A stretch of 64,000 nt of DNA. Origin: Stieleria magnilauensis (lineage in GTDB: Bacteria > Planctomycetota > Planctomycetia > Pirellulales > Pirellulaceae). The notes under the pieces were generated by a model. That model worked only from the letters and a program-made list of their open reading frames with translations, searched no databases and had not been told where the DNA came from. Below, one piece after another: positions 1 through 64,000 of this stretch. The stretch lies in assembly GCA_007753675.1 (NCBI GenBank), contig CP036432.1, positions 6,546,394 to 6,610,393 on the forward strand, written 5' to 3'. How positions within the stretch are numbered: position 1 is the first letter of the stretch; each line of letters begins with the position of its first letter. Position numbers and translations under genes: made by a program.

Positions 1-293
1 GAGAGAATGCCCACACACGGCGTGTGCCCGAAACCATTCTGCACGGCCGGGTTGTCCATCCCGCTGAAAATTTTCAGGTGATCAAAGTGATCGGACAACT
101 CGTCCAGCAGCGGCGGCGCTTTCTTGAATGCGCCGTCGGTCTGCGGGATCAACTCGGGCTGATAAAAACTCAGGTGATTCACGATCGTGAGTAGGCGGCG
201 CGGCGAATCCCCGTCCGCAACTTGCCCCAGACTCTCCATGCAGGGGAGCAGTAAGGCAACCCCAGCTCCCTTCAGCAAGGTACGTCTTTTCAT
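1..293 (-). CDS. DUF1552 family protein, N-terminal part only
   Basis: The reading frame starts at an ATG on the minus strand at 293 and runs off the left edge. The visible 97 residues begin MKRRTLLKGAGVALLLPCME, a leader with positively charged residues, a hydrophobic core and the 'RRTLL.GAG..L.LP..E' pattern common at the start of DUF1552 proteins. It continues with a region mentioning a cutoff typical of the family (NHLSFYQPELIPQ, then IFSGMDNP, GFGHTP). The same family member follows upstream at 377-1669 in the same direction with an 83-bp gap, so the two look like a tandem pair in one transcript. Function of the family is unknown; the proteins are exported and widespread in planctomycetes. 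The C-terminus lies outside the window. Confidence 0.85.
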   Translation of the reverse strand, partial: MKRRTLLKGAGVALLLPCMESLGQVADGDSPRRLLTIVNHLSFYQPELIPQTDGAFKKAPPLLDELSDHFDHLKIFSGMDNPAVQNGFGHTPCVGIL

Positions 294-376
294 GATTCCG
301 CCGTTTGTTATGGTGTTAGGGTGGTTTCATCGTTTACGGCACAACGACCTTCGCATCCGCAGACAACGCGACAAAC

Positions 377-1669
377 TTAAGCCTGCAACTCCTTCACGAC
401 GCCGGTGCTGTCGCCGTGTCGTTCAACGTCGATGCCGAGCCCCTGCAGCATCGTCAGCCAAACGTTGCACAGCGGTGTGTCTTTTGGCAGGGCGAGATGC
501 TGGCCCAATTTCAGGTTGGCTCCGCCGCCGGTGAGAACCGTTGGGCAATTGGTGAGGTAATGGATGGAGCTGATGTTTGAACCAAAGGCGAGCGCTAGAT
601 GATCGAAGAGGCTTGATCCGTCTGCTTCTTTCGTCGCCTTGAGCTTGTCGATCAATCCAGCCAGCAGTTCGCAGTGAGCCTTGTCGCGGGCCTGGGACGC
701 CTGCATGCGTTCACCAGGAGAGTAATGGCTCACATTGTGAGCGCTCAGGGTGACGCCCATACTCTGTAGAAGTGACTGGCCTGGCATTCGATAAGTCATG
801 ACCCGAGTGCTGTCGGTCTGCAGAGCGGCGACAATCAGGTCATACATCACCTCAACCTCTGCGCGCCCTTTTAAGCCCGAGCCTGGTTCGTCGATGGGAG
901 ACTGAGCTTTGGGGACTTCGAGCCAGGCCTCATCTTTGCTCAGCCGCGTTTCGATATCTCGGATGCCCTGAAAGTACTCTTCCAACTTGTCTTTGTCCGT
1001 CATCGCCAGGCCGCGCTGCACGCGTCTCGCATCGGTGAGGACGGCATCCAGCACGCTGCGGTTTTCGGCAATGGCCGCTTGGCGTTGTTCCAAGGGCAGG
1101 TCGTCGGCAGAGAACAGCTTGTGAAACACCTGGACCGGATCGTCGAACCCTGCGACCGGTTTGCCACGCTGATCCCAGGCCAGTGAGAGTCCGGGGCCAT
1201 GACCGGATGCGCTGCCATCGCTGCTGCTCAGCTGAATCGAGGAGAAACGGGTGTCCTGCCCCAGTTCCCGAGCCGCGACTTGATCGGCAGAGATGCTGTT
1301 GGACATGTTCTGGCCAGGCACCGCGAACCGATTTGCTCCCGTCAACCAGAAGGTGCTGCCCCAGTGAGCTTCGTTGCTGAACTGATTTGAGCAACCTTGC
1401 ACGACGGTGAAATCTCCTTGGTGTCGCAAGAGTGGCTTCAGGCCCTCGGGTAGGTCGTAGTCGGCTCCAGTCTGTTCTAGATTCGGAAACCATGTCTCCT
1501 GAGTGACGCCAAACCCTAAACCGAGAAAGACCATCCGCTTGGGTGGCGTCGCGGATGCTTTCTCTGCGGCCGAAGCAAACTGGCGAAACGCGATTGACTC
1601 AAGTGCCGGCAGCGCAATCAGGGAACCGGCTCCACGAAGAACATTGCGACGGTTCAATTCTGTGTTCAT
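377..1669 (-). CDS. DUF1552 family exported protein
   Basis: This 430-residue protein has the DUF1552 layout: an N-terminal leader (MNTELNRRNVLRGAGSLIAL) with twin-arginine-like and hydrophobic parts, then GLGFGVTQETWFPN, VQGCSNQFSNEAHWGSTFWL, and a C-terminal region with LALAFGSNISSIHYLTNCP. I chose the ATG at 1669 rather than the longer frame opening at 1720 because the leader begins there. The chemistry of the family is not known; it is usually encoded next to a DUF1587/1588/1592/1595 cytochrome protein. Here that partner is missing: the upstream side is occupied by a hairpin-chain repeat (1888-2266). A second DUF1552 gene follows immediately downstream. Family call is firm, function unknown. 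Confidence 0.88.
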   Translation of the reverse strand: MNTELNRRNVLRGAGSLIALPALESIAFRQFASAAEKASATPPKRMVFLGLGFGVTQETWFPNLEQTGADYDLPEGLKPLLRHQGDFTVVQGCSNQFSNEAHWGSTFWLTGANRFAVPGQNMSNSISADQVAARELGQDTRFSSIQLSSSDGSASGHGPGLSLAWDQRGKPVAGFDDPVQVFHKLFSADDLPLEQRQAAIAENRSVLDAVLTDARRVQRGLAMTDKDKLEEYFQGIRDIETRLSKDEAWLEVPKAQSPIDEPGSGLKGRAEVEVMYDLIVAALQTDSTRVMTYRMPGQSLLQSMGVTLSAHNVSHYSPGERMQASQARDKAHCELLAGLIDKLKATKEADGSSLFDHLALAFGSNISSIHYLTNCPTVLTGGGANLKLGQHLALPKDTPLCNVWLTMLQGLGIDVERHGDSTGVVKELQA

Positions 1670-1887
1670 GACAAGCTCTCGAAGAAACAGGCTCGGTTGG
1701 TGATTGCTGAGGATGTGCATGCGGACCGGCAGCCGCGCATGTCATCACCGTGAGGCGCTCTCGCAAACGATTTGGCCTCGTTGTCATTCGATTCGGCGAT
1801 CCATTGTCGCAGAAAGTTACGGTGCTCGCTGAGGGTTTGGCAGAATTCCGCCACGCCACCGGCATCCACTCTGCCGGCCCTCGGGAC

Positions 1888-2266
1888 GTCGATTGTATTA
1901 CTGAGCGACTCTTGGGCAAGCACCGCTCTGCGGTGCACACCGCAGAGCGGTGCCACAACAAAGCCCGGAGTCGCGAAGCGCACTCCGGGTGGGGCGCAGA
2001 GGACAGGGGAACCCCAGCGGGGTTCAACAAACGGCGCGGCACAATCCGGGGTGCGCAAACGGCGGCGTGAATCGGGCGAACCGTGTTGCTCTGTTCAACC
2101 CCGTTGGGGTTGGCGGCCTGTTGGCGACCGGAACTTGGGGTGCGCGGGCGCGACCCCAAGCTTTGATGTGGCACGCCGCTGGCGTGCGGGCCGCAGGAGC
2201 GGTTGCCGCTCGCGAGTCGTTCCCACAACGCGGTACGGCAAGTAATTCGTCAGTAATACAATCGAC
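1888..2266. repeat. Hairpin-chain repeat with terminal inverted repeats, copy 1
   Basis: The element is bounded by a perfect 17-bp inverted repeat, GTCGATTGTATTACTGA at 1888-1904 and its complement at 2250-2266. Between them lies a chain of separate palindromes: a 15-bp perfect stem at 1921-1952, CCCGGAGT/ACTCCGGG at 1964-1989, then GAACCCC/GGGGTTC, AACCCC/GGGGTT, CTTGGGGT/ACCCCAAG, GCACGCC/GGCGTGC and GAGCGG/CCGCTC. About 347 bp of it recurs in inverted orientation at 59132-59479. It contains no convincing gene; the reading frames through it are artefacts of the palindromes. The layout suggests a MITE-like non-autonomous element or a structured RNA cassette. It fills the gap between 2340 and 1669; the rest of that gap (1670-1887, 2267-2339) shows no gene. 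Confidence 0.85.
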
Positions 2267-2339
2267 ATCCTCCGGGCCTGAAGCCCCACGCCTATCTGGC
2301 AAGATCCGGTACCTAGAAAACGTTAGAGTCAGGCGTTTT

Positions 2340-5300
2340 TCATTGCCGGGGCCTCTTCCGCCCAGCTTCGACGCCAAAATGATGCAACACGTTCTTGAGC
2401 AGTTTGCTCATGTGTTCGTCGTGATACACGCCCCAGGCGGTTGCGATGGATCCGGTGTGGAACACGCGACCGCCTGTTGGACGTTCCCAGTAGATGATCT
2501 CGGCGATCGTCTGGTCGTCGCCGATCCGCGGCTTGTGTCCTTCGGCGTTGTAGTCAATCACACGGCGCTGGTCGTTACTGCTAGCGACGGTGACAATCCC
2601 TTGGGGTTCAACCAAGCCCTTGATGGCCGAGTCCGCAGTGGCACGCTGCAACGTTGAGAGGCGAACGTCGAACTCGTGGCCTACTGCGCCCATGTCCTTG
2701 CTGATGAATCCAAATGCATCTCCTTTTTTCAATCCCACCTGATGAGGCGTGTTGAAGAGAAAATGGTCAGGCTGGTCGACTTGATAGGGCTTGAACGCGC
2801 CGCCCCAACCGATGCAGGTGAGCCCGACGACTTTCCAGGCCGGGTAACCACAGAAACGCATCAGACTGCCGCGGCGGAAATCGTGACTGTGATAGAGTTC
2901 GCCGACTTGCGCGAGTTTGCGTCCGCCGATTCCTGTCCCGTACTTGCGTACCTCCATGAACTCGTCGGTTTCGTCGAAGCTAACCCGCCAGAACATCGTG
3001 TTACCGGAGAGGACGATCGCATCGCCGCCGGCTTTGAGATAATCGTCGAGTCCTTCATAGGCGCGCGCCGACCAGTATTCGCTGTGTCCATTGATGACAA
3101 CGGCCTGATAGCCATCGAGTACTTCGGGGTTGCGATCCAGGTCGCGGTCGGTGATGACGTCGTAATCGTATCCGTGCTGGTCCAACCAGAGATGCAGAAA
3201 ACGCTCGCCGCGCATCAGATGGCTGTAGGACTGATTGATGTAGGTCTTGTTCGGACCGGCCGCCGGCCACGGCAATTTCATCCCGATTTTGTATGTCGGT
3301 TGACCGTTGCGGTGATCGCGATAGCCGCTGTAGGTCGCAGCGTCTGGGTGCGTTGTTGGAAGGCCACCTGTGCCCATCATTGTCAGCTCCCGCCCGTGAT
3401 TGATGGGGAAAGGCGCCGAGTTGTATGCCAACCATGTGTTGGTCGACATCAGCACCGCCAACGGCGCCTTGGGCCGCGACTCCGGTCGGCGCACGATAAA
3501 CGTCGTGAAGTAACGTTTTGGTTTTCCATCGATTTCAAAATCAAAGCGGCCTGCGTAAACTCCGGATTTTGCGTCAGCGGGGATGCGGAACCGATGATTG
3601 ATTTTCCAACGCGCGTTGTAGAGTTCGTCTGATGCGAGCCGCAGTCCGTGGCCACGTTTCGGATCTTTCGTCGGATCGTAGCTGGTATCGTGCCGATCGA
3701 TGGCTGCGGCGTCAAAGCTGGGCCCGCCGATCATCCACGTGCCGCGGTTAATGATTCGCCCGTGCCGTCCACCGATACCGGCGTCGGCGACCCGAGTGCC
3801 GCGTTCTTCGGTGAAGGGCCAACAAGCGAGAACGGCGTTTCCTTTTGGGATGGTCAGCCCGCGATCGGCAACGCGTTTTTGCATCTGATCCAGAGTGATC
3901 GCTTGGTCATACAGGGACACCATCGCGATGTCGCCGTTGTAGAAATTCTCTGCCGCTCCCTTGCTGCCGTAAGCACCAATCCTGAGGGCCGTCTTCCCAG
4001 GACGAACGACTCCAGTGTATGGCCATTCGCCCGCCGCCTTTCCATCGATGAAAACACGCTTTACTTTTCCATCCCAGGTTGCCGCGACGTGGTGCCAACG
4101 CTGGGTCTCGATCAACCCTGGTGCGGTTTTGTGAAGAGACGCAGGATTGTGTTTGCCGCCACTGTCAGTCATGAACGCAATCTGGCCGTCGCTGAGGAAC
4201 AGCCCGATCCCGCATTTGTCCGGATAGTCATGTTGATTGATCAAGCCTTGCCAGCCGCCGAGTGCAAAGGGACGAATCCAGCACTCCAGGGTCAGCCCGG
4301 TCAGTGGTCGCTCACTGGGCAAGCTGTTGTCGACATGCACGTACGATCCCGGGTGGATCGGCTGCTGCGGCGGCCTATTGGCAGAGAACGTCGCCAGAAC
4401 GGGGTCGTTGTCGCGGTTTTCCGGATCAGGACCGAGCCGCACGACGCTCAATTGATAGGGAACGCTGCTGCTGACTCGAAACTTGATTTCGTTACCCGCG
4501 GCAATACTTTTCTGAGCATAGGCATGCAAGCCAGGCAACGTCATCTCGCGATGCGGTGGAATCTGTTGCTCTGCGAGTTCAGAACTTGGTGAAGCAGACT
4601 CATCTGGTGACGTTGACTCTTTCAGATAGGCCACAAGGTCCGCGATTTCCTGTGGTTTCAACTCGCGGTCCAGTCCCTCGGGCATGAAGGAGACATCGGA
4701 GTATCTGGCGTGTTCGATTTCCTTCATGCGTACCGGTTGCAAGACTCCCGCTGCCGATGCAAGAAAGATTTTGTCCATCGTTTCTTTGACAAGCAGTCCC
4801 GAGACAGCCCTGCCATCTTCCGTCAGGACGTTCACGATTTCGTGATAACGAGCAATCGATGCGTTGGGGTAAACAATGGCTTCCAACAAGTCGCGCTCAC
4901 TGCGAATCGCTCCGATCCTGGTCAAGTCAGGGCCTAATCGGACTCCCTGGTCGCCCTTGAGATGACAGATGATGCACTTTGATTTATCGCGATTGCCGAA
5001 CAGCTTCGCTCCTCGCTGCGCATCCGCTGTCGGCAGAAAGGCTGCAAGTTCATCAAGGCGTTGTTTTTGACGAGCCATCTTTTCAGGACTCGGCTCAGCG
5101 ACTTTCGCGAGTTGGATTTCGGGAAAGTCATCAGGGGTAACATTTCGCTGATCGATTTCCTGCATCCGCCGCACTTGTTCTGTGACCGGATGGTTGGCTG
5201 GAAGACCATCGCTGTCGCCGATTTCAAAAACCGCGTGGATGACAGCATGCTTCAAGAACGCATCCGCACTTTCTGAATAGGTTTTTAGCAGAGGTTTGAC

Positions 5301-7250
5301 CGCTGCACTGTTGCCGATTCTGCCGAGGGCCATCGCAGCGAGTCGGCGAAGTTGTCGATCATCATCGGAAAGCAACTCAATGAGTGGCGCCACAGCACCT
5401 CGATCCCGCCACAGTGCCACGCTATGAATCGCAGCCGTGCGAACGTCCGCACTCTGATCGCTGAGAAATTCGCGAACCGCCTGCCGCGCGGACTGACTCT
5501 GGATTCGATTTAGTGTCCAGACGGCTGGAATCTTGGCGCTGGCCTTGCGCAAATCATCGATCTTGTTCTCGTTGGCCAGAGCGTCAATGGCGCGTTTGAC
5601 GACCGCGGGCCGCTGGTCAGACAACCAACCGACTTGAGGCTGATTCCAATCGAGCTTCAGACCACGCGGATCGTACAAAACCGGTAGCGGACGAGGCGAC
5701 GAGTCCCGCGAAACCGGTAGTGGACGAGGCGACGAGTCCCGCGAAACCGGTAGTGGACGAGGCGACGAGTCCCGCGAAACCGGTAGTGGACGAGGCGACG
5801 AGTCCCGCGTAACCGGTAGTGGACGAGGCGACGAGTCCCGCGAAACCGGTAGTGGACCAGGCGACGAGTCCCCCAAAACCGGTAGTGGACGAGGCGACGA
5901 GTCCCGCGAAACCGGTAGCGGACCAGGCGACGAGTCCCCCAAAACCGGTAGTGGACCAGGCGACGAGTCCCGCGAAACCGGTAGCGGACCAGGCGACGAG
6001 TCCCGCGAAACCGGTAGTGGACGAGGCGACGAGTCCCGCGGTTCAGCACTCGTCGCCTCGCCCACGACGCCATTGAAATCACCCTCTTTTTCAAGCCGAT
6101 AGATCGCACCGAGAACGTCGGGCTTGGCGACTTTGGAAGTCGGGCAACAGATCATGTACCAACTGCCCGTATCAGCAACCAGCAGGCTGCCATCGGCGTC
6201 TTCGATCACGTCGGTTGGATGAAAGTCGGTATTGTCGCTTTCAATGAACGTCGTTGTTTCTGCCGAGTAAGACGAACCAGATCGAGTGAGCTGATGTCTG
6301 GAGATGCGGCGTGTGTTGAATTCGGTGCAGAGCAAGTCGCCACTCAAACCCGAGTTCGGATGACGCGCCATCATCATTCCCGAGGGAGCAGCGGGTCCGA
6401 GCTGTGTCAGAATCGGCAGCAAGTCTCCGGTATTGGGATGGGGAGTGAGCACGCGATTGTTTTCTTTGCCATACGTTCCCCCATAAACGGCGTGCAGGAT
6501 TCCATCGCGTCTGCCGGGTTGGGAAAGGTCAAAGAACGTGCCGCTGAGAAACCGTTCACCCGTTTCACTGAATGCCAAGCCAACGGGATTGTTCATTCCA
6601 CCGGTGATGACCATTTCCAGTTGGCTTCCGTCAGGCCGAGCACGATAAAGATGGGCTGCGCTGGACTGTATCGTTCGACCATTGCTCAGTTCATGCTTCT
6701 GCGGAGCAAAAGCTCCCTTGCACCAGTAGAAAAAACCGTCGGGTCCCAAGTAGGGACCGTGCATGTCGTTGCCACATCCTTCGATGCTGCCGCCATCGAA
6801 CCATTCGGTTCGCTCATCCGCCACCTGGTCGCCGTCGGTATCGCGAAGTTTCCAAATGTGGGGCGGTGCTCCCACGTAGACGCTGCCGCCGTGAACAAGA
6901 ATGCCTTCGGGGAAGGGCAATTTGTCGGCGAACACCGTCGATTCATCAAAGACTCCGTCGCCGTCGGTGTCGACCAAACGCAACACGCGATGTTGCGGGT
7001 CCTTGAGTTGAACCGGCGCTTTGTCGGTGTTGCCTGAACTGTCGGTGACGTACAGAACGCCGGACTCGTCAAAGCACATGTGAATGGGCCGCTTGACCAG
7101 TGGCGGCGCGGCGACACGTTTCAGTTCATATCCGTCCGGAATCGTGAACGTGTGAGGCGCCAGCGAAACGGTCTCTGCACTTTCTGTTTTCCCGTAGGCA
7201 CAACAGATGGCAAGGGCGACGAAAACGCGGAGGCAATGGTAACTTGGCAT
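2340..7250 (-). CDS. Multidomain exported protein: TIGR02604-type propeller, HEAT repeats, cytochrome c, LamG, DMFase-like C-terminus
   Basis: From the ATG at 7250 (chosen because a signal peptide starts there) the product has 1636 residues. Order of parts: a signal peptide; a dehydrogenase-like beta propeller (about 25-400, with DESGVLYVTD and VDTDGDGVFDEST blades); eleven copies of an 11-residue RDSSPRPLPVS-like repeat (about 405-525); HEAT-like repeats (about 545-690, VKPLLKTY, AVAPLIELL); a c-type heme domain with CIICH near residue 760 and the planctomycete TIGR02603 pattern; a LamG/concanavalin-like domain (about 955-1120, ECWIRPFALGGWQGLI); and a C-terminal region like the large subunit of N,N-dimethylformamidase (about 1255-1636, LMSTNTWLAYNSA, NGHSEYWSARAYEGLDDYL). 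It is probably a periplasmic or surface redox/hydrolase fusion. The substrate is not predictable from the sequence. Confidence 0.85.
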   Translation of the reverse strand: MPSYHCLRVFVALAICCAYGKTESAETVSLAPHTFTIPDGYELKRVAAPPLVKRPIHMCFDESGVLYVTDSSGNTDKAPVQLKDPQHRVLRLVDTDGDGVFDESTVFADKLPFPEGILVHGGSVYVGAPPHIWKLRDTDGDQVADERTEWFDGGSIEGCGNDMHGPYLGPDGFFYWCKGAFAPQKHELSNGRTIQSSAAHLYRARPDGSQLEMVITGGMNNPVGLAFSETGERFLSGTFFDLSQPGRRDGILHAVYGGTYGKENNRVLTPHPNTGDLLPILTQLGPAAPSGMMMARHPNSGLSGDLLCTEFNTRRISRHQLTRSGSSYSAETTTFIESDNTDFHPTDVIEDADGSLLVADTGSWYMICCPTSKVAKPDVLGAIYRLEKEGDFNGVVGEATSAEPRDSSPRPLPVSRDSSPGPLPVSRDSSPGPLPVLGDSSPGPLPVSRDSSPRPLPVLGDSSPGPLPVSRDSSPRPLPVTRDSSPRPLPVSRDSSPRPLPVSRDSSPRPLPVSRDSSPRPLPVLYDPRGLKLDWNQPQVGWLSDQRPAVVKRAIDALANENKIDDLRKASAKIPAVWTLNRIQSQSARQAVREFLSDQSADVRTAAIHSVALWRDRGAVAPLIELLSDDDRQLRRLAAMALGRIGNSAAVKPLLKTYSESADAFLKHAVIHAVFEIGDSDGLPANHPVTEQVRRMQEIDQRNVTPDDFPEIQLAKVAEPSPEKMARQKQRLDELAAFLPTADAQRGAKLFGNRDKSKCIICHLKGDQGVRLGPDLTRIGAIRSERDLLEAIVYPNASIARYHEIVNVLTEDGRAVSGLLVKETMDKIFLASAAGVLQPVRMKEIEHARYSDVSFMPEGLDRELKPQEIADLVAYLKESTSPDESASPSSELAEQQIPPHREMTLPGLHAYAQKSIAAGNEIKFRVSSSVPYQLSVVRLGPDPENRDNDPVLATFSANRPPQQPIHPGSYVHVDNSLPSERPLTGLTLECWIRPFALGGWQGLINQHDYPDKCGIGLFLSDGQIAFMTDSGGKHNPASLHKTAPGLIETQRWHHVAATWDGKVKRVFIDGKAAGEWPYTGVVRPGKTALRIGAYGSKGAAENFYNGDIAMVSLYDQAITLDQMQKRVADRGLTIPKGNAVLACWPFTEERGTRVADAGIGGRHGRIINRGTWMIGGPSFDAAAIDRHDTSYDPTKDPKRGHGLRLASDELYNARWKINHRFRIPADAKSGVYAGRFDFEIDGKPKRYFTTFIVRRPESRPKAPLAVLMSTNTWLAYNSAPFPINHGRELTMMGTGGLPTTHPDAATYSGYRDHRNGQPTYKIGMKLPWPAAGPNKTYINQSYSHLMRGERFLHLWLDQHGYDYDVITDRDLDRNPEVLDGYQAVVINGHSEYWSARAYEGLDDYLKAGGDAIVLSGNTMFWRVSFDETDEFMEVRKYGTGIGGRKLAQVGELYHSHDFRRGSLMRFCGYPAWKVVGLTCIGWGGAFKPYQVDQPDHFLFNTPHQVGLKKGDAFGFISKDMGAVGHEFDVRLSTLQRATADSAIKGLVEPQGIVTVASSNDQRRVIDYNAEGHKPRIGDDQTIAEIIYWERPTGGRVFHTGSIATAWGVYHDEHMSKLLKNVLHHFGVEAGRKRPRQ
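5678..6040. repeat. In-frame 33-bp minisatellite, 11 copies
   Basis: Eleven head-to-tail 33-bp units lie inside the gene at 2340-7250. Each carries AACCGGTAG followed by GACGAGGCGACGAGTCC. On the coding strand each unit gives 11 residues of the form RDSSPRPLPVS, with R/G and S/L/T swaps. Because the period is a multiple of three, every frame on both strands stays open through the array. The array ends against an inverted half unit: CGAGGCGACGAGT at 6022-6034 pairs perfectly with 6048-6060. Copies are nearly identical, so the number is likely to vary between strains. Confidence 0.95.
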
Positions 7251-7685
7251 GAGACGCAGATTGGATTGATTACTGTCGCGGCTTTCGGTGGGAGCTTGCC
7301 CCAATCCCCCATGCTAACACATGAGGCCATATGCCTTCGCAGTTTCGCTGCTGGAAAGCGACGACAGTCTGACGACGTGAAGAAGCACCTGAGAACCAAG
7401 TCCAACTGCTTGCCTGCGGGATTCCTTTAGGCATGGCACCACTGGAGCCATGAAATCTGGATCTAAAGCGGCAGATCCGGAAGAAAAGTTGGCAAGAAAC
7501 TCTTCGAATGGCGTCCGACTTAGAGCAAAATGGCACATAGGGGTCAGAGGCAGCCGCTGGTTTCAACGCGGATGGTCGGTTTTGGATCTTTACGTCTGTG
7601 GATCGATTTCCGTGTCATTTCGTGGCAGGGGCTGAATCGACATCAACTCAAGACGACCGAATCGTCAGACAACCGCGAGTTTCCC
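7251..7685. other. Divergent intergenic region, no gene seen
   Basis: These 435 bp separate the divergent starts at 7250 (minus) and 7686 (plus) and should hold both promoters. I see no recognisable gene. A short plus-strand frame from 7450 has a Shine-Dalgarno-like GGAG only two bases before its ATG and resembles nothing I know. No sigma-54-like -24/-12 motif was found here. Confidence 0.5.
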
Positions 7686-10600
7686 ATGAATAGCATTCTC
7701 CATCGGTCGCATCGACGCGTGGCGGCACGACGTCAGCGACGCATTCTATTGGAAGCACTCGAAGGCCGGCGTTTGTTGGCCGCGACGAATCCGCTGCCGC
7801 TCGATTCACTCGACGGGTCCAACGGGGTCCGGTTGATCGCCGCGGAAGCTGACTCCCGCACCGGGATCGCCGTCTCGGACGTTGGTGACGTGAACGGAGA
7901 TGGTCGCGACGATGTGGTGATCGGAGCGAGCTTGGCGAGCCCGGGCGGCGTCAGCGACGCAGGCGCGAGCTACGTCGTCTTTGGCGATCGCAATGGCCTG
8001 CCCCCCACGGTCGATCTCGCCAAACTCGATGGCAAAACAGGGTTCGTCGTGACGGGGATCGATAGCTTTGACAAATCCGGTTCAAGCCTCAGCGGCGCCG
8101 GCGACTTCAACGGAGACGGCATCGACGATCTGATCCTCGGCGTGTCCGGGGGCGACCAACTGCCCGATCTTTCCGTGGGCGAAGCGTATCTACTTTTCGG
8201 CAGGTCGGTGTGGGAGTCCGGCTCGGTCGATCCGTCGCGACTCTCCGGAGGAACAGGTTTTCAAATCGTCGGTCTTGCAGCCGGCGATCAACTCGGCGTC
8301 GGGGTGAGCGCTGCGGGCGACATCAATGGAGACGGACTCGATGACTTGATCATTGGGGCCAATGGAGCCGAGCCGACCGGAAGTTCGAACGCCGGTCAGT
8401 CTTACGTTCTCTTCGGCACCACTGACGAAATCCGTAGTCCCTTCAGTCCATTGGCCCTCGATGGAAGCAACGGGTTTATCCTCAACGGCAAGGACGAGGA
8501 TTTTTCCGGAGTGCGTGTCAGTGGTGCCGGGGATGTCAACGGAGACGGACTGGCAGATCTATTGATTGGCACCCAGAACGGCAAGAGCTACGTTGTTTTC
8601 GGGGGGGCAGACGGGTTTGCCGCCAGCATCGACCTTTCCACACTCGATGGAAATGACGGCTTCCTGATTAGCGGGAATGCGAACGACACGCATTACGTCA
8701 GCGAAGCCGGTGACATCAACGGCGATGGACTCGGCGACGTGATCATTGGTGCGTTTGATCCAGTGCAAACGGATCCCGGGGAAAGCTATGTCGTCTTCGG
8801 CACTGACGGCGGATTTGCCGCGACCATTGATCTTGCAAGCCTCGACGGGGCGACGGGCTTTCGCATCGACGGAATTGATGCGTTCGACCTAGCGGGGCTG
8901 AGTGTCAGCGGTGCGGGTGACGTCAATAGCGATGGATTCGACGACCTGATCGTCGGCGCCCACCGAGCGGATCCCGGAGGGATCAACCAGGCCGGGGAGA
9001 GCTATGTCGTGTTCGGAAAGGCGTCTGGTTTCGCAGCGGTATTTAGTTTGTCATCACTGGACGGCATCAACGGATTCCAGATCAACGGAATCAAGGCCGA
9101 TGACAATAGTGGCTATGCCGTCTCGGGTGCGGGCGACGTCGACGGTGACGGATTCGACGATGTCATCCTGAGTGCCATCCTTGCCGACCCAGGTCTGGCC
9201 GACGGAGGCGAGGGCTACATCGTCTATGGCGGAAACTTCACCGGCGGCGTCGAAACCCAAGTCGGTGGCGAATCGGACGATAGACTCATCGCGAATCAAG
9301 GTGCCGCAGTCGACGTGTTGATCGGCGGCGGTGGCGATGACAAGTTGACCAGTGATGGCGGCAATGATGTCTTGCGCGGCGGCGCGGACGATGACACTCT
9401 GATTCTCCAGGACGTCGACTTCTCAGGGTCCCGACGGGTCGACGGCGGACGAGGCTTCGACACGCTTTTACTCGATACGGCGGGTGAAACACTCGACCTT
9501 CGTGACATTGCCGATACCAAAATCCGGCAGATCGAACAGATCGACTTCGGCACCGGCTTGAAAGCTCAAGCAGCCAGGACCAAACAAGCGTTGGTCGTGA
9601 CGCCGCTGGAGATTCGGAACCTGTCATCCACCAGCAACACGTTGACGGTCGTGGGCAAGGGCGGGACCGTCCGTGTCGAGGGGCGGAACTGGAACGGCCC
9701 CACGCCGATCACTCTCGATGGTAAAGACTTTGTGGAATACACCGACGGCACAGCGACGCTACGCGTTCAATCGAATTTGTCCCTTGTCTTTTCGGCTTGG
9801 TCACTTTCCGGCTTGAACGGGCTCAACGGGTTCCGTCTCGATGGCGTCGACTCGGACGAGGAATCGGGCAACAGCGTGCACCAAGTGGGTGACCTCAATG
9901 GAGACGGCTTTGACGACGTGATGATTGGGGCGTCCCGAGCCCGGCCCGACGGTTCCAATCTGGCGGGGGCAACTTACGTGGTGTTCGGCGGTCCCGGCGT
10001 GTTTCCGTCGTCAATCCCGCTGTCCAGCTTGAATGGAACCAACGGCTTTCGGCTCGACGGAATGGCTGCGGGCGACCAATCGGGATTCAGCGTCGGCGGT
10101 GCCGGTGATTTCAACGGCGACGGACTCGATGACCTCGTCCTCGGGGCGCCCTTAGCCGACGCGAATGGACGGGGCGAATCAGGTGTCGCCTACGTCGTCT
10201 TTGGCAGCACCGGCGGCTTCGCGTCGTCGATCGACCTCTCCAGTCTGAACGGGTCGAGCGGCTTTCGAATCGAGGGGATCGCCGCGTCGGATGAACTCGG
10301 ACAGAGTGTCAGCTTTGCCGGTGATTTCAACGGGGATGGGCTCGATGACGTGATCGTTGGCGCCCCCAACGCAAATCCCGGAGGCGTGGGAAACGCTGGT
10401 GAGGCTTACGTGCTTTATGGGCGAACCGGTGCAATGCCCGCGGTTGTTGACGCGAGCTCGATTTCCGCCACGGACGGACTTGTGATCAGCGGAATTTCCG
10501 TCGGCGACCGAACCGGCGTGGTCGTCAGCGATGCGGGCGACATCAACGGCGACGGACTGGACGATGTGATCATCGGCGCACACCTCGCCGATCCGAATGG

Positions 10601-13600
10601 CAACTTATCGTCTGGAGAGTCCTACGTTGTTTACGGTCGCACCCATTTCCCCAGCGGTTCACTCGGGCTCGGGTCGCTTGACGGCGGCAACGGATTTCAA
10701 CTCAACGGAATTGCCTCGGGCGATCAGTCGGGCCTCAGCGTCAGCGGCGTGGGTGACTTTAACGGGGATGGTTTTGACGATCTCTTGGTCGCTGCGCCAT
10801 TTGCCAATCCCAATGGCGTCAGTAGCGCAGGCGAATCTTATCTGCTGTTCGGAGGCGAGTCGCTACCATCGGTCTTCAACTTCGCCGACATGGTCGGTGC
10901 CGATGGCGTGCGAATCAGCGGCATTGATCTGAATGATTTTTCCGGATCGAGCGTCAGCGGTGCGGGCGACGTCAACGGCGACGGCTTCGATGATCTTCTC
11001 ATTGGGGCCCAAGGCGGCGACGGCCCGGACAACGGTGGGAACAATCGCGGTGAGACCTATGTGGTGTTCGGCAGTTCAAGCCGTCCATTCTCGCTGGAGC
11101 TATCGACCCTCGATGGAACCGCTGGCTTCCGGCTCGAGGGCGTCGAAGACTTAGACCTGTCCGGCGAAAGTGTCAGCGGAGCCGGGGACTTCAACGGCGA
11201 CGGCTTTGACGATTTTCTGATCGGGGCAACCGGTGCCAGCACGGGCGGGGTGAACGGCGCGGGATCGAGCTATATCGTCTTCGGGGGCAACTTCACCGGC
11301 GGCTTGGAAACGCAAGTCGGCAGCGATGCCGACGACACCTTGAATGCCGTTGGAGGGCGGTTTGTCGCCGATGTTTTGAACGGCGGTCGGGGCAATGACA
11401 CCCTGATCAGCGACGGCGGCCAGGATGTTTTGCGGGGCGGCCAGGGCAATGACATTCTTGTGATTGTGGACAACGATTTCTCCGGCACCAGACGGATCTT
11501 AGGAGGAAACGGCTCAGATACGTTACAGATGGGCAGGCCCGGAATGTCAATCGACCTGACAACGATCGGTGACAACCGCATCGTCGACATTGAAAATATC
11601 GACCTCGGGTCAGGGTTGGCGCACACGCTGACGCTTGACGGACAGGATCTGCGCAATCTGTCGTCGCACGACAACTCTTTGACGGTTGATGGCGATGGCT
11701 CGGTCGTTCGACTTGTGGGAGGCGATTGGGGCGCACCAACGCTGAATCGTCTCAATGGCGACGACTATGTTCGCTATGCCAATGGGAACGGGATCATCAA
11801 TCTAAACGCGAGGCTGACGATTGCAGTCGCCGAACGAGAACTTTCCAGCTTGGACGGCAATGTCGGTTTCACGATCACCGGTGGAAACACGTTTGATAGC
11901 CTGGGAACCGTCAGCGGTGCCGGTGACATCAACGGAGATGGCTATGATGATGTCGTGGTCGGCGCAATCGGCGCTGACCCGAACAGTCAGTTCGAGGCTG
12001 GTGAAAGTTATGTGGTCTTTGGAGGCCCCGGAGGATTCAACGCGACCCTCTCGGTTTCCGACTTGAACGGGGTCAATGGCTTTCGTCTTCCCGGAATGAG
12101 CGGCTTCGATCAATCCGGCTACAGTGTCAGTGGCGTGGGCGACTTCAACGGCGACGGATTAGACGACCTGCTGATCGGTGCGCGGGGTGCAGATCCGGGT
12201 GGCGAAGCTTCGGCGGGAGAGTGCTACCTTGTGTTCGGTCGCTCCACCCCGTTTCCCCGCGTGATTGACGTGTCATCGTTGGACGGAACCAACGGAATGC
12301 GGATTGAAGGAGCCGTTCGTTTGGATGGTCTGGGTTCCAGCGTTTCCGGTGCGGGGGATGTCAATGGCGACGGGCTAAGCGATTTGATCATTGGCGCGTC
12401 GGACGCAAGGCCGTTTGGCCGCGTCAATGCCGGCGCGGCCTATGTCGTCTTTGGCGACATCGCCCCCGCCCCTGCCGTGTTGAATGTTTCGGAACTGAAC
12501 GGAAACAACGGCTTCACAATCACCGGCGAAGATCTATCTGGCGAAGCTGGCATCAGTGTCGGCGGAAACGTCGACGTCAACGGTGATGGATTCGACGATG
12601 TGATCTTGGGCGCACACCACGTTGATGCAAATGGGTTGCTCCGCGTCGGAAAAAGTTACGTCGTGTACGGCAAACCCGCCGGGTTTGCTCCGCTGATGGA
12701 TTTGACCACGCTTTCTACCACGCAGGGATTCTCCATAACTGGATTGGAGAGTTTTGACCGATTGGGTGACGCGGTGAGCGGCGCCGGCGACGTCAACGCC
12801 GATGGATTTGACGACATGATCGTGGGGGCCCGTTATGTCGGCTCACCGCCGAACGACGATCTCGTGGGGCAGAGTTACGTAATCTTTGGTGATCCCAATG
12901 GGCTCACATTGTCTATCGATCCGAATCAACTCAACGGGACCAACGGATTTCGGATCAATGGTGACGCGGACTCGGACCAGCTAGGCAATGCCGTGTCGGC
13001 GGCGGGTGACGTCAACGGAGACGGTATCGACGACCTGTTAGTCGGTGCGTATTCCGCCGACCCCAATGGCTCCACCAGTGCCGGCGCTGCCTATCTGATC
13101 TTCGGTCGTCGCGGCAGTTTCTCACCGGACGTCGATGTCACCGATTTGAATGGAGAAAACGGACTTCGGATCAACGGAATACTTCCATTCGATTTTGCCG
13201 GCATCGAGTTGGGCGGACGTTTCGACTTCAACGGTGACGGGCTCGACGACTGGATTATTGCCGCATCCGGAGCCGACCCCAACGGACAGACCGGCGCAGG
13301 TGAAAGCTACGTCATGTTCGGAAACAGCCCGACCGGCCGTGTCGAAGTGCAATTGGGTGATGCGACGGACAATCAACTCATCGCGTCGCAAGGCTTGAGC
13401 ATGCCGGATGTGTTGATCGGCGGCAGAGGCAACGACACCCTGATCAGCGACGGTGGAGAAGATGTTCTGCGCGGCGGCCAAGGGGATGACATCCTGGCAA
13501 TCGTGGATGCTGATTTCTCCGGCACCAGACGCGTCATAGGTGGTAACGGATTTGATACGTTGCGTCTTGACGGAGCAGGTCTGATGCTCGATTTGATTTC

Positions 13601-15695
13601 CATCCCGGACAATCGATTGATCGACATCGAAGCGATCGACATCACAGGATCGGGCGCCAATCAGTTACTGCTCGATAAGTCCGAGGTGTTACGACTGAGT
13701 TCACACAGCAACACCGTCACGGTGCTGCGAGACCGCGACGACCTCGTCGACTTTGGCAGCGGCTGGACACAGATCGCCGATGAACTCGACGCCGGGAAAT
13801 CCTTTGAAGTCTTTGCGCAAGGGAACGCGACTCTGAAGATTGAAAAGATCAGTCATTATCTGGCATTCCCCGCCGGAAACGGGCTAGACGATTGGACGGT
13901 TCGTCGCAACGGGCTACGCATCGAAGTGTTCGACAATCTTGCGGCAACCGTCATCACTTCGATTGATCTCGCGTCGACAAAGTCGTTGAGTTTTGAATCA
14001 GTGCCGCCCGAACCGGCACGATTGCAAATCGACTATGCCAGCGGTGGCTTTTTCGAAATCCCATCGGGCATCACGTTCGTCGGCTCCAGTACCAGCGACT
14101 CGTTCGCGTTGCAGGGGAACGGACTGACTCTGGCAACCTTGGCTGCTGGAAGCCCAACAATGGGCACGGGGATTCTTTCAACGACGCAAGGAGGTTCTTC
14201 GACAGCGGTCATGTTCAGTAATCTGGGTCCGCTGAACCTATCGGGATTGGCGGGGCTGGCGGTGCAAGGACCGTTGAATATCGGCTCAGAAACGCTTCAG
14301 GTGGATGCCCTCGGGAGGATCGACTTACACGCTCTGACGAGCATCAACGGCGGAACCATCTCTGCCCCCGGCGGCATCCATTTGGAATCCTCCGAACTGC
14401 TGTTCGGACACGGAAGCGTCAACGCCCCCGTTTCGTCGGACTCCGGATCGACCATCACGCTCTCCGGCGACACAACCCTCGGAGACATCGCGTCATTGGA
14501 TGGGATCCAGTTCCAGGGCCGGCTGAATCTCGGCGCCAACACAGCCACCTTGTTGGACGGACACAAGGCAGTTCTCGGATCGCAAACCACGATCGGCTCC
14601 TCGAGCGAAAATGGCGTCCTTCATTCCGACAACGGCATTGAACTTCCCGATACCCACACATTTGTTGGTCGAGGTGTCGTCAACACGATCAACGGTGAGT
14701 TCGAAAACCAGGGATTCGTGCAGGGCAACGGTCCGGGATTGACGTTCAATCACCTTGTCACCGGAGCCGGTGATTTCGGCGGTGTCACCACGTTTAACGG
14801 CGGCACGGATTTCGGCAACAGTCCGGCCAAAATTAATGCGGGTGAGATCCGGTTCGGAGCGGCGAATTCGCACACCGTTGAACTCGGCGGTTTGATCGCG
14901 GGCCAGGAATACGATCAGGTTAACGCCGAGACCGCAACGCTGGATGGGATTCTGGAGGTTCGATTCATCGATCTTCAAAACGACTATCACCCACAGGTCG
15001 GAGATTCGTTTCCCATCATTACGGCAAACTCGATCAACGGCACCTTTCCCTGCACCGACCTACCCGCTCTGCCACAGGACCTGGCGTGGGACGTCCTCTA
15101 CTCATCGGACGAAGTTCGATTGGAGATCGTTCGCATTCCCGAAGTCGAGTCGATCGTCGTCAATGACGGATCAAACAGTCGATCTCTGATCACGTCAGTG
15201 ACGGTTCGCTTCGTCAGCAAGGTGGACCACGCCGCGTTAGTCAACGCATTTTCGTTGACCAATATCGATACGAATGTCGCCGTCGGAATGATCAGCGTTG
15301 CGGCAAGCGATGAAGTCGGAAAGACATCGGCCGTCCTGACTTTTTCCGGCGAATCGACCCATCCGGGCAGCAACTCGTTGGACGACGGCAACTACCGGCT
15401 AGACATCCTTTCCAATCAGGTGGTGACTGCTGGAAATAACGCGATGCTTGCTGACTTTCTGTTCGGCGGTCAAAAAGCAAACGCGCCGAACAACGACCAC
15501 TTCTTCCGTCTCTACGGCGATACCGATGGAGACGGAGATGTGGACGGCCAAGATTACGGTCGTTTCGGACTCACCTTCCTGAGGCACACAGGTGACCCCG
15601 CCTACAATTCAAGTCTCGACTACGATCTCGACGGTGACATTGACGGACAGGACTACGGTCGATTCGGATTGCGATTCTTGACCACGCGGAATTGA
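7686..15695 (+). CDS. Giant FG-GAP repeat surface protein with dockerin-like C-terminus
   Basis: The frame opens at 7530, but the ATG at 7686 starts a typical planctomycete leader: MNSILHRSHRRVAARRQ, then LEALEGRRLLA, the 'LExLExRxLL' motif seen at the start of many large planctomycete exported proteins. The 2669-residue product has three modules of about 680 residues. Each module has seven FG-GAP repeats (GDxNGDGxDDxxIGA, calcium-loop type), 21 in all, so each module can form one seven-bladed integrin-like propeller. Each ends in an RTX-like glycine/aspartate stretch (near 9316, 11376 and 13417: LIGGGGDDKLTSDGGNDVL and similar). After about residue 2060 follow beta-rich linkers and an Ig-like stretch (VESIVVNDGSNSRSL). 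The end (DGDGDVDGQDYGRFGL, repeated as DLDGDIDGQDYGRFGL) is dockerin-like. It probably acts in adhesion or as a surface scaffold. Confidence 0.88.
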   Translation: MNSILHRSHRRVAARRQRRILLEALEGRRLLAATNPLPLDSLDGSNGVRLIAAEADSRTGIAVSDVGDVNGDGRDDVVIGASLASPGGVSDAGASYVVFGDRNGLPPTVDLAKLDGKTGFVVTGIDSFDKSGSSLSGAGDFNGDGIDDLILGVSGGDQLPDLSVGEAYLLFGRSVWESGSVDPSRLSGGTGFQIVGLAAGDQLGVGVSAAGDINGDGLDDLIIGANGAEPTGSSNAGQSYVLFGTTDEIRSPFSPLALDGSNGFILNGKDEDFSGVRVSGAGDVNGDGLADLLIGTQNGKSYVVFGGADGFAASIDLSTLDGNDGFLISGNANDTHYVSEAGDINGDGLGDVIIGAFDPVQTDPGESYVVFGTDGGFAATIDLASLDGATGFRIDGIDAFDLAGLSVSGAGDVNSDGFDDLIVGAHRADPGGINQAGESYVVFGKASGFAAVFSLSSLDGINGFQINGIKADDNSGYAVSGAGDVDGDGFDDVILSAILADPGLADGGEGYIVYGGNFTGGVETQVGGESDDRLIANQGAAVDVLIGGGGDDKLTSDGGNDVLRGGADDDTLILQDVDFSGSRRVDGGRGFDTLLLDTAGETLDLRDIADTKIRQIEQIDFGTGLKAQAARTKQALVVTPLEIRNLSSTSNTLTVVGKGGTVRVEGRNWNGPTPITLDGKDFVEYTDGTATLRVQSNLSLVFSAWSLSGLNGLNGFRLDGVDSDEESGNSVHQVGDLNGDGFDDVMIGASRARPDGSNLAGATYVVFGGPGVFPSSIPLSSLNGTNGFRLDGMAAGDQSGFSVGGAGDFNGDGLDDLVLGAPLADANGRGESGVAYVVFGSTGGFASSIDLSSLNGSSGFRIEGIAASDELGQSVSFAGDFNGDGLDDVIVGAPNANPGGVGNAGEAYVLYGRTGAMPAVVDASSISATDGLVISGISVGDRTGVVVSDAGDINGDGLDDVIIGAHLADPNGNLSSGESYVVYGRTHFPSGSLGLGSLDGGNGFQLNGIASGDQSGLSVSGVGDFNGDGFDDLLVAAPFANPNGVSSAGESYLLFGGESLPSVFNFADMVGADGVRISGIDLNDFSGSSVSGAGDVNGDGFDDLLIGAQGGDGPDNGGNNRGETYVVFGSSSRPFSLELSTLDGTAGFRLEGVEDLDLSGESVSGAGDFNGDGFDDFLIGATGASTGGVNGAGSSYIVFGGNFTGGLETQVGSDADDTLNAVGGRFVADVLNGGRGNDTLISDGGQDVLRGGQGNDILVIVDNDFSGTRRILGGNGSDTLQMGRPGMSIDLTTIGDNRIVDIENIDLGSGLAHTLTLDGQDLRNLSSHDNSLTVDGDGSVVRLVGGDWGAPTLNRLNGDDYVRYANGNGIINLNARLTIAVAERELSSLDGNVGFTITGGNTFDSLGTVSGAGDINGDGYDDVVVGAIGADPNSQFEAGESYVVFGGPGGFNATLSVSDLNGVNGFRLPGMSGFDQSGYSVSGVGDFNGDGLDDLLIGARGADPGGEASAGECYLVFGRSTPFPRVIDVSSLDGTNGMRIEGAVRLDGLGSSVSGAGDVNGDGLSDLIIGASDARPFGRVNAGAAYVVFGDIAPAPAVLNVSELNGNNGFTITGEDLSGEAGISVGGNVDVNGDGFDDVILGAHHVDANGLLRVGKSYVVYGKPAGFAPLMDLTTLSTTQGFSITGLESFDRLGDAVSGAGDVNADGFDDMIVGARYVGSPPNDDLVGQSYVIFGDPNGLTLSIDPNQLNGTNGFRINGDADSDQLGNAVSAAGDVNGDGIDDLLVGAYSADPNGSTSAGAAYLIFGRRGSFSPDVDVTDLNGENGLRINGILPFDFAGIELGGRFDFNGDGLDDWIIAASGADPNGQTGAGESYVMFGNSPTGRVEVQLGDATDNQLIASQGLSMPDVLIGGRGNDTLISDGGEDVLRGGQGDDILAIVDADFSGTRRVIGGNGFDTLRLDGAGLMLDLISIPDNRLIDIEAIDITGSGANQLLLDKSEVLRLSSHSNTVTVLRDRDDLVDFGSGWTQIADELDAGKSFEVFAQGNATLKIEKISHYLAFPAGNGLDDWTVRRNGLRIEVFDNLAATVITSIDLASTKSLSFESVPPEPARLQIDYASGGFFEIPSGITFVGSSTSDSFALQGNGLTLATLAAGSPTMGTGILSTTQGGSSTAVMFSNLGPLNLSGLAGLAVQGPLNIGSETLQVDALGRIDLHALTSINGGTISAPGGIHLESSELLFGHGSVNAPVSSDSGSTITLSGDTTLGDIASLDGIQFQGRLNLGANTATLLDGHKAVLGSQTTIGSSSENGVLHSDNGIELPDTHTFVGRGVVNTINGEFENQGFVQGNGPGLTFNHLVTGAGDFGGVTTFNGGTDFGNSPAKINAGEIRFGAANSHTVELGGLIAGQEYDQVNAETATLDGILEVRFIDLQNDYHPQVGDSFPIITANSINGTFPCTDLPALPQDLAWDVLYSSDEVRLEIVRIPEVESIVVNDGSNSRSLITSVTVRFVSKVDHAALVNAFSLTNIDTNVAVGMISVAASDEVGKTSAVLTFSGESTHPGSNSLDDGNYRLDILSNQVVTAGNNAMLADFLFGGQKANAPNNDHFFRLYGDTDGDGDVDGQDYGRFGLTFLRHTGDPAYNSSLDYDLDGDIDGQDYGRFGLRFLTTRN

Positions 15696-16170
15696 TTCAT
15701 CGGTGCGGAGAATTTGATCTGACCACGATCGATTCGTTCTTTATCCGCGGAATCGACACCGCCGAGATGCTTGACCCTACCGATCCCACCGCATTCGTCA
15801 CCGGACTGAGTTATGTCGACTCGCTCGTCAGACGGAATACCAGTAGGTGGGCGGCAGGATTTGAGCCCCTTTTGGCGAAGATGTGCGTCGGCGTCACAAG
15901 AAAATGGCCGAGCGCGCTCGAAGAGCCACTCGACGAGCTAAAGGCTGCACCGCCGTGAGTACCTGTTGTGCGAATTCGGCGACGCAGAGGGCTACGCTGA
16001 TAGCTAGCAGGAGTTGCGGAAACCGTTTCGGGACCGGGAGAAAACCCACGAAGACTGCGACTTAAAATCGATGGCAAGTCCTTTGTACTTAATGGCACGT
16101 CGTTTGCAATTATCTTTCGAATTCCGAGCCCACTTTGACTCGATCACTTAAACCGGTAGGAAGAGATGAG
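15696..16170. other. Intergenic region with possible decayed coding sequence and promoter
   Basis: No intact gene is convincing in these 475 bp. A plus frame using TTG at 15692 runs to 15958 and overlaps the previous stop codon, but it matches nothing I recognise. Between about 15870 and 16060 different frames give coding-like pieces (RRRHKKMAERARR; EFGDAEGYADS, stop, QELRKPFRDREKTHED), which suggests a decayed gene. The right end carries two tandem -24/-12-like boxes (16072-16087 and 16093-16108), annotated separately. Confidence 0.4.
16072..16108 (+). promoter_or_regulatory. Tandem sigma-54-like promoter boxes
   Basis: TGGCACGTCGTTTGCA at 16093-16108 matches the known sigma-54 consensus (TGGCACG, four bases, TTGCA) at every fixed position, with GG and GC ten bases apart. 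It ends 62 bp before the ATG at 16171. A near copy, TGGCAAGTCCTTTGTA, lies 21 bp upstream at 16072-16087 but has GT instead of GC at -12, so it would be inactive or weak. Together they look like a duplicated promoter with one decayed copy. Confidence 0.7.
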
Positions 16171-16434
16171 ATGAGCGGACAAAACAAGATCGTGGCGGAT
16201 TTGATTCGTGGGCTCAAGCACGAACGAGACGAACTCAAGCTGCAAGCACACCTGGCGTCGATGGAAGCTCGCGAGGAACTGAGCAGGCTTGGCGACAAGC
16301 TCGATGAACTCGATCGCCAGTACAAGCCACTCAAGGACGCGGTCCAAACGTCGGCAGACGATGTCTTGGATTCCATGAAGTTGGTCGCCTATGAAATTCG
16401 CGATGGCTTGAAGCGGATTCGTGACGCGGTGTAA
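16171..16434 (+). CDS. Small coiled-coil protein, unknown function
   Basis: The product has 87 residues and starts MSGQNKIVADLIRGLKHERD. I chose the ATG at 16171 over the upstream in-frame start at 16135 because a purine-rich AGGAAGAG lies just before it. The sequence is almost entirely charged helix (KHERDELKLQAHLASMEARE, LGDKLDELDRQYKPLKDAV, LKRIRDAV) with heptad-like leucine spacing, so a coiled coil or helical bundle is likely. There is no signal peptide or membrane segment, so it should be cytoplasmic. It resembles small stress-associated helical proteins only in general character. It stands alone behind the best sigma-54-like promoter in the window, which suggests inducible expression. 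Confidence 0.7.
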   Translation: MSGQNKIVADLIRGLKHERDELKLQAHLASMEAREELSRLGDKLDELDRQYKPLKDAVQTSADDVLDSMKLVAYEIRDGLKRIRDAV

Positions 16435-16492
16435 CTCGCGAAACCCGATCAATTCTTGTTCATACGAAGAGAATAACGGGAAAGGAGTTTGA

Positions 16493-16684
16493 TTTGCACC
16501 GAAGATCGAACGAGACGTCTCGGACGAACGGTTCAATGCATGGGCGAAAAAATTAGCCGACTCGACACGCGATGGGCATCGTGTTCCGAGCGCCACCATT
16601 CGCCGGTGGGTGACCGTGAACGAACCGGTGACTCCGCCGGTGCTGTCGACCAAAGCCGTGAAGTCTTCGTGGCTCAGGCCTTAG
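16493..16684 (+). pseudogene. Possible decayed gene fragment
   Basis: One frame, closed upstream by TGA and downstream by TAG, reads as plausible protein for 63 codons (PKIERDVSDERFNAWAKKLA, then PSATIRRWVTVNEPVTPPVL) but has no start codon. A good Shine-Dalgarno sequence, GGAAAGGAG at 16479-16487, sits upstream without a matching open frame, and a different frame continues with EDSDYVTRHNY after 16684. This fits a gene broken by frameshifts. I do not recognise the family. The remaining sequence to 16970 holds no gene. Confidence 0.35.
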
Positions 16685-16970
16685 AGGATTCGGACTACGT
16701 CACTCGCCACAACTATTAATCATTTCCCCGCCGCAGAGATCACCCCACACCTCCACGGTGCAATGGGCAATGGGGCGAGCGGAATAGCTCGACGAGATTT
16801 CCCGCCAACGGTTCCAAGCAAACGACTTTGTCGAACAACCACGTGGTCGATTGCTGACCGACAGTTTGACCTTCGACCACCGGCGGAAATCGTTTTGCCC
16901 CCAACGCCCAACACGCGGTCGATGATATACTTGACTTACTGGGGTACGTTCCAACAAATGGATCCGGTCA

Positions 16971-18449
16971 ATGACAACGTTGCTTTTTGCCTGCCTGTTG
17001 ATTGCCTCTATCAGCGCGAGTGCGGCAAACGCAGATTGGCCTCAGTTTCGTGGCCCCAATGGGTCAGGGGTGGCACCCCATTCAAGCCCCCCGATTGAAT
17101 TTGGGCCTAAGAACAATCTGCTCTGGCGTCTGGAACTTCAGTCGGGTCACAGCTCACCGGTCGTCAGCGGCGACTTGATTTTCTTGACGACCTTTGACCC
17201 CAATCGGAAGCAACTCAGCGTCGTTGCAATCGATCGGCATCGAGGGACAATTCGATGGGAACGCGCGGTCGCCCCGAAAGAGATCGAACGGGGGCATCCT
17301 TCCTTCAACCCCGCCAGCAGTACCCCGGTGACCGACGGCGAGCGTGTCGTCGCTTACTTCGGATCGTACGGGCTGATCTGCTTCGATCTGGAAGGCAATC
17401 GGCAGTGGGAACTACCGCTTCCTCTCACAAAATCTTACGCCGGCAACGCCATTTCACCGATCATCGCCGGCGACAAGGTGATCCTTTATCGAGGGAATTA
17501 TGTCGATCATTTCTTACTCGCCGTCGATAAGCGAACCGGCAAAGAACTCTGGAAAACGCCCCAGTCGGAACCTTTTCATCCCGAACTCGCGTGCACCGCA
17601 ATTCCCATTGTTCAGAACGACCTATTGGTTTTGCATGGCGCGCGTAGCGTGCAAGGCTTCGATCTCGAAACGGGTCAGCAGCAATGGATCACAAAGTGCG
17701 CAACAACGGCCACGAGTACGCCTTTGATTGCCCGCGGGCGAGTGATCGTCGCCGCATGGAACAAGATGGGGGAACCGGCACTGCGACCTGAGTTCCCCGA
17801 TTTTGACCAGCTTGTGGCCGATCACGATGCAAATGATGACGGTGTGATCCAGCAACCGGAGTTCCCGCGACTGTGGATCTTTCATCGACCGGAAGGTGCC
17901 GAAGCACCGCAAAACGGCGCGACGATCGGTTTTCGAAACGTTGATCAAAACAAGGATGGAAAAATCGCGGCGGATGAATGGCGGCGGCAGTTGCGTGATC
18001 TCGAACGCTTTCGGCGCGGGTACCAAAACCATGGCTTGCTCTCCCTGCCGACAGACCGCCGCGGTGTGTTGGCCAACGATGAAGTGATCACGCTGGAAAC
18101 GCAGGGAATCCCGGAAGTTCCCTCGCCAATCAGCGATGGACGGTACGTCTATCTGGTCAAGAACGGCGGGCAGGTGACATGCGTTGATTTGGAGTCTGGC
18201 GAACGGGTTTATCGAAAACGTACCGGCGGCAGTGGCACCCACTACGCCTCTCCCATCATCGCTGCGGGCCATCTCTACATCGCTGATGGAAATGGTCGCA
18301 TCGTGGTGATGCCGCTTGGTGAGTCGGCAAACATCGTCGCTACCAATGAAATGGGCGAGGGCGTTTATGCGACTCCAGCCGTTTCCGGCGATTGCCTCTA
18401 CGTGCGAACCCTTTCGGCTTTATACGCATTCGGAGAGGGAAACCAATGA
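16971..18449 (+). CDS. PQQ-like beta-propeller protein with EF-hand insertion
   Basis: The 492-residue protein starts with a signal peptide (MTTLLFACLLIASISASA) and then DWPQFRGPNGSGVAP, the usual start of planctomycete PQQ-binding-like WD40/propeller proteins (BamB/PQQ fold). Blade motifs such as SSPVVSGDLIFLT, GTIRWERAV and LICFDLEGNRQWELPLP are visible through the sequence. Two EF-hand loops are inserted in the middle, DANDDGVIQQPEF (about residues 284-296) and DQNKDGKIAADEW (about 324-336), which points to calcium binding. It is probably periplasmic. Its stop overlaps the ATG of the next small gene (ATGA), implying translational coupling, and a paralogous propeller gene follows at 18646. 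Confidence 0.85.
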   Translation: MTTLLFACLLIASISASAANADWPQFRGPNGSGVAPHSSPPIEFGPKNNLLWRLELQSGHSSPVVSGDLIFLTTFDPNRKQLSVVAIDRHRGTIRWERAVAPKEIERGHPSFNPASSTPVTDGERVVAYFGSYGLICFDLEGNRQWELPLPLTKSYAGNAISPIIAGDKVILYRGNYVDHFLLAVDKRTGKELWKTPQSEPFHPELACTAIPIVQNDLLVLHGARSVQGFDLETGQQQWITKCATTATSTPLIARGRVIVAAWNKMGEPALRPEFPDFDQLVADHDANDDGVIQQPEFPRLWIFHRPEGAEAPQNGATIGFRNVDQNKDGKIAADEWRRQLRDLERFRRGYQNHGLLSLPTDRRGVLANDEVITLETQGIPEVPSPISDGRYVYLVKNGGQVTCVDLESGERVYRKRTGGSGTHYASPIIAAGHLYIADGNGRIVVMPLGESANIVATNEMGEGVYATPAVSGDCLYVRTLSALYAFGEGNQ

Positions 18450-18649
18450 AGCCCGCACTTATAATCACGATCGCGTTGCTGCTTCAGACGTTCAGCGGTG
18501 CGGCAGAATAGAGTGAACGGCTTCAGGTGTTTACCGAAGAATCGAGTGTCGGTTGCCGTGACGTCGATACGGAGGCTCGCCTGGACCTAACCGCGTTAGA
18601 GCACGACCTGGAAGACGAAAAAAAATTCGAGAGCAAACTCCAGCGATGA
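18446..18649 (+). pseudogene. Small ATGA-coupled gene with an in-frame amber codon
   Basis: The ATG at 18446 overlaps the previous stop (ATGA), and its final TGA overlaps the next ATG at 18646 (ATGA). Reading straight through gives a 21-residue signal-peptide-like start (MKPALIITIALLLQTFSGAA), a TAG at 18509-18511, then 45 more residues in the same frame, including SERLQVFTEESSVGC and a charged tail ALEHDLEDEKKFESKLQR. The exact overlaps at both ends show that this was one 67-codon cistron between the two propeller genes. The TAG is a single-base change from CAG or TGG. The simplest reading is a recent nonsense mutation; sequencing error, or the TAG being read through, are alternatives. Family not recognised. 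Confidence 0.7.
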
Positions 18650-19980
18650 AAACATTCTCCATCCCCATTGCCTGCTTCATTCTGTCACTGTCGCAATCTC
18701 TCTGTTTCGGTGATTCACCGGAGCAAAACTGGCACCATTGGCGAGGCCCAGACGCAACCGGCGTGTCGCGAACGGCCGATCCACCCGTCGAGTGGAGCGA
18801 AGACAAGCATGTCAAATGGAAGGTCGCGATCGATGGAAAAGGCACCTCGACGCCGATCATCTGGAACGACAAGGTGTTCCTTTTGACGGCAATCGACACC
18901 GGGGTGAAGGACACTTCGATTCCCGATCCCGAAGACCAACCGAAGTCCAATTTCTTCGACATCAAACGCCCCAACACAGAACACGCATTTGTCGTGCTGT
19001 GTCTTGATCGTGACAGCGGGAAAGAATTGTGGCGACGGACTGCAATCACGAAGATTCCCCACGAGGGCGCACACAACGACAACGATTTCGCCTCGGCGTC
19101 TCCCACGACCGACGGCAACCACCTGTATTGCTGGTTCGGATCCGCTGGCCTGTATTGTTACGACCTCGATGGAAACAAGCGTTGGGAGCGAGATCTCGGT
19201 GAAGCCAAAGTCGGTTCAAGCCTCGGCGAAGGATGTTCTCCCGTTCTGCATGACGGCAAGCTGGTGATCGTCCGTGACCATGCAGGTCAAAGCTCCATCG
19301 AAGTGCTGGATGCCACGTCCGGAGAGACCCTCTGGAAACGGCAGCGCGATGAAGACAACGCGTGGGCGACACCGAGAGTGATCCGACACAGTGGAAAAAC
19401 GCAAGTCATCACTGCGGCCTCGGGCGCGGTGCGCAGCTATGACCTCGACTCGGGCGAGACCATCTGGCAATGCAGCGGTCTGACCGGCAACGTCACCCCG
19501 TGTCCAGTGATCGATGGCGATTACGTGATCTGCATGAGCGGCTACAAGGGCTACGCTGCGATGGCCATTCCGCTGACGGAGACCGGGGACATCTCCGGTA
19601 GCGAAACGATCCTGTGGCAGCGAGACCGCGGCACGCCCTACATCCCATCGCCGCTGCTTTACGATGGCTTGCTCTACTACAACCAATCGAACCAGTCGAT
19701 CCTGACCTGCGTGGACTCCAAGACGGGCGAGACGGTTTTTGGCCCGGAACGCATCGGTCAGCTATCCAACATCTACGCATCCCCTGTCGGCGCGTCAGGA
19801 CGCGTTTACATCACCGGCCGCGACGGGACAACGCTTGTCATCCAACGCTCTCGTACGCTGACAGAACTTGCTACCAATCGGCTCGACGACCGCTTTGATG
19901 CTTCTCCAGCGCTTGCCGGCAAGCAACTCTTTCTCCGCGGCGCAGAGCACCTCTATTGCCTGGAAGCAGATTCAAACTAG
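18646..19980 (+). CDS. PQQ-like beta-propeller protein
   Basis: The 444-residue protein has a signal peptide (MKTFSIPIACFILSLSQSL) followed by NWHHWRGPDATGVS, the same start as its upstream paralogue, and repeated propeller blades (HLYCWFGSAGLYCYDLDGNK, DATSGETLWKRQRDEDNAW, VRSYDLDSGETIWQCSGL). It lacks the EF-hand insertion of the gene at 16971. It belongs to the PQQ-binding-like (BamB/quinoprotein fold) group; most planctomycete members have no proven enzymatic role and are taken as periplasmic structural or redox-associated proteins. The ATG overlaps the stop of the 18446 cistron, so the three genes form a translationally coupled operon. Confidence 0.87.
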   Translation: MKTFSIPIACFILSLSQSLCFGDSPEQNWHHWRGPDATGVSRTADPPVEWSEDKHVKWKVAIDGKGTSTPIIWNDKVFLLTAIDTGVKDTSIPDPEDQPKSNFFDIKRPNTEHAFVVLCLDRDSGKELWRRTAITKIPHEGAHNDNDFASASPTTDGNHLYCWFGSAGLYCYDLDGNKRWERDLGEAKVGSSLGEGCSPVLHDGKLVIVRDHAGQSSIEVLDATSGETLWKRQRDEDNAWATPRVIRHSGKTQVITAASGAVRSYDLDSGETIWQCSGLTGNVTPCPVIDGDYVICMSGYKGYAAMAIPLTETGDISGSETILWQRDRGTPYIPSPLLYDGLLYYNQSNQSILTCVDSKTGETVFGPERIGQLSNIYASPVGASGRVYITGRDGTTLVIQRSRTLTELATNRLDDRFDASPALAGKQLFLRGAEHLYCLEADSN

Positions 19981-20012
19981 CGATTGGGCGACCTCAACCC
20001 GGTTGCAGTTGA

Positions 20013-20105
20013 GCACCCCATTTTCTTGTCAGCAATTTTCTTGTCGCTCCGCTTCCCGACGCTCCCATTTTTCTGGCCGCGATCTTTCTGCCGTCCCTGT
20101 CGGTC
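20013..20105. repeat. ATTTTCTTGTC dispersed repeat, copy A
   Basis: About 92 bp with two ATTTTCTTGTC boxes followed by CATTTTTCTG and related pyrimidine-rich boxes. A copy with roughly 80 percent identity lies at 21420-21509. It sits in the 366-bp gap between the propeller gene (ends 19980) and the SGNH gene (starts 20347). The rest of that gap (20106-20346) shows no gene. Confidence 0.75.
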
Positions 20106-20346
20106 CCTGTGAGCCGACTGAGCGACAATCTTCCGACGCCAGAGCGGACGGCGAGCAGGCCAAGCTGTGCCGCGATCGGCTGTCGCATGATTAAGTCTCC
20201 GCGTGTGGATCGAATGACTCGCCTCAGCGATACCTGTATACTAACGAAAACCGACGACCATCTTGTGGGTCGATCGATTGGCGGCGATGAGCGGGTCAAC
20301 CGACTGGTGGGTGACCGTCGCAGCAGTGGACGGCAGGGCAAGTTGA

Positions 20347-21285
20347 ATGAGTCAGAAAAAGCAGCGAGGCAAAACACGGCAGTTGATTTTGATCGCGACT
20401 GCATTGATCGTGATTCCCGGAACCTTTGGCTACATCGAGTTTTGGTTATCACGGCCGATCGGCGAAGGTCCGGCCGGACCGGAGGTCGATCGCACTCACT
20501 TTGAAAATGTTTGGTCGGATCGTGCCGTTCGCGTGGTCGGCATCGGAGACAGCATCACGGCGGGGCTGGGCGCGAAATCACCCAAGCACACGTTCTTCAA
20601 TCGGTTGATTCAAAACCCATCGGATGAAGATGAACCGATGCGTGACGTTTGCCTTTCATCCGTGTTGCCCAATCTTTCCGCCGAAAACTTCTCCATCTCC
20701 GGCTCGGAATCGAATCTCCATCTGGACGTGATTCGTGAGACGATTCCGACGTACCCGGACGCCTTCGGAATCGTTCTGATGACGTCCGGCGGAAATGATT
20801 TGATTCACAGCTACGGCCGCAGCCCGCCTCGCGAGTGCGCGATGCACTCCGCGACGCTTGAGCAAGCGAAACCTTGGATCGACAATTTTCGGGATCGACT
20901 GGACACGATGTTTCGGGAGATTGCCGCGAAATTTCCAGCAGGTTGCGAAATCTACATCGGTGATATCTACGACCCGACCGACGGCGTCGGCGATGCGCCA
21001 AGCATCTTTTTGCCGGATTGGCCCGACGGTTTAGCGATCCACGCCCGCTACAACCAAGTGATACGCAACGTTGCGTCCCAATACGAGTTCGTGCATGTCG
21101 TTCCTCTCCATGAAACATTTCTTGGCCACGGATCGCACTGCAGACAGTTCTGGCGATCAAGTTACGACAGCGACGACCCACACTATTGGTTCTTCACCAA
21201 CATCGAAGACCCCAATGATCGCGGATACGATGCGATCCGAAGAGTGTTTCTCAACACCATCCTTGCCAAGACGACGCTCAAATAG
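20347..21285 (+). CDS. Membrane-anchored SGNH/GDSL-hydrolase-like protein lacking the block V histidine
   Basis: The 312-residue protein has one N-terminal membrane anchor (LILIATALIVIPGTFGYIEF). Block I is VVGIGDSITAGLG, with Ser about residue 64. Block III is TSGGNDLIHSYG. The C-terminal block that normally reads DxxHPND is here NIEDPNDRGYDAI, so the position normally held by the catalytic histidine is aspartate. SGNH enzymes hydrolyse esters (lipids, acetylated sugars). With the general-base histidine apparently missing the protein may be inactive, use another residue, or be a binding protein. It stands alone between repeats and decayed fragments. Confidence 0.75.
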   Translation: MSQKKQRGKTRQLILIATALIVIPGTFGYIEFWLSRPIGEGPAGPEVDRTHFENVWSDRAVRVVGIGDSITAGLGAKSPKHTFFNRLIQNPSDEDEPMRDVCLSSVLPNLSAENFSISGSESNLHLDVIRETIPTYPDAFGIVLMTSGGNDLIHSYGRSPPRECAMHSATLEQAKPWIDNFRDRLDTMFREIAAKFPAGCEIYIGDIYDPTDGVGDAPSIFLPDWPDGLAIHARYNQVIRNVASQYEFVHVVPLHETFLGHGSHCRQFWRSSYDSDDPHYWFFTNIEDPNDRGYDAIRRVFLNTILAKTTLK

Positions 21286-21322
21286 AAAAAAGGGAAAGGG
21301 GCTTTTTTGGGACCGAAAGTGA

Positions 21323-21509
21323 GACAAGAAAATGGATGACAGGAAAATCTGGGAGGATCGTTGAGGGCCTGGATTCCATGCCTGCGACCGGCGAAATGGA
21401 TCAGGTCAGTTCATTTCCCGCACGCCATTTTCTTGTCAACAATTTTCTTGTCGCCCCTTTTCCCGACTCCCATTTTTCTGCCAGCGATTTTTCTGCCATC
21501 TCTGTCGTT
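21323..21509. repeat. ATTTTCTTGTC dispersed repeat, copy B with an inverted half
   Basis: Copy B proper is 21420-21509, homologous to 20013-20105. At 21323-21356 a shorter related piece occurs in the opposite orientation (GACAAGAAAATGGATGACAG), so the two could pair. The block lies directly after the SGNH gene and ends close to a decayed coding remnant, consistent with a recombination or insertion scar. Confidence 0.7.
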
Positions 21510-21566
21510 GCTGGACACGAATTACCCGGATCCGAGCAAAGCCCGTAGGTGGATGGCACTATCTGA

Positions 21567-21731
21567 GACACCCACTCCGTCGATCATGACGATATCATCA
21601 TTGAAAATGTGACGATGGAAGGCTTCAAGTACTACACTGATAAGCCGATCCTGACTGAGAAAGATCTCTTGCGTGGCAAAGGGGCAGCTGCATTGAGGCA
21701 ATGGAAGTCCGACCACGGAGCTTCGGGATAG
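21567..21731 (+). pseudogene. 3' remnant of an unidentified gene
   Basis: A frame with no start codon, opened by a TGA at 21564-21566 and closed by TAG at 21729, reads as convincing protein for 54 codons: DTHSVDHDDIIIENVTMEGF, then YYTDKPILTEKDLLRGKGAA and RQWKSDHGASG. It looks like the C-terminal end of a longer exported protein (the DIIIENVTMEGF part is reminiscent of beta-helix coils). The 5' part has been replaced by the ATTTTCTTGTC repeat block. I do not identify the family. Confidence 0.5.
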
Positions 21732-21769
21732 AGCAACAAGTAACACACGAGCAAGCCCCAATCAACACC

Positions 21770-23146
21770 ATGTCTGAATACGCGACGCGGAAAGTCATCC
21801 TGCTATGCCTGCTGTGCTTTGCCCCAGTCTCACTGCCGGCCGAGACGGTCAAGCCGAACATCGTGCTGTTGTTTGTCGATGACCTCGGCTGGTACGACCT
21901 CGGGTATCGCAACGCGAAGTTTGAGACGCCGAACATTGACCGGCTTGCCGGCGAAGGCGTCGATTTCACGCGTGCCTACATCGCCAGCCCCACCTGCAGT
22001 CCGAGCCGGGCAACGTTGCTGACGGGAAAACACCCGGCTCGTTTGCAACTCGTTCGCCACATTCCCACCGGAACGACAAACGGTTTCGACAAGTGGGGGC
22101 GAACCGATCAAGAATTCAATCAATGGGACGGTGACCCCGCCCAATTTCCGTGTCGAAACTGGTTGCCGCTTGAGCACACGACGTATGCCGAGGCGCTCGG
22201 TGACCTTGGTTATCACAACACGTTCATCGGTAAGTGGCACCTCGGCCACGAACCGTACCACCCGGACAAACAGGGGTTCGACGTTCAATTTGGCACTTCC
22301 AACTTCGGCCATCCCAAGTCGTACCTGGCTCCGTTCTTCAAGAACTCTGACGTATTGTCGGATGTCAAGAACGACTATCTGACGGACGTTCTCACCGACC
22401 GCTGTGTCGACACGATCAAAAGCTACGAAGGCGATCAACCGTTCATGCTTTCGATGTGGTACTACAACGTGCATCGACCGCCCGTTCCTCGACCAGATTT
22501 ATTCGATCATTTTAAGTCAAAGGGCTACGACGACACCGACGCCATCTACGCCGCTCAAGTCAAGGCCGTGGATGAATCCGTTGGTCGCATCCGCCATGCA
22601 CTCGCGACCAAGGGCATCGCAGACGACACGGTGATCGTTTTCTTGTCCGATCAGGGAAGCTGGTATCAGAATTTACCGCTCCGCGGCAGCAAGCGAGTCG
22701 ACACGCTATGCGAGGGCGGCGCCCGGGTGCCGCTGATCATACATTGGCCCGGTGTCACCAAGCCCGGCACGCAATGTGACGGCTTGGTTCAATCGACCGA
22801 CCTGTTCCCAACGTTCGTGGAGATGGCGGGCGGAGACTCATCGGCATTCAGCGACCTGGATGGCATTTCGCTGCTGCCGGCGATTCGAGGCAATCCACTC
22901 CCTGATCGTGGCGAGCCATTGTTCGGCTACCGCGCCTACCAAGACCTTTACGCTTCGGTTCGCGATGGCGACTGGAAGATGCTGGCTTATCGAAGCGGCA
23001 AAGTCAGCCTGTACAACATCGCCCAAGATGAATCTGAACAGAACGACGTGTCGGAGTCCAACGGCGACATTGTGAAACGCTTGACGGGGGAACTTGTCGC
23101 GTGGGAGCAACGCATGAACGTCCAACAATACTCCGGCGTGCAATAG
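21770..23146 (+). CDS. Sulfatase (formylglycine-dependent, arylsulfatase type)
   Basis: From the ATG at 21770, which opens a signal peptide (MSEYATRKVILLCLLCFAPV), the product has 458 residues. It has the sulfatase metal motif NIVLLFVDDLGWYDLGY, the formylglycine signature TCSPSRATLLTG (Cys about residue 73, C-x-P-x-R) and the GKWHLGHE motif. Sulfatases of this family cut sulfate esters from carbohydrates after the cysteine is converted to formylglycine. The metal-site stretch normally reading DNG is FLSDQGSW here. The upstream in-frame extension to 21701 lies in a decayed fragment and is rejected. It is followed at 23277 by a second sulfatase in the same direction. Confidence 0.92.
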   Translation: MSEYATRKVILLCLLCFAPVSLPAETVKPNIVLLFVDDLGWYDLGYRNAKFETPNIDRLAGEGVDFTRAYIASPTCSPSRATLLTGKHPARLQLVRHIPTGTTNGFDKWGRTDQEFNQWDGDPAQFPCRNWLPLEHTTYAEALGDLGYHNTFIGKWHLGHEPYHPDKQGFDVQFGTSNFGHPKSYLAPFFKNSDVLSDVKNDYLTDVLTDRCVDTIKSYEGDQPFMLSMWYYNVHRPPVPRPDLFDHFKSKGYDDTDAIYAAQVKAVDESVGRIRHALATKGIADDTVIVFLSDQGSWYQNLPLRGSKRVDTLCEGGARVPLIIHWPGVTKPGTQCDGLVQSTDLFPTFVEMAGGDSSAFSDLDGISLLPAIRGNPLPDRGEPLFGYRAYQDLYASVRDGDWKMLAYRSGKVSLYNIAQDESEQNDVSESNGDIVKRLTGELVAWEQRMNVQQYSGVQ

Positions 23147-23276
23147 ATCCGCGAAAGCAGATCGTCGCGTCGGATACAATTCCGCAGAACGCCCTGGAAA
23201 AACGTCTCATCCCCGGTTCTGTCTACCATTACCTCCCACAATCCTATCCTCAAACGTTTGCCTGAAAGAGTTGACA

Positions 23277-24839
23277 ATGTTATCGAAACGATCCCGCCTC
23301 ATCGTCCCGCTCGCAGTTTTATTGTTTGGGTTCTCTTTCCATGCGTCTGCGGCAGAACGACCCAACATCCTGTGGATCACCATCGAAGATTGGTCACCCG
23401 ATCTTTCTTGTTACGGGACAAAGGGGATCGAGACACCGAACGTCGACAAACTGGCCGCCGAAGGGATTCGGTACGAGCGAGCGTTCACCACGTCGCCGGT
23501 TTGTTCGACCTCCCGTTCCGCGATGATGACGGGATTTCATCAGAACTACATTGGTGCACACCAACACCGTACCGCCGACAAAAAACCGCTGCCTTTTGGC
23601 ATTCGACCGATCCCGCATCTGCTCGCCGATGCCGGCTATTTCACCTGCCTGATGAGTTGGAAAACCGACTGCAACTTCCTTCCCGACAAGAAGGAAGAGT
23701 TGTTCATGGGGGTGGACTGGAGCGAGCGACAACCGGACCAGCCATTCTTCGCTCGGATCACATTCGGCGGCACCCACCGGTCTTGGAATCGCGATCCGGT
23801 GCGGCCGATCGACATCGCGGACGTGGAACTGCCACCGTACTATCCCGACACGCCTTTCATCCGTCGCGACTGGGCAAACGGACTCGAGCAGATGCAGTTG
23901 GTCGATCGCGAGGTCGGGGAATTATTGAAGCGACTTGACGACGAGGGGCTCGCTGACAACACGATCGTATTCTTCATCGGTGATCATGGTCGTTGCCACA
24001 TCCGCGGCAAGCAGTTTCTGTACGACGAAGGCACTCGGATTCCGATGATCCTGCGTTGGCCGGGCAAGATCGATCCCGGTCAGGTCAACGATGACCTGGT
24101 GATGTCGATCGACATCTGCGCGACCGTTCTCGACGCCGCCAATGTCACTCCGCCTGTGCCGCTGCATGGAAAAAACCTATTCAGCGATGAAGTGAAGAAT
24201 CGGAAGTACGTCTTCACCGCTCGGGACAAGATGGATGACACCCACGATGCGATGCGCAGCATTCGGTCGCGGGACCATAAGTTGATTTTAAACCTGATGC
24301 CGGAGCGGGCGTACTGCCAATTGAGTTTCTACAAAGAGGGCGCGTATCCGCCGCTTGCGGAGCTGAACGTGTTGAACCTGCAAGGCAAGCTGACTCCGGA
24401 GCAAGCGGCGTTCATGGCACCCAATAAACCGGAAATTGAACTGTTTGACCTGAGCAACGATCCGCACGAGGTCCGCAACGTAGCCGATGACCCGAAGTAC
24501 GCGAGCGTCAAAGCTGAGTTGCTGCGCGAGTTAGAAAACTGGCGAACGAACGTGATCCATGACCAGGGGGTCTCGGATGATTTTCGCGCCGTTGGCGTTT
24601 TCCCTGAATCGTGTCCGCTGCCGACCGTAGGACAGTGGGCTCAAGAACACGCTGACGAATATGACTTCAAAAAGTTTGGCGTCCCCGGCTGGTTCCCCAC
24701 CAGAACGCTTGATGAATGGCAGTCGGTCAAAGCGATGTGGGAACCCTGGGTGTTCCGCGAACCGACGAGCGACATGAAACGCCCCGTGATTCCCTACACG
24801 AAGAAACCCGGTGCAAAGAAAACCCGCGCAAAGAAATAG
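23277..24839 (+). CDS. Sulfatase with a CSTSR active-site variant
   Basis: The 520-residue protein begins at the ATG at 23277 (a TTG six bases earlier is the formal alternative) with a signal peptide (MLSKRSRLIVPLAVLLFGFS). It shows NILWITIEDWSPDLSCYG, then VCSTSRSAMMTGFHQNYIGA and VFFIGDHGRCHIRGKQFLYD, which places it in the sulfatase superfamily near heparan N-sulfatase-like members. In the formylglycine motif the proline of CxPxR is threonine, an allowed but less common form. The tail is lysine-rich (KKPGAKKTRAKK). It probably acts in the periplasm on sulfated glycans. Confidence 0.92.
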   Translation: MLSKRSRLIVPLAVLLFGFSFHASAAERPNILWITIEDWSPDLSCYGTKGIETPNVDKLAAEGIRYERAFTTSPVCSTSRSAMMTGFHQNYIGAHQHRTADKKPLPFGIRPIPHLLADAGYFTCLMSWKTDCNFLPDKKEELFMGVDWSERQPDQPFFARITFGGTHRSWNRDPVRPIDIADVELPPYYPDTPFIRRDWANGLEQMQLVDREVGELLKRLDDEGLADNTIVFFIGDHGRCHIRGKQFLYDEGTRIPMILRWPGKIDPGQVNDDLVMSIDICATVLDAANVTPPVPLHGKNLFSDEVKNRKYVFTARDKMDDTHDAMRSIRSRDHKLILNLMPERAYCQLSFYKEGAYPPLAELNVLNLQGKLTPEQAAFMAPNKPEIELFDLSNDPHEVRNVADDPKYASVKAELLRELENWRTNVIHDQGVSDDFRAVGVFPESCPLPTVGQWAQEHADEYDFKKFGVPGWFPTRTLDEWQSVKAMWEPWVFREPTSDMKRPVIPYTKKPGAKKTRAKK

Positions 24840-24976
24840 AAACGATCACCAAGAGCGATACCTCAGCCCTGGCGTTGGGGATCGAACGGCCGGACGCATC
24901 GGAAATCGCTATGATGCGAAAGCGAAACAGGCTGAGCCCGGACGCGATAGTGAGTCATCGAAACGAAGGATAAATC

Positions 24977-25136
24977 ATGAAGATAAAATCATTCACTCTG
25001 TTGGCATGTCTGTGTGTCATGACACTGTCGGGCATTGCGTCGGCTCAGACGCCAACGGCCGAAGATTACATGAAATGGCCCGCGTGATGCCCGATTTGGC
25101 ATGTTTATCCCTTGGGGCTCTACCCACCGCCGTTAA
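24977..25136 (+). pseudogene. GH29 alpha-L-fucosidase remnant
   Basis: An ATG at 24977, with AAGGA before it, opens a clean signal peptide (MKIKSFTLLACLCVMTLSGI) followed by AQTPTAEDYMKWPA and a stop at 25085. Shifting one base forward continues with PRDARFGMFIPWG, clearly the start of a GH29 fucosidase domain (usual pattern RDARFGMFIHWGLYS); a second shift gives LYPPP. So the gene is frameshifted at least twice and cut off after some 50 codons, where the convergent gene ends (25164). The H of FIHWG, which contacts the sugar, has become proline, consistent with decay. It is a relic of a fucose-cutting enzyme in a sulfatase cluster. Confidence 0.75.
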
Positions 25137-25163
25137 GGAAGACGAAGCATTGGCCAGGGCGTC

Positions 25164-28100
25164 TCATTCCTTTTCGAACTCGGCAATGATTTCGAGGATT
25201 CCAACGCAGGCGTCCTGCTTCGGGGTCATCCGCACACGGATTGCATCACACCGGATTGGCGCGGCAGGGTGAACGACGTTGTACTGATTCGCTCGCGTGT
25301 CGTAGCGGTCGGTCGTGTACAACTCGAAAGGTGTCCAATTTCCATTCTGCTCGACTTCAAGCGACCACTCGGCGGGAAACTTCACGTCGAATTGGTCCTG
25401 CATCCAATAGACGCCGACGCTTCTCAGTCTCTTGGTAGCGTGGAAGCGAGCCTCGACCCACTGCGGCTCGTTTTTCTGAGGACGGCTTGTCCAGCGGGGC
25501 ACCTTCTTGCCGCTGGAGTATCGAGGTTCCTTGCCGTCACCGATCGCTGTGACGGTGTCGTCGGCGAACGTGTGCGACGCCGTAACGCTTGCGAACACGC
25601 TTTCCTTGGACAACGAAACGGGATCGAACACCGCCAGCGTTTCATTGCGTGGGAACCAGACGGTCATCGAACTGACGCCGCGATTATTCCATGCGTAGTA
25701 CGGCGTCAGAATAAGCGGCGAGTTCTCGATGGAATTGTCCGCTGCAACCGCTTGCGCGACCGTCCGCACCTGTAGAAACGAACCGGCGTCGATCGTCTTC
25801 GTGGAGACTCCGGCGTCAGCGACGTCCGGCTGTCCTGCGAAGAAGAAACGCTGTGTCGGGCCGCCGTTATCGACTCCTTCGGCGCAGAGCACGAAGGGGC
25901 CGCGCGTCAGCGCGATGCGATTCTGATTGGCCTTCACCGCCGGGTGGCACTCACTGATGCAAACCGGCATCGGAAGCGTCAACTGCACGCGATCACCGGC
26001 CTGCCACTGGCGGTCAATGGCGACAAAGCCTTTGTCGAGCTGCAACGACGCGTCCTCACCGTTCACAGTTAGACTCACCTCAGGGAGGGCTGTGTCCACG
26101 TAGCGATAGAGTTCGCCGGGGACGAATCGATCGCGAGCCCAGGTCGGTATCCGTAGCAGCACTCGAAATTTCGTCGGCTTTGCCGGGCTGACAACCAAAC
26201 TGATTTCGCCGTCGTTGGGATACGCAGTCTGCTGCAGCAGCTCGACCTTCACGTCGTCCAGGGTGATCTCCGTGCGGCTGTCCGCATAAAAGCTGATGTA
26301 GACGTCTCGATTGTCGTGTGCGTACGTCATGCCGGGAACCTGCGGCAGCAATCGCGCCATGTTGGAGGGGCAGCAGGCCGTTCCGAACCACGGGGCCCGA
26401 CCCGCCGTGCCATGATTGAACGGATACTTTCCGTCGGCTTCGAGAGGGTTGACGTAGAAAAAGCGATTGCCTTGCAGATTCACGGCCGCAAGCACGTTGT
26501 TCAGCAGCGAGATTTCGGCGACGTCCAAATACTTTGCGTCTTTGTGCAACAGGAACATGCGGTAATTGAAGAGCACGTTGCCTACGGCCGCGCACGTTTC
26601 ATTGAAAGCATCGGAGTTCGGTAGTTCATATTGCGGACCGAAGCCTTCGATCCCGTGCACCGCACCGAGCCCCCCCGTGATGTGCATACGGGTGTTGGTG
26701 ATGTCGCCCCAGATGTGATCGAGGGCATGACCGTATCCCGGCTCACCCGTCAGCGTCCCGACGTCGGCCATTGCCGAATACAGGTACGTCGCCCGGACCG
26801 CGTGCCCGACGGCTTCACGCTGCTGTGTTACCGGAGCATGCTGCTGGGCATACGTGGGCGACATCACGCCTTCGCCATCGGGCACGTACGTCAGGCCGCG
26901 GATTTCGAGAAACTTGCGTGCCATGTCGAGGTAGAGCTGCTTGCCGGTGACGCGATGCAGCTTGACCAGCGCCAGTTCCAATTCCTGATGGCCGGGAGCC
27001 TGGCGAATCGGCTTGCCATCGTTGTATTTCGGATCGCCGACGAAAAAGACCTGGTTGATGTGCTGCGCGCTTTTCTCGGCGACGTCCAGCAGCTTCTGCT
27101 TCCCCGTCGCCTGGTAATAGGCGATCGCCGCCTCGTACAGATGACCGACGTTGTACAACTCGTGGCTGTGAACGACGAACGTGTAAGCCGCGTCGCCCAT
27201 CATGTTCTTCGACGTGCCGACACCTGTCGTGTGGGACGGATACAGGTAGCCGTTTGCCTCCTGAGCACCGGCAATGATGTCGGCGAGTTCGTCGAGCTTC
27301 GCTTCCAGGTCCGGATCACGTCGCAATTGAAGCAGATAGGCGGCTCCCTCCATGACTTTGTAGAGGTCCGAATCAACGAACCGATGCGCACGGTGATCTT
27401 CGACTTTTTTCCCAGCCAGAAAATCACGGGCGGCTTTGAGATGTTCGACACCGGGCTGCGTGCGTTCAAATGCGAATGGCACGAGCGTCGTCCGCTGGGT
27501 TTCCAGCCGAGGCCGCCAGAAGTCGCTGGTCATCTCGACTTCATTGAAGGGCACTGGCTTGAGCAGGTAGTCTTTAGAAGCGGCTTCGAGCTTCGCGAGA
27601 TTCGGCGCGGCTTTGTGCTCGTAGCTCTTGATGGCCTTGCCAGCGTCAACGACCGCTTTGTTTCGGGCCTGGAACTCAGGATCGTCGTTGAGGGATTTGC
27701 GGATCGCGTTGCGATTTTCGACGGCTGCGTCCACACTTTGGAAGGCGTCCGGGTAGCGGGCTTCAAGTTCGGCTTGTCGACGGGCCGTCTCGGCGACCAA
27801 GGCAGCGAGCTGCTTGTCACCGACAGCTTCGAGTTGGGCGCGGACCTGGCCGAGTTCCGACGGGAAACGGTTTCTGTTGACTCCATCCTGCTTGAGACGA
27901 GCAAGTTCCGGCTTGGTGGAGAGGACGTAGTCGTCTTCGGCGCGACTCGCTTTGTGAACCCGGGTTTCCATCCTTTTGAAGTCGGGCTCGGTGTCCTTGA
28001 TGTGCTGTTTCGTCTTTGCGATCAGTTTGCCGATTTGCTTGTGCGTGATGAAGGCTTCGGGGTAGTCCGCGTGCAGCGCGGCTTCGAGTTGTTCATGCTT

Positions 28101-28904
28101 GGCCACAAGATCCCGGTAGGTCTGGTCCTCCAGCGTGAGGCGGGACTTGAGGTTCATGTACTCGAGCTTGTACTGCTCTGCCGGATCGCGCGTGACGGGG
28201 GCGCGATCGGCCTGAATCATCGCGAGCGTTTTTCGTGCCTCGGACCAATCCTCGCGCTGGCCGCTGGCCTTCCAGACACGGACGTTGTCGATCGAGGCGC
28301 CCGGGAGATCGAACTGGAAGGCGAAGTATTGGCGAGTGCGGTCAATGATCGGGTGCCGGCCGAGTACAAATTCGGTCTCGCTCAAGTGCGCGACAATTTC
28401 GTCGCCCCAGTATTCGACCGTCATGGTCTGCCACTGGTCGGGACGAGGTCTGCGGATGCACTCACCAAGCTGGGCGGGAACCAACCCTGCGTCACGATCG
28501 ACCGGCGTGTTGACCTGGAAATGATCAGGGTGAATCTGGGTGACGCTGTTGTAGTGCCCGCCGCTGCCTGTCACGAGACGAAGGTCGGTTGTTTGGCCGG
28601 AGAGCTTGAAGTCGAATTGGATGATCGTGTTGTGGAAGGAGGGGTCTTTGAGGAAGACGCGTTTGGTTTCCGTCGGATCGACATCCGTCCGCAACAGGGC
28701 GCCGTCGCGCAGGGCAAAGTCGGCCTTGAAGAACCAGCGGTCGCTGACCGTGGCAGGATCGAAGTCATCCGAGAAGATGAGTTCGCCGGGGAGACACATC
28801 AAGGCTTTGGGCGAGCCAGGGGGTTCAGCAGTTGCGACTGAGGAGACCGCAATGAGGCCGAGCAGGACGACGCCGAAACGCGATGACAGTGTGAACGTTC
28901 GCAT
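25164..28904 (-). CDS. GH127 (DUF1680) beta-L-arabinofuranosidase-like fusion protein
   Basis: The 1246-residue protein has a signal peptide (TLSSRFGVVLLGLIAVSSVA); an N-terminal laminin-G/3-keto-disaccharide-hydrolase-like beta domain (about 40-215, GELIFSDDFDPATVSDRWFF); a helical, partly coiled-coil segment (about 235-465); a GH127 catalytic domain (about 475-1085) with PNSDAFNETCAAVGN and the cysteine pair FGTACCPSNMARLLPQ that in GH127 holds the zinc-thiolate nucleophile; and a discoidin-like carbohydrate-binding domain at the end (about 1105-1246, RSVGVYWMQDQFDVKFPAEW). It is predicted to remove L-arabinofuranose or a related residue from a glycan in the periplasm. Two sulfatase genes precede it in the same direction with gaps of 72 and 98 bp, so the three look like one operon. 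Confidence 0.87.
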   Translation of the reverse strand: MRTFTLSSRFGVVLLGLIAVSSVATAEPPGSPKALMCLPGELIFSDDFDPATVSDRWFFKADFALRDGALLRTDVDPTETKRVFLKDPSFHNTIIQFDFKLSGQTTDLRLVTGSGGHYNSVTQIHPDHFQVNTPVDRDAGLVPAQLGECIRRPRPDQWQTMTVEYWGDEIVAHLSETEFVLGRHPIIDRTRQYFAFQFDLPGASIDNVRVWKASGQREDWSEARKTLAMIQADRAPVTRDPAEQYKLEYMNLKSRLTLEDQTYRDLVAKHEQLEAALHADYPEAFITHKQIGKLIAKTKQHIKDTEPDFKRMETRVHKASRAEDDYVLSTKPELARLKQDGVNRNRFPSELGQVRAQLEAVGDKQLAALVAETARRQAELEARYPDAFQSVDAAVENRNAIRKSLNDDPEFQARNKAVVDAGKAIKSYEHKAAPNLAKLEAASKDYLLKPVPFNEVEMTSDFWRPRLETQRTTLVPFAFERTQPGVEHLKAARDFLAGKKVEDHRAHRFVDSDLYKVMEGAAYLLQLRRDPDLEAKLDELADIIAGAQEANGYLYPSHTTGVGTSKNMMGDAAYTFVVHSHELYNVGHLYEAAIAYYQATGKQKLLDVAEKSAQHINQVFFVGDPKYNDGKPIRQAPGHQELELALVKLHRVTGKQLYLDMARKFLEIRGLTYVPDGEGVMSPTYAQQHAPVTQQREAVGHAVRATYLYSAMADVGTLTGEPGYGHALDHIWGDITNTRMHITGGLGAVHGIEGFGPQYELPNSDAFNETCAAVGNVLFNYRMFLLHKDAKYLDVAEISLLNNVLAAVNLQGNRFFYVNPLEADGKYPFNHGTAGRAPWFGTACCPSNMARLLPQVPGMTYAHDNRDVYISFYADSRTEITLDDVKVELLQQTAYPNDGEISLVVSPAKPTKFRVLLRIPTWARDRFVPGELYRYVDTALPEVSLTVNGEDASLQLDKGFVAIDRQWQAGDRVQLTLPMPVCISECHPAVKANQNRIALTRGPFVLCAEGVDNGGPTQRFFFAGQPDVADAGVSTKTIDAGSFLQVRTVAQAVAADNSIENSPLILTPYYAWNNRGVSSMTVWFPRNETLAVFDPVSLSKESVFASVTASHTFADDTVTAIGDGKEPRYSSGKKVPRWTSRPQKNEPQWVEARFHATKRLRSVGVYWMQDQFDVKFPAEWSLEVEQNGNWTPFELYTTDRYDTRANQYNVVHPAAPIRCDAIRVRMTPKQDACVGILEIIAEFEKE

Positions 28905-28976
28905 GATGAATCCAGGCTTTCAGGGGAAGGAGCGTGAGCCACGGATAGACACGTCTATCAAGATCAGGCAGGATCG

Positions 28977-30962
28977 TCAGGTTCCGTTCGGATATTTGAA
29001 CGTGAGGTCTTCAATCGTGCCGGTGTAGTGGTTCGGGGCGGTGTAGGTCCCGACGGGTTGGGCCAGATCCGCACCGACCTGAATGGAGTCGCCGGGTTCG
29101 CGTGGGAGGATGCCTGCCTCCGCCTTTCCGACGAGCTTGCCATTCACTTTCAGGAACATCTCACCCTTGGGATTCCAGTTCGCTTCGAATGGGGTCGGAC
29201 CGGCGATCGCGGCAGAGGAACGGACCTCGGTGCGTTCTTCGCCAACGCAGGCGGCAAAGCACAGATATCCTTCATCGAGGTAGACGCTGTAGCCGGCTCG
29301 ACTGTCGCCGTGAGCGAGGATCACCCCCGAGGGAGAACGGGAGTGAATGGTCCCCTTGATCTGAAGTGATCGGCCTCCCGCCACCTTCGGCGCACGAAAC
29401 GCCGGCAGGTCGAGCCATGACTTTCCATCCAACTGGAGCGAACCGGAATCGTCTTTGACGCCATGGCTGACGAATCGAAGCAGTTGATTGCTGGCGAGGA
29501 TTGCGATCGTGGGCACGGGGGCGGTGAGGGGAGCCTGGTCATCGAATGCAAAGCCGACATCGTCGGCCCAGGCCGCGATCTGGCGGGCCATCGCTGCGGC
29601 CCGCTCCGGTTGCACAGAGAGAAGATTGGTCGTCTCGCCTTCATCCGCTTCGAGATCAAAGAGTTGGGCTTCACTGCCATCGGGATTGACCAGGAATTTC
29701 CAGCGACCGTCGCGCATTGCGAACGTGGGGCTTTGGTGTTCCGGTTTGCCGCCTTTGAGAATGGCGTGCGGATGACCGTATTGCCAGAACACTGGTTTGC
29801 CGCGAGGGGCGGGATGGCCCAGAAGAACGTCACCACGGTCGAGACCATCAAGGTGATTCTCGACCGGAACGCCTGCGAATCGACAGAGGGTCGGGGAAAG
29901 ATCAATCGCGGCGACGACGCTGGTGGTGTCTTCGATGCCGGCCGGGATCGTTCCCGTCCAGCGAGCGATGAAGGGCATGCGGATGCCGCCTTCGAACAGC
30001 GACCACTTCCGACCTCGATAGGGGCCTGTGAAACCTGCCGGTGGACCGGTCTTGTATTTGCGCGGCCAGTCGGTGGGACCGTTGTCGCTGGTAAACAGAA
30101 TCAGCGTCTTGTTGCCGAGATTCAGTTCATCAATCGCGGCGACGACTCGCCCAATGTGTTCGTCCATCGCCTCCAACACTGCGAAAAAATCACGGACATA
30201 GGGATCGTCGGAAACAGACTTGAACTTGTCGGCACTGCCGGGAAGCGGCACGTGCGCGTCGTGAACGTCGTTAGGGAACAGCCTGACGTAGAACGGACGG
30301 TCGTGGTGACGCCGGATGAAATTGATCGTACGATCGGTCTGGATCTGCATCCTCTCCCACCGCTCACAAGGAATGATCTTTCCGCGACCCAGGGCACGCG
30401 CACGTTCGATGGCGTTCGGGTTGTTTTCGATGATGCGATCGCCAAGGCCTTCGAATGAAACCAGGGACTCGTCGAATCCATACGCCTGAGGCAGAGGTGC
30501 GTCGTCGACGTCTCGACCGCCTCCCATGTGCCATTTGCCGAAATGAGCGGTCGCGTATCCGGCGGCTTTCAGTTTCTTTGCGGTCGTCGGGGCGGACGGG
30601 TCCAGGTAATCTGCCATGCCGCGGTTCGCGTTTCCCGCCCGAGTGTTCAGGTACGAATGGATTTTCCAACGCCCCTGATACTGACCGGTGGTGAGTGCGA
30701 CGCGCGAGGCGGAACAGATCGGCGAGTTGACATAGAAATTGGTCAACTTGATGCCGTCGGCGGCGAGCTTGTCGATGTTCGGCGTCTGGATGAGCGGATT
30801 GCCAAAGCAGCTGGGATCGGCGAATCCCATGTCATCGATAAAGATGACAACGATGTTTGGCGTTTCGCTGCTTGAATCGCTGCCAGAAGCTTCCGCAGCC
30901 GCCAATTCGTGGCATGCCGAAACTGCGATCAACGCGAGAACGGCCAGAGTGTGTTGTTTCAT
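28977..30962 (-). CDS. Sulfatase with C-terminal LamG-like domain
   Basis: The 661-residue protein has a signal peptide (MKQHTLAVLALIAVSACHEL), the metal motif NIVVIFIDDMGFADPSCFGN, the formylglycine motif ICSASRVALTTG (C-x-A-x-R, a variant of CxPxR), FGKWHMGG and ILFTSDNGPTDW. After the sulfatase domain (to about 500) a beta-rich region of about 150 residues resembles a concanavalin/LamG domain (GYSVYLDEGYLCFAA, then MFLKVNGKLVGKAE), probably for glycan binding. It lies between another sulfatase and the GH127 gene in the same direction, so the substrate is probably a sulfated polysaccharide. Confidence 0.9.
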   Translation of the reverse strand: MKQHTLAVLALIAVSACHELAAAEASGSDSSSETPNIVVIFIDDMGFADPSCFGNPLIQTPNIDKLAADGIKLTNFYVNSPICSASRVALTTGQYQGRWKIHSYLNTRAGNANRGMADYLDPSAPTTAKKLKAAGYATAHFGKWHMGGGRDVDDAPLPQAYGFDESLVSFEGLGDRIIENNPNAIERARALGRGKIIPCERWERMQIQTDRTINFIRRHHDRPFYVRLFPNDVHDAHVPLPGSADKFKSVSDDPYVRDFFAVLEAMDEHIGRVVAAIDELNLGNKTLILFTSDNGPTDWPRKYKTGPPAGFTGPYRGRKWSLFEGGIRMPFIARWTGTIPAGIEDTTSVVAAIDLSPTLCRFAGVPVENHLDGLDRGDVLLGHPAPRGKPVFWQYGHPHAILKGGKPEHQSPTFAMRDGRWKFLVNPDGSEAQLFDLEADEGETTNLLSVQPERAAAMARQIAAWADDVGFAFDDQAPLTAPVPTIAILASNQLLRFVSHGVKDDSGSLQLDGKSWLDLPAFRAPKVAGGRSLQIKGTIHSRSPSGVILAHGDSRAGYSVYLDEGYLCFAACVGEERTEVRSSAAIAGPTPFEANWNPKGEMFLKVNGKLVGKAEAGILPREPGDSIQVGADLAQPVGTYTAPNHYTGTIEDLTFKYPNGT

Positions 30963-31060
30963 CGTGACAGGACTTTTCTCTCTGAGACTGGGCTCTATTC
31001 GGCATCGATACGAGTGGGACAGGGCTGGCGTTGCACTGCAGCCGCAGCACGCTCGCCGGT

Positions 31061-32638
31061 CTACCGGTTCGGTTTGGCGACGCGTGCCCCCGGTGCGGGC
31101 TTCGACGTTGCGGTTTTGGGATATGGCATCTTGGCGCCGACTTCGTCACGCCAGTCGTGCAGCATCTGCTTCAGTTTTTGAGAGATCATCGGCTGGGACT
31201 TCGCGAGATCGTTCTGTTCACCCATGTCATTCCCCAAGTCAAACAGCTGCACCGTTCCGTTTTCATAGTACTCAAGCAACTTGAACTTTCCGGATCGAAT
31301 CGCACCGCCTGGGCTTTGGAAGCCGTGATTGCTGTAGTGGGGAAAATGCCAATAGATGGGTCCGCGATCGTAGTCTTCTGCTTTCAATGCGGGGACAAAA
31401 CTTTGGCCGTCGACGTGCTGTTCCGGTAACGCGGGAAGGTCCAGCATCTCGAGCAGAGTTGGATAGTAATCGGTTCCTGTGACGACCGCGTGCGACGTGG
31501 AGTTTGCCTGTGTCTTGCCTGGCCAGTGCACGATCAAAGGCACTCGAATTCCACCTTCGTAGTTCCAGCCTTTGGCCCCGCGAAGCGGCAGATTGGAGCT
31601 TGCGAAGCGGGAATCGAGCGTCTGGCGAGGATGATCGATGCCGCGATACTGGTTCGACGCCGACATGCCGCCGTTGTCGGACGTGAAAATGATGATCGTG
31701 TTGTCTTCGAGCCCAAGCTCCTTCAGCGTTGCACGGATTCGACCGAGGCTTTCATCGGTCGCCTCGACCATCCCGGCAAACTCGACGTTGTCCTGCTTTT
31801 GCTTGACCCACCAAACCCGCTCTCTTTGGTGCAATTCAGCGTTGTCGCTTTCTGCTAAGAATTTGAGCTTGTCCACAGAGATCGCAGGCCCGTCGGGATT
31901 GGGCTCCAGAATGTAATCTGGGCCTTCCTGTTCTGTCATCGCCGCGAGTTTCTTTTGGTACTTCCGAACCAAATCCTTGCGGCCCTGGATCGGATCATGA
32001 ACGGAGAAATGTTCGAGGTGCACAAAGAACGGCTGGTCTTTGTTTCGTGAGATGAAATCGATGGCGGCCTCGGTCAGCTTGTCGGTGTAGTAGTCGCCCT
32101 GTTTCGACGGCAAGGTCTGCTCATACGTCGGTGAAAACGGATGGAAGTAGGATCTGACCCAACCCGTGATCGCTTCATCGAATCCGTACGTCGTGGGATC
32201 TTTGTTCAGATGGGCCTTGCCGTAGTTCGCGGTGGCATACCCGTGGGCGTGCAGTGTCTCTGCGAGCGTTTGCTCTTCATCCGGCAGCGCCGTGAGCTTC
32301 TCGCCGTGATGCAGCTTTTCATACGCCCGCTCCGGACGCCCGCCCAGCCACTCGGTCAAATTGGTTCGTGCCGGGTACTTTCCGGTCAAGATGCTCGCAC
32401 GACTTGGCGAACAGACATGGCAAGTCGCGTAGGCATTGTCAAACCGCATGCCTTCCCTGGCCAACTGGTCGATCGCCGGAGTCTCGTAAAAGCGGCTGCC
32501 ATAACAGCCGACATCGGACCAGCCGAGATCATCGACAAGAAAGAAGACGACATTGGGCCGCCTCGTTTCCGCAGTCACCGTGCCTGCAATAAGGAATAGC
32601 ACCCCGCAGAAGATGGTGTAATGAATGGGTCTTCTCAT
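31061..32638 (-). CDS. Sulfatase (arylsulfatase A type)
   Basis: The 525-residue protein has a signal peptide (IFCGVLFLIAGTVTAET), NVVFFLVDDLGWSDVGCYGS, the canonical formylglycine motif HVCSPSRASILTGKYPARTN, YGKAHLNKDP and IIIFTSDNGGMSASNQY. All the usual sulfatase active-site blocks are present. It is the first gene of the minus-strand trio sulfatase-sulfatase-GH127. A weak TGGCGTC, four bases, TTGC motif lies about 95 bp upstream on the minus strand but is too degenerate to call a promoter. Confidence 0.93.
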   Translation of the reverse strand: MRRPIHYTIFCGVLFLIAGTVTAETRRPNVVFFLVDDLGWSDVGCYGSRFYETPAIDQLAREGMRFDNAYATCHVCSPSRASILTGKYPARTNLTEWLGGRPERAYEKLHHGEKLTALPDEEQTLAETLHAHGYATANYGKAHLNKDPTTYGFDEAITGWVRSYFHPFSPTYEQTLPSKQGDYYTDKLTEAAIDFISRNKDQPFFVHLEHFSVHDPIQGRKDLVRKYQKKLAAMTEQEGPDYILEPNPDGPAISVDKLKFLAESDNAELHQRERVWWVKQKQDNVEFAGMVEATDESLGRIRATLKELGLEDNTIIIFTSDNGGMSASNQYRGIDHPRQTLDSRFASSNLPLRGAKGWNYEGGIRVPLIVHWPGKTQANSTSHAVVTGTDYYPTLLEMLDLPALPEQHVDGQSFVPALKAEDYDRGPIYWHFPHYSNHGFQSPGGAIRSGKFKLLEYYENGTVQLFDLGNDMGEQNDLAKSQPMISQKLKQMLHDWRDEVGAKMPYPKTATSKPAPGARVAKPNR

Positions 32639-32995
32639 TGACGTTCCAACCTTCGCTCCCGCAAATCGTTACCAAGCGTGCCTGTCGATTGCCTGCCATC
32701 CCAGCCGGGATTCAAAGCCGGAGGTAAGCAACCTTGACGCCACACACAAGGGCAGCAATGACCGACGGCCCGGTGCGATCTCGAAGTGCTGCGATCTCTC
32801 GGTGCTGCGATCTCTAAGTGCACTGAATTGTACCAGCGATGGGGCGATTACTTGGGATCCGCACTTCGCCAAACGAGCGGGAGATGCGGTTCGCGGGGCA
32901 AATTGACACCAGGCTACTTGCGGCACCGGCCATTTCGGGGAAAAATAAACCCCTTCATCAGGTTTGCCCCCCTCTTTTACGAATGAGCCATTGTA
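32639..32995. other. Divergent intergenic region with a short tandem repeat
   Basis: These 357 bp separate the minus-strand sulfatase from the plus-strand lipoprotein gene. At 32773-32821 there are two full copies and one shortened copy of a 16-bp unit, GTGCTGCGATCTCTCG. No gene is visible. Promoters for both genes should lie here but I cannot place them. Confidence 0.5.
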
Positions 32996-33184
32996 ATGTC
33001 ACGCTTGATTCACTCCGCCATGTTCGCGTTCAGCCTTTTTGTCCTGTCGATCGCGGCTGTTGGCTGCGGTAGTGCTGAAAACACCGTCATCGAAGACACT
33101 CGACCACAAGCTGAAATTGAGCAAGAAGAAGCTGATTACGAAGCGCAAATGGAAGAAGCTGAATCGTCGGACGTCTCGGAGTAG
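32996..33184 (+). CDS. Small acidic lipoprotein
   Basis: The product has 62 residues: a short basic start, a hydrophobic stretch (MFAFSLFVLSIAAVGCGS) ending in a lipobox-like AVGC (Cys about 24), then an acidic glutamate-rich tail (EIEQEEADYEAQMEEAESSD). Signal peptidase II processing and a lipid anchor are predicted. Small lipoproteins of this kind are common in planctomycetes and have no known function. The glycosyltransferase gene starts 37 bp downstream, so co-transcription is likely. Confidence 0.75.
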   Translation: MSRLIHSAMFAFSLFVLSIAAVGCGSAENTVIEDTRPQAEIEQEEADYEAQMEEAESSDVSE

Positions 33185-33221
33185 TCGGGCGTTGGTTTCG
33201 TGAATCTCACGGCGTTTTTTG

Positions 33222-34988
33222 ATGGCTCGACGCGGAAATCAATCGCATAAGTCTCGTCAAACGTCGACGACTCCGCAGGGTGCTACCCCTGCGGACACGG
33301 CGGTCGCCAATCGCCCTTCCTTTGCGATCCTGCTAGCGAGCACATGTGGGCTCGCTTTTTTTCTGCGCTTGCTGCACGTTTTGCAGACGTTTGAAGTCCC
33401 GACGCTGGTCCAGTTGCTGGGAGATGCCAAAGGGTACGTTGATTGGGCGGTCAAAATCAGCGACGGCGATTGGTACGGCACCGAGACCTTTTACCAGGCG
33501 CCCCTGTACCCCTATTTCTTGGCGGTGCTGATTTCGATCTTCGGTCCCAGTATCACCGTGATGCGACTGGTTCAGATGGTGCTGGGTGTTGCCGGGGTGG
33601 CCTTGATCGGTCTGGCGGGTCGCAAGCTGTTTTCAGAGCGAGTCGGACTGGTTTCCGCACTGATGCTGGCCGCCTACCCGCCTGCCATCTATTACGACGG
33701 CATCATTCAAAAAGCGGCGATGGCGACGTTTCTGCTGTGCGCCGTGATCGCAGCCTGCGTGTATCTGCAAACCGAGCGCCGTTGGTGGTACGCGGTTCTG
33801 GTCGGCGTGTCACTCGGCCTGTTGGTGCTGGCGCGAGAGAACGCGCTGCTGTGGACCCCACTGATTCCAGTTTGGATCTTGCTGGGGATACGCGAAACGA
33901 TTTGGAACCGATGGAAACTGGTCGGCTGTTACGCCGGCGGCATCGCCTTGATCTTGCTGCCTGTCGCGGCACGCAATGCTTCACTTGGAGGCGAGTGGTC
34001 GCCGACGACGTTTCAAGCAGGTCCCAACTTCTACATCGGCAACAACATTGAAGCGAACGGAATCTACGTGCCCTTGGTCCCCGGCCGGGGAACGCCGATG
34101 TACGAGCGCGCCGATGCGGAACGCTTGGCCGAGCAAGCCGTCGGCCAGGAGCTGTCCGCCCGCGAAGTCTCTCAGTATTGGATGTCACGATCCTGGGAAG
34201 ACATTCGGCAGGCACCCGGTCGCTGGCTGCAATTGATGGTCGCGAAGACGTTCATGGTATTCAATCGCTATGAAGTCCCCGATGTCGAAAGCATGTACAT
34301 CTTTCGCGAGTACTCCCTCCCTTTGCAGCTGAGCCGAATTTGGCACTTCGGCACGCTGTGCCCGCTGGGGATCTGGGGACTGATCGCGACTTGGCGAGAC
34401 TGGCGAAAGCTGTGGCTGTATCACCTGCTGTTGCTGACGATGATTGCGGCCGTGGTGCTGTTCTTTATCCTGGGTCGATACCGCAACCCGGTCGCAATCC
34501 TGTTCATTCCCTTTGCGGCCGCCGGCGCGGCCGACCTGTTCGCGCGCACCTGGGCAGGAAAACGGCGATCGATCGGCATCGTCGCGGTCCTGTTGATCTC
34601 CGGCATCTTTTGCAACATTCGCGTTCATCAAGAACGATCCCTGCGGGCGAGCAGTTACATGAACATGGGGATTGCAGCCTGCAAGGCGGGCGATCTGCCG
34701 GCTGGGATCGAGTTGTTGCAAAACGCGATTGCCGAGTTTCCGGAAATGGCCGAAGGCTACGTCAATCTTGGCCGGGCGTACATGCTCAATCGACAGCCAG
34801 AACGTGCGGCACAATACTTTCAGACCGCCCTAACCCTCGATCCACGGCTTCTGGGCGTCCATTTCCAGCTCGGCGAAGCACTGGAGTACTCCGGTCAGCG
34901 CCAGCAAGCGATCGAGCAGTACCAACGCGCCTTGACCGAAACCCCGCCCGATGCACGAGCCGCGGAAGCACTGAGCCGAATCCGCTAG
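33222..34988 (+). CDS. GT39-like membrane glycosyltransferase with C-terminal TPR repeats
   Basis: The 588-residue protein (ATG 33222; a TTG just before is the alternative) has a cytoplasmic basic start, a first membrane segment (FAILLASTCGLAFFLRLLHV), the early-loop acidic part expected in this fold (LLGDAKGYVDWAVKISDGDW), about ten membrane helices, and a soluble tail from about 475 with TPR-like units (SYMNMGIAACKAGDLPAGIE, EGYVNLGRAYMLNRQPERAA, GVHFQLGEALEYSGQRQQAI). It belongs to the PMT/ArnT/GT39 superfamily, which transfers sugars from polyprenyl-phosphate donors on the outer side of the membrane. The acceptor is unknown; the TPRs may bind a partner protein. Confidence 0.8.
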   Translation: MARRGNQSHKSRQTSTTPQGATPADTAVANRPSFAILLASTCGLAFFLRLLHVLQTFEVPTLVQLLGDAKGYVDWAVKISDGDWYGTETFYQAPLYPYFLAVLISIFGPSITVMRLVQMVLGVAGVALIGLAGRKLFSERVGLVSALMLAAYPPAIYYDGIIQKAAMATFLLCAVIAACVYLQTERRWWYAVLVGVSLGLLVLARENALLWTPLIPVWILLGIRETIWNRWKLVGCYAGGIALILLPVAARNASLGGEWSPTTFQAGPNFYIGNNIEANGIYVPLVPGRGTPMYERADAERLAEQAVGQELSAREVSQYWMSRSWEDIRQAPGRWLQLMVAKTFMVFNRYEVPDVESMYIFREYSLPLQLSRIWHFGTLCPLGIWGLIATWRDWRKLWLYHLLLLTMIAAVVLFFILGRYRNPVAILFIPFAAAGAADLFARTWAGKRRSIGIVAVLLISGIFCNIRVHQERSLRASSYMNMGIAACKAGDLPAGIELLQNAIAEFPEMAEGYVNLGRAYMLNRQPERAAQYFQTALTLDPRLLGVHFQLGEALEYSGQRQQAIEQYQRALTETPPDARAAEALSRIR

Positions 34989-35390
34989 CCCGAGGGAAAG
35001 GGGCAATCTCGTTAAATCCACCAGGTTTTGACCAACGCAGGGCCCGTAAGCCCCGCGCCGAACGGCTGATCATCAATGGACCACAGCCGGTTCGCGCCAG
35101 CGTCCGGGCATCCATCAATGTTGATGTAGCGAAATTGGGAAAGGGGGGAGTGAGGACACGGGCCCAGAATGCTGCGCTCTCCGCCGATTCACGATCAAAA
35201 CCGCAGAAAAACCCACCTACAGAACCACAAAGGGACCGCCCAAAAACAGACACTGGTACTCATCGAAATTGGAAAATTTCTCCGGTTACTGTCCCACAGT
35301 ATCCATTTTTTAGGTTAACTTGACCTCCCATATTGGGGAGTACTTCCCCGAACCTCTATTCGATGTCTTTTTCTTTTTTTGGAGTCTCAC
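34989..35390. other. Intergenic region with a dispersed motif
   Basis: No gene is seen in this gap of about 400 bp. CGCGCCGAACGGCTGAT at 35054-35070 recurs (one change) at the right junction of the IS4 element near 61234-61250, so it is a dispersed motif. Near 35335-35350 GGGGAGTACTTCCCC is nearly palindromic and could be an operator or part of the leader of the DUF1559 gene. Confidence 0.45.
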
Positions 35391-36653
35391 ATGCAAAGAC
35401 CTCATTCTTCGCGACAGGGTTTCACGTTGGTGGAACTGCTTGTCGTCATCGCCATTATCGGCATTTTGGTTGGCCTGTTGTTGCCGGCGGTTCAGGCCGC
35501 CCGCGAAGCTGCACGCCGAATGTCATGTAGCAACAATTTCAAGCAGATCGGGCTTGCGATTCACAACTACCACAGTGCGTTCAAGCAGATTCCGACAAAC
35601 GGAACCGGTACCGCTCGTATTGATGGGATGCCCAATCAATCCAACAACTCGAACCGACTGTTTCTCAGTTGGTTGGTTCCGGTCCTTCCCTACATCGAGC
35701 AGCAAGCCTTGTGGGACCAGATCTCGAATCCCAACAGGTCGGCGACTCCCGGTCAGACCGTGGCAGCGACCGGCGGCGTTTGGCCCCCGATGGGACCTTG
35801 CCCCTGGCAAACTCGGTACATCCCCTGGGTGACCCAGGTCCCGGCGTTCCGTTGCCCCAGTGACCCCGGACAGGCTCTCGCCCCCGGTCAATTGGCACGT
35901 ACAAACTATGCTGCTAATCTCGGCGATGCGGTCGACCGATCGAACAACGGCGGTCGCAACGACTTTGGATTCTTCGGTAACCGACGCGACCGAGACGAAA
36001 ACTGGGCCGTTCAACGCGCACGTGCCGCCCAGCGAGGATTCTTCTGGAACCGCAATGAGATGAAGTTCCGCGACGTTCTGGACGGACTCTCCAACACGAT
36101 TGCTGCCGGCGAAGTAGTCACTTCGGGCGGCAAGCGTGAGGTCAAAGCGGATTTCGTCCGAAACATTACGGCCATGCAGGGTCCCAACAACACCATCTTG
36201 ATTCCGGCTGGCTGTAAAGCGGGTCCTCACATCGATCCTGATCGCCCGCAGTTCTACGATGAAACGGCAACGGTGAGTGGATCGCTGTCTCAGTCCAAGC
36301 ATGCTCGTTGGGCGGATTCGCGAGCCTACTACTCCGCGTTCCACACCATCCTTCCGCCTAATAACGCCAATTGCGTTACCGCCAACAACGATGGAAATCA
36401 CTCCGGTGTGATCTCAACAGCAGGCAGTCGCCACTCCGGTGGTGCTCACGTGCTGATGGGTGACGGTGCCGTGATCTTCATGACCGACAGCGTCGAATCC
36501 GGTGACCCCCAATTGCCGACGGTCTGTGTCCAGCGTAGTGGCACTGCGCCCCCTGTGGCTTCTATCCCAGGGACGGCAAGTAACTACGGGTTGTGGGGTG
36601 CTCTTGGCACACGCGACTCGGGCGAAACCATCGAGGAACAGCTCAACCAGTAG
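35391..36653 (+). CDS. DUF1559 prepilin-like protein
   Basis: The 420-residue product starts at ATG 35391, preceded by TTGGAGTC as ribosome site. It has a type IV prepilin leader (RQGFTLVELLVVIAIIGILV, cleavage after the glycine) and continues LLLPAVQAAREAARRMSCSN, the DUF1559 start. The end of the domain has the family's GGAHVLMGDGAVIFM stretch (H followed by DG). DUF1559 proteins occur in many copies per planctomycete genome and are exported pseudopilin-like surface proteins of unknown role. A strong terminator follows at 36682, so it is probably a single-gene transcript. Confidence 0.92.
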   Translation: MQRPHSSRQGFTLVELLVVIAIIGILVGLLLPAVQAAREAARRMSCSNNFKQIGLAIHNYHSAFKQIPTNGTGTARIDGMPNQSNNSNRLFLSWLVPVLPYIEQQALWDQISNPNRSATPGQTVAATGGVWPPMGPCPWQTRYIPWVTQVPAFRCPSDPGQALAPGQLARTNYAANLGDAVDRSNNGGRNDFGFFGNRRDRDENWAVQRARAAQRGFFWNRNEMKFRDVLDGLSNTIAAGEVVTSGGKREVKADFVRNITAMQGPNNTILIPAGCKAGPHIDPDRPQFYDETATVSGSLSQSKHARWADSRAYYSAFHTILPPNNANCVTANNDGNHSGVISTAGSRHSGGAHVLMGDGAVIFMTDSVESGDPQLPTVCVQRSGTAPPVASIPGTASNYGLWGALGTRDSGETIEEQLNQ

Positions 36654-36681
36654 GGCGACCACCACCTACCGACAATCGCAA

Positions 36682-36714
36682 CCTCGTCCGCAATCAGCGG
36701 GCGAGGTTTTTTTT
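36682..36714 (+). terminator. Rho-independent terminator of the DUF1559 gene
   Basis: CCTCGTCCGC and GCGGGCGAGG pair as a ten-bp stem (one G-T pair) with an AATCA loop, followed directly by eight T residues at 36707-36714. It starts 28 bp after the DUF1559 stop. Confidence 0.9.
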
Positions 36715-36761
36715 GCAAGGGGAACGTGCCCGATGCTTATTCATGACATCGAAAACAAAAC

Positions 36762-37940
36762 GTGAATCAGAACACAGTCAGGCTTAGCCTGAAAAAGCGG
36801 ATCGTTTTTGGCATTTGCGTCACACTGGCATTCTTTTGCCTGGCCGAAATCGGCTTCCGAGCGCTAGAGATCGTTTGGCCGCCACACCATGTCGATTTCG
36901 GTCTCGGCTTCAACGACGACAGCCGGGTCTTTGTCGAATCGTCGCTCCAGTCCGGTTCCATGGAAACCGACCCGGTCAAACGCATCAGTTTTGTGCGACA
37001 ACGGTTTGTCCGTGATAAACCGGCGGACGTTTTTCGGATCGTGGCGCTGGGCGGCTCCTCAGTGAATCAACTCGAACCGGAATTCAGGAAACTTGAGCGC
37101 GACCTGAGTGCCGAATTCGAGCAGTTCGACAAGATCGAAATCATCAACTGTGGCGGCTTGGCGTACGGAAGCCACCGGCTGGTACTGGTCCTGCGCGAGA
37201 TGCTCGAGTACCAACCCGATTTGATGCTCCTGTACACCGGGCACAACGAATTCGAGGAGATTGAACAACTCTCACTGTCCGGTCTGAATCAGCTGAGTTT
37301 TGAACGAACGATCAGCAACTCGGCGATCATTCGGTTCATTCGTGATCGCAAGGCCGACTACGAACTCAACCGTCTTGAGAAAGAACACAATCAGCGATTG
37401 CTGTCACGAGAGGAGCCGGTCAGTGACTCTAATTTTGCCCGTGCTTGGTCGCACGAGTTCGATACTCAAGACGTGCAAGACCGCATGCAGAGCTACGAGC
37501 ATCATTTGCGACTGATTCTATCGACGGCAAAGAACCAGCAAGTACCCGTGATCATGGGAACGGTGTCGTCGAATTTGCTGCGCCCCTACCTGCCGCGTGA
37601 TGCGGCGCAGCGCTACGAGCAAGTGTACGAATTGTGGAAGGCCGGCGCGGCAGACGAGGGACTAAGACTGGCGAAACAGATCTTGGCCGAAACAGCCGGA
37701 CGACATCAGTGCAGCGACTTGGAAAACAACATTCTGAAAAAGCTGGCCGACGAGTTCTCACTGCCGATCGTGGATGTCGAAACCATGGTCGCGAAGGAGG
37801 AACCCCACGGGATCCCGGGTGAAACGCTTTTTGACGACCACTGCCATCTCAACGCCGCGGGCCGAGCCGTCTGGATCTCGGGCTATGCACCGGAGATTCG
37901 GAAAGTGATTCAGGCGACAATGGATGCCCCTGAATCGTGA
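36762..37940 (+). CDS. Membrane-anchored SGNH/GDSL-type hydrolase
   Basis: The frame opens with GTG at 36762; no ATG lies in frame upstream. The 392-residue protein has one N-terminal membrane anchor (IVFGICVTLAFFCLAEIGFR). It shows block I (IVALGGSSVNQLEP), a GHNEFEE block III-like motif and, near the end, FDDHCHLNAAG, which supplies the D-x-x-H dyad. All catalytic positions appear present, unlike the SGNH protein at 20347. Family members act on ester bonds, often in surface glycan acetylation. The convergent multiheme cytochrome gene ends 14 bp downstream. Confidence 0.8.
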   Translation: MNQNTVRLSLKKRIVFGICVTLAFFCLAEIGFRALEIVWPPHHVDFGLGFNDDSRVFVESSLQSGSMETDPVKRISFVRQRFVRDKPADVFRIVALGGSSVNQLEPEFRKLERDLSAEFEQFDKIEIINCGGLAYGSHRLVLVLREMLEYQPDLMLLYTGHNEFEEIEQLSLSGLNQLSFERTISNSAIIRFIRDRKADYELNRLEKEHNQRLLSREEPVSDSNFARAWSHEFDTQDVQDRMQSYEHHLRLILSTAKNQQVPVIMGTVSSNLLRPYLPRDAAQRYEQVYELWKAGAADEGLRLAKQILAETAGRHQCSDLENNILKKLADEFSLPIVDVETMVAKEEPHGIPGETLFDDHCHLNAAGRAVWISGYAPEIRKVIQATMDAPES

Positions 37941-37954
37941 TCGTGTTGATTGGA

Positions 37955-39352
37955 TCACTCTTCGTTTTCGACGCCGCGAATGAAGCGACTGGTCGCCATT
38001 TCATCGATGCGAATGTAGTGATCGCGAAGGGGTGGAAAGACATCGCCCTCGACGCTTTGCAGACGCAGTTTTTCGGTCGGCCGCCGCGGCATGTGACAGT
38101 CGATGCAGTTGTCGGCAAAGTCGACGTCTGGTTGAGGATAAAAGCCGCAATCGCTTTCGCTTTCATGACAGGTCATGCAGCGACCCGAAAACAGTTTTTG
38201 ATTCCCACGCTCGTTGTGGTGCGGGTCATGGCAATTGATACAGGTCATCTGCGATTGCTGAAAACAGACGCTCTGTGACAACCGATTCAATTGATTGCTG
38301 GTGTGAACACTATTTTTGGCATCCTGTTCGTCGTCGGGGGGATCGTAGTGGTCTTCCAGGCGATCTCCGGGTCGAAAACTCAATGCATTACCCTTGAGCG
38401 CTCGCGATCCACCGTGGCACTGGCCGCAGATTTGCATTTGAGTTTGACGTTCCAGATCGGCCGGATTGGTGATGGCGACCGCCTGGCGAGCGTCTTGGTT
38501 TTCACGATGAAAATCTACATGCTCCTTTGCCGGTCCGTGACATCGTTCGCAGGTCACGCCCAGAATCAATGATCCTGGGGTGTAGCGATTCTTGTTGCCG
38601 CGGTAGTCAAAGTACGTCATGTGGCATTCCAGGCAACGCTGCGGAATCGGCCGGGCGTACGCGGCGTCGCCGTCGATGTATCCGGGGCTGTTGATCCATT
38701 GGTTGCCGTCGGTGATGTGCGTCACGTTGTGTTGATAGAGCCCGTCTTTGTGCCAATACAAATAGGTCTGCGCCATTTTGGACGATCCCATGATGATTTC
38801 CATCGGGACCTCAAAGCTCCAGTCAAAGAAATGGACGCGTTGTAGAAACTCATCGTCTTTGCGAATCATTTCAAAGGACACGTTGGGGTCGGAGGTCTGG
38901 AAGGTGTTGGAGCCGGGTTCAAAACTTCCGTCGATCGTCGTTTCGTTGACCGGTCGACTTGTCTTGTAGTGCGCCGTCGCGAGAAACGACTGGTACTTCT
39001 CTCGGTGGCATTCCTGGCACTGTTCGGGTCCGATATATCCCGGATTGTCGTGCAGCGGAGTAAGGTCACCGCTCTTCTGCGGAGACTCGCCGGGGCGAAA
39101 CGGGATCTCGACGCCGCCGCCGTCCTCGTATTTGCCGACGAACCAAATGTTGCCCGGAATTTGATTGACCACCATGTTGCTGGGCGGTTCAGCGAGGGCC
39201 GACACCTCGGGTTCCTCATCCGGTTGCTGTTGCCGCGCATCCATCAGATCACGAACCAGATCATCGTCGCGTTTCCGTTTCATCGCATCGTAGCCGAGCC
39301 AGGCGACGACCGTGACGATCGCAATGACTGCGAACCAGCGTTTCAAATTCAA
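37955..39352 (-). CDS. Seven-heme cytochrome c, cytochrome c554-like
   Basis: The 465-residue protein begins with a membrane anchor or signal (MNLKRWFAVIAIVTVVAWLG). It contains seven CxxCH heme sites between about residues 110 and 420: CQECH, CLECH, CERCH, CGQCH, CINCH, CMTCH and CIDCH, plus many free histidines suited as distal ligands. The overall pattern resembles the cytochrome c554/c-prime multiheme family. It is expected in the periplasm, passing electrons to or from an unknown partner. No oxidase or reductase gene sits beside it. Confidence 0.87.
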   Translation of the reverse strand: MNLKRWFAVIAIVTVVAWLGYDAMKRKRDDDLVRDLMDARQQQPDEEPEVSALAEPPSNMVVNQIPGNIWFVGKYEDGGGVEIPFRPGESPQKSGDLTPLHDNPGYIGPEQCQECHREKYQSFLATAHYKTSRPVNETTIDGSFEPGSNTFQTSDPNVSFEMIRKDDEFLQRVHFFDWSFEVPMEIIMGSSKMAQTYLYWHKDGLYQHNVTHITDGNQWINSPGYIDGDAAYARPIPQRCLECHMTYFDYRGNKNRYTPGSLILGVTCERCHGPAKEHVDFHRENQDARQAVAITNPADLERQTQMQICGQCHGGSRALKGNALSFRPGDRLEDHYDPPDDEQDAKNSVHTSNQLNRLSQSVCFQQSQMTCINCHDPHHNERGNQKLFSGRCMTCHESESDCGFYPQPDVDFADNCIDCHMPRRPTEKLRLQSVEGDVFPPLRDHYIRIDEMATSRFIRGVENEE

Positions 39353-39558
39353 GGTTTCCTCTCCTGCGGCGAAGATCTGTCAAAAAATTCGATTGGACCA
39401 AACGATCGAGTGCCTTGTCTGAATCAGCAATCAGGTGCCTGGCGGAAGCGTTGACAAAGCACCGAAAAATGACGAGCCTCGGATCCGCATCGGTTTACCA
39501 TAGCTTACCTTAGCAACGATCGGAAAATGACAACGTTCAGTTCGAATCAAAGATAGAC

Positions 39559-40959
39559 ATGCAAAAACAGAATCAGCTGCTTCGCCATGCAGCCGCAGTC
39601 GCGCTGGCATCGAGTTTCCTGGTCGGCCTGCTTCCGGGCCTCTCCGCGGGGCTGCACGCCCAAACGGTGGATCCCACATCCGTGTTGGGTGACGTGACCC
39701 TGCCGCCGCCCGAGGACGTGTCCCAGAATTTCCCTTACGGCATCACGGGCAAGACGCCGCCGTCGCTGACCAAAATCAATTTCAAAGGACAAAAACCCTA
39801 CCACAAGCACCGCATCAACCTGAGAGTCTTCCAGGGATGCCCTCAAGTCGAAATCTCTGAGGGCGGCAGACTTTGGGCAACCTGGTTCGGCTCCAACGTG
39901 CAAGCCGAACGCGCGCCGTACCACCAAGACCAATTCTCGGTCATCTCAACCTCCGGGGACGGCGGCAAAACATGGAAGGAAGTCTTTGTCTTCGACCCGA
40001 GTGAGCTGCTGGGCGGGGGAGCGTCGGACCCGATGCTGTGGAAAGACCCCGAGGGCAACATCCGCTTTATCGGCCTGAGGAACATCGACTTCAAGGGCAA
40101 AGACGAATTCGCCACGTCGGCGTGGGAATTTGCGATGCTGGACCCCGAAAACGAACACACCGCTTGGTCCCCGCCGCGACTACTCGGAAATAAAAACATC
40201 TCCGTCATGAAGCCGCTTCTCTTTCCTGACAGCACGATCATGCGGTCGATGGACGACTTTAAATTGGTCGGCAAACGGGACAAGGTGCGGATTCGCTTTC
40301 TGAAAGAGGACGTCGACGGCACGCCGATCTTCGTGTCCGAATTCCCCGTCGATAACGATGCGGTCTTTGCCGAGCAAATGCCCATCATTCGAAAAGACGG
40401 CAGCCTGTTCACGTTCTACCGCGCAAAGAACGGACAGAAGTTTGCCGAATCGTTCGACGGCGGTAAAACCTGGAAACTGGGCGGTTACTACCCGATGCAG
40501 TTCTCGATCAATACCAAATGCATTCTGAAAACACTTCCATCAGGTCGAGTCTTGCTGGTCGCCAACGATGTTCAAATGAAACAGGAAAACGGCAGTAAGC
40601 GATACGTCTATACCGACGAACAGGGAAACGAACGCGAACTGGAAACACACAAGACCGCGCGGACCCGGATGACGGCGTACCTGAGTGACGACGATGGCGA
40701 AACCTTTACGCATCGACTGCTTTTGTGCGACGATGGTCAGATCAGTTATCCATCGGCGACACTCGGCAACGATGGCGCCATCTACATCGTCTACGACCAA
40801 GGGCGGGGCGTGATCGGCCAACACACGATCTTTTTGTCAAAGATCACCGAAGCAGACATCCTGGCCGGCAAGCTGGTCAATGAGCAGAGCTTCTTGAACA
40901 ACATCGTCAGCCGCCCCAGCGACCAAGGCGGCGGCCGCCGCGAGGGTGACAGTCTTTAA
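39559..40959 (+). CDS. Sialidase-like BNR/Asp-box exported protein
   Basis: The 466-residue protein has a signal peptide (HAAAVALASSFLVGLLPGLS). Asp-box-like motifs occur three times: SGDGGKTWKEVF, SFDGGKTWKLGG and SDDDGETFTHRL, the hallmark of six-bladed sialidase (exo-alpha-sialidase) propellers. A catalytic role on sialic acid cannot be assumed; many planctomycete members of this fold have lost or changed the active site. It would act in the periplasm or outside the cell. It stands alone; the next gene is convergent. Confidence 0.8.
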   Translation: MQKQNQLLRHAAAVALASSFLVGLLPGLSAGLHAQTVDPTSVLGDVTLPPPEDVSQNFPYGITGKTPPSLTKINFKGQKPYHKHRINLRVFQGCPQVEISEGGRLWATWFGSNVQAERAPYHQDQFSVISTSGDGGKTWKEVFVFDPSELLGGGASDPMLWKDPEGNIRFIGLRNIDFKGKDEFATSAWEFAMLDPENEHTAWSPPRLLGNKNISVMKPLLFPDSTIMRSMDDFKLVGKRDKVRIRFLKEDVDGTPIFVSEFPVDNDAVFAEQMPIIRKDGSLFTFYRAKNGQKFAESFDGGKTWKLGGYYPMQFSINTKCILKTLPSGRVLLVANDVQMKQENGSKRYVYTDEQGNERELETHKTARTRMTAYLSDDDGETFTHRLLLCDDGQISYPSATLGNDGAIYIVYDQGRGVIGQHTIFLSKITEADILAGKLVNEQSFLNNIVSRPSDQGGGRREGDSL

Positions 40960-40994
40960 AGCCTCTCTGAAGTGCTACCGAGACACACGCGGTC

Positions 40995-41765
40995 TCACGC
41001 GCCCTGCAACCGGGCAACCAATTTTCGAGTTGCGAAGCGCGGTAGAAAACTGGTCGACGTCACCATCAGACGGTTCTTCCAACCCGGGATGACAATGTCC
41101 GCGTTGTTGACATAGCCCTCATAGCCAGCCTTGGCGACGGTTTTCGCTGGCATCGTTGCCGAAGAGAACATGTCCAGCTTGCCCATGCCGGAGTCTTCGC
41201 CGAATCCGGTCTCGGTGGCGCCGGGTTCCAAACAGGTGACGTGAAGCCCCGAACCGGCGACCTCCTCCCGCAACCCCTCGGTGAACGACAGGACATAGGC
41301 CTTGGATGCGTAGTAGACGGACATGTTTGGTCCAGCTTGATAGGCGGCGATCGACCCGACATTCAAGACGCCGCCGCGACCGTTTTTCAGCATCGCGGGA
41401 AGCAACATCCGGGTCAGGCGGGTGAGCGCGACGACGTTCACCATCAGCATGTCGGTTTGCCGATCGGCAGGAATCTCTGCGAATTTGCCGAGTGCCCCAA
41501 AACCTGCATTGTTGACCAGGGTGTCGATCTCGATCGAACGCTCCCTCAGCTGCCGGCACAGTTCATCGACCGCGTCCGGCTTGGCAAGATCCGCCGGAAG
41601 GACGGTCGCGTTGACGCCATTCTCGTTGCGCACCTGATTGGCCAACTCGTTCAATTTGTCTTCACTGCGAGCGACGAGTACGACGTCGTCTCCACCGCCG
41701 GCAAATTGTTTGGTGAGTTCCCAGCCGATCCCGGAGGAGGCTCCTGTGATGAGCGTGGTAGGCAT
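40995..41765 (-). CDS. Short-chain dehydrogenase/reductase
   Basis: The 256-residue protein has the classical SDR marks: TGASSGIGWELTKQF (NAD(P) glycine motif), VVLVARSEDKLNELA, NNAGFGALG, VGSIAAYQAGPNMSVYYASKAYVLSF (catalytic Ser, Tyr and Lys of YxxxK) and LEPGATETGFGEDSG. It resembles the DltE/YqjQ-type group of cytosolic SDRs with broad substrates. A promoter-like TGGCACGGGAATCGCA lies 54 bp upstream on the same strand. Confidence 0.93.
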   Translation of the reverse strand: MPTTLITGASSGIGWELTKQFAGGGDDVVLVARSEDKLNELANQVRNENGVNATVLPADLAKPDAVDELCRQLRERSIEIDTLVNNAGFGALGKFAEIPADRQTDMLMVNVVALTRLTRMLLPAMLKNGRGGVLNVGSIAAYQAGPNMSVYYASKAYVLSFTEGLREEVAGSGLHVTCLEPGATETGFGEDSGMGKLDMFSSATMPAKTVAKAGYEGYVNNADIVIPGWKNRLMVTSTSFLPRFATRKLVARLQGA

Positions 41766-41818
41766 GATGGCTTTTGGTTAAAGATTGCGTCCAATGTTTC
41801 GATGCTCACCGATGCAAG

Positions 41819-41834
41819 TGCGATTCCCGTGCCA
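41819..41834 (-). promoter_or_regulatory. Sigma-54-like promoter for the SDR gene
   Basis: On the minus strand the site reads TGGCACGGGAATCGCA, with GG and GC ten bases apart. It differs from the sigma-54 consensus in TCGC instead of TTGC. It shares 14 of 16 bases with the site at 53421 (TGGCACGACAATCGCA), so the two may be a variant class or a site for another regulator. The rest of the 41766-42008 gap has no gene. Confidence 0.5.
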
Positions 41835-42008
41835 AAGTCGAAATCGGCAGGCCGGTTCGCGATGCCGAGGAAAAAGCGGTCGGTCACCTTCCAGGCCGAA
41901 AGTTGATCGACCTGAGAACGAACACACCATCACCGCCGCGAATCGTTTTGCCCCCATCCGGAAGACCGACGCCCCATGGATCGCCTCGCTGCGACTATCC
42001 ACTCCGCG

Positions 42009-43286
42009 TCAGTACTTGGGAAAGATGTCCGGGGTGGGGAATCGGTCTTCGTGGCGGAAGCTTCCATCGCCCAGAAACTCTTCTCGGGGAAGGTTCACCT
42101 CGGGCCAACCCGCCGGACGGACGCGAACGACTCGTCCCGGGCGGATCCCCTCAATGATCAGGTCCGTCTCGAAGCGAATTTGAATGCCGCTGCTGCCAAG
42201 GGGGACGTCGCCCGTCGCCTTCACGACGTCCAGGATGGGGCCTTTCGACGCCATGTGGGCCGGTCCGTAGTTCCCGCCGGCGTGTTTCAATGTGTTTTCC
42301 GATGCGTTCATCGCGGCCTGTTTCCCTTTCTGGAAATCGGCGTAAAGCGACGCGTCCATACCGCCGAATAACGTCGCGGTCACGGTCGCGCGGCCGAACT
42401 TGCCATACTCGACGGCATCAATCCAAGCGGGCATCCAGCGGCTGCGGATGAAGGCCTTGTGCGTCGCGGTCTGTTGGTCGGCGGCGCGCCCGATCGCGGT
42501 GTCGTCCAACCAGATGTCTGAGACATGGAACCGGGTGAAGACGCTCGACGGCGTGGGTTTCCAAGTGATGCCGAGCTGTACGGCCTGGTCACCGAGCACT
42601 TTCTTTCCGCTTGCCGGCCAAAGCCCTGCGGCGACCAAGTCCTTGACTCCCAGACATTCGCGGCCACGCCAGATGCGGGTGGCGGCATCAAACGTCAACG
42701 TTTCCTCGCTCGGCGTGCCGTCCCGGCCTTCCTTCGGTTCGCGGCGGGCAACGATCTGCCCCTCGTTGTTGTCGATGTCCATCTCTTTCAGTTTCCATAC
42801 CAGTCCCTCGCGAAGGCAGTGGCTGAGTTCGTCTTCGAGCAGCAGGACATGGTTCTCGGCCGGTGCGATCCCGGCGCCACTGTAACCCGCCGTTTTCTTT
42901 CGGTTGTCGATCGGAAGCACCGGAACGGCGGAGAGCGTCGGATCGGGCGGCAGGAATGCCCGGACGTGCAGCACGGTGCCGAGCGGGATGTCCCGAAGAT
43001 CAGCCGGTGCGCCGTGATACCTCACGATACCGTAGGGAAGCATCGCGAAGGGATGCGGCGGGTTCCGAAAATACGTGCCAGCCCCTTGCACACGAACGCT
43101 GCCGCGGCGATTGACGTGATCCACGAACACCAGTTCGCCGCGATAGGCGTGTGCCTTTTCCAAGGGAGGAAACTTGCCCACCGCGGGGCGAAACGGTTCA
43201 TCTGCGACGGCTGTTCCCGCGGTCAAAACAATGATCAGCCACAGTGCCGGGTGCAGTCTTGAATTAAGAGTCTTGGTGGAGGGCAT
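42009..43286 (-). CDS. Exported protein of unknown function
   Basis: The 425-residue protein has a signal peptide (LHPALWLIIVLTAGTAVADE). The mature part contains YRGELVFVDHVNRRGSVRVQ, PFAMLPYGIVRYHGAPADLR and WPEVNLPREEFLGDG, which look like small beta-barrel (OB-like) segments, but I recognise no named domain. Similar exported proteins occur in planctomycetes beside DUF1552/DUF1592 pairs; here such a pair lies directly upstream (43404-47332) in the same direction, separated by a heptamer repeat tract of about 115 bp. Confidence 0.75.
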   Translation of the reverse strand: MPSTKTLNSRLHPALWLIIVLTAGTAVADEPFRPAVGKFPPLEKAHAYRGELVFVDHVNRRGSVRVQGAGTYFRNPPHPFAMLPYGIVRYHGAPADLRDIPLGTVLHVRAFLPPDPTLSAVPVLPIDNRKKTAGYSGAGIAPAENHVLLLEDELSHCLREGLVWKLKEMDIDNNEGQIVARREPKEGRDGTPSEETLTFDAATRIWRGRECLGVKDLVAAGLWPASGKKVLGDQAVQLGITWKPTPSSVFTRFHVSDIWLDDTAIGRAADQQTATHKAFIRSRWMPAWIDAVEYGKFGRATVTATLFGGMDASLYADFQKGKQAAMNASENTLKHAGGNYGPAHMASKGPILDVVKATGDVPLGSSGIQIRFETDLIIEGIRPGRVVRVRPAGWPEVNLPREEFLGDGSFRHEDRFPTPDIFPKY

Positions 43287-43333
43287 AGCGGTTGGCAGGT
43301 GGCGGTTGGCCGTTCGTCGATGGGAGCGGGGAA

Positions 43334-43401
43334 AGTTTCAAGTTTCAAGTTTCAAGTTTCAAAGCTAACAGCTAATAGATAACAGCTAATAGCTAATAGC
43401 T
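43334..43401. repeat. Heptamer microsatellites GTTTCAA and GCTAAYA
   Basis: Four head-to-tail copies of GTTTCAA (about 43335-43363) are followed by imperfect copies of GCTAACA/GCTAATA (about 43363-43401). The tract lies between the exported unknown gene and the DUF1552 gene. Confidence 0.85.
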
Positions 43402-43403
43402 CC

Positions 43404-44762
43404 TCACACTTCAATGACTGAATTGCTGTCACCGAACGTGTCCGTCTCGACTCCCATGCGCTGTGCCATCATCAACAGGAGATTGCTCATGTGCGCGTCC
43501 GGGTTGGCGGGTCGGCTGCACAGCGCGTAGTGCTCACCGGGCTTGTCGAGTTGATAGCCGTTGAAGTGGCCCTGATTGAAGTCCAGATGGCGGCCGTGCT
43601 GGAGGCCGAGGTCTGAACCGCCGGCGAGCACCAGCGGCAAGTTGGCATTGCCGTGGCTGTGTCCGTAAGACATGCCGCTGCCGAACAACGCCATCGTGGA
43701 GCCCAGTAGCGGTCGTCCGTTGAGGTCCTTGGTTTCCTGCAACCGCGAGAGGAAATAGCTGTACTGCTCGATGGCGAAGGTGTCGTAGTTGGTGAGTTTT
43801 TCGATGTAGCCGGCATCGCCGCCGTGGTGGCTGAGTTGATGCCGCGACTCCGTGATGCCGATTTCCGGAATCGCGATCGCCTGGCCTTCGCCACCCAGGC
43901 TGAAAGTGGCCACGCGTGTTACATCGGTCTGAAAGGCCAACACCATCAGGTCGTAGACCGTGCGGAAATAGTCACCCGCCTGGGTGTCGGGGATGTCGCG
44001 GTCGGTGCGTTTGCGGTCGGCGTCAGAAATCGGGGGCAGCGGCGTGTCGAGCCAGGCATCGGCCCGTCGCGTGCGAATCTCTGCCTCTCGGACCGAACTG
44101 AGGTATTGATCGAGCCGCCCCTTGTCAGCCGCGCCCATCTTCTGCTCCAGCCGCCGCACTTCGGCGAGGTTGTCATCAAGGACACTGGCTTTGCGACGCA
44201 GAGCCCTTCGCTGAGCTGCGATGCCGCCTTTGGGTTCCTCGAACAGCGACGCGAAGATCTCACTACAACGACGCATCGGAGGAAGTTGAACGCCGTCGGC
44301 CGTCCAGGACAGCGACTCCTGCGTGATGGCAATTTCCATCGATGGGTAACGGGTGTGTGGAGCCGTGACTTCGGCCATCTTCTGGTCCACCGAGATGGTG
44401 TTGCGGTCCGAGGGGCCGAGCTTTCCACCGGTCAGCCAGATCTTGATGCAGTTGTGGTGGTGGCTGAGACTTCCCGGGTGATGCAAGCCGCTGATGGGCG
44501 TGATGATGTCGCGATGTTTCTCCAACGGCTTGAGCGACTGGGAGAACTGGTAATCTGCGCCCGGCGTGGTGATTTGATAATTCAGCGAATGAACACCGTT
44601 GGCGAGGTAGATGAACGCACTGCGTCGCGGCGATGCGGAAGCTTGCTCGGCCGCATGCAACGGGACCATGCATTCCAGCAATGGCAGTGAAATGCAAGTG
44701 CCCAAGGCACGTAGCGCATGCCGGCGGTCGATGAGCCAGGACTGCGAGAGAAAATGGGACAT
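43404..44762 (-). CDS. DUF1552 family exported protein
   Basis: The 452-residue protein has the family leader ([20 protein letters not shown]) and typical blocks [65 protein letters not shown] and [20 protein letters not shown]. Function is unknown; the family is exported and nearly always paired with a DUF1587/1588/1592/1595 cytochrome protein, as here (44879-47332 upstream, same direction). The 116-bp gap between the two is filled with heptamer repeats, which is odd inside a likely operon. Confidence 0.92.
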
Positions 44763-44767
44763 GGCGG

Positions 44768-44873
44768 TTAGTGGTTAGTGGTTAGTGGTCAGTGGTCAGT
44801 GGTCAGTGGTCAGCAAATCGTGTTGTCTGGCTAATAGCTAACAGCTAACAGCTAACAGCTAATTGCTAACAGC
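44768..44873. repeat. Heptamer microsatellites TTAGTGG/TCAGTGG and GCTAACA
   Basis: Three TTAGTGG and four TCAGTGG units (44768-44813) are followed by five or six imperfect GCTAACA units (44830-44873). The tract fills the gap between the DUF1592-type and DUF1552 genes. The GCTAAYA unit is shared with the tract at 43363-43401. Confidence 0.88.
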
Positions 44874-44878
44874 TCCCT

Positions 44879-47332
44879 TCACCTCTTCCTCATCAGTTCC
44901 GACAGAGCCACCGCGCGGACGATGTCTCGAATTCGATAGTCGTTCTTCTTCGCTTCGTTTTCAATCGCGTGGAGGTCATCTTGATCATCGACGGTGAGCA
45001 CGCGGCGGAGGGCGTAGGTGCAGAGGTGTTCGATGAAGGCCCGTGCGACCTTGTCGCGGTCTTCCAACAGCAGCCGTTTGAACTCGACCGAGTCGGTGAA
45101 CGGGCGGCCGTCGGGCATGACGCCCGAGGCATCCACCGATGGATCGTCTCCGGTCCCCGCTGCAACGCGTTCGTGCGTCCTCCATTGGCCGATGGCGTCA
45201 TACTGGTCGAAGGCGAAACCGAGCGGATCAATGCCTCGGTGACAGGCGGCACAACTCGCATTCTGAGCATGCGCGGCAAGCTTCTGACGGACCGTCGCCT
45301 TGGGACTCTGCGGCGGATTCGGTTCGATCGGATCGACGTTGGCCGGAGGTGGCGGCGGGGTTTTGTTGAAGATCGCTTCGCTGACCCAGACGCCGCGATG
45401 CACCGGTCGGTGGCGGGTTCCGTCGGACGTTAACCCGAGCACCGCGCCCATCGTGAGCAGACCGCCGCGATGGTCGTCCGGCGTCAGCGAGACGCGTTGG
45501 AAGCCGCTGTGGGTCGGTTCCGGCAGCCCGTAGAAATCACAGAGCCGGGCGTTGGCCATCGTCCAGTCGGAACGAAGAAAACCGTCAATGGGCTGGTTTG
45601 TCGCGAACATCTCGCGGAAATACTCGACCGGCTCGGCCCGCATGCTCGCCTCGAGCCAGTCGTCGTAGCCGGGGTAGAGTTGTTTGTCGGGCGGGAACAT
45701 ACCGACACGGTGAAGCTGCAACCACTGCCGTGAGAAGTCATCGATGAAGCGCTCAATGCGGTCGTCCGTCAGCATGCGGTCCACTTCGGTCCCCAGCCCC
45801 GCGCCAATCAATTGGCCGCTGATGGCGGCGGTGAAGAGGCCATCGTCGGGCATCGAACTCCAGAGAAAATACGAAAGCCGCGAAGCGAGTTCCCAGTCCG
45901 TGAGGCGTTCACGGGGCTCGGGGTCACCTTCGACGAGATAGACGAAATTTCGGGAGGTCAGCACGCCCTGCATCGCGATCCGAAAGGCCTCGGCCGCCGT
46001 TTCGCCCGCCTCGCGCTCGACGCGGAACGATTGCAGATAGTGCTCCAGTTCGTCCATCATCACCGGGCGCCGCCAAGCACGTTCGGCGAATCGCCGCAAA
46101 TGCTCCGGGACAACTTCGTCAGCGGCATCATCAGGCGGCAGCACGCCCTCGCGCCGAGAGCGTTCCGCCTCGGTTTGCAGCGGTCCTTCCCACTCAATCC
46201 AATCGAGCAACACGGTGGAGAAGATGCCGTTGCCTTTGTCATCGAACATCTGCGGGGCGTTCGGATTCAGAAGAATAGTCTCGCTGCTATGCGTAAATAT
46301 GTACGACCGACTGGCGATCGCATTTCGGAAGGCGGCACCGCCCCTGCGGTCCACCCCATCGGTGGCGACCACGCAGAAATGCAGCGTCGTCGGCATTTCG
46401 AGAAACACCTCGAACTCATAGACCTGCGGACCGTCCTCTGGTGCCGTGATGTCAAATTCGATCAGACCGTCGACGGTCTCCTCGCCGGTTCGCGTGCCAA
46501 TGCTCAGATGAGCCGGCTGGCCGCCGGGCGGACGGATTCCGCTGGCTTGCAGCCGCATGCGATAAAGCCCGCTGTGTTCCGGACCGGTCTTTCCAAACCA
46601 ATTGGACGAGAGCGCATTCTGAACCCGGCCGGGGAACAGCAAAAAACGCAGCGGCCGCTTGATCCCAAACCGGTCGAGCGTTTCCTGCTGGATCTTCCCG
46701 CCGCCGTAACGCAACTCCGCTGCCGTTTTGCGGACGATGCGAGCGTCGGCGGATGTGGCAGAGAAAGCTCGATCGAGCACGATGTCCGCCGCGCGGTAGT
46801 AGCGGTCGACATGCGACGGCGACAGCGAAAGCTCCGACCCGATGCGCTCAAAACCTCGCCACAGCGTGTCCTCGTTCAACTCCCCCGGCATGAATGGATC
46901 GTAGCGCACCCCGAGCAAGTCATAGACCGTGTTCTGGTATTCTTTGCGGCTGAGTCGATAGTGCGCCACCGCCGGCCGGGCCGCCATCCGCGCCGCGCGG
47001 CCGTCCTTGAGCCGAGCGTCGAGACTCGTCACGAACGCCGCGATCTCATCCTGAGTCGGCTGCGGCTGATCCTTCGGAGGCATTTCGCCACTGTTGACCT
47101 TGTCGAGCGCTTCGGCCCAATGGTGTGAGTCCAGGCCAGCCTTGAAATCTCGCGACAGTCGGTCGATCCGCAGGTCGCCTTCTTCCTCCTGTGAGCCATG
47201 GCAGCCGACGCAATGTTTTTCCAGAAACGCCTCAAAGGGTTCCGTGGCGGACGCCAACGCTGACATGGAAACGGAAGCGGATGCAATGACAACCAGAAGA
47301 AAACGCACCGTCACTCGTTCAACCAATTTCAC
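44879..47332 (-). CDS. DUF1587/1588/1592/1595/1585 planctomycete cytochrome-like protein
   Basis: The frame runs to 47428, but a GTG at 47332 is followed by a good signal peptide ([20 protein letters not shown]), so I take that start (817 residues); the true start is not certain. Near residue 42 is a heme motif in a planctomycete cytochrome domain ([20 protein letters not shown]). Then come DUF1587 ([17 protein letters not shown]), DUF1595 and DUF1592 ([28 protein letters not shown]) and DUF1588/1585 with a second heme-like motif near 693 ([20 protein letters not shown]). The protein is predicted to be exported and redox-active; the substrate is unknown. It forms the classical pair with the DUF1552 gene downstream. 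Confidence 0.88.
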
Positions 47333-47888
47333 ATGCACACCGTCAAAACCACGACTCGCAAGTGAACTGATCCAGCGACCTTCACTCGCGTGCACATCGT
47401 GCGCGAACGTATTCATTCGACCCTTCATGCAATCTCTCTCGATTCACGTATCCATCGACGTCGGCCGAGTCGGTGCTGCTCAAAACCGTTGTGGTAGGTG
47501 GGGCTGTTGCGGTAGGTGGGCAAGCGACGGACGGAAAATCAATGTCGTCGCGTGGACGTTCCGCCGTCTGGCGAGGGCAGCGACGCAGCAGGGGACAGTA
47601 TAGACGGTCATTGACCGCTCGTTGCGAAGTCGCCCACTGGCGATCGCTCGAACTCGGCCCCCAATCCGGCTCCGGGAATTGGCGCGGCGGGAAATCCATC
47701 GGCGACGGCGGATATTCTGCCGCCGCGTCTTCAATGACTGCGTTTTCACGCACAAAAATCGCTCGCCTTGGGTTGGTATGTTTTTTGCCTCCTCACGGCG
47801 CTCCTTGCCAGGGCAGGCGCTCCTTGGCGAATACCGATGTGTCAAACGACCTTCTTCACCCAATCCATTCTCAGCCAGGAAAACTTTC
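47333..47888. other. Divergent intergenic region, no gene seen
   Basis: About 556 bp separate the DUF1592-type gene (minus) from the cyclase-fold gene (plus); the first 96 bp may be coding if the upstream start of the former is used. GGTAGGTGGG occurs twice near 47490-47520 and GGCGCTCCTTG twice near 47800-47830. A sigma-54-like site at 47774 is annotated separately. Confidence 0.5.
47774..47789 (+). promoter_or_regulatory. Sigma-54-like promoter
   Basis: TGGTATGTTTTTTGCC has the -24 GG and -12 GC ten bases apart and fits the looser consensus TGGYAYG, four bases, TTGC. It ends 99 bp before the GTG start of the cyclase-fold gene at 47889. Confidence 0.5.
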
Positions 47889-49073
47889 GTGCAATTTGAT
47901 CGACTCCTCAGCTTCGGTACCAAACGTGTTTCGACCCGCGTGGCGGGTGTGCTCCTTGCCGTCGGATTGGTGGTCCTTGCGATCGGCCAGGACGGTCCAG
48001 CGAAAGCGAACGCACCACAGTCACCCGGACAAACGAATGCCGCGATTGACGAAGCGGTATCGTTGGGGATCAGCTTTTTGAAGAACCGAGGACAATCCGC
48101 CGACGGATCCTTTAGCCCCGAAAGCGGTGTCGCCGTCACCGGATTGTGTGTCCGCGCGATTCTGGAAAACCGTCCGACCGAAGTTGATTCGCCAGCGGTG
48201 AAGAAGGCGTTGCAGGTGATCCTGGATAACGTCCAGCCCGATGGCGGAATTTATGTGAAAGGGTCCAGGCACCGGAACTATGAAACGTCGGTCGCCGTTG
48301 GGGCACTGGTCGCGGCCAACCGCGACGATCGCTTTGACAGCCAGCTCAAACGAGCCGAAGCGTTTTTGAAAGAGATTCAGTGGGACGAAGGCGAGGGCCT
48401 CACGCCCGCGGACCCGGCCTACGGCGGAGCCGGATACGGCAGCCACTCCCGCCCCGATCTCTCCAACACGTCGTTCATGATCGATGCACTGCGGGACTTG
48501 GGCAACGATGCCAACGACGAAGCGATCAAAAAGGCGTTGATCTTCGTCTCAAGATCACAAAACCTGGCCGGCCACGGAAATGATTTGCCGCACGCCGCGT
48601 CCGAAGGTGATGGCGGGTTCTATTACACCCCTGCCGCCGGCGGTGAAACCAAAGTGGTCGGAGGGGACACGCGCGACGGTGGCGGCGGACTTCGCAGCTA
48701 CGGATCGATCACCTACGCGGGTTTCAAAAGCCTGATCCATGCCGGGCTAACGGAATCCGATCCGCGTGTGATCGCCGCCATGAACTTTATCCAGGACCAC
48801 TATTCACTGACCGAAAATCCGGGAATGGGACAGGCCGGGCTGTATTATTACTACCACACCTTCGCCAAAGCACTTGGCGCCGCCAAGCTCCGCGTGCTAA
48901 CCGACGCCGACGGCAACAATCATGTGTGGAATCGTGAATTGGTCGTGACGTTGACCGACGCCCAACAAGACGACGGGTCATGGGTCAATCGATCCAGTGA
49001 TCGGTGGATGGAAGGCAACCGAAACCTTGTCACCGCATACTCGCTGTTGGCGTTGTCCTATTGCCGAGAATGA
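47889..49073 (+). CDS. Exported squalene-cyclase/prenyltransferase-fold protein
   Basis: I chose GTG 47889, preceded by AGGAAAAC, because a signal peptide follows (VAGVLLAVGLVVLAIGQDGP); the frame opens earlier at 47622 but that part is arginine-rich shadow sequence. The 394-residue protein has repeated alpha/alpha-toroid motifs (AVSLGISFLKNRGQSADGSF, YETSVAVGALVAANRDDRFD, NTSFMIDALRDLGND, DDGSWVNRSSDRWMEGNRNL) with QW-like QxxDGSW units. This is the terpenoid-cyclase/protein-prenyltransferase fold, common in planctomycete exported proteins where enzymatic activity is unproven. I see no DxDD or DCTAE cyclase motif. Confidence 0.82.
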   Translation: MQFDRLLSFGTKRVSTRVAGVLLAVGLVVLAIGQDGPAKANAPQSPGQTNAAIDEAVSLGISFLKNRGQSADGSFSPESGVAVTGLCVRAILENRPTEVDSPAVKKALQVILDNVQPDGGIYVKGSRHRNYETSVAVGALVAANRDDRFDSQLKRAEAFLKEIQWDEGEGLTPADPAYGGAGYGSHSRPDLSNTSFMIDALRDLGNDANDEAIKKALIFVSRSQNLAGHGNDLPHAASEGDGGFYYTPAAGGETKVVGGDTRDGGGGLRSYGSITYAGFKSLIHAGLTESDPRVIAAMNFIQDHYSLTENPGMGQAGLYYYYHTFAKALGAAKLRVLTDADGNNHVWNRELVVTLTDAQQDDGSWVNRSSDRWMEGNRNLVTAYSLLALSYCRE

Positions 49074-49086
49074 CGACACCCGGCTT

Positions 49087-49205
49087 GCGGCCTGTCGATT
49101 TAATCGATGTGCCGAAATCAACGCGATGATGTTCAGCGCGACGCGTGAGCGAGTTGCGCCGTGTGGCCCCTTGCTTACGCATGCGGGCTTAAATCGACAG
49201 GCCGC
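49087..49205. repeat. Inverted-repeat element, 17-bp perfect arms
   Basis: GCGGCCTGTCGATTTAA at 49087-49103 is exactly complementary to TTAAATCGACAGGCCGC at 49189-49205. The 85-bp interior carries GACGCGTGAGCGAG and CTTGCTTACGCATGC, which partly pair. It starts 13 bp after the cyclase-fold stop, so it could act as an mRNA 3' structure, but it has no T-run; a small mobile repeat is equally possible. Confidence 0.75.
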
Positions 49206-49253
49206 TTGCCCGGTCCCTTCGCTGCCGCATCAGCCTTTGACGCAGTCACCGGG

Positions 49254-49655
49254 TCATCGGTCGAGGTTCCACCATGTGATCGACAGTTGCAGCACGGTCG
49301 CAATCGAGACCCAGACGAAATACGGCAACTGTGCCGCGGCAACCCACCGGTAGTGTTTCCACACCGCCACCATCATCCAGATGATCGTCGCCCAGACGAT
49401 CAGGATGTCGAGTGCGGCCAACGGTAGGTTTCGCAGCCCGAATTGGATGGCCGTGAAGACCAGGTTGGCAACCAGATTGATGGCAAACGGCAACGCCACC
49501 TTCCATGGAACTTTTTTCCGAACAGCTTGTACGAACACGAAGGTAAACGTGAGCAAGATGATTGGATAGAGGATCTGCCAGATCAGACCGATGGTTGCTG
49601 GTTCGGGCGTCCACGAAGGTTTGGCCAGTGAGTCGTACCAGTCTTTCCAAGCCAT
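49254..49655 (-). CDS. tspO: TspO/MBR family membrane protein
   Basis: The 133-residue protein has five predicted membrane helices. It shows the family's PSWTPEPATIGLIWQILYPI loop, ALPFAINLVANLVFTAIQFG with the conserved W/N-rich helix partly altered (usually LNxxWSxxFF), and the end YFVWVSIATVLQLSITWWN. TspO/MBR proteins bind porphyrins and are tied to tetrapyrrole and stress regulation. The 43-bp gap to the next minus gene suggests it was co-transcribed with the hydrolase that is now split by an insertion sequence. Confidence 0.88.
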   Translation of the reverse strand: MAWKDWYDSLAKPSWTPEPATIGLIWQILYPIILLTFTFVFVQAVRKKVPWKVALPFAINLVANLVFTAIQFGLRNLPLAALDILIVWATIIWMMVAVWKHYRWVAAAQLPYFVWVSIATVLQLSITWWNLDR

Positions 49656-50161
49656 CTGCGCATCCTGAAATCAGATTGGGGGAAGCGTTTCGCCGCGATC
49701 AGTGGTCGACGTGGGTGAAAAAGTTCACGATTGCCCGTTCATGCCATCGCTGGCCATCCTGATCGAGGAACCCCGTGTGGCCGCCCGACTGGGCAAGCGC
49801 GGGGAAGAGCGGTCCTTCCGCCGACCAATCTCGATCGCGAAACACGTCGTCATCGACCACCGGATCGTCCATCGCATGAAACAACAACGTTGGGATTGAG
49901 ATTTCATCAAGGACATAAATCGCAGAATTTTCGCGATAGAACTCTTCCGCGTTTTCATAATCGAACCGCGGCGCGGTAAACCGATCGTCCAAGTCCCAAA
50001 CGGAACGGGCCGATTGGATCACCTGCCGCTCCTCGTCGCAAAGGTCGCTCCCTTCACGAAGAAGTTCTTTTCGCTGGCGATGCAACAGGTAGCGATCGAA
50101 CAAGCGGTTGGCACCACGTCGCAAGTTTTGTGACGTCGTGTGCATGTCCAGGGGTGTAGAG

Positions 50162-51448
50162 CACGACGATCGCACCAAAATCTGGTTTCAGTATTCGTCG
50201 AAGCCTTGCCTCAGTGAACCCCTCTGCCAATAAATTCAGCCAGACTGGTTTTTCACTGCCCTGTTATGGAGATGGCAATGGCTTCCCAAATCGATGTGTT
50301 TCACGAGTGTTTTGATCAGGTCGGCGACCCGCGAGTCGCAGGCCGGACAATCCATCCACTTAACTCGATTCTGTTTTTGGTTGTCTCGGCGGTCATCGCA
50401 GGCGCGGACGGACCTGATGAGATCGAAAGCTTCGGTGGTGAGAAACTGGATTGGCTATCCAAATTCGCCGACTTTGATGCCGGCATTCCGTCTCACGATA
50501 CCATCACGCGAGTGTTGTCCCTGATCAAACCAGCCGAGTTTCAGAAGGCGCTGCTTCAATGGCACGCTCATCTCTGCGAGATTAATTGGGATCACGCCAG
50601 CAAGGACGACAATCGTCCCGTTCACGTTGCGATCGATGGCAAGACGGTGCGCGGATCCTATACCGATGCGGAGAAATCTGATGCGATTCATATCGTCAGT
50701 GCCTGGGCGACCGCAAATGGTGTCACGCTTGGGCAAACCGAGGTCGACTCAAAGTCCAACGAAATCACGGCAATTCCCGAATTGCTCGATCTAATCGACT
50801 TACGCAATTCGATCGTGACGCTCGATGCCATGGGATGCCAAAAGTCGATTGCTGAAAAGATCGTCGAGGGAGGTGGCGACTATCTGTTCGCTGTCAAAGA
50901 CAACCATCCCAAGCTCTGTGCTGCCATCGCCGATCACTTTGAGATGGCCCATAACGATGGGCTCACAGCCCACGGTGTTCGGGCAATGACGACCACAGGA
51001 AAGCAGGCCGCGCGTGAAGAGGAACGCTTCTATGCGACCTGCCCAATTCCAAAAGCACTTCGCGAACTGACCGACCAGTGGAAAGGAGCAAAAAGTATCT
51101 GCCAAGCGAATACTTGCACGACTCGTGGTGACCGGCAATCAAGCGATGTTCGCTACTACATTTCGAGCCGACCGGCGCGGGTGCATGAATTCTCAAATTG
51201 TGCTCGTAGCCATTGGAGTATAGAGAGCATGCACTGGGTCCTCGATGTCGTGTTTCATGAGGACTCCAGTCGGCTCCGAACCAAGAACGCGACATCGAAC
51301 ATGAGCTTTGCTCGTCGGTTTGTGACGACGCTTCTCAAGCGAGACACTCGGAAGAAGAGCCTCAGGCGGAAGCGAAAAATCGCTGGCTGGAACAGCGAAT
51401 TCCTCGAGAAACTCCTGTTTGCAGCCTAATTTTGGTGCGATCGTCGTG
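50162..51448 (+). mobile_element. ISAs1-family insertion sequence, complete
   Basis: The 1287-bp element has perfect 20-bp terminal inverted repeats (CACGACGATCGCACCAAAAT at 50162-50181, complement at 51429-51448) and a 10-bp target duplication GGGTGTAGAG at 50152-50161 and 51449-51458. It holds one transposase gene whose stop codon touches the right repeat. All parts needed for movement appear intact. Confidence 0.97.
50266..51429 (+). CDS. ISAs1-family transposase (DDE type)
   Basis: The 387-residue protein matches the ISAs1/H-repeat transposase layout: an N-terminal domain (FDQVGDPRVAGRTIHPLNSI, VVSAVIAGADGPDEIESFG, GIPSHDTITRVLSLI), the first catalytic aspartate in VAIDGKTVRGSY, the second in IVTLDAMGCQKSIAEKI with GGDYLFAVKDNHPKL after it, and the third acidic region near HWSIESMHWVLDVVFHEDSS (W-x-IE). 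It cuts and rejoins the ends of its element. The gene fills the element and shows no frameshift. The start could be the ATG at 50266 or one of the two in-frame ATGs just after it. Confidence 0.95.
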   Translation: MEMAMASQIDVFHECFDQVGDPRVAGRTIHPLNSILFLVVSAVIAGADGPDEIESFGGEKLDWLSKFADFDAGIPSHDTITRVLSLIKPAEFQKALLQWHAHLCEINWDHASKDDNRPVHVAIDGKTVRGSYTDAEKSDAIHIVSAWATANGVTLGQTEVDSKSNEITAIPELLDLIDLRNSIVTLDAMGCQKSIAEKIVEGGGDYLFAVKDNHPKLCAAIADHFEMAHNDGLTAHGVRAMTTTGKQAAREEERFYATCPIPKALRELTDQWKGAKSICQANTCTTRGDRQSSDVRYYISSRPARVHEFSNCARSHWSIESMHWVLDVVFHEDSSRLRTKNATSNMSFARRFVTTLLKRDTRKKSLRRKRKIAGWNSEFLEKLLFAA

Positions 51449-52232
51449 GGGTGTAGAGATACCGGCGGCGATCGAAAATGGTGAATCGTCTCCGGTCTCC
51501 GCGAGATACCGCAACAACACGTTGCCGCCGAGCGAAAACGCGACCGCCGCCAAACCGTGTTCACACCAAGTCGACCGGTCGGTTCGCAAATACTCGCACA
51601 AGTCACTCAAATCATCGGTGAACCCGGGATGGTGGAATCGTCGACAGCTTTGCGCCGAATCCCCTGCGCCGCGGTTGTTCCATAGGACGACCGGAAAACC
51701 GGCTTCAAGCAATCGCTCGGCCATGCTGAGCATGTAGCCGCTACGGGCGTGACCGCCCATCCCATGGACGATCACCACCAGCGGCCGGTCGGAGCCAGGG
51801 CCCTGGGCCGGCAAATAATAGCCACTCAGCACGTCCGGTGGTGTCTGATCTCCGACGATATCGAACTGGACGCTACCGGGCCATCGGTCCGTGTCCAAGT
51901 CTGTTCGAACCGCTTTGATGGACAGCGTCTGAAGCCAACCACCACGCCACCAACGATTTGGGACGAAGGGGTCAAGCCACGGGAAGTGTTCCAGGCCGAA
52001 GCGTAGATTTGAATCGTTGCCGATCGTTTCATTGCTCATCGGCACCATCCTACCTGAAATCTCGTCGGCCTGACTGAATCGAAGGCCTGAATCGAAGGCC
52101 CCCTTGGCCCCACTTTACCAGTTCACAGCAAACGCCGTTCCGTCGCTGTGACGAGAGTTGCTGCAGACGCATTGCGAGACGATCCGGGCTCGACGCGAAA
52201 CGCCGTACGCTGGCGAGCCGAGGCGACGAGCA

Positions 52233-53132
52233 TCACTTGGGCGCAGATCCGCCACCCCCATGGCCTCGCCGCTGTCGATGCGTTGTGCCGGAAAGTCCTC
52301 GGAAGTACTCTCGCCAACTTTGGTGGGGACGACCGGCGGCTGTCTCGAATTGACTTTCGTTATCGGCGGCCCCATTGCGGATTCCTTCGTAGATTCCCGC
52401 GATGATGTTGCCCAGGAACTCGCCGAGATCTGCGACACGATCGGCTCGATATTCGGCAACCGACATCTCGCGGTAGTTCAAGTCGGTGCCGAATGCGCTG
52501 TTGAGGTAGTCGGCCAATGTCGCTTGTGTGATCGCTTCACCGTGCAAGTTGTAAGTTTGACCGTTGTGTTTCGGCTCGGTCAGCATCCGCGAGTAGGCGA
52601 ACGCCAGTTCGCTGCGTGTCGTGTAGCCGCACAGTCCGTCGCCGGCGCAGTTCGCGATTTCCCCCCGTTGCTTGTAGGTTTCGATGTACTCGACGTCGGG
52701 CTCGATGTAGATTCCGTTACGGCCGATCACCCACTCCAGACCACTGTCGCGGACGTCTTGTTCGGTTTGCCGATTGCTTTGCACGATCGGCGAGAATGCG
52801 GTGTTTTCTTCGGCTCCTTGGATACTGGTGTAAACCATCTTGGTCACCCCAGCCGACTTCGCCGCTTCGATCACGTTGCGGTGCTGGCCGATCCGATTGT
52901 CGGGGGTGTCCATTCCGGACACCAGCAAGACGGCGTCGATCCCTTGCAGCGAGTGTTCGAGCTCCGTTGGCGATCCGTAATCACCGGGCCGGATGTCGAC
53001 ACCCAGTGTCTGGGCTTTTTGAGGTGTTCGGGCGAGACCAACCACATTTTCCTTGCCGACCCGTTCGATCGTCGCTTTGACGATTTCCGAACCGAGCTGG
53101 CCACTGGCCGACGTCACTGCAATTTTCTTCAC
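52233..53132 (-). CDS. NmrA-like NAD(P)-binding reductase (QorB/YtfG type)
   Basis: The 299-residue protein starts MKKIAVTSASGQLGSEIVKA, the atypical SDR glycine motif, followed by GLARTPQKAQTLGVDIRPGD, VLLVSGMDTPDNRIGQHRNV, AKSAGVTKMVYTSIQGAEEN and GLEWVIGRNGIYIEPDVEY. This matches the NmrA-like group that includes E. coli QorB, an NADPH:quinone reductase. The family lacks a free catalytic YxxxK in some members; here the role is inferred. About 20 residues after REYFRGLSG are glycine- and histidine-rich and look like an extra tail. Confidence 0.88.
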   Translation of the reverse strand: MKKIAVTSASGQLGSEIVKATIERVGKENVVGLARTPQKAQTLGVDIRPGDYGSPTELEHSLQGIDAVLLVSGMDTPDNRIGQHRNVIEAAKSAGVTKMVYTSIQGAEENTAFSPIVQSNRQTEQDVRDSGLEWVIGRNGIYIEPDVEYIETYKQRGEIANCAGDGLCGYTTRSELAFAYSRMLTEPKHNGQTYNLHGEAITQATLADYLNSAFGTDLNYREMSVAEYRADRVADLGEFLGNIIAGIYEGIRNGAADNESQFETAAGRPHQSWREYFRGLSGTTHRQRRGHGGGGSAPK

Positions 53133-53420
53133 CTGACTCTCCCTGTGTAAGACAACGGTTCCCGGCGGTGCCTGAACTCCGTCTCGCTATTGATTCTACA
53201 TCGCATCCATCGAATCACGAAACGCAACGCCACGCTCGGTTGACTTGCTCCCGTTCTTTGGAACAGGCGCGACAGCAGGTCATCATCGGGGGCGAGCTTG
53301 CAGAGAACACGCGCAGCGACGGGCTGCCGCTGTCCGTTTCACGGCCATCCTGGTCGCGAAACGTCCAGCGCACCGTCTGGCAACGGTGATTTACGCCACG
53401 AAATTCGCTGCAATTACCTT

Positions 53421-53436
53421 TGGCACGACAATCGCA
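53421..53436 (+). promoter_or_regulatory. Sigma-54-like promoter of the DUF1328 operon
   Basis: TGGCACGACAATCGCA has the -24 TGGCACG box complete and GG/GC ten bases apart; the -12 box is TCGC instead of TTGC. It ends 73 bp before the ATG at 53510. The surrounding gap 53133-53509 contains no gene I can support. Confidence 0.5.
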
Positions 53437-53509
53437 TTGAGGGGAAAGTCCTCGCACGGCGGTGACGTTCACGGCCACGAGGCAAACCATTCAACCCTTG
53501 GAGAATGCC

Positions 53510-53677
53510 ATGTTAGGCTGGGCTTTAACCTTTTTGATTATCGCTTTGATCGCTGGTGTGCTCGGCTTTGGCGTCGTTGCCGGAACCGCTGCTACGATCG
53601 CAAAAATTTTGTTCGTCGTGTTCCTGGTCCTGTTCATCATTGGACTGGTCATGGGACGACGCGGACCTGCCGTTTGA
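53510..53677 (+). CDS. DUF1328 (YtjA family) small membrane protein
   Basis: The 55-residue protein starts at ATG 53510, preceded by TTGGAGAATGCC as ribosome site, and reads [20 protein letters not shown], then [20 protein letters not shown]. Two membrane helices with the family pattern '[13 protein letters not shown]' make the call firm. DUF1328 proteins are small, of unknown function, often induced by stress. It is the first gene of a six-gene same-strand run and lies behind a sigma-54-like site. Confidence 0.93.
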
Positions 53678-53729
53678 GCCCCGCCTCGATCGGCACCACG
53701 TGAGAACTCTAGCAGACATGACATCGTGA

Positions 53730-55634
53730 ATGGCAAACCGTAAATCCGATCTCGCAACCCTTGCGTCGGTCGCACAGTTGCTCGCGACGGTTTTAATCGT
53801 CGCGGCACTGTACTTTGCCCGCGATGTCTTCATTCCACTGGCACTCGGATTACTGCTTTCGTTCTTGCTCAGCCCCATCGTCAATCGACTCGAACGTGCG
53901 GGCATCCCAAACATCGCGGCGGTTGTGACGACCGCTGCGTTGGCCTTTATCCTGCTCGCGAGCGGATTCACCTTGATCGCTCGGGAACTGACCTCACTAG
54001 TCGGTGATCTCCCCAAACACAAACACGAACTGGTCGCCAAAGCCAGGAGTCTTGGCGGGATGACGACCGGGGTGAGCGGGTCGCTGGGAGACCTCGCCGA
54101 GGAAGTGACCGAAGCGATCGAGGAGAGTGAAAACGGCGTGGGTGAGCCGTCGGATGAAGGCTCTTTTTGGGAAACGCTGCTACCTGGTCCGGCCAAGAAC
54201 GCCGAAGACATCACCCATGATGGCACCTCCGCCAAGGCGCCGCTGTACGTCAAAGAGGTTCAATCAGACCTTCCGCTTGCTTCCTGGGCGACAACGGCCG
54301 GAACCGTGCTGAGCCCCCTTGCGACGGCCGGTTTGGTGAGCGTCTTTGCGCTATTCATGTTGGTCCATCGCGAGGACTTGCGTGATCGAATCATTTACGT
54401 CGTCAGCCAAGGAAACTACGTTACGACGACCGAAGCACTGGACGAAGCCGCGAGCCGCATCAGTCGCTACCTGATGGCCCAGTCCATCATCAACGCCTCG
54501 TACGGGTTCGTGCTGACGCTCGGGCTCACCGTCATTGGCGTCACGATGACCGAGGCCGGCAGCTTTCCTAACGCGATCCTTTGGGGCGTTCTGGCAACTT
54601 GCCTGCGTTTCGTGCCCTATCTCGGCCCAACCGCGGCCGCGGTTTTTCCGCTGGCGCTTGCGCTATCGGTCTTTCCGGGCTACGGGGTCGCGTTGGCGGT
54701 GCTTGCACTCATCATCACGATGGAACTGGTCAGCAACAACGTTCTCGAGCCGTGGCTGTACGGGACCAGCACCGGCATTTCAGCCGTGGCGGTGATCGTG
54801 GCGGCAGTCTTCTGGGGCTGGCTCTGGGGGCCAGTCGGCTTGCTGCTTTCGACGCCGCTGACCGTTTGCTTGGTGGTGCTGGGCCGCTACGTCCCACGTT
54901 TTAAGGTTCTCTCGACACTGCTGAGCGAAGAGGTTGCGATCAAACCGTCGATGCGCCTGTACCAACGCTTGCTGGCTGGCGACGAACACCGTGCCAAGGA
55001 GATGTTGAATGAACACACGCGTGAAAACACTCTGGAGTCAACGTGTGATGAATTCTTGATCCCGATGATCAAACGCATCCGCAGAGACCACGACGAAGAA
55101 CACTTGACCGATGTCGACGCCAACCGCTTGCTCGCCATGGCCGGCGGATTGATTGCGGAACTTGATCGGTGCGTCGCCCCGAGTGACGAGCCGTCGGATC
55201 ATGAGATCGATGTCGCAAGTGCAGTCGACGTCCCGAACATCATCGGATGCACATCGCACCACTTCAGTGAATTGCTTGTCTTAAATCTACTTCGCATCGG
55301 CGGAGTTGGTCTTTTTAACCTCGATAGCATCGACGACGACATCCTCCCCCAACAGGTCGGACAAGAGATTGCGCGACGCGATCCATCCATGGTCGTCATT
55401 GTGGTGCTTCCCAAAGGCGGGTTCGTCCAAGCGAGGTATTTGTGCCGGTCCGTTCGCAACGAGGGCTACACCGGCCCAATCTTGGTTTCATGCCTCGGCA
55501 AATTCAAAAATTTTGACAAGCTGTTCATCAAGTTCCGAAAGGCTGGCGCGACCGGAATGGCGACATCGTATTCCCAGACTCGCTCCAAAATAGACTCCAT
55601 CCTGAGCCGCCGCGACTCCGTGACCTTGGTTTAG
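53730..55634 (+). CDS. AI-2E family transporter with C-terminal cytoplasmic extension
   Basis: The 634-residue protein has about eight membrane helices in the first 390 residues with AI-2E/PerM signatures (FIPLALGLLLSFLLSPIVNR, VLMVHRE-type FALFMLVHREDLRDRI, GVLATCLRFVPYLGPTAAAV, WLWGPVGLLLSTPLTVCLVV). The family exports quorum signals or, in others, ions or small molecules; the substrate is not predictable. After about residue 400 comes a soluble extension (NEHTRENTLESTCDEFLIPM) ending in an alpha/beta region like a B12-binding or response-regulator fold (RRDPSMVVIVVLPKGGFVQA, GPILVSCLGKFKNF). That extension is unusual for the family. Confidence 0.87.
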   Translation: MANRKSDLATLASVAQLLATVLIVAALYFARDVFIPLALGLLLSFLLSPIVNRLERAGIPNIAAVVTTAALAFILLASGFTLIARELTSLVGDLPKHKHELVAKARSLGGMTTGVSGSLGDLAEEVTEAIEESENGVGEPSDEGSFWETLLPGPAKNAEDITHDGTSAKAPLYVKEVQSDLPLASWATTAGTVLSPLATAGLVSVFALFMLVHREDLRDRIIYVVSQGNYVTTTEALDEAASRISRYLMAQSIINASYGFVLTLGLTVIGVTMTEAGSFPNAILWGVLATCLRFVPYLGPTAAAVFPLALALSVFPGYGVALAVLALIITMELVSNNVLEPWLYGTSTGISAVAVIVAAVFWGWLWGPVGLLLSTPLTVCLVVLGRYVPRFKVLSTLLSEEVAIKPSMRLYQRLLAGDEHRAKEMLNEHTRENTLESTCDEFLIPMIKRIRRDHDEEHLTDVDANRLLAMAGGLIAELDRCVAPSDEPSDHEIDVASAVDVPNIIGCTSHHFSELLVLNLLRIGGVGLFNLDSIDDDILPQQVGQEIARRDPSMVVIVVLPKGGFVQARYLCRSVRNEGYTGPILVSCLGKFKNFDKLFIKFRKAGATGMATSYSQTRSKIDSILSRRDSVTLV

Positions 55635-55708
55635 GCGTCCAGCACGGGAGGAATGGCCAATCGCATCGTTAGCTCCTTAACCCATTGCCCTCATCAACAG
55701 GCCCGATC

Positions 55709-56131
55709 ATGAAGACAATCCTTATCGTCGACGATCACGACGACATTCGTGAGATGATGACTCTGAAATTGCAGAAACACGGATATGCCGTTGTCACAGC
55801 GACCAACGGGCTGGAAGCCATCCTGGCCACGGCGCAGTCGGACCCATCGCTCATTTTGATGGATGTCAACATGCCCGAGTTGGACGGCCTGGAGGCAACG
55901 ATGCAGATCCGAGCGGCAGACGCTGCCAACCGAATTCCGGTGATTGCTCTGACCGCTTACGCGTTACCGGGCGATGAATCGCGCGCGATCGCGGCCGGTT
56001 GCGATGCGTTTCACCCCAAGCCGGTCGATTTTGAGAAGCTGTTCCAACAGATCTCTGACTTAATCGAAGACGCCGACCGCAACCGGATCGAAACCGGAAC
56101 CGAGTCGCAGGGAGAAGTGGAAGCGACGTAA
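55709..56131 (+). CDS. Single-domain response regulator (CheY-like)
   Basis: From ATG 55709 the product has 140 residues and is a complete receiver domain: MKTILIVDDHDDIREMMTLK with the acidic pair, phospho-acceptor Asp at residue 52 in LILMDVNMPELDG, Thr/Ala switch region VIALTAYALPGDE and the lysine in FHPKPVDFEKL. No output domain follows, only a short acidic tail. No histidine kinase is present nearby, so its partner is encoded elsewhere. It lies in a run with membrane-protein genes, so it may report membrane or transport stress. Confidence 0.92.
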   Translation: MKTILIVDDHDDIREMMTLKLQKHGYAVVTATNGLEAILATAQSDPSLILMDVNMPELDGLEATMQIRAADAANRIPVIALTAYALPGDESRAIAAGCDAFHPKPVDFEKLFQQISDLIEDADRNRIETGTESQGEVEAT

Positions 56132-56274
56132 CGCCGAGTTCTTGCCCCCCGTCGACCCTGCAGACCTCACCCGCCTCGTCGTCTCGCCACTCAGGGAGTT
56201 TGCGGCGACGGCATGGTGTTTGCTTGCACTTCTCATGCTTCGCCTGTTCAATCGCGTCTTTCGGGGAAATTGTC

Positions 56275-57345
56275 GTGGACCTTGTACTTCTCATCATTTA
56301 TCTCCTGATCGCCATCGGGTTCTCGTTCCTTTGTTCGATTGCCGAAGCGGTGCTGCTTTCGATCACGCCCAGCTATATCGCAGAGCGCAAGCAGGATCCG
56401 TCCAGGTCCGCGAAACGCATCATCGACCTGAAAACGAATATCGATCGACCGCTGTCCGCGATCCTTAGCCTGAACACGATTGCCCATACCGTGGGCGCCG
56501 CTGGCGTGGGTGCCCAAGCGGCGAAGGTCTATGGCGACGCCTACGTCGGGGTGACCAGTGCCGTACTGACACTGCTGATCCTGGTGCTCAGCGAAATCAT
56601 CCCCAAGACCATCGGGGCGCTGCATTGGCGACGGCTTGCCGGAATCGTCGCGATTTTTGTCCAAGGCCTGATCTACCTGATGCTTCCCCTGGTATGGCTA
56701 TCCGAGCTGTTGACGAAGCTGATCGCGGGAGACGAGAAACAGAAACTGGTGACTCGTGCAGAGATTTCGGCGATCGCGGAGCTTGGTACGAATGAAGGGC
56801 TATTGAAGAAGCGCGAATCAAAGATCATGCGTAATTTGCTGAAACTCGATTCGTTCACGGTTGCCGACGTGATGACACCGCGCACCGTGGTCATCGCGCT
56901 GCAAGAATCCAAAACGCTGGGAGAAATTTCCGACGAAATCGACAAGCTTCCCGTTTCACGAATCCCGTTGTTTACCGACCGCCGCGACCACGTCTCGGGA
57001 TTTGTGTTGAAGACTGATCTATTGAGTGCGATCGCGGCAGACGAATTTGATCGCCCCCTCACCGATTTCATCCGTGAACTTGAGACGGTGAAAGAGGAGA
57101 CGTCGATTGCCGAGGCGTTTGACCAGTTACTCGACAATCGTGCCCACATCGCCCTTGTCGTGGATGATTACGGCGGAATGGAAGGCGTCGTGACCCTGGA
57201 GGATGTCGTCGAAACGTTGCTGGGCATGGAAATCGTTGACGAACAGGACGCTGCGGTGGATATGCAGAAGGTTGCACGGGAACGGTGGGCCGAGCGAGCG
57301 ACCAAACAAGGCCTAAAGCTCTCACCGGTTCCCACCACAGACTGA
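56275..57345 (+). CDS. CNNM/CorC-like membrane protein with CBS pair
   Basis: The GTG at 56275, after CGGGGAAATTGTC, is chosen because the first membrane helix begins there (DLVLLIIYLLIAIGFSFLCS). The 356-residue protein has the CNNM domain with three or four helices (AEAVLLSITPSYIAERKQDP, LSLNTIAHTVGAAGVGAQAA, VLSEIIPKTIGALHWRRL), then two CBS domains (VMTPRTVVIALQESKTLGEI, LVVDDYGGMEGVVTLEDVVE). Homologues act in magnesium or cobalt efflux. The usual C-terminal CorC/HlyC domain is missing: the protein ends soon after the second CBS domain. Confidence 0.9.
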   Translation: MDLVLLIIYLLIAIGFSFLCSIAEAVLLSITPSYIAERKQDPSRSAKRIIDLKTNIDRPLSAILSLNTIAHTVGAAGVGAQAAKVYGDAYVGVTSAVLTLLILVLSEIIPKTIGALHWRRLAGIVAIFVQGLIYLMLPLVWLSELLTKLIAGDEKQKLVTRAEISAIAELGTNEGLLKKRESKIMRNLLKLDSFTVADVMTPRTVVIALQESKTLGEISDEIDKLPVSRIPLFTDRRDHVSGFVLKTDLLSAIAADEFDRPLTDFIRELETVKEETSIAEAFDQLLDNRAHIALVVDDYGGMEGVVTLEDVVETLLGMEIVDEQDAAVDMQKVARERWAERATKQGLKLSPVPTTD

Positions 57346-57552
57346 CCGTACAACGGCGTCGCCTCCGTCGCGAGACTCCGCTGCTGACGGAAAGTCTGGC
57401 TGTTGGTTTGGCGCAAAACGTGCAGCAACAGCCTGCGTCGCCATCAGGTCCATCTCGACCGACGACCGAACCACAAGATCTCACACGCGTTGACCTTCCT
57501 GACAAACCGTTTACAGGCTCCCTCGGTCGGCGACGAAATAACAGGACCACCA

Positions 57553-58383
57553 ATGACTCAAATCCAGATCGGTAGCACGCTCGTTTACGACGTCCGTCAA
57601 ACAACCATTTTTCTGCTCAAGATTGCTGCGACATCGACACCGCATCAAGTGATTGCCAATGAGAGCTTGCAGCTCGACCCAATGGTCAACGTCGAACAAT
57701 GTCAGGTCGGCTTGGAAGGCAACCGGCTTCATCGCGTGGTCGTCGAGCCATGTCGGCTGTCGATTTCCTATCAAGCGACCGCGGACTTGACCCCAGAACT
57801 TGACCAGCCTCACGACGTCGGCGAAACACCGGCAGCGGAAATGCCACCGGAAGTCTTGACCTACATGAACCCGAGCCGCTACTGCGAAAGCGACGCATTG
57901 GCGAAGTTCGCGTTTGATGAGTTTGGCCAACTGAATCCAGGCTTCAGCCGTGTCCAAGCGATCTGTGACTGGGTCAATCATCATCTGTCTTACACCCCCG
58001 GAAGCACGACTGCGACGACCACTGCGTCCGACGTCTTGACGCAACGGACAGGCGTCTGTCGCGATTACGCGCACCTTGCCATCACGCTGTGCCGTGGCAT
58101 CGGAATCCCAGCTCGATATGTTTCCGGGTACGCAGTCGATCTGCAACCTGCCGACTACCATGGGTTCATGGAAGCCTATCTGGGAGGCCAGTGGTACCTA
58201 TTCGACCCGACCAAGTTGGCATCCACTGTTGGATTGGTCCGCATCGGGGTTGGCCGCGATGCCGCGGACGTGGCGTTCAGCACGCTGACAGGCAATGCGA
58301 CGCTGCTGGAGAAAAACGTTTGGGCAAACGCAGTCGACGGCGGCCTGCCCGCGGACCAGAACCCTGCTGTCTCGACCGCGTAA
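57553..58383 (+). CDS. Transglutaminase-like protein
   Basis: The 276-residue protein from ATG 57553 has the N-terminal beta domain often seen before transglutaminase cores and the catalytic triad: Cys in RTGVCRDYAHLAITL, His in QPADYHGFMEAYLGG and Asp in WYLFDPTKLAS. No signal peptide is visible, so it is probably cytoplasmic. Bacterial members are mostly proteases or amidases with unknown substrates. The next gene starts 28 bp downstream. Confidence 0.92.
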   Translation: MTQIQIGSTLVYDVRQTTIFLLKIAATSTPHQVIANESLQLDPMVNVEQCQVGLEGNRLHRVVVEPCRLSISYQATADLTPELDQPHDVGETPAAEMPPEVLTYMNPSRYCESDALAKFAFDEFGQLNPGFSRVQAICDWVNHHLSYTPGSTTATTTASDVLTQRTGVCRDYAHLAITLCRGIGIPARYVSGYAVDLQPADYHGFMEAYLGGQWYLFDPTKLASTVGLVRIGVGRDAADVAFSTLTGNATLLEKNVWANAVDGGLPADQNPAVSTA

Positions 58384-58411
58384 ACGGCAATACCCCAAAT
58401 TGACACACAAC

Positions 58412-59095
58412 ATGACCAAGGCATGGCTTACGCATCAATGGGTCGCCGCGGGCATCGTTTCCGCCGCGTCACGATTCATTCCCGTCCCCTTTGTCGATGA
58501 CCTCGTTCGCAATCGGTGTCGTCGCTTTGTCGTCTCGCGCACACTTGCCGCCTACGAACAAGAGGCAATGCTCGATGACCTGGAACCGTTTTACGACAAC
58601 GACCGCGGTTGGTTCTCTGGAGCGATCTCCCAGGCCGCCAAGGTCCCCGTCAAACTACTGCTATTTCCGGTTCGCAAAGCCGTCTCGATCGCGACGTCGG
58701 TGCGCGGCGTGCCCCTGGAAATCATGCGAACCGTGCTGCTGGGCCGGACGCTCGAGAGATACCTGAAACACGAGCAGCTGAGCGGTCGCGCCGATCAGGC
58801 GACCCGAATGCACGCCGCATTCGAGCAATCCTTCAAGCGGATGGATTTCCAAGTGATCAAGGCGACCATCAGCGACACACTGTCCGGCGTGGGAGGATGG
58901 AAGGCCGCGGCGATGAAAAGTGCCAAGCGAGTCCTTGAGAGCGAAGACGCAACCGCAAAGGAACTCGAGTCCGAAACCGAAGTTGATATCGGAGCAAACG
59001 AGGTCCAAGCCGTCCTCGACCGTCCCGAAACCTTGCAACTGTTCGCACAATTCGATCAGCGGTTCGACGAAGCCATGGCTCAGTCATCGAACTGA
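58412..59095 (+). CDS. Conserved-looking protein of unknown function
   Basis: The 227-residue protein from ATG 58412 begins MTKAWLTHQWVAAGIVSAAS and includes a hydrophobic amphipathic region (KVPVKLLLFPVRKAVSIATS) and a charged helical tail (ESEDATAKELESETEVDIGA). I recognise no domain. It is the last gene of the plus-strand run beginning at 53510. The hairpin-chain repeat copy 2 starts 36 bp after its stop. Confidence 0.75.
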   Translation: MTKAWLTHQWVAAGIVSAASRFIPVPFVDDLVRNRCRRFVVSRTLAAYEQEAMLDDLEPFYDNDRGWFSGAISQAAKVPVKLLLFPVRKAVSIATSVRGVPLEIMRTVLLGRTLERYLKHEQLSGRADQATRMHAAFEQSFKRMDFQVIKATISDTLSGVGGWKAAAMKSAKRVLESEDATAKELESETEVDIGANEVQAVLDRPETLQLFAQFDQRFDEAMAQSSN

Positions 59096-59131
59096 GACGC
59101 TCTGTTTGCAATCACAAAAAAATGCACGGCA

Positions 59132-59479
59132 ACCGCGTTGTGGGAACGACTCGCGAGCGGCAACCGCTCCTGCGGCCCGCACGCCAGCGGCGTGCCACAT
59201 CAAAGCTTGGGGTCGCGCCCGCGCACCCCAAGTTCCGGTCGCCAACAGGCCGCCAACCCCAACGGGGTTGAACAGAGCAACACGGTTCGCCCGATTCACG
59301 CCGCCGTTTGCGCACCCCGGATTGTGCCGCGCCGTTTGTTGAACCCCGCTGGGGTTCCCCTGTCCTTTGCGCCCCCACCCGGAGTGCGCTTCGCGACTCC
59401 GGGCTTTGTTGTGGCACCGCTCTGCTGTGTGCACCGCAGAGCGGTGCTTGCCCAAAAGCCGCTCAGTAATACAATTGAC
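59132..59479. repeat. Hairpin-chain repeat, copy 2 (inverted relative to copy 1)
   Basis: These 348 bp are the near-identical reverse complement of 1888-2234, with the same chain of palindromes. The right terminal repeat is present (TCAGTAATACAATTGAC at 59463-59479, one base different), and similarity continues about ten bases outside it. The left terminal repeat is absent: similarity stops at about 59132. One palindrome carries a C-to-A change that breaks its symmetry. The sequence to 59687 holds no gene, only smaller inverted repeats such as GGCCTTTCAGGCC. Confidence 0.88.
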
Positions 59480-59697
59480 GTCCAGCGGGCCGACACAATT
59501 CCCCAGCTTTTAGCGGTACCCGCAGCTCATGAGACCGATTGTGCCGGCCTTTCAGGCCTCCGTGATCGAGGTCTTTCCATTCCGGTGGCTAACCGACCTG
59601 TTGATTTAAGCCGATCGTACGTGGGATTAGTCGCGAGCGCGCAAGCGTTCGGGCATTCATCATGTCAGTTACTCACCGGCACCCGCAGGCTCGCGCC

Positions 59698-61229
59698 CAA
59701 TGCCACCTACTTTGTGGTCATTCGGGTGGTATATCATCGGGCTGCTGTTTTTTTCTTCGAAGTGACTTCTGGAATTTCGTTGTCTTTTGGCGCCGCGGGT
59801 GGGCTATGCGTGGGTAGCTGCGAGGCAATTTTCGATTGGGAAGTTTGCGGCCCGCTGCGCTCACCAAAGCGCCGTGATAAGCCAGCCTCCATTCCTCCAG
59901 GGTCGTAAGCTTTTCACGTAGCAGATGATGCTTGAACGTCGTCCAAACTCCCGTGAAGCTGAGCTCGCGAGGGTCAACTCGAATCAATTTCGCTGCTTGT
60001 TTGCGTAGCTGAGCGACAAGATTATAAGCGATGATCGATCCCATTAGCTCCTTCATCACCGTGTCGACACTCTTGGCGCGAATGTTTTCTGTGTCCATCG
60101 TCACTTTGACATCGCGGATATCGAACTCCACATCGTAGCGACGAACGTACAGGGCAGCGGCCGAGTGAGCGTCCGTCTCAAGGCTCGTCACGATCTCCAG
60201 CGTGTCTCCATTTTCAAGTTCAATTTGGTGGAGAAAGACTTCGATAGACGTGTCTTTACTAAGATCGAGATTGGTTCGGCGGTCCTTCGGTGTCGGCCGC
60301 CAAATCAAGTGAAACGTCTTGTACCCGTCCCCTTGGTCGACCAACGTAGCCGACTTGCGGTACGACCTGAATCGCTGTTTGGTCAGCCGCAGCACGAAGT
60401 CTTGATGATGTAATTGGCAGTGGTGGGCGACATTAAAAATCCCAAAACCGCTATCAGCCAGAACGATCGAGCGTTTCGGGAGTCGTTCAATAATCGGCTT
60501 GGCTTGCTCAAGTTCACTTTTGTTGTCCGCTCCGTACATCGGATCGACTTGCGGCAACAACGCGCACCCGGTCTGCATTTCATTTGCGACCAGCAATCTC
60601 GCAATAGGCCAAACCGTCTCTCCGTGTTGGTTGGACGCCGGCGGGAACGCTTTCTGAAGTGCTTCGGTCGGAGGAAGCGTGATCGTCGTCCCATCGATAA
60701 TGAATACACGTCGATCGAGAAAGGCTTTGGGAGCGCGGGAAGCAAGGTGATCGCAGATTCGATGGGAAAACTCTTCCACGACAGCGAGCGGAATCCTTTT
60801 TCTGGCGGCGTTGTAGGCCGAATTGTTTTCGGAAAGGCGATTCTCTTGAACCCTTCGATTGTCAGGCAAAATATCCGTATGATTTTTGAGCAAATCTGCG
60901 ACGGCATCGGTTAGTGAGATGCCTCCTTCGAGCCGTTGTAAAACGAGTAGCCAGAGGGTCGGGGCCTGCGTATAGACCATCCGCGCGTTGGCACAATCGT
61001 GATCTTCAAAGACCCGTTGTAGTTTGGGTAATTCAAGAAGCTCAGCCAGCAACGCTTTGGCTTTGCCAAAGCGAGACTCTTCATCGGCACCGAGTGTCGT
61101 CGGGTCGACCATGGCGATTCCCAGTCAGAAAGGCAGTAAGTGTAAACTTACCTGCCAGGCGCAAAAATCGTGCCAAAACCGGGTTTTTGGGACCGCGCCA
61201 CCCGATAGGGTCCAGAATAGGTGGCATTG
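59698..61229 (-). mobile_element. IS4-family insertion sequence, complete
   Basis: The element of about 1532 bp has imperfect terminal inverted repeats that both start CAATGCCACCTA and share CGGGTGG about 25 bases in. The 10-bp sequence GGCTCGCGCC is found at both junctions (59688-59697 and 61230-61239), consistent with target duplication. It carries one transposase gene. It landed in a dispersed motif, since joining the flanks gives CTCGCGCC-AAACGGCTGAT, close to 35054-35070. Exact ends could shift by one or two bases. Confidence 0.92.
59718..61112 (-). CDS. IS4-family transposase (DDE type)
   Basis: The 464-residue protein has all three catalytic blocks of the IS4 family: first Asp in RRVFIIDGTTITLPPTEALQ, second Asp in RSIVLADSGFGIFNVAHHC, and the full YREK signature in YVRRYDVEFDIRDVK (Y-2-R-3-E-6-K). 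The C-terminal part is basic (RRQKTTKFQKSLRRKKQQ). The frame is intact, so the element is potentially active. Confidence 0.96.
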   Translation of the reverse strand: MVDPTTLGADEESRFGKAKALLAELLELPKLQRVFEDHDCANARMVYTQAPTLWLLVLQRLEGGISLTDAVADLLKNHTDILPDNRRVQENRLSENNSAYNAARKRIPLAVVEEFSHRICDHLASRAPKAFLDRRVFIIDGTTITLPPTEALQKAFPPASNQHGETVWPIARLLVANEMQTGCALLPQVDPMYGADNKSELEQAKPIIERLPKRSIVLADSGFGIFNVAHHCQLHHQDFVLRLTKQRFRSYRKSATLVDQGDGYKTFHLIWRPTPKDRRTNLDLSKDTSIEVFLHQIELENGDTLEIVTSLETDAHSAAALYVRRYDVEFDIRDVKVTMDTENIRAKSVDTVMKELMGSIIAYNLVAQLRKQAAKLIRVDPRELSFTGVWTTFKHHLLREKLTTLEEWRLAYHGALVSAAGRKLPNRKLPRSYPRIAHPRRQKTTKFQKSLRRKKQQPDDIPPE

Positions 61230-61287
61230 GGCTCGCGCCAAACGGCTGATTAAATCAAAAGCCCGTGACGCCGTCGGAATCGACGGA

Positions 61288-62292
61288 CTAGTTTTGCGAT
61301 TGGTCGGCGATCAAGATCACGCGATCACCGATCTTCACCGGCACGCCGGCGACCGTGATTTCACTGCCTTTTTCGGCGTCCTTTGCCGAGGCCGGGTCTC
61401 CCATGTCGACGGTCAACTTCTTCCCGTTTTCGGTCTTGATTTTCACGACCAAATGCTCCTCGCCTTTCACCTTCGCGGTTCGGGTTGACTCAATCGTTCC
61501 GCGGTAGCGACGACCTGTACGTTCGATTTTTCGTTGCTTTCCATCCTGTTCCAAGGTTGTTGCGACCAGAACATTCTTGTCTCCTCGTTTGGCGACTGGA
61601 CCAAACGCGGTGAATTTGTCGCCTTTAAACAGTTGCAGGGTCGTTCCGCTGGACCCGAAATCCACCCAGTCGACGTTTCCCTCGGCGCCCTCGATCTGCA
61701 CCAACAGGCTGATCTCCCCCAGTCGGTTCACCAGCTTGGTGTCGGCAACGGTGCAAGTGACTTTGTACGATTTACCACTGAGCCCCTGCTGGGTGCTCTG
61801 CGCGATCTTGCTGCTGTGCACTGCATTGTCGGGCGTGCTCGACAGCTCAGAAAACTCGTAGTTGTCGTACACGCCGTCTCCATCGTCATCGCGGTAGGTC
61901 GCATAGCTGTCGTTCAGCTTGTCGCCGTCGGTGTCGTGATAGCGGCTGACGGATTCGTAGGTTCCGTCGTTATCGTCGTCACGCCAAGTCGCGTAGCCGT
62001 CGTCATAGTCTTCGCCATAGAATTCCTCGGCCGGCACGGATCCCCGATCGTTGTCACTGTCCGTACTGGACAGGGAATCAAAGTAGCCGAATTGCTCGTC
62101 GTCCCAGCGACCGATCGCTTCGTCGGTCGGGTTGTAGTCGTTCCCGTCGAACCATTCCGACACGTCGTACCAGGCATCATCTTCGCGTCGAGGTCCGGCG
62201 TTCTCGTCGTCAACGGCGTGCAGCGGTGTCGTCATCAGCGCCAACAAAACGGGTGAGGCAGCGATGCCGATTCGCAGTAGTTTCTTGTTCAT
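61288..62292 (-). CDS. Exported protein with DxDxDG calcium-binding-type repeats
   Basis: ATG 62292 is chosen: GAGGAACGACGA precedes it and a signal peptide follows (LLRIGIAASPVLLALMTTPL). The 334-residue product has an acidic region with EF-hand or thrombospondin-3-like loops (about 75-150: WRDDDNDGTYES, DTDGDKLNDS, RDDDGDGVYDNYEF), then a lysine-rich, beta-rich C-terminal half (TCTVADTKLVNRLGEISLLV, LVVKIKTENGKKLTVDMGDP) that looks like repeated small beta barrels. It is probably periplasmic or at the surface. A sigma-54-like site lies 86 bp upstream. Confidence 0.8.
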   Translation of the reverse strand: MNKKLLRIGIAASPVLLALMTTPLHAVDDENAGPRREDDAWYDVSEWFDGNDYNPTDEAIGRWDDEQFGYFDSLSSTDSDNDRGSVPAEEFYGEDYDDGYATWRDDDNDGTYESVSRYHDTDGDKLNDSYATYRDDDGDGVYDNYEFSELSSTPDNAVHSSKIAQSTQQGLSGKSYKVTCTVADTKLVNRLGEISLLVQIEGAEGNVDWVDFGSSGTTLQLFKGDKFTAFGPVAKRGDKNVLVATTLEQDGKQRKIERTGRRYRGTIESTRTAKVKGEEHLVVKIKTENGKKLTVDMGDPASAKDAEKGSEITVAGVPVKIGDRVILIADQSQN

Positions 62293-62377
62293 TCGTCGTT
62301 CCTCGGTCAGGAGTCTCAGGGAAAAGTTCGTCGTGACTCGGCGATGAGTTCCAGTCGCCGGTAGCGTCCGACGTCGA

Positions 62378-62393
62378 CGCAAACGACGTGCCA
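62378..62393 (-). promoter_or_regulatory. Sigma-54-like promoter for the DxDxDG protein
   Basis: On the minus strand the site reads TGGCACGTCGTTTGCG, identical to the site at 16093 except for the last base, with GG and GC ten bases apart. It lies 86 bp upstream of the ATG at 62292. Confidence 0.65.
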
Positions 62394-62602
62394 GGGACAT
62401 TCCCCGCAGCGAGGTGGCACCTACGCAGGAACTCTCGCGTCGTGCCCTCTTTCTCTTTGCGCGTTTCCCACCCAGGTCGGTCTCATTCCGTTCAGCGCTG
62501 CGCTCTGCAGAACGCTCACTCCTCAACGGGTCGGTCATCCAATGAGTCGGCGATGATCGGGATCGACGCACGCGGGAAAACGGGTTTCTGGAAACCCTGA
62601 AC

Positions 62603-62737
62603 GGCAACGCTGTGAACCACTTATTCCCTGCGTTTGACGAGGTATTAGCGGAAGGGCGCAAGCCCTCTGGTCCCTCATCGTTCCCGAAACACCGGAGGGC
62701 TCGCGCCCTACCGCTAAAAATGCTTCACAGCGTTGCC
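62603..62737. repeat. Nested long hairpin element
   Basis: Outer arms GGCAACGCTGTGAA (62603-62616) and TTCACAGCGTTGCC (62724-62737) are perfect complements. Inside, TTAGCGG with AGGGC...GCCCTC at 62645-62671 pairs with GAGGGC...GCCCT and CCGCTAA, ending at 62717. The 135-bp unit lies in the 550-bp gap between divergent genes. A small palindromic repeat or mobile element is most likely; nothing else coding is seen in 62293-62842. Confidence 0.82.
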
Positions 62738-62782
62738 TGAACGGATGACGTCAACGCTCCTTTCCCACTTTGCATTTCCCAC

Positions 62783-62798
62783 CGGCACGTCAGTTGCT
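62783..62798 (+). promoter_or_regulatory. Sigma-54-like promoter for the sbnA-like gene
   Basis: CGGCACGTCAGTTGCT matches the sigma-54 consensus except for the first T; GG and GC are ten bases apart. It ends 44 bp before the ATG at 62843, ideal spacing for a short leader. Confidence 0.6.
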
Positions 62799-62842
62799 CT
62801 ACCGCGGAGGGCTGATTTTTTAAGATGACTGAGTAACGCGAG

Positions 62843-63883
62843 ATGCAACACAACTACGAATACGTCTCTGATGGTGTGCTGGACGCGATTGGGAACACGC
62901 CGTTGATTCGATTGAATCGCTTTCTTGCGAATCCGCGAATCGAGCCGCGAATCGAGCTGTACGCTAAATTAGAAGCTGCGAATCCGGGCGGAAGTGCGAA
63001 AGACCGACCGGCACGATTCATGTTAGAAGAAGCGCTTCGTCGAGGAGACCTTTGCGGCGATTCAACAGTGATCGAATCCTCTTCCGGTAACATGGGGATC
63101 GGCCTTGCCCAGGCATGCCGGTTCCACGGATTGAAATTTATCTGCGTGGTCGACCCGCGTGCTCAGCAGCAAAACCTGGATATCATCAAAGCTTTGGGGG
63201 CAGAGGTGGTGATGGTCACAGAGCCGTTGGGCGGCGACTTTCTGGCTGCCCGGATCGCCAAGGTGTGTGAACTACTCGAACACAACGTGAACAGTTTTTG
63301 GCCCAACCAATACGCCAATGCTGATAACCCGCGTTCGCATCATGAAGGGACGATTCGGGAGATCGATGAAGCGCTTCAGGGCAACTTCGACGTCCTGTTC
63401 GTGGCCACCAGCAGCACCGGCACCGCACAAGGTTGCCGCGATTACTTGCGCCAGCGGGGTCGCGACGTTCGCGTGGTTGCGGTGGACGCCGAAGGAAGCG
63501 TGCTGTTTGGCGGCTCTGCTGGTCCCCGCCATATCCCCGGCCTGGGCGCCGGGAAAGAACCCAAACTTGCCATTGGGCAATTGTTCGACGACGTCAACCG
63601 TGTGTCCGATCTGGATTGTGTGGTCGGGTGTCGACGGGCGGCCTTGCGTGAAGCGATGCTCGTTGGTGGCTCCGCCGGCGGCGTGCTGATGACCGTCTCT
63701 CGGATGCAGGATGAACTCGCGGGAAAACGCTGTGTTGCAATCCTTCACGATTCCGGCACACGCTACTTACAGACCGTCTTTAACGACCAATGGGTCCAAG
63801 AATCGCTGGGCTGTGACGCAGGGACACTTCGTCGGTTGGCCGAAAGCGATGATTACTTTGCAGAAAGGAGATGCCAACGATGA
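62843..63883 (+). CDS. SbnA-like PLP-dependent N-(2-amino-2-carboxyethyl)-L-glutamate synthase
   Basis: The 346-residue protein belongs to the cysteine synthase fold: IGNTPLIRLNRFL, PLP lysine at residue 53 in NPGGSAKDRPARFM, SSSGNMGIGLAQACRFHG, phosphate loop ATSSTGTAQGCRDYL, SAGPRHIPGLGAG and GGSAGGVLM. The SSGNMG form and the GPRHIPGLGAG loop resemble SbnA, which joins O-phosphoserine and glutamate on the way to L-2,3-diaminopropionate for siderophores; a plain cysteine synthase usually has TSGNTG. The next gene overlaps by ATGA, and an FAD/NAD(P)-binding partner supports a small pathway rather than cysteine synthesis. The substrate assignment is inference. Confidence 0.8.
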   Translation: MQHNYEYVSDGVLDAIGNTPLIRLNRFLANPRIEPRIELYAKLEAANPGGSAKDRPARFMLEEALRRGDLCGDSTVIESSSGNMGIGLAQACRFHGLKFICVVDPRAQQQNLDIIKALGAEVVMVTEPLGGDFLAARIAKVCELLEHNVNSFWPNQYANADNPRSHHEGTIREIDEALQGNFDVLFVATSSTGTAQGCRDYLRQRGRDVRVVAVDAEGSVLFGGSAGPRHIPGLGAGKEPKLAIGQLFDDVNRVSDLDCVVGCRRAALREAMLVGGSAGGVLMTVSRMQDELAGKRCVAILHDSGTRYLQTVFNDQWVQESLGCDAGTLRRLAESDDYFAERRCQR

Positions 63884-64000
63884 GTTCGGTCCTTGATGTT
63901 CGCGCGACATCGAACGACAACGTGAGTCCCAAGCAGGCAACCCGCCCGTTGCGTCTGGCCGTCATCGGATGCGGACCGCGGGGGCTGCAATGCCTGGAAG
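63880..64000 (+). CDS. FAD/NAD(P)-binding protein, N-terminal part only
   Basis: The ATG at 63880 overlaps the stop of the SbnA-like gene (ATGA), with AAAGGAG ending ten bases upstream. The 40 visible residues include PLRLAVIGCGPRGLQCLE, a Rossmann GxGxxG motif in the form seen in FAD-NAD(P)-binding proteins (Pfam PF13454-like), which often sit in siderophore or amino-acid hydroxylation loci. The rest lies outside the window, so function cannot be settled. Confidence 0.8.
   Translation, partial: MSSVLDVRATSNDNVSPKQATRPLRLAVIGCGPRGLQCLE

Follow-up and report, generated by a model that had tools for sequence, protein, structure and literature searches.

IS1397 and other REP-targeting insertion sequences (IS) insert in REP palindromes, and are full IS with a transposase of their own. 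MITEs are likewise already known, as are palindrome-seeking IS, REPINs and REP dimers that lie inside palindromes, as far as the available parts of the sources describe them (PMC10969869, PMC5678879, PMC3733652, PMC6006769). The element analysed here resembles prokaryotic MITEs, as described in the accessible portion of PMC10969869, in that it is short, has terminal inverted repeats (TIRs), is present in many copies and carries no transposase of its own. It is unlike the MITEs of that portion in that a 1-bp duplication is found in hairpin loops, the interiors are modular and made of hairpins (this one being Y1-derived), and the cognate IS was not found.

IS1272, a member of the IS1182 family, attacks inverted repeats or stem-loops without sequence homology and replaces them, and its authors' model contains a hypothetical path in which the loop only is duplicated (PMC5678879, excerpts). 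The present element likewise has an inverted-repeat target of no fixed sequence. However, IS1272 removes the target stem-loop in those excerpts, whereas here both arms stay (in 46 of 99 end pairs, at an offset of 2|2) and one loop base is doubled, which places the element nearer to the hypothetical loop-duplication pathway of the IS1272 model (PMC5678879). The same excerpts raised the question of whether DNA shape can guide a DDE transposase to its target.

The REP, REPIN and REPtron units of Y1 transposases are similar to the interior of the element, in that a pair of hairpin blocks flanks the Y1 gene and is also found alone or in tandem (PMC3733652, PMC6006769, both in part). In contrast to the units in those parts, here there are three hairpins per block (about 100 bp), and the unit lies inside a TIR element. 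The REP dimers in palindromes (T. roseum GTAG-23 and A. variabilis GTAG-15) are comparable, as small repeats within small host palindromes, for example CCGSSCC(n3,4)GGSSCGG; however, these are tagged REPs, and the available text of PMC3733652 does not describe 22-bp terminal repeats or a 1-bp duplication for them. Consistent with the preliminary description of the locus, no planctomycete element with this layout was found in the literature searched. Similarly, that literature, which was largely without subscription papers, yielded no description of a loop-centre insertion with a 1-base duplication (27 arm types) and a Y1-derived passenger.

The 389-bp element and its hairpin chain

The window, which is the whole 64,000-nucleotide stretch of the Stieleria magnilauensis genome that was analysed, probably contains two copies of a MITE-like, non-autonomous transposon of 389 bp, one of them complete and the other truncated at one end; the transposon belongs to a planctomycete (mainly Pirellulaceae) superfamily (Table 1). 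The perfect 17-bp inverted repeats GTCGATTGTATTACTGA, by which the preliminary description had bounded the element, were confirmed at 1888-1904 and 2250-2266. The inverted ends are real, but the boundary lies five bases further out on each side, as GGGAC/GTCCC (or GGGAT/ATCCC) is constant beside the repeat where the flanks vary. The corrected bounds are 1883-2271, with 22-bp inverted ends GGGAYGTCGATTNNATTACTGA.

The genome is a single contig of 10.77 Mb. Within it, 12 copies, including that of the window, span at least 377 of the 379 query bases with 96-100% identity, a count that is a lower bound because 40 of the 70 first-look candidates were scored. Both of the two copies 57 kb apart that were originally noted do exist, but they understate this number. 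The further copies are partial, end-truncated or internally deleted, and include the 347-base copy in the window; this was correctly reported as inverted with a single terminal repeat, since it lies on the minus strand and retains a variant end GTCAATTG, the other being gone. The 17-bp end, allowing up to 2 mismatches, occurs 38 times in the window genome, compared with 0 for the reversed control. The boundaries are constant among the copies, the terminal inverted repeats thus being fixed in many copies, and the target site duplication is of 1 bp only. No transposase gene is present within the 389 bp, and the listed long open reading frames (ORFs) cross the element into its flanks. The earlier reading as a non-autonomous transposable element agrees with the fixed ends, the 12 near-full copies and the sister families that share the ends. 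The copies also suggest mobility.

Table 1. Coordinates of the element, its parts and its surroundings in the window
Feature	Position	Strand	Remark
Complete element, TIR to TIR	1883..2271	+	389 bp
Left 22-bp terminal inverted repeat	1883..1904	+	GGGACGTCGATTGTATTACTGA
Right terminal inverted repeat	2250..2271	-	reverse complement AGGATGTCGATTGTATTACTGA; 2 mismatches to left
Second copy	59132..59484	-	one terminal repeat (59463-59484); opposite end lost
Host hairpin, left arm and half loop	1876..1882	+	GGCCC (1876-1880) and TC (1881-1882)
Host hairpin, half loop and right arm	2272..2278	+	CC (2272-2273; C duplicated) and GGGCC (2274-2278)
Interior core	1936..2186	+	gene-less halfL and halfR unit of an IS200-like (Y1) element
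halfL block	1936..2038	+	hairpins 1-3
halfR block	2092..2186	+	hairpins 4-6
Hairpin 0/1	1920..1953	+	GCACCGC...GCGGTGC; one long or two small stems; right half is helix 1 of the pair count
Hairpin 2	1964..1989	+	CCCGGAGT...ACTCCGGG
Hairpin 3	2009..2025	+	GAACCCC AGC GGGGTTC
Hairpin 4	2096..2112	+	CAACCCC GTT GGGGTTG
Hairpin 5	2134..2160	+	CTTGGGGT...ACCCCAAG
Hairpin 6	2172..2186	+	CACGCC GCT GGCGTG
Hairpin 7	2197..2211	+	GAGCGG TTG CCGCTC; read from sequence; outside the pair count

The chain of hairpins was found to be real and its order conserved. The original number of seven is less certain, and is seven or eight according to whether 1920-1953 is read as a single long stem or as two small ones. 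The DNA fold had an energy of -127.2 kcal/mol, compared with -87.7 (sd 4.6) for shuffled sequences (z -8.5), and 0 of 100 shuffles were as good. Six stems, comprising 48 pairs, were aligned across 33 of 46 homologous cores; the 13 excluded were 12 near-identical copies of the window genome and a self match on the reverse strand. Of the 1580 cells, 99.2% were paired. Both-sided changes were present in 5 of the 48 pairs (10 cells), which was more than in any of 500 shuffles (mean 0.9) and more than in the slid controls (2 or fewer). There was no excess of further pair types among the 33 cores (9, compared with 8.8 in the shuffles, 314 of 500 being as high). The covariation is thus present but thin, as most of the stem pairs are invariant. 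The conservation of the stems supports the presence of real hairpins, and from it DNA and RNA are indistinguishable.

The pairing of the six stems and the compensatory changes would also be expected of a functional structured RNA or a regulatory DNA under selection, a structured RNA or DNA function having initially been proposed. This appears very unlikely, as no match above the Rfam gathering score was obtained for three loci (L001, L015 and L069), the same hairpins flank a transposase gene in five genomes, and the interiors are common to several element families and partly missing from deleted copies. The presence of the stems is accounted for by an IS200-like transposase element, of which they are the end hairpins.

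Two features were noted beside the copies in the window. A neighbouring ORF of 1654 amino acids (2340-7304) includes a series of in-frame repeats that are nearly identical (RDSSPRPLPVS and variants) and perhaps derive from an inserted repeat. A transposase-like ORF of 464 amino acids (59718-61112) directly adjoins the truncated copy, and overlaps a DDE_Tnp_1 match (G000:C1:6606411-6607109) from a group with many copies in the genome.

Shared ends and insertion into the loops of host hairpins

Sister elements have the same ends and other interiors. The end pattern GGGAYGTCRATTNNATTNCTGA was present in 64 stretches of the named genome collection, of which 53 were planctomycete, including 28 from Aporhodopirellula aestuarii. 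The remaining 11 were from other phyla, where the best partner end within 4 kb had 5 or more mismatches. All 11 chosen genomes have pattern matches at up to 3 mismatches. At this threshold, A. aestuarii (G060, the genome of L210) has 150 + 163 = 313 matches, compared with 1 + 2 = 3 for the reversed pattern, and the window genome has 67 + 66, compared with 4 + 7, in a count that includes ends of an IS1182 element. Paired ends, searched between 45 and 440 bp, enclose elements of 46 to 431 bp, with 123 bp being the commonest length; the interiors are unrelated to each other, and several consist of hairpins.

The interior of the window element is also found, with 88-89% identity, inside a second set of elements with ends like GGGATGTGAAAAGTATTGCTGA. 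Furthermore, a hybrid element (L064 3071-3457, L014) combines an end of the GTGAAAAG family with one of the GTCGATTG family, and has this same interior between them. Ends and interiors therefore recombine. Within the genus, the 16-bp end was identified at up to 1 mismatch in 8 of 14 genomes, and the 379-bp query matched 10 of 60 genomes, mostly via the interior; both counts include the window genome itself.

About half of the elements are inserted in the loop of a host palindrome, with the central base duplicated. The analysis included 99 end pairs, from loci that were picked by their ends or interior and not by their flanks, with four loci entered under two alternative pairings. Inverted flanks that match perfectly over 5 bp or more were observed in 61 of the 99 pairs, compared with 8.1% in a swapped-flank control. 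With the offset fixed at 2|2, perfect inverted flanks of at least 4 bp were observed in 46 pairs (control 4.1%). In 40 of these 46 palindromic sites the second base on the left is the same as the first base on the right, a duplication of the central loop base that is expected in approximately 25%. The sites at this offset have 27 distinct arms, and the first member of each shows the duplication in 24 of 27.

The alignment of boundaries for target duplications, as suggested in the preliminary description, showed a 1-base direct repeat in 69 of the 99 end pairs, compared with 25% in the control. Duplications of 2 bp (10/99; control 7.8%) and 3 bp (3/99; control 0.8%) were also counted, and no junction match of 4 bp or more was present among the 99 pairs when lengths of 2-11 bp were tested. 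As 38 of the 99 pairs lack 5-bp arms, the hairpin rule is a preference, or some of the sites have decayed.

Empty hairpins with the same arms, which are paralogous to the occupied sites, were searched for with loops of up to 8 nt. The loop was of 3 nt in 11 of 15 empty ATCCC/GGGAT hairpins, in 13 of 14 with CGCTGC/GCAGCG arms, and in the one empty GGTCTC/GAGACC hairpin. The latter has the sequence GGTCTC-TCC-GAGACC, as opposed to GGTCTC-TC[element]CC-GAGACC when occupied; similarly, CGCTGC-GAA-GCAGCG is occupied as CGCTGC-GA[element]AA-GCAGCG in L011. Since the empty hairpins mostly have 3-nt loops, a loop XYZ becomes XY[element]YZ. The host hairpin in the window is GGCCC-TCC-GGGCC; at another locus of the same genome (L301), hairpins of this type lie around a Y1 transposase gene. 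A search for an orthologous empty site of the window copy yielded none, its two flanks being at unlinked places in G006 and G012.

The 27 arm types suggest that the dyad structure is recognised. We tentatively propose, with somewhat less than even confidence, that the transposition system recognises the shape of a hairpin or cruciform whatever the sequence of its arms, and inserts in the loop with a 1-base stagger. The element would then point to an enzyme that may pick its target by shape and not by sequence. As the natural data set is large (99 end pairs and 27 arm types) and the signature sharp, the question of shape targeting raised by IS1272 is directly testable here. If shape targeting is true, hairpin elements of several unrelated transposase lineages would stack inside each other and swap interiors, and this stacking would build the large palindrome clusters of planctomycete genomes. 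The results also suggest an origin for unusually long hairpin chains, in which a mobile hairpin element enters the loop of another, carrying the hairpins of a third.

A Y1-derived interior

The interior of the element consists of the two hairpin blocks that form the paired ends of an IS200-like Y1 transposase element, with the gene absent. Outside these ends, the 1936-2186 sequence was found in tandem or beside a protein of 150 residues, which was identified as Y1_Tnp by Pfam (E 1e-24) and as IS200/IS605 by NCBIfam. The same Y1 gene (150 residues, 89-99% identical) lies between halfL and halfR in the window genome (G000) and in four others (G001, G003, G006 and G013), and compact halfL-halfR units adjoin the gene in these five genomes. 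The genus mates of the window genome include Stieleria sedimenti (G003), Rhodopirellula sp. SM50 (G006) and Rhodopirellula sp. JC639 (G013). As the gene lies between the two blocks, the interior is a gene-less derivative of the Y1 element, comparable to a REPIN; this comparison applies to the interior only, whose two hairpin blocks were also found on either side of a Y1 gene in five genomes. The transposase link of the interior was missed by the preliminary description, as were the hairpin-loop target and the five extra bases at each end.

For a second Y1 gene (L303), the flanking hairpins resemble, by eye, the interior of TIR elements of 293-431 bp in G001, G002 and G013. A tandem halfL-halfR series beside the Y1 transposase gene was also noted in G001 and G013 (L143 1848-3792 and L144 1914-3978), and is possible evidence of amplification of the unit.

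The Y1 unit would have entered a TIR element earlier, and would now be a passenger with no shown function in the element. Alternatively, a Y1 transposase (IS200-like, RAYT/TIRYT) may move the whole element as single-stranded DNA, in which case the TIRs would be the foot of a giant hairpin, and the insertion in loops would reflect single-stranded targets. The Y1-derived interior fits this alternative, as does the suitability of single-stranded or cruciform DNA for loop insertion, and the available parts of PMC3733652 record both Y1 genes flanked by TIRs (TIRYT) and REP dimers within palindromes. However, none of the six Y1 loci of the window genome lies between the same terminal repeats (end pairs at up to 4 mismatches within about 1.5 kb on each side), and the lone single end match near the Y1 loci belongs to an IS1182 copy. 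This Y1 block is missing from the interiors of sister elements that share the ends, for example those of 73-123 bp. IS200-type insertion is also not known to produce a target duplication. Mobilisation of the whole element by a Y1 or TIRYT enzyme is improbable, and was rejected as a candidate because no Y1 locus of the window genome is enclosed by such ends.

Candidate mobilisers

We propose that the copies are moved in trans by a DDE transposase, which would bind the 22-bp ends and attack a hairpin or cruciform at its apex, with a stagger of 1 nt. The enzyme is most likely of the IS1182 family, with a chance only slightly below even; the cognate full-length element was not found.

The window genome contains 39 protein matches to the IS1182-family transposase (NF033551, E 6e-98), of which 36 are 99-100% identical and three are diverged. 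The abundant IS has a length of 1991 bp between GGCCTGTCGGTTTAGT and GGCCTGTCGATTTAGTTCCTG. One of its ends resembles those of the element, as the right end, GGCCTGTCGATTTAGTTCCTG, has 3 mismatches to the superfamily pattern and is in register from the first base; the opposite end has 7 mismatches. For a second IS1182 element of the genome, the mismatches number 8 and 8, which is no better than background, so that neither of the two window-genome elements scored matches at both ends. The ends of 10 other IS groups (DDE_Tnp_1) have 8-11 mismatches, even with a 10-base slide. The insertion in palindromes is as expected of an IS1182 derivative. In addition, GT(T/C)GATTTA is found near an end in the IS1182-type genes of Rhodopirellula solitaria, Rubripirellula obstinata and A. 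aestuarii; the R. solitaria gene has flanking inverted repeats with 17 of 18 bases matching and no direct duplication.

The abundant IS1182 element was rejected as the direct mobiliser. A 6-bp duplication, GCNNGC, is present in 17 of the 26 copies compared, the other nine having 2 matching bases only, whereas the small elements have 1 bp. Relatives of the abundant element, by protein search (E 1e-15), are absent from 7 of the 11 genomes searched and reach no more than 21-41% identity in three others, yet genomes without close relatives nevertheless carry the small elements. With a more sensitive search by domain, IS1182-type genes were also recovered in G060 and G061. Given the misfit in duplication length and distribution, the abundant element was retained only as a lead to the family.

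The difference from the duplication of the abundant IS1182 element would fit a DDE transposase of another family, lost or unsampled, as the mover of the superfamily, and the regions examined contained no autonomous element with exactly these ends. At 124 loci, the TIR pairs with a spacing of 450-4500 bp consisted of the IS110 case described below, small elements that overlap, and a further 10 pairs enclosing long ORFs. No transposase was present among the 14 ORFs from these 10 pairs that were run on Pfam, of which 13 belonged to other families and one had no match. Similarly, no TIR pair at up to 4 mismatches was found at nine of the 12 DDE_Tnp_1 loci of G060 and G064; the remaining three are IS1182 loci, which were examined separately. 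However, the in-register end with 3 mismatches and the reported stem-loop preference favour IS1182, and the ends of the 10 other IS groups in the genome are not similar. We consider a non-IS1182 enzyme rather unlikely, and an IS1182-type enzyme remains the preferred candidate.

An IS110-family (RNA-guided) transposase was also considered, as TIR elements enclosing an IS110 gene were found in G001 (1.85 kb) and in the window genome (2.3 kb twice and 3.9 kb once), the two genomes having different IS110 elements. The 1.85-kb element appeared autonomous and was rejected, since its IS has its own left boundary inside the TIR element; 6 of 10 IS copies were alignable at the left, and their common boundary falls there. 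Two copies in the window genome agree at 1999 of 1999 bases of the IS110 part, whereas the surrounding TIR-element parts are 92-93% identical in these, and 89-94% across all three copies. IS110 therefore entered older elements at one preferred site. Composite transposition of the 2.3-kb TIR element with IS110 (99.3% identical from TIR to TIR) was rejected in favour of such separate entries at one site. For the copies examined, these alignments refute IS110 as the mobiliser, and this explanation is barely credible.

The IS110-family element of 2 kb (with a gene of 521 amino acids) was present at the same spot in three short TIR-element copies (L307, L308 and L377), leaving 88 bp and about 226 bp of the TIR element on its two sides. 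An RNA-guided transposase thus has a naturally occurring target site here. In L377, the 3.9-kb pair, the IS110 is in fragments interrupted by an rve integrase ORF.

The abundant IS1182 element was observed in GCNNGC within REP-like repeats (L309, L310 and L315-L351), and the flanks of the copy in L342 look like the two arms of a single palindrome of which the middle has been replaced. In L440 and L441, the ends of another IS group coincide with CCGGAGGT...GCGCAGCG host repeats, and that group may thus also use REP-like targets.
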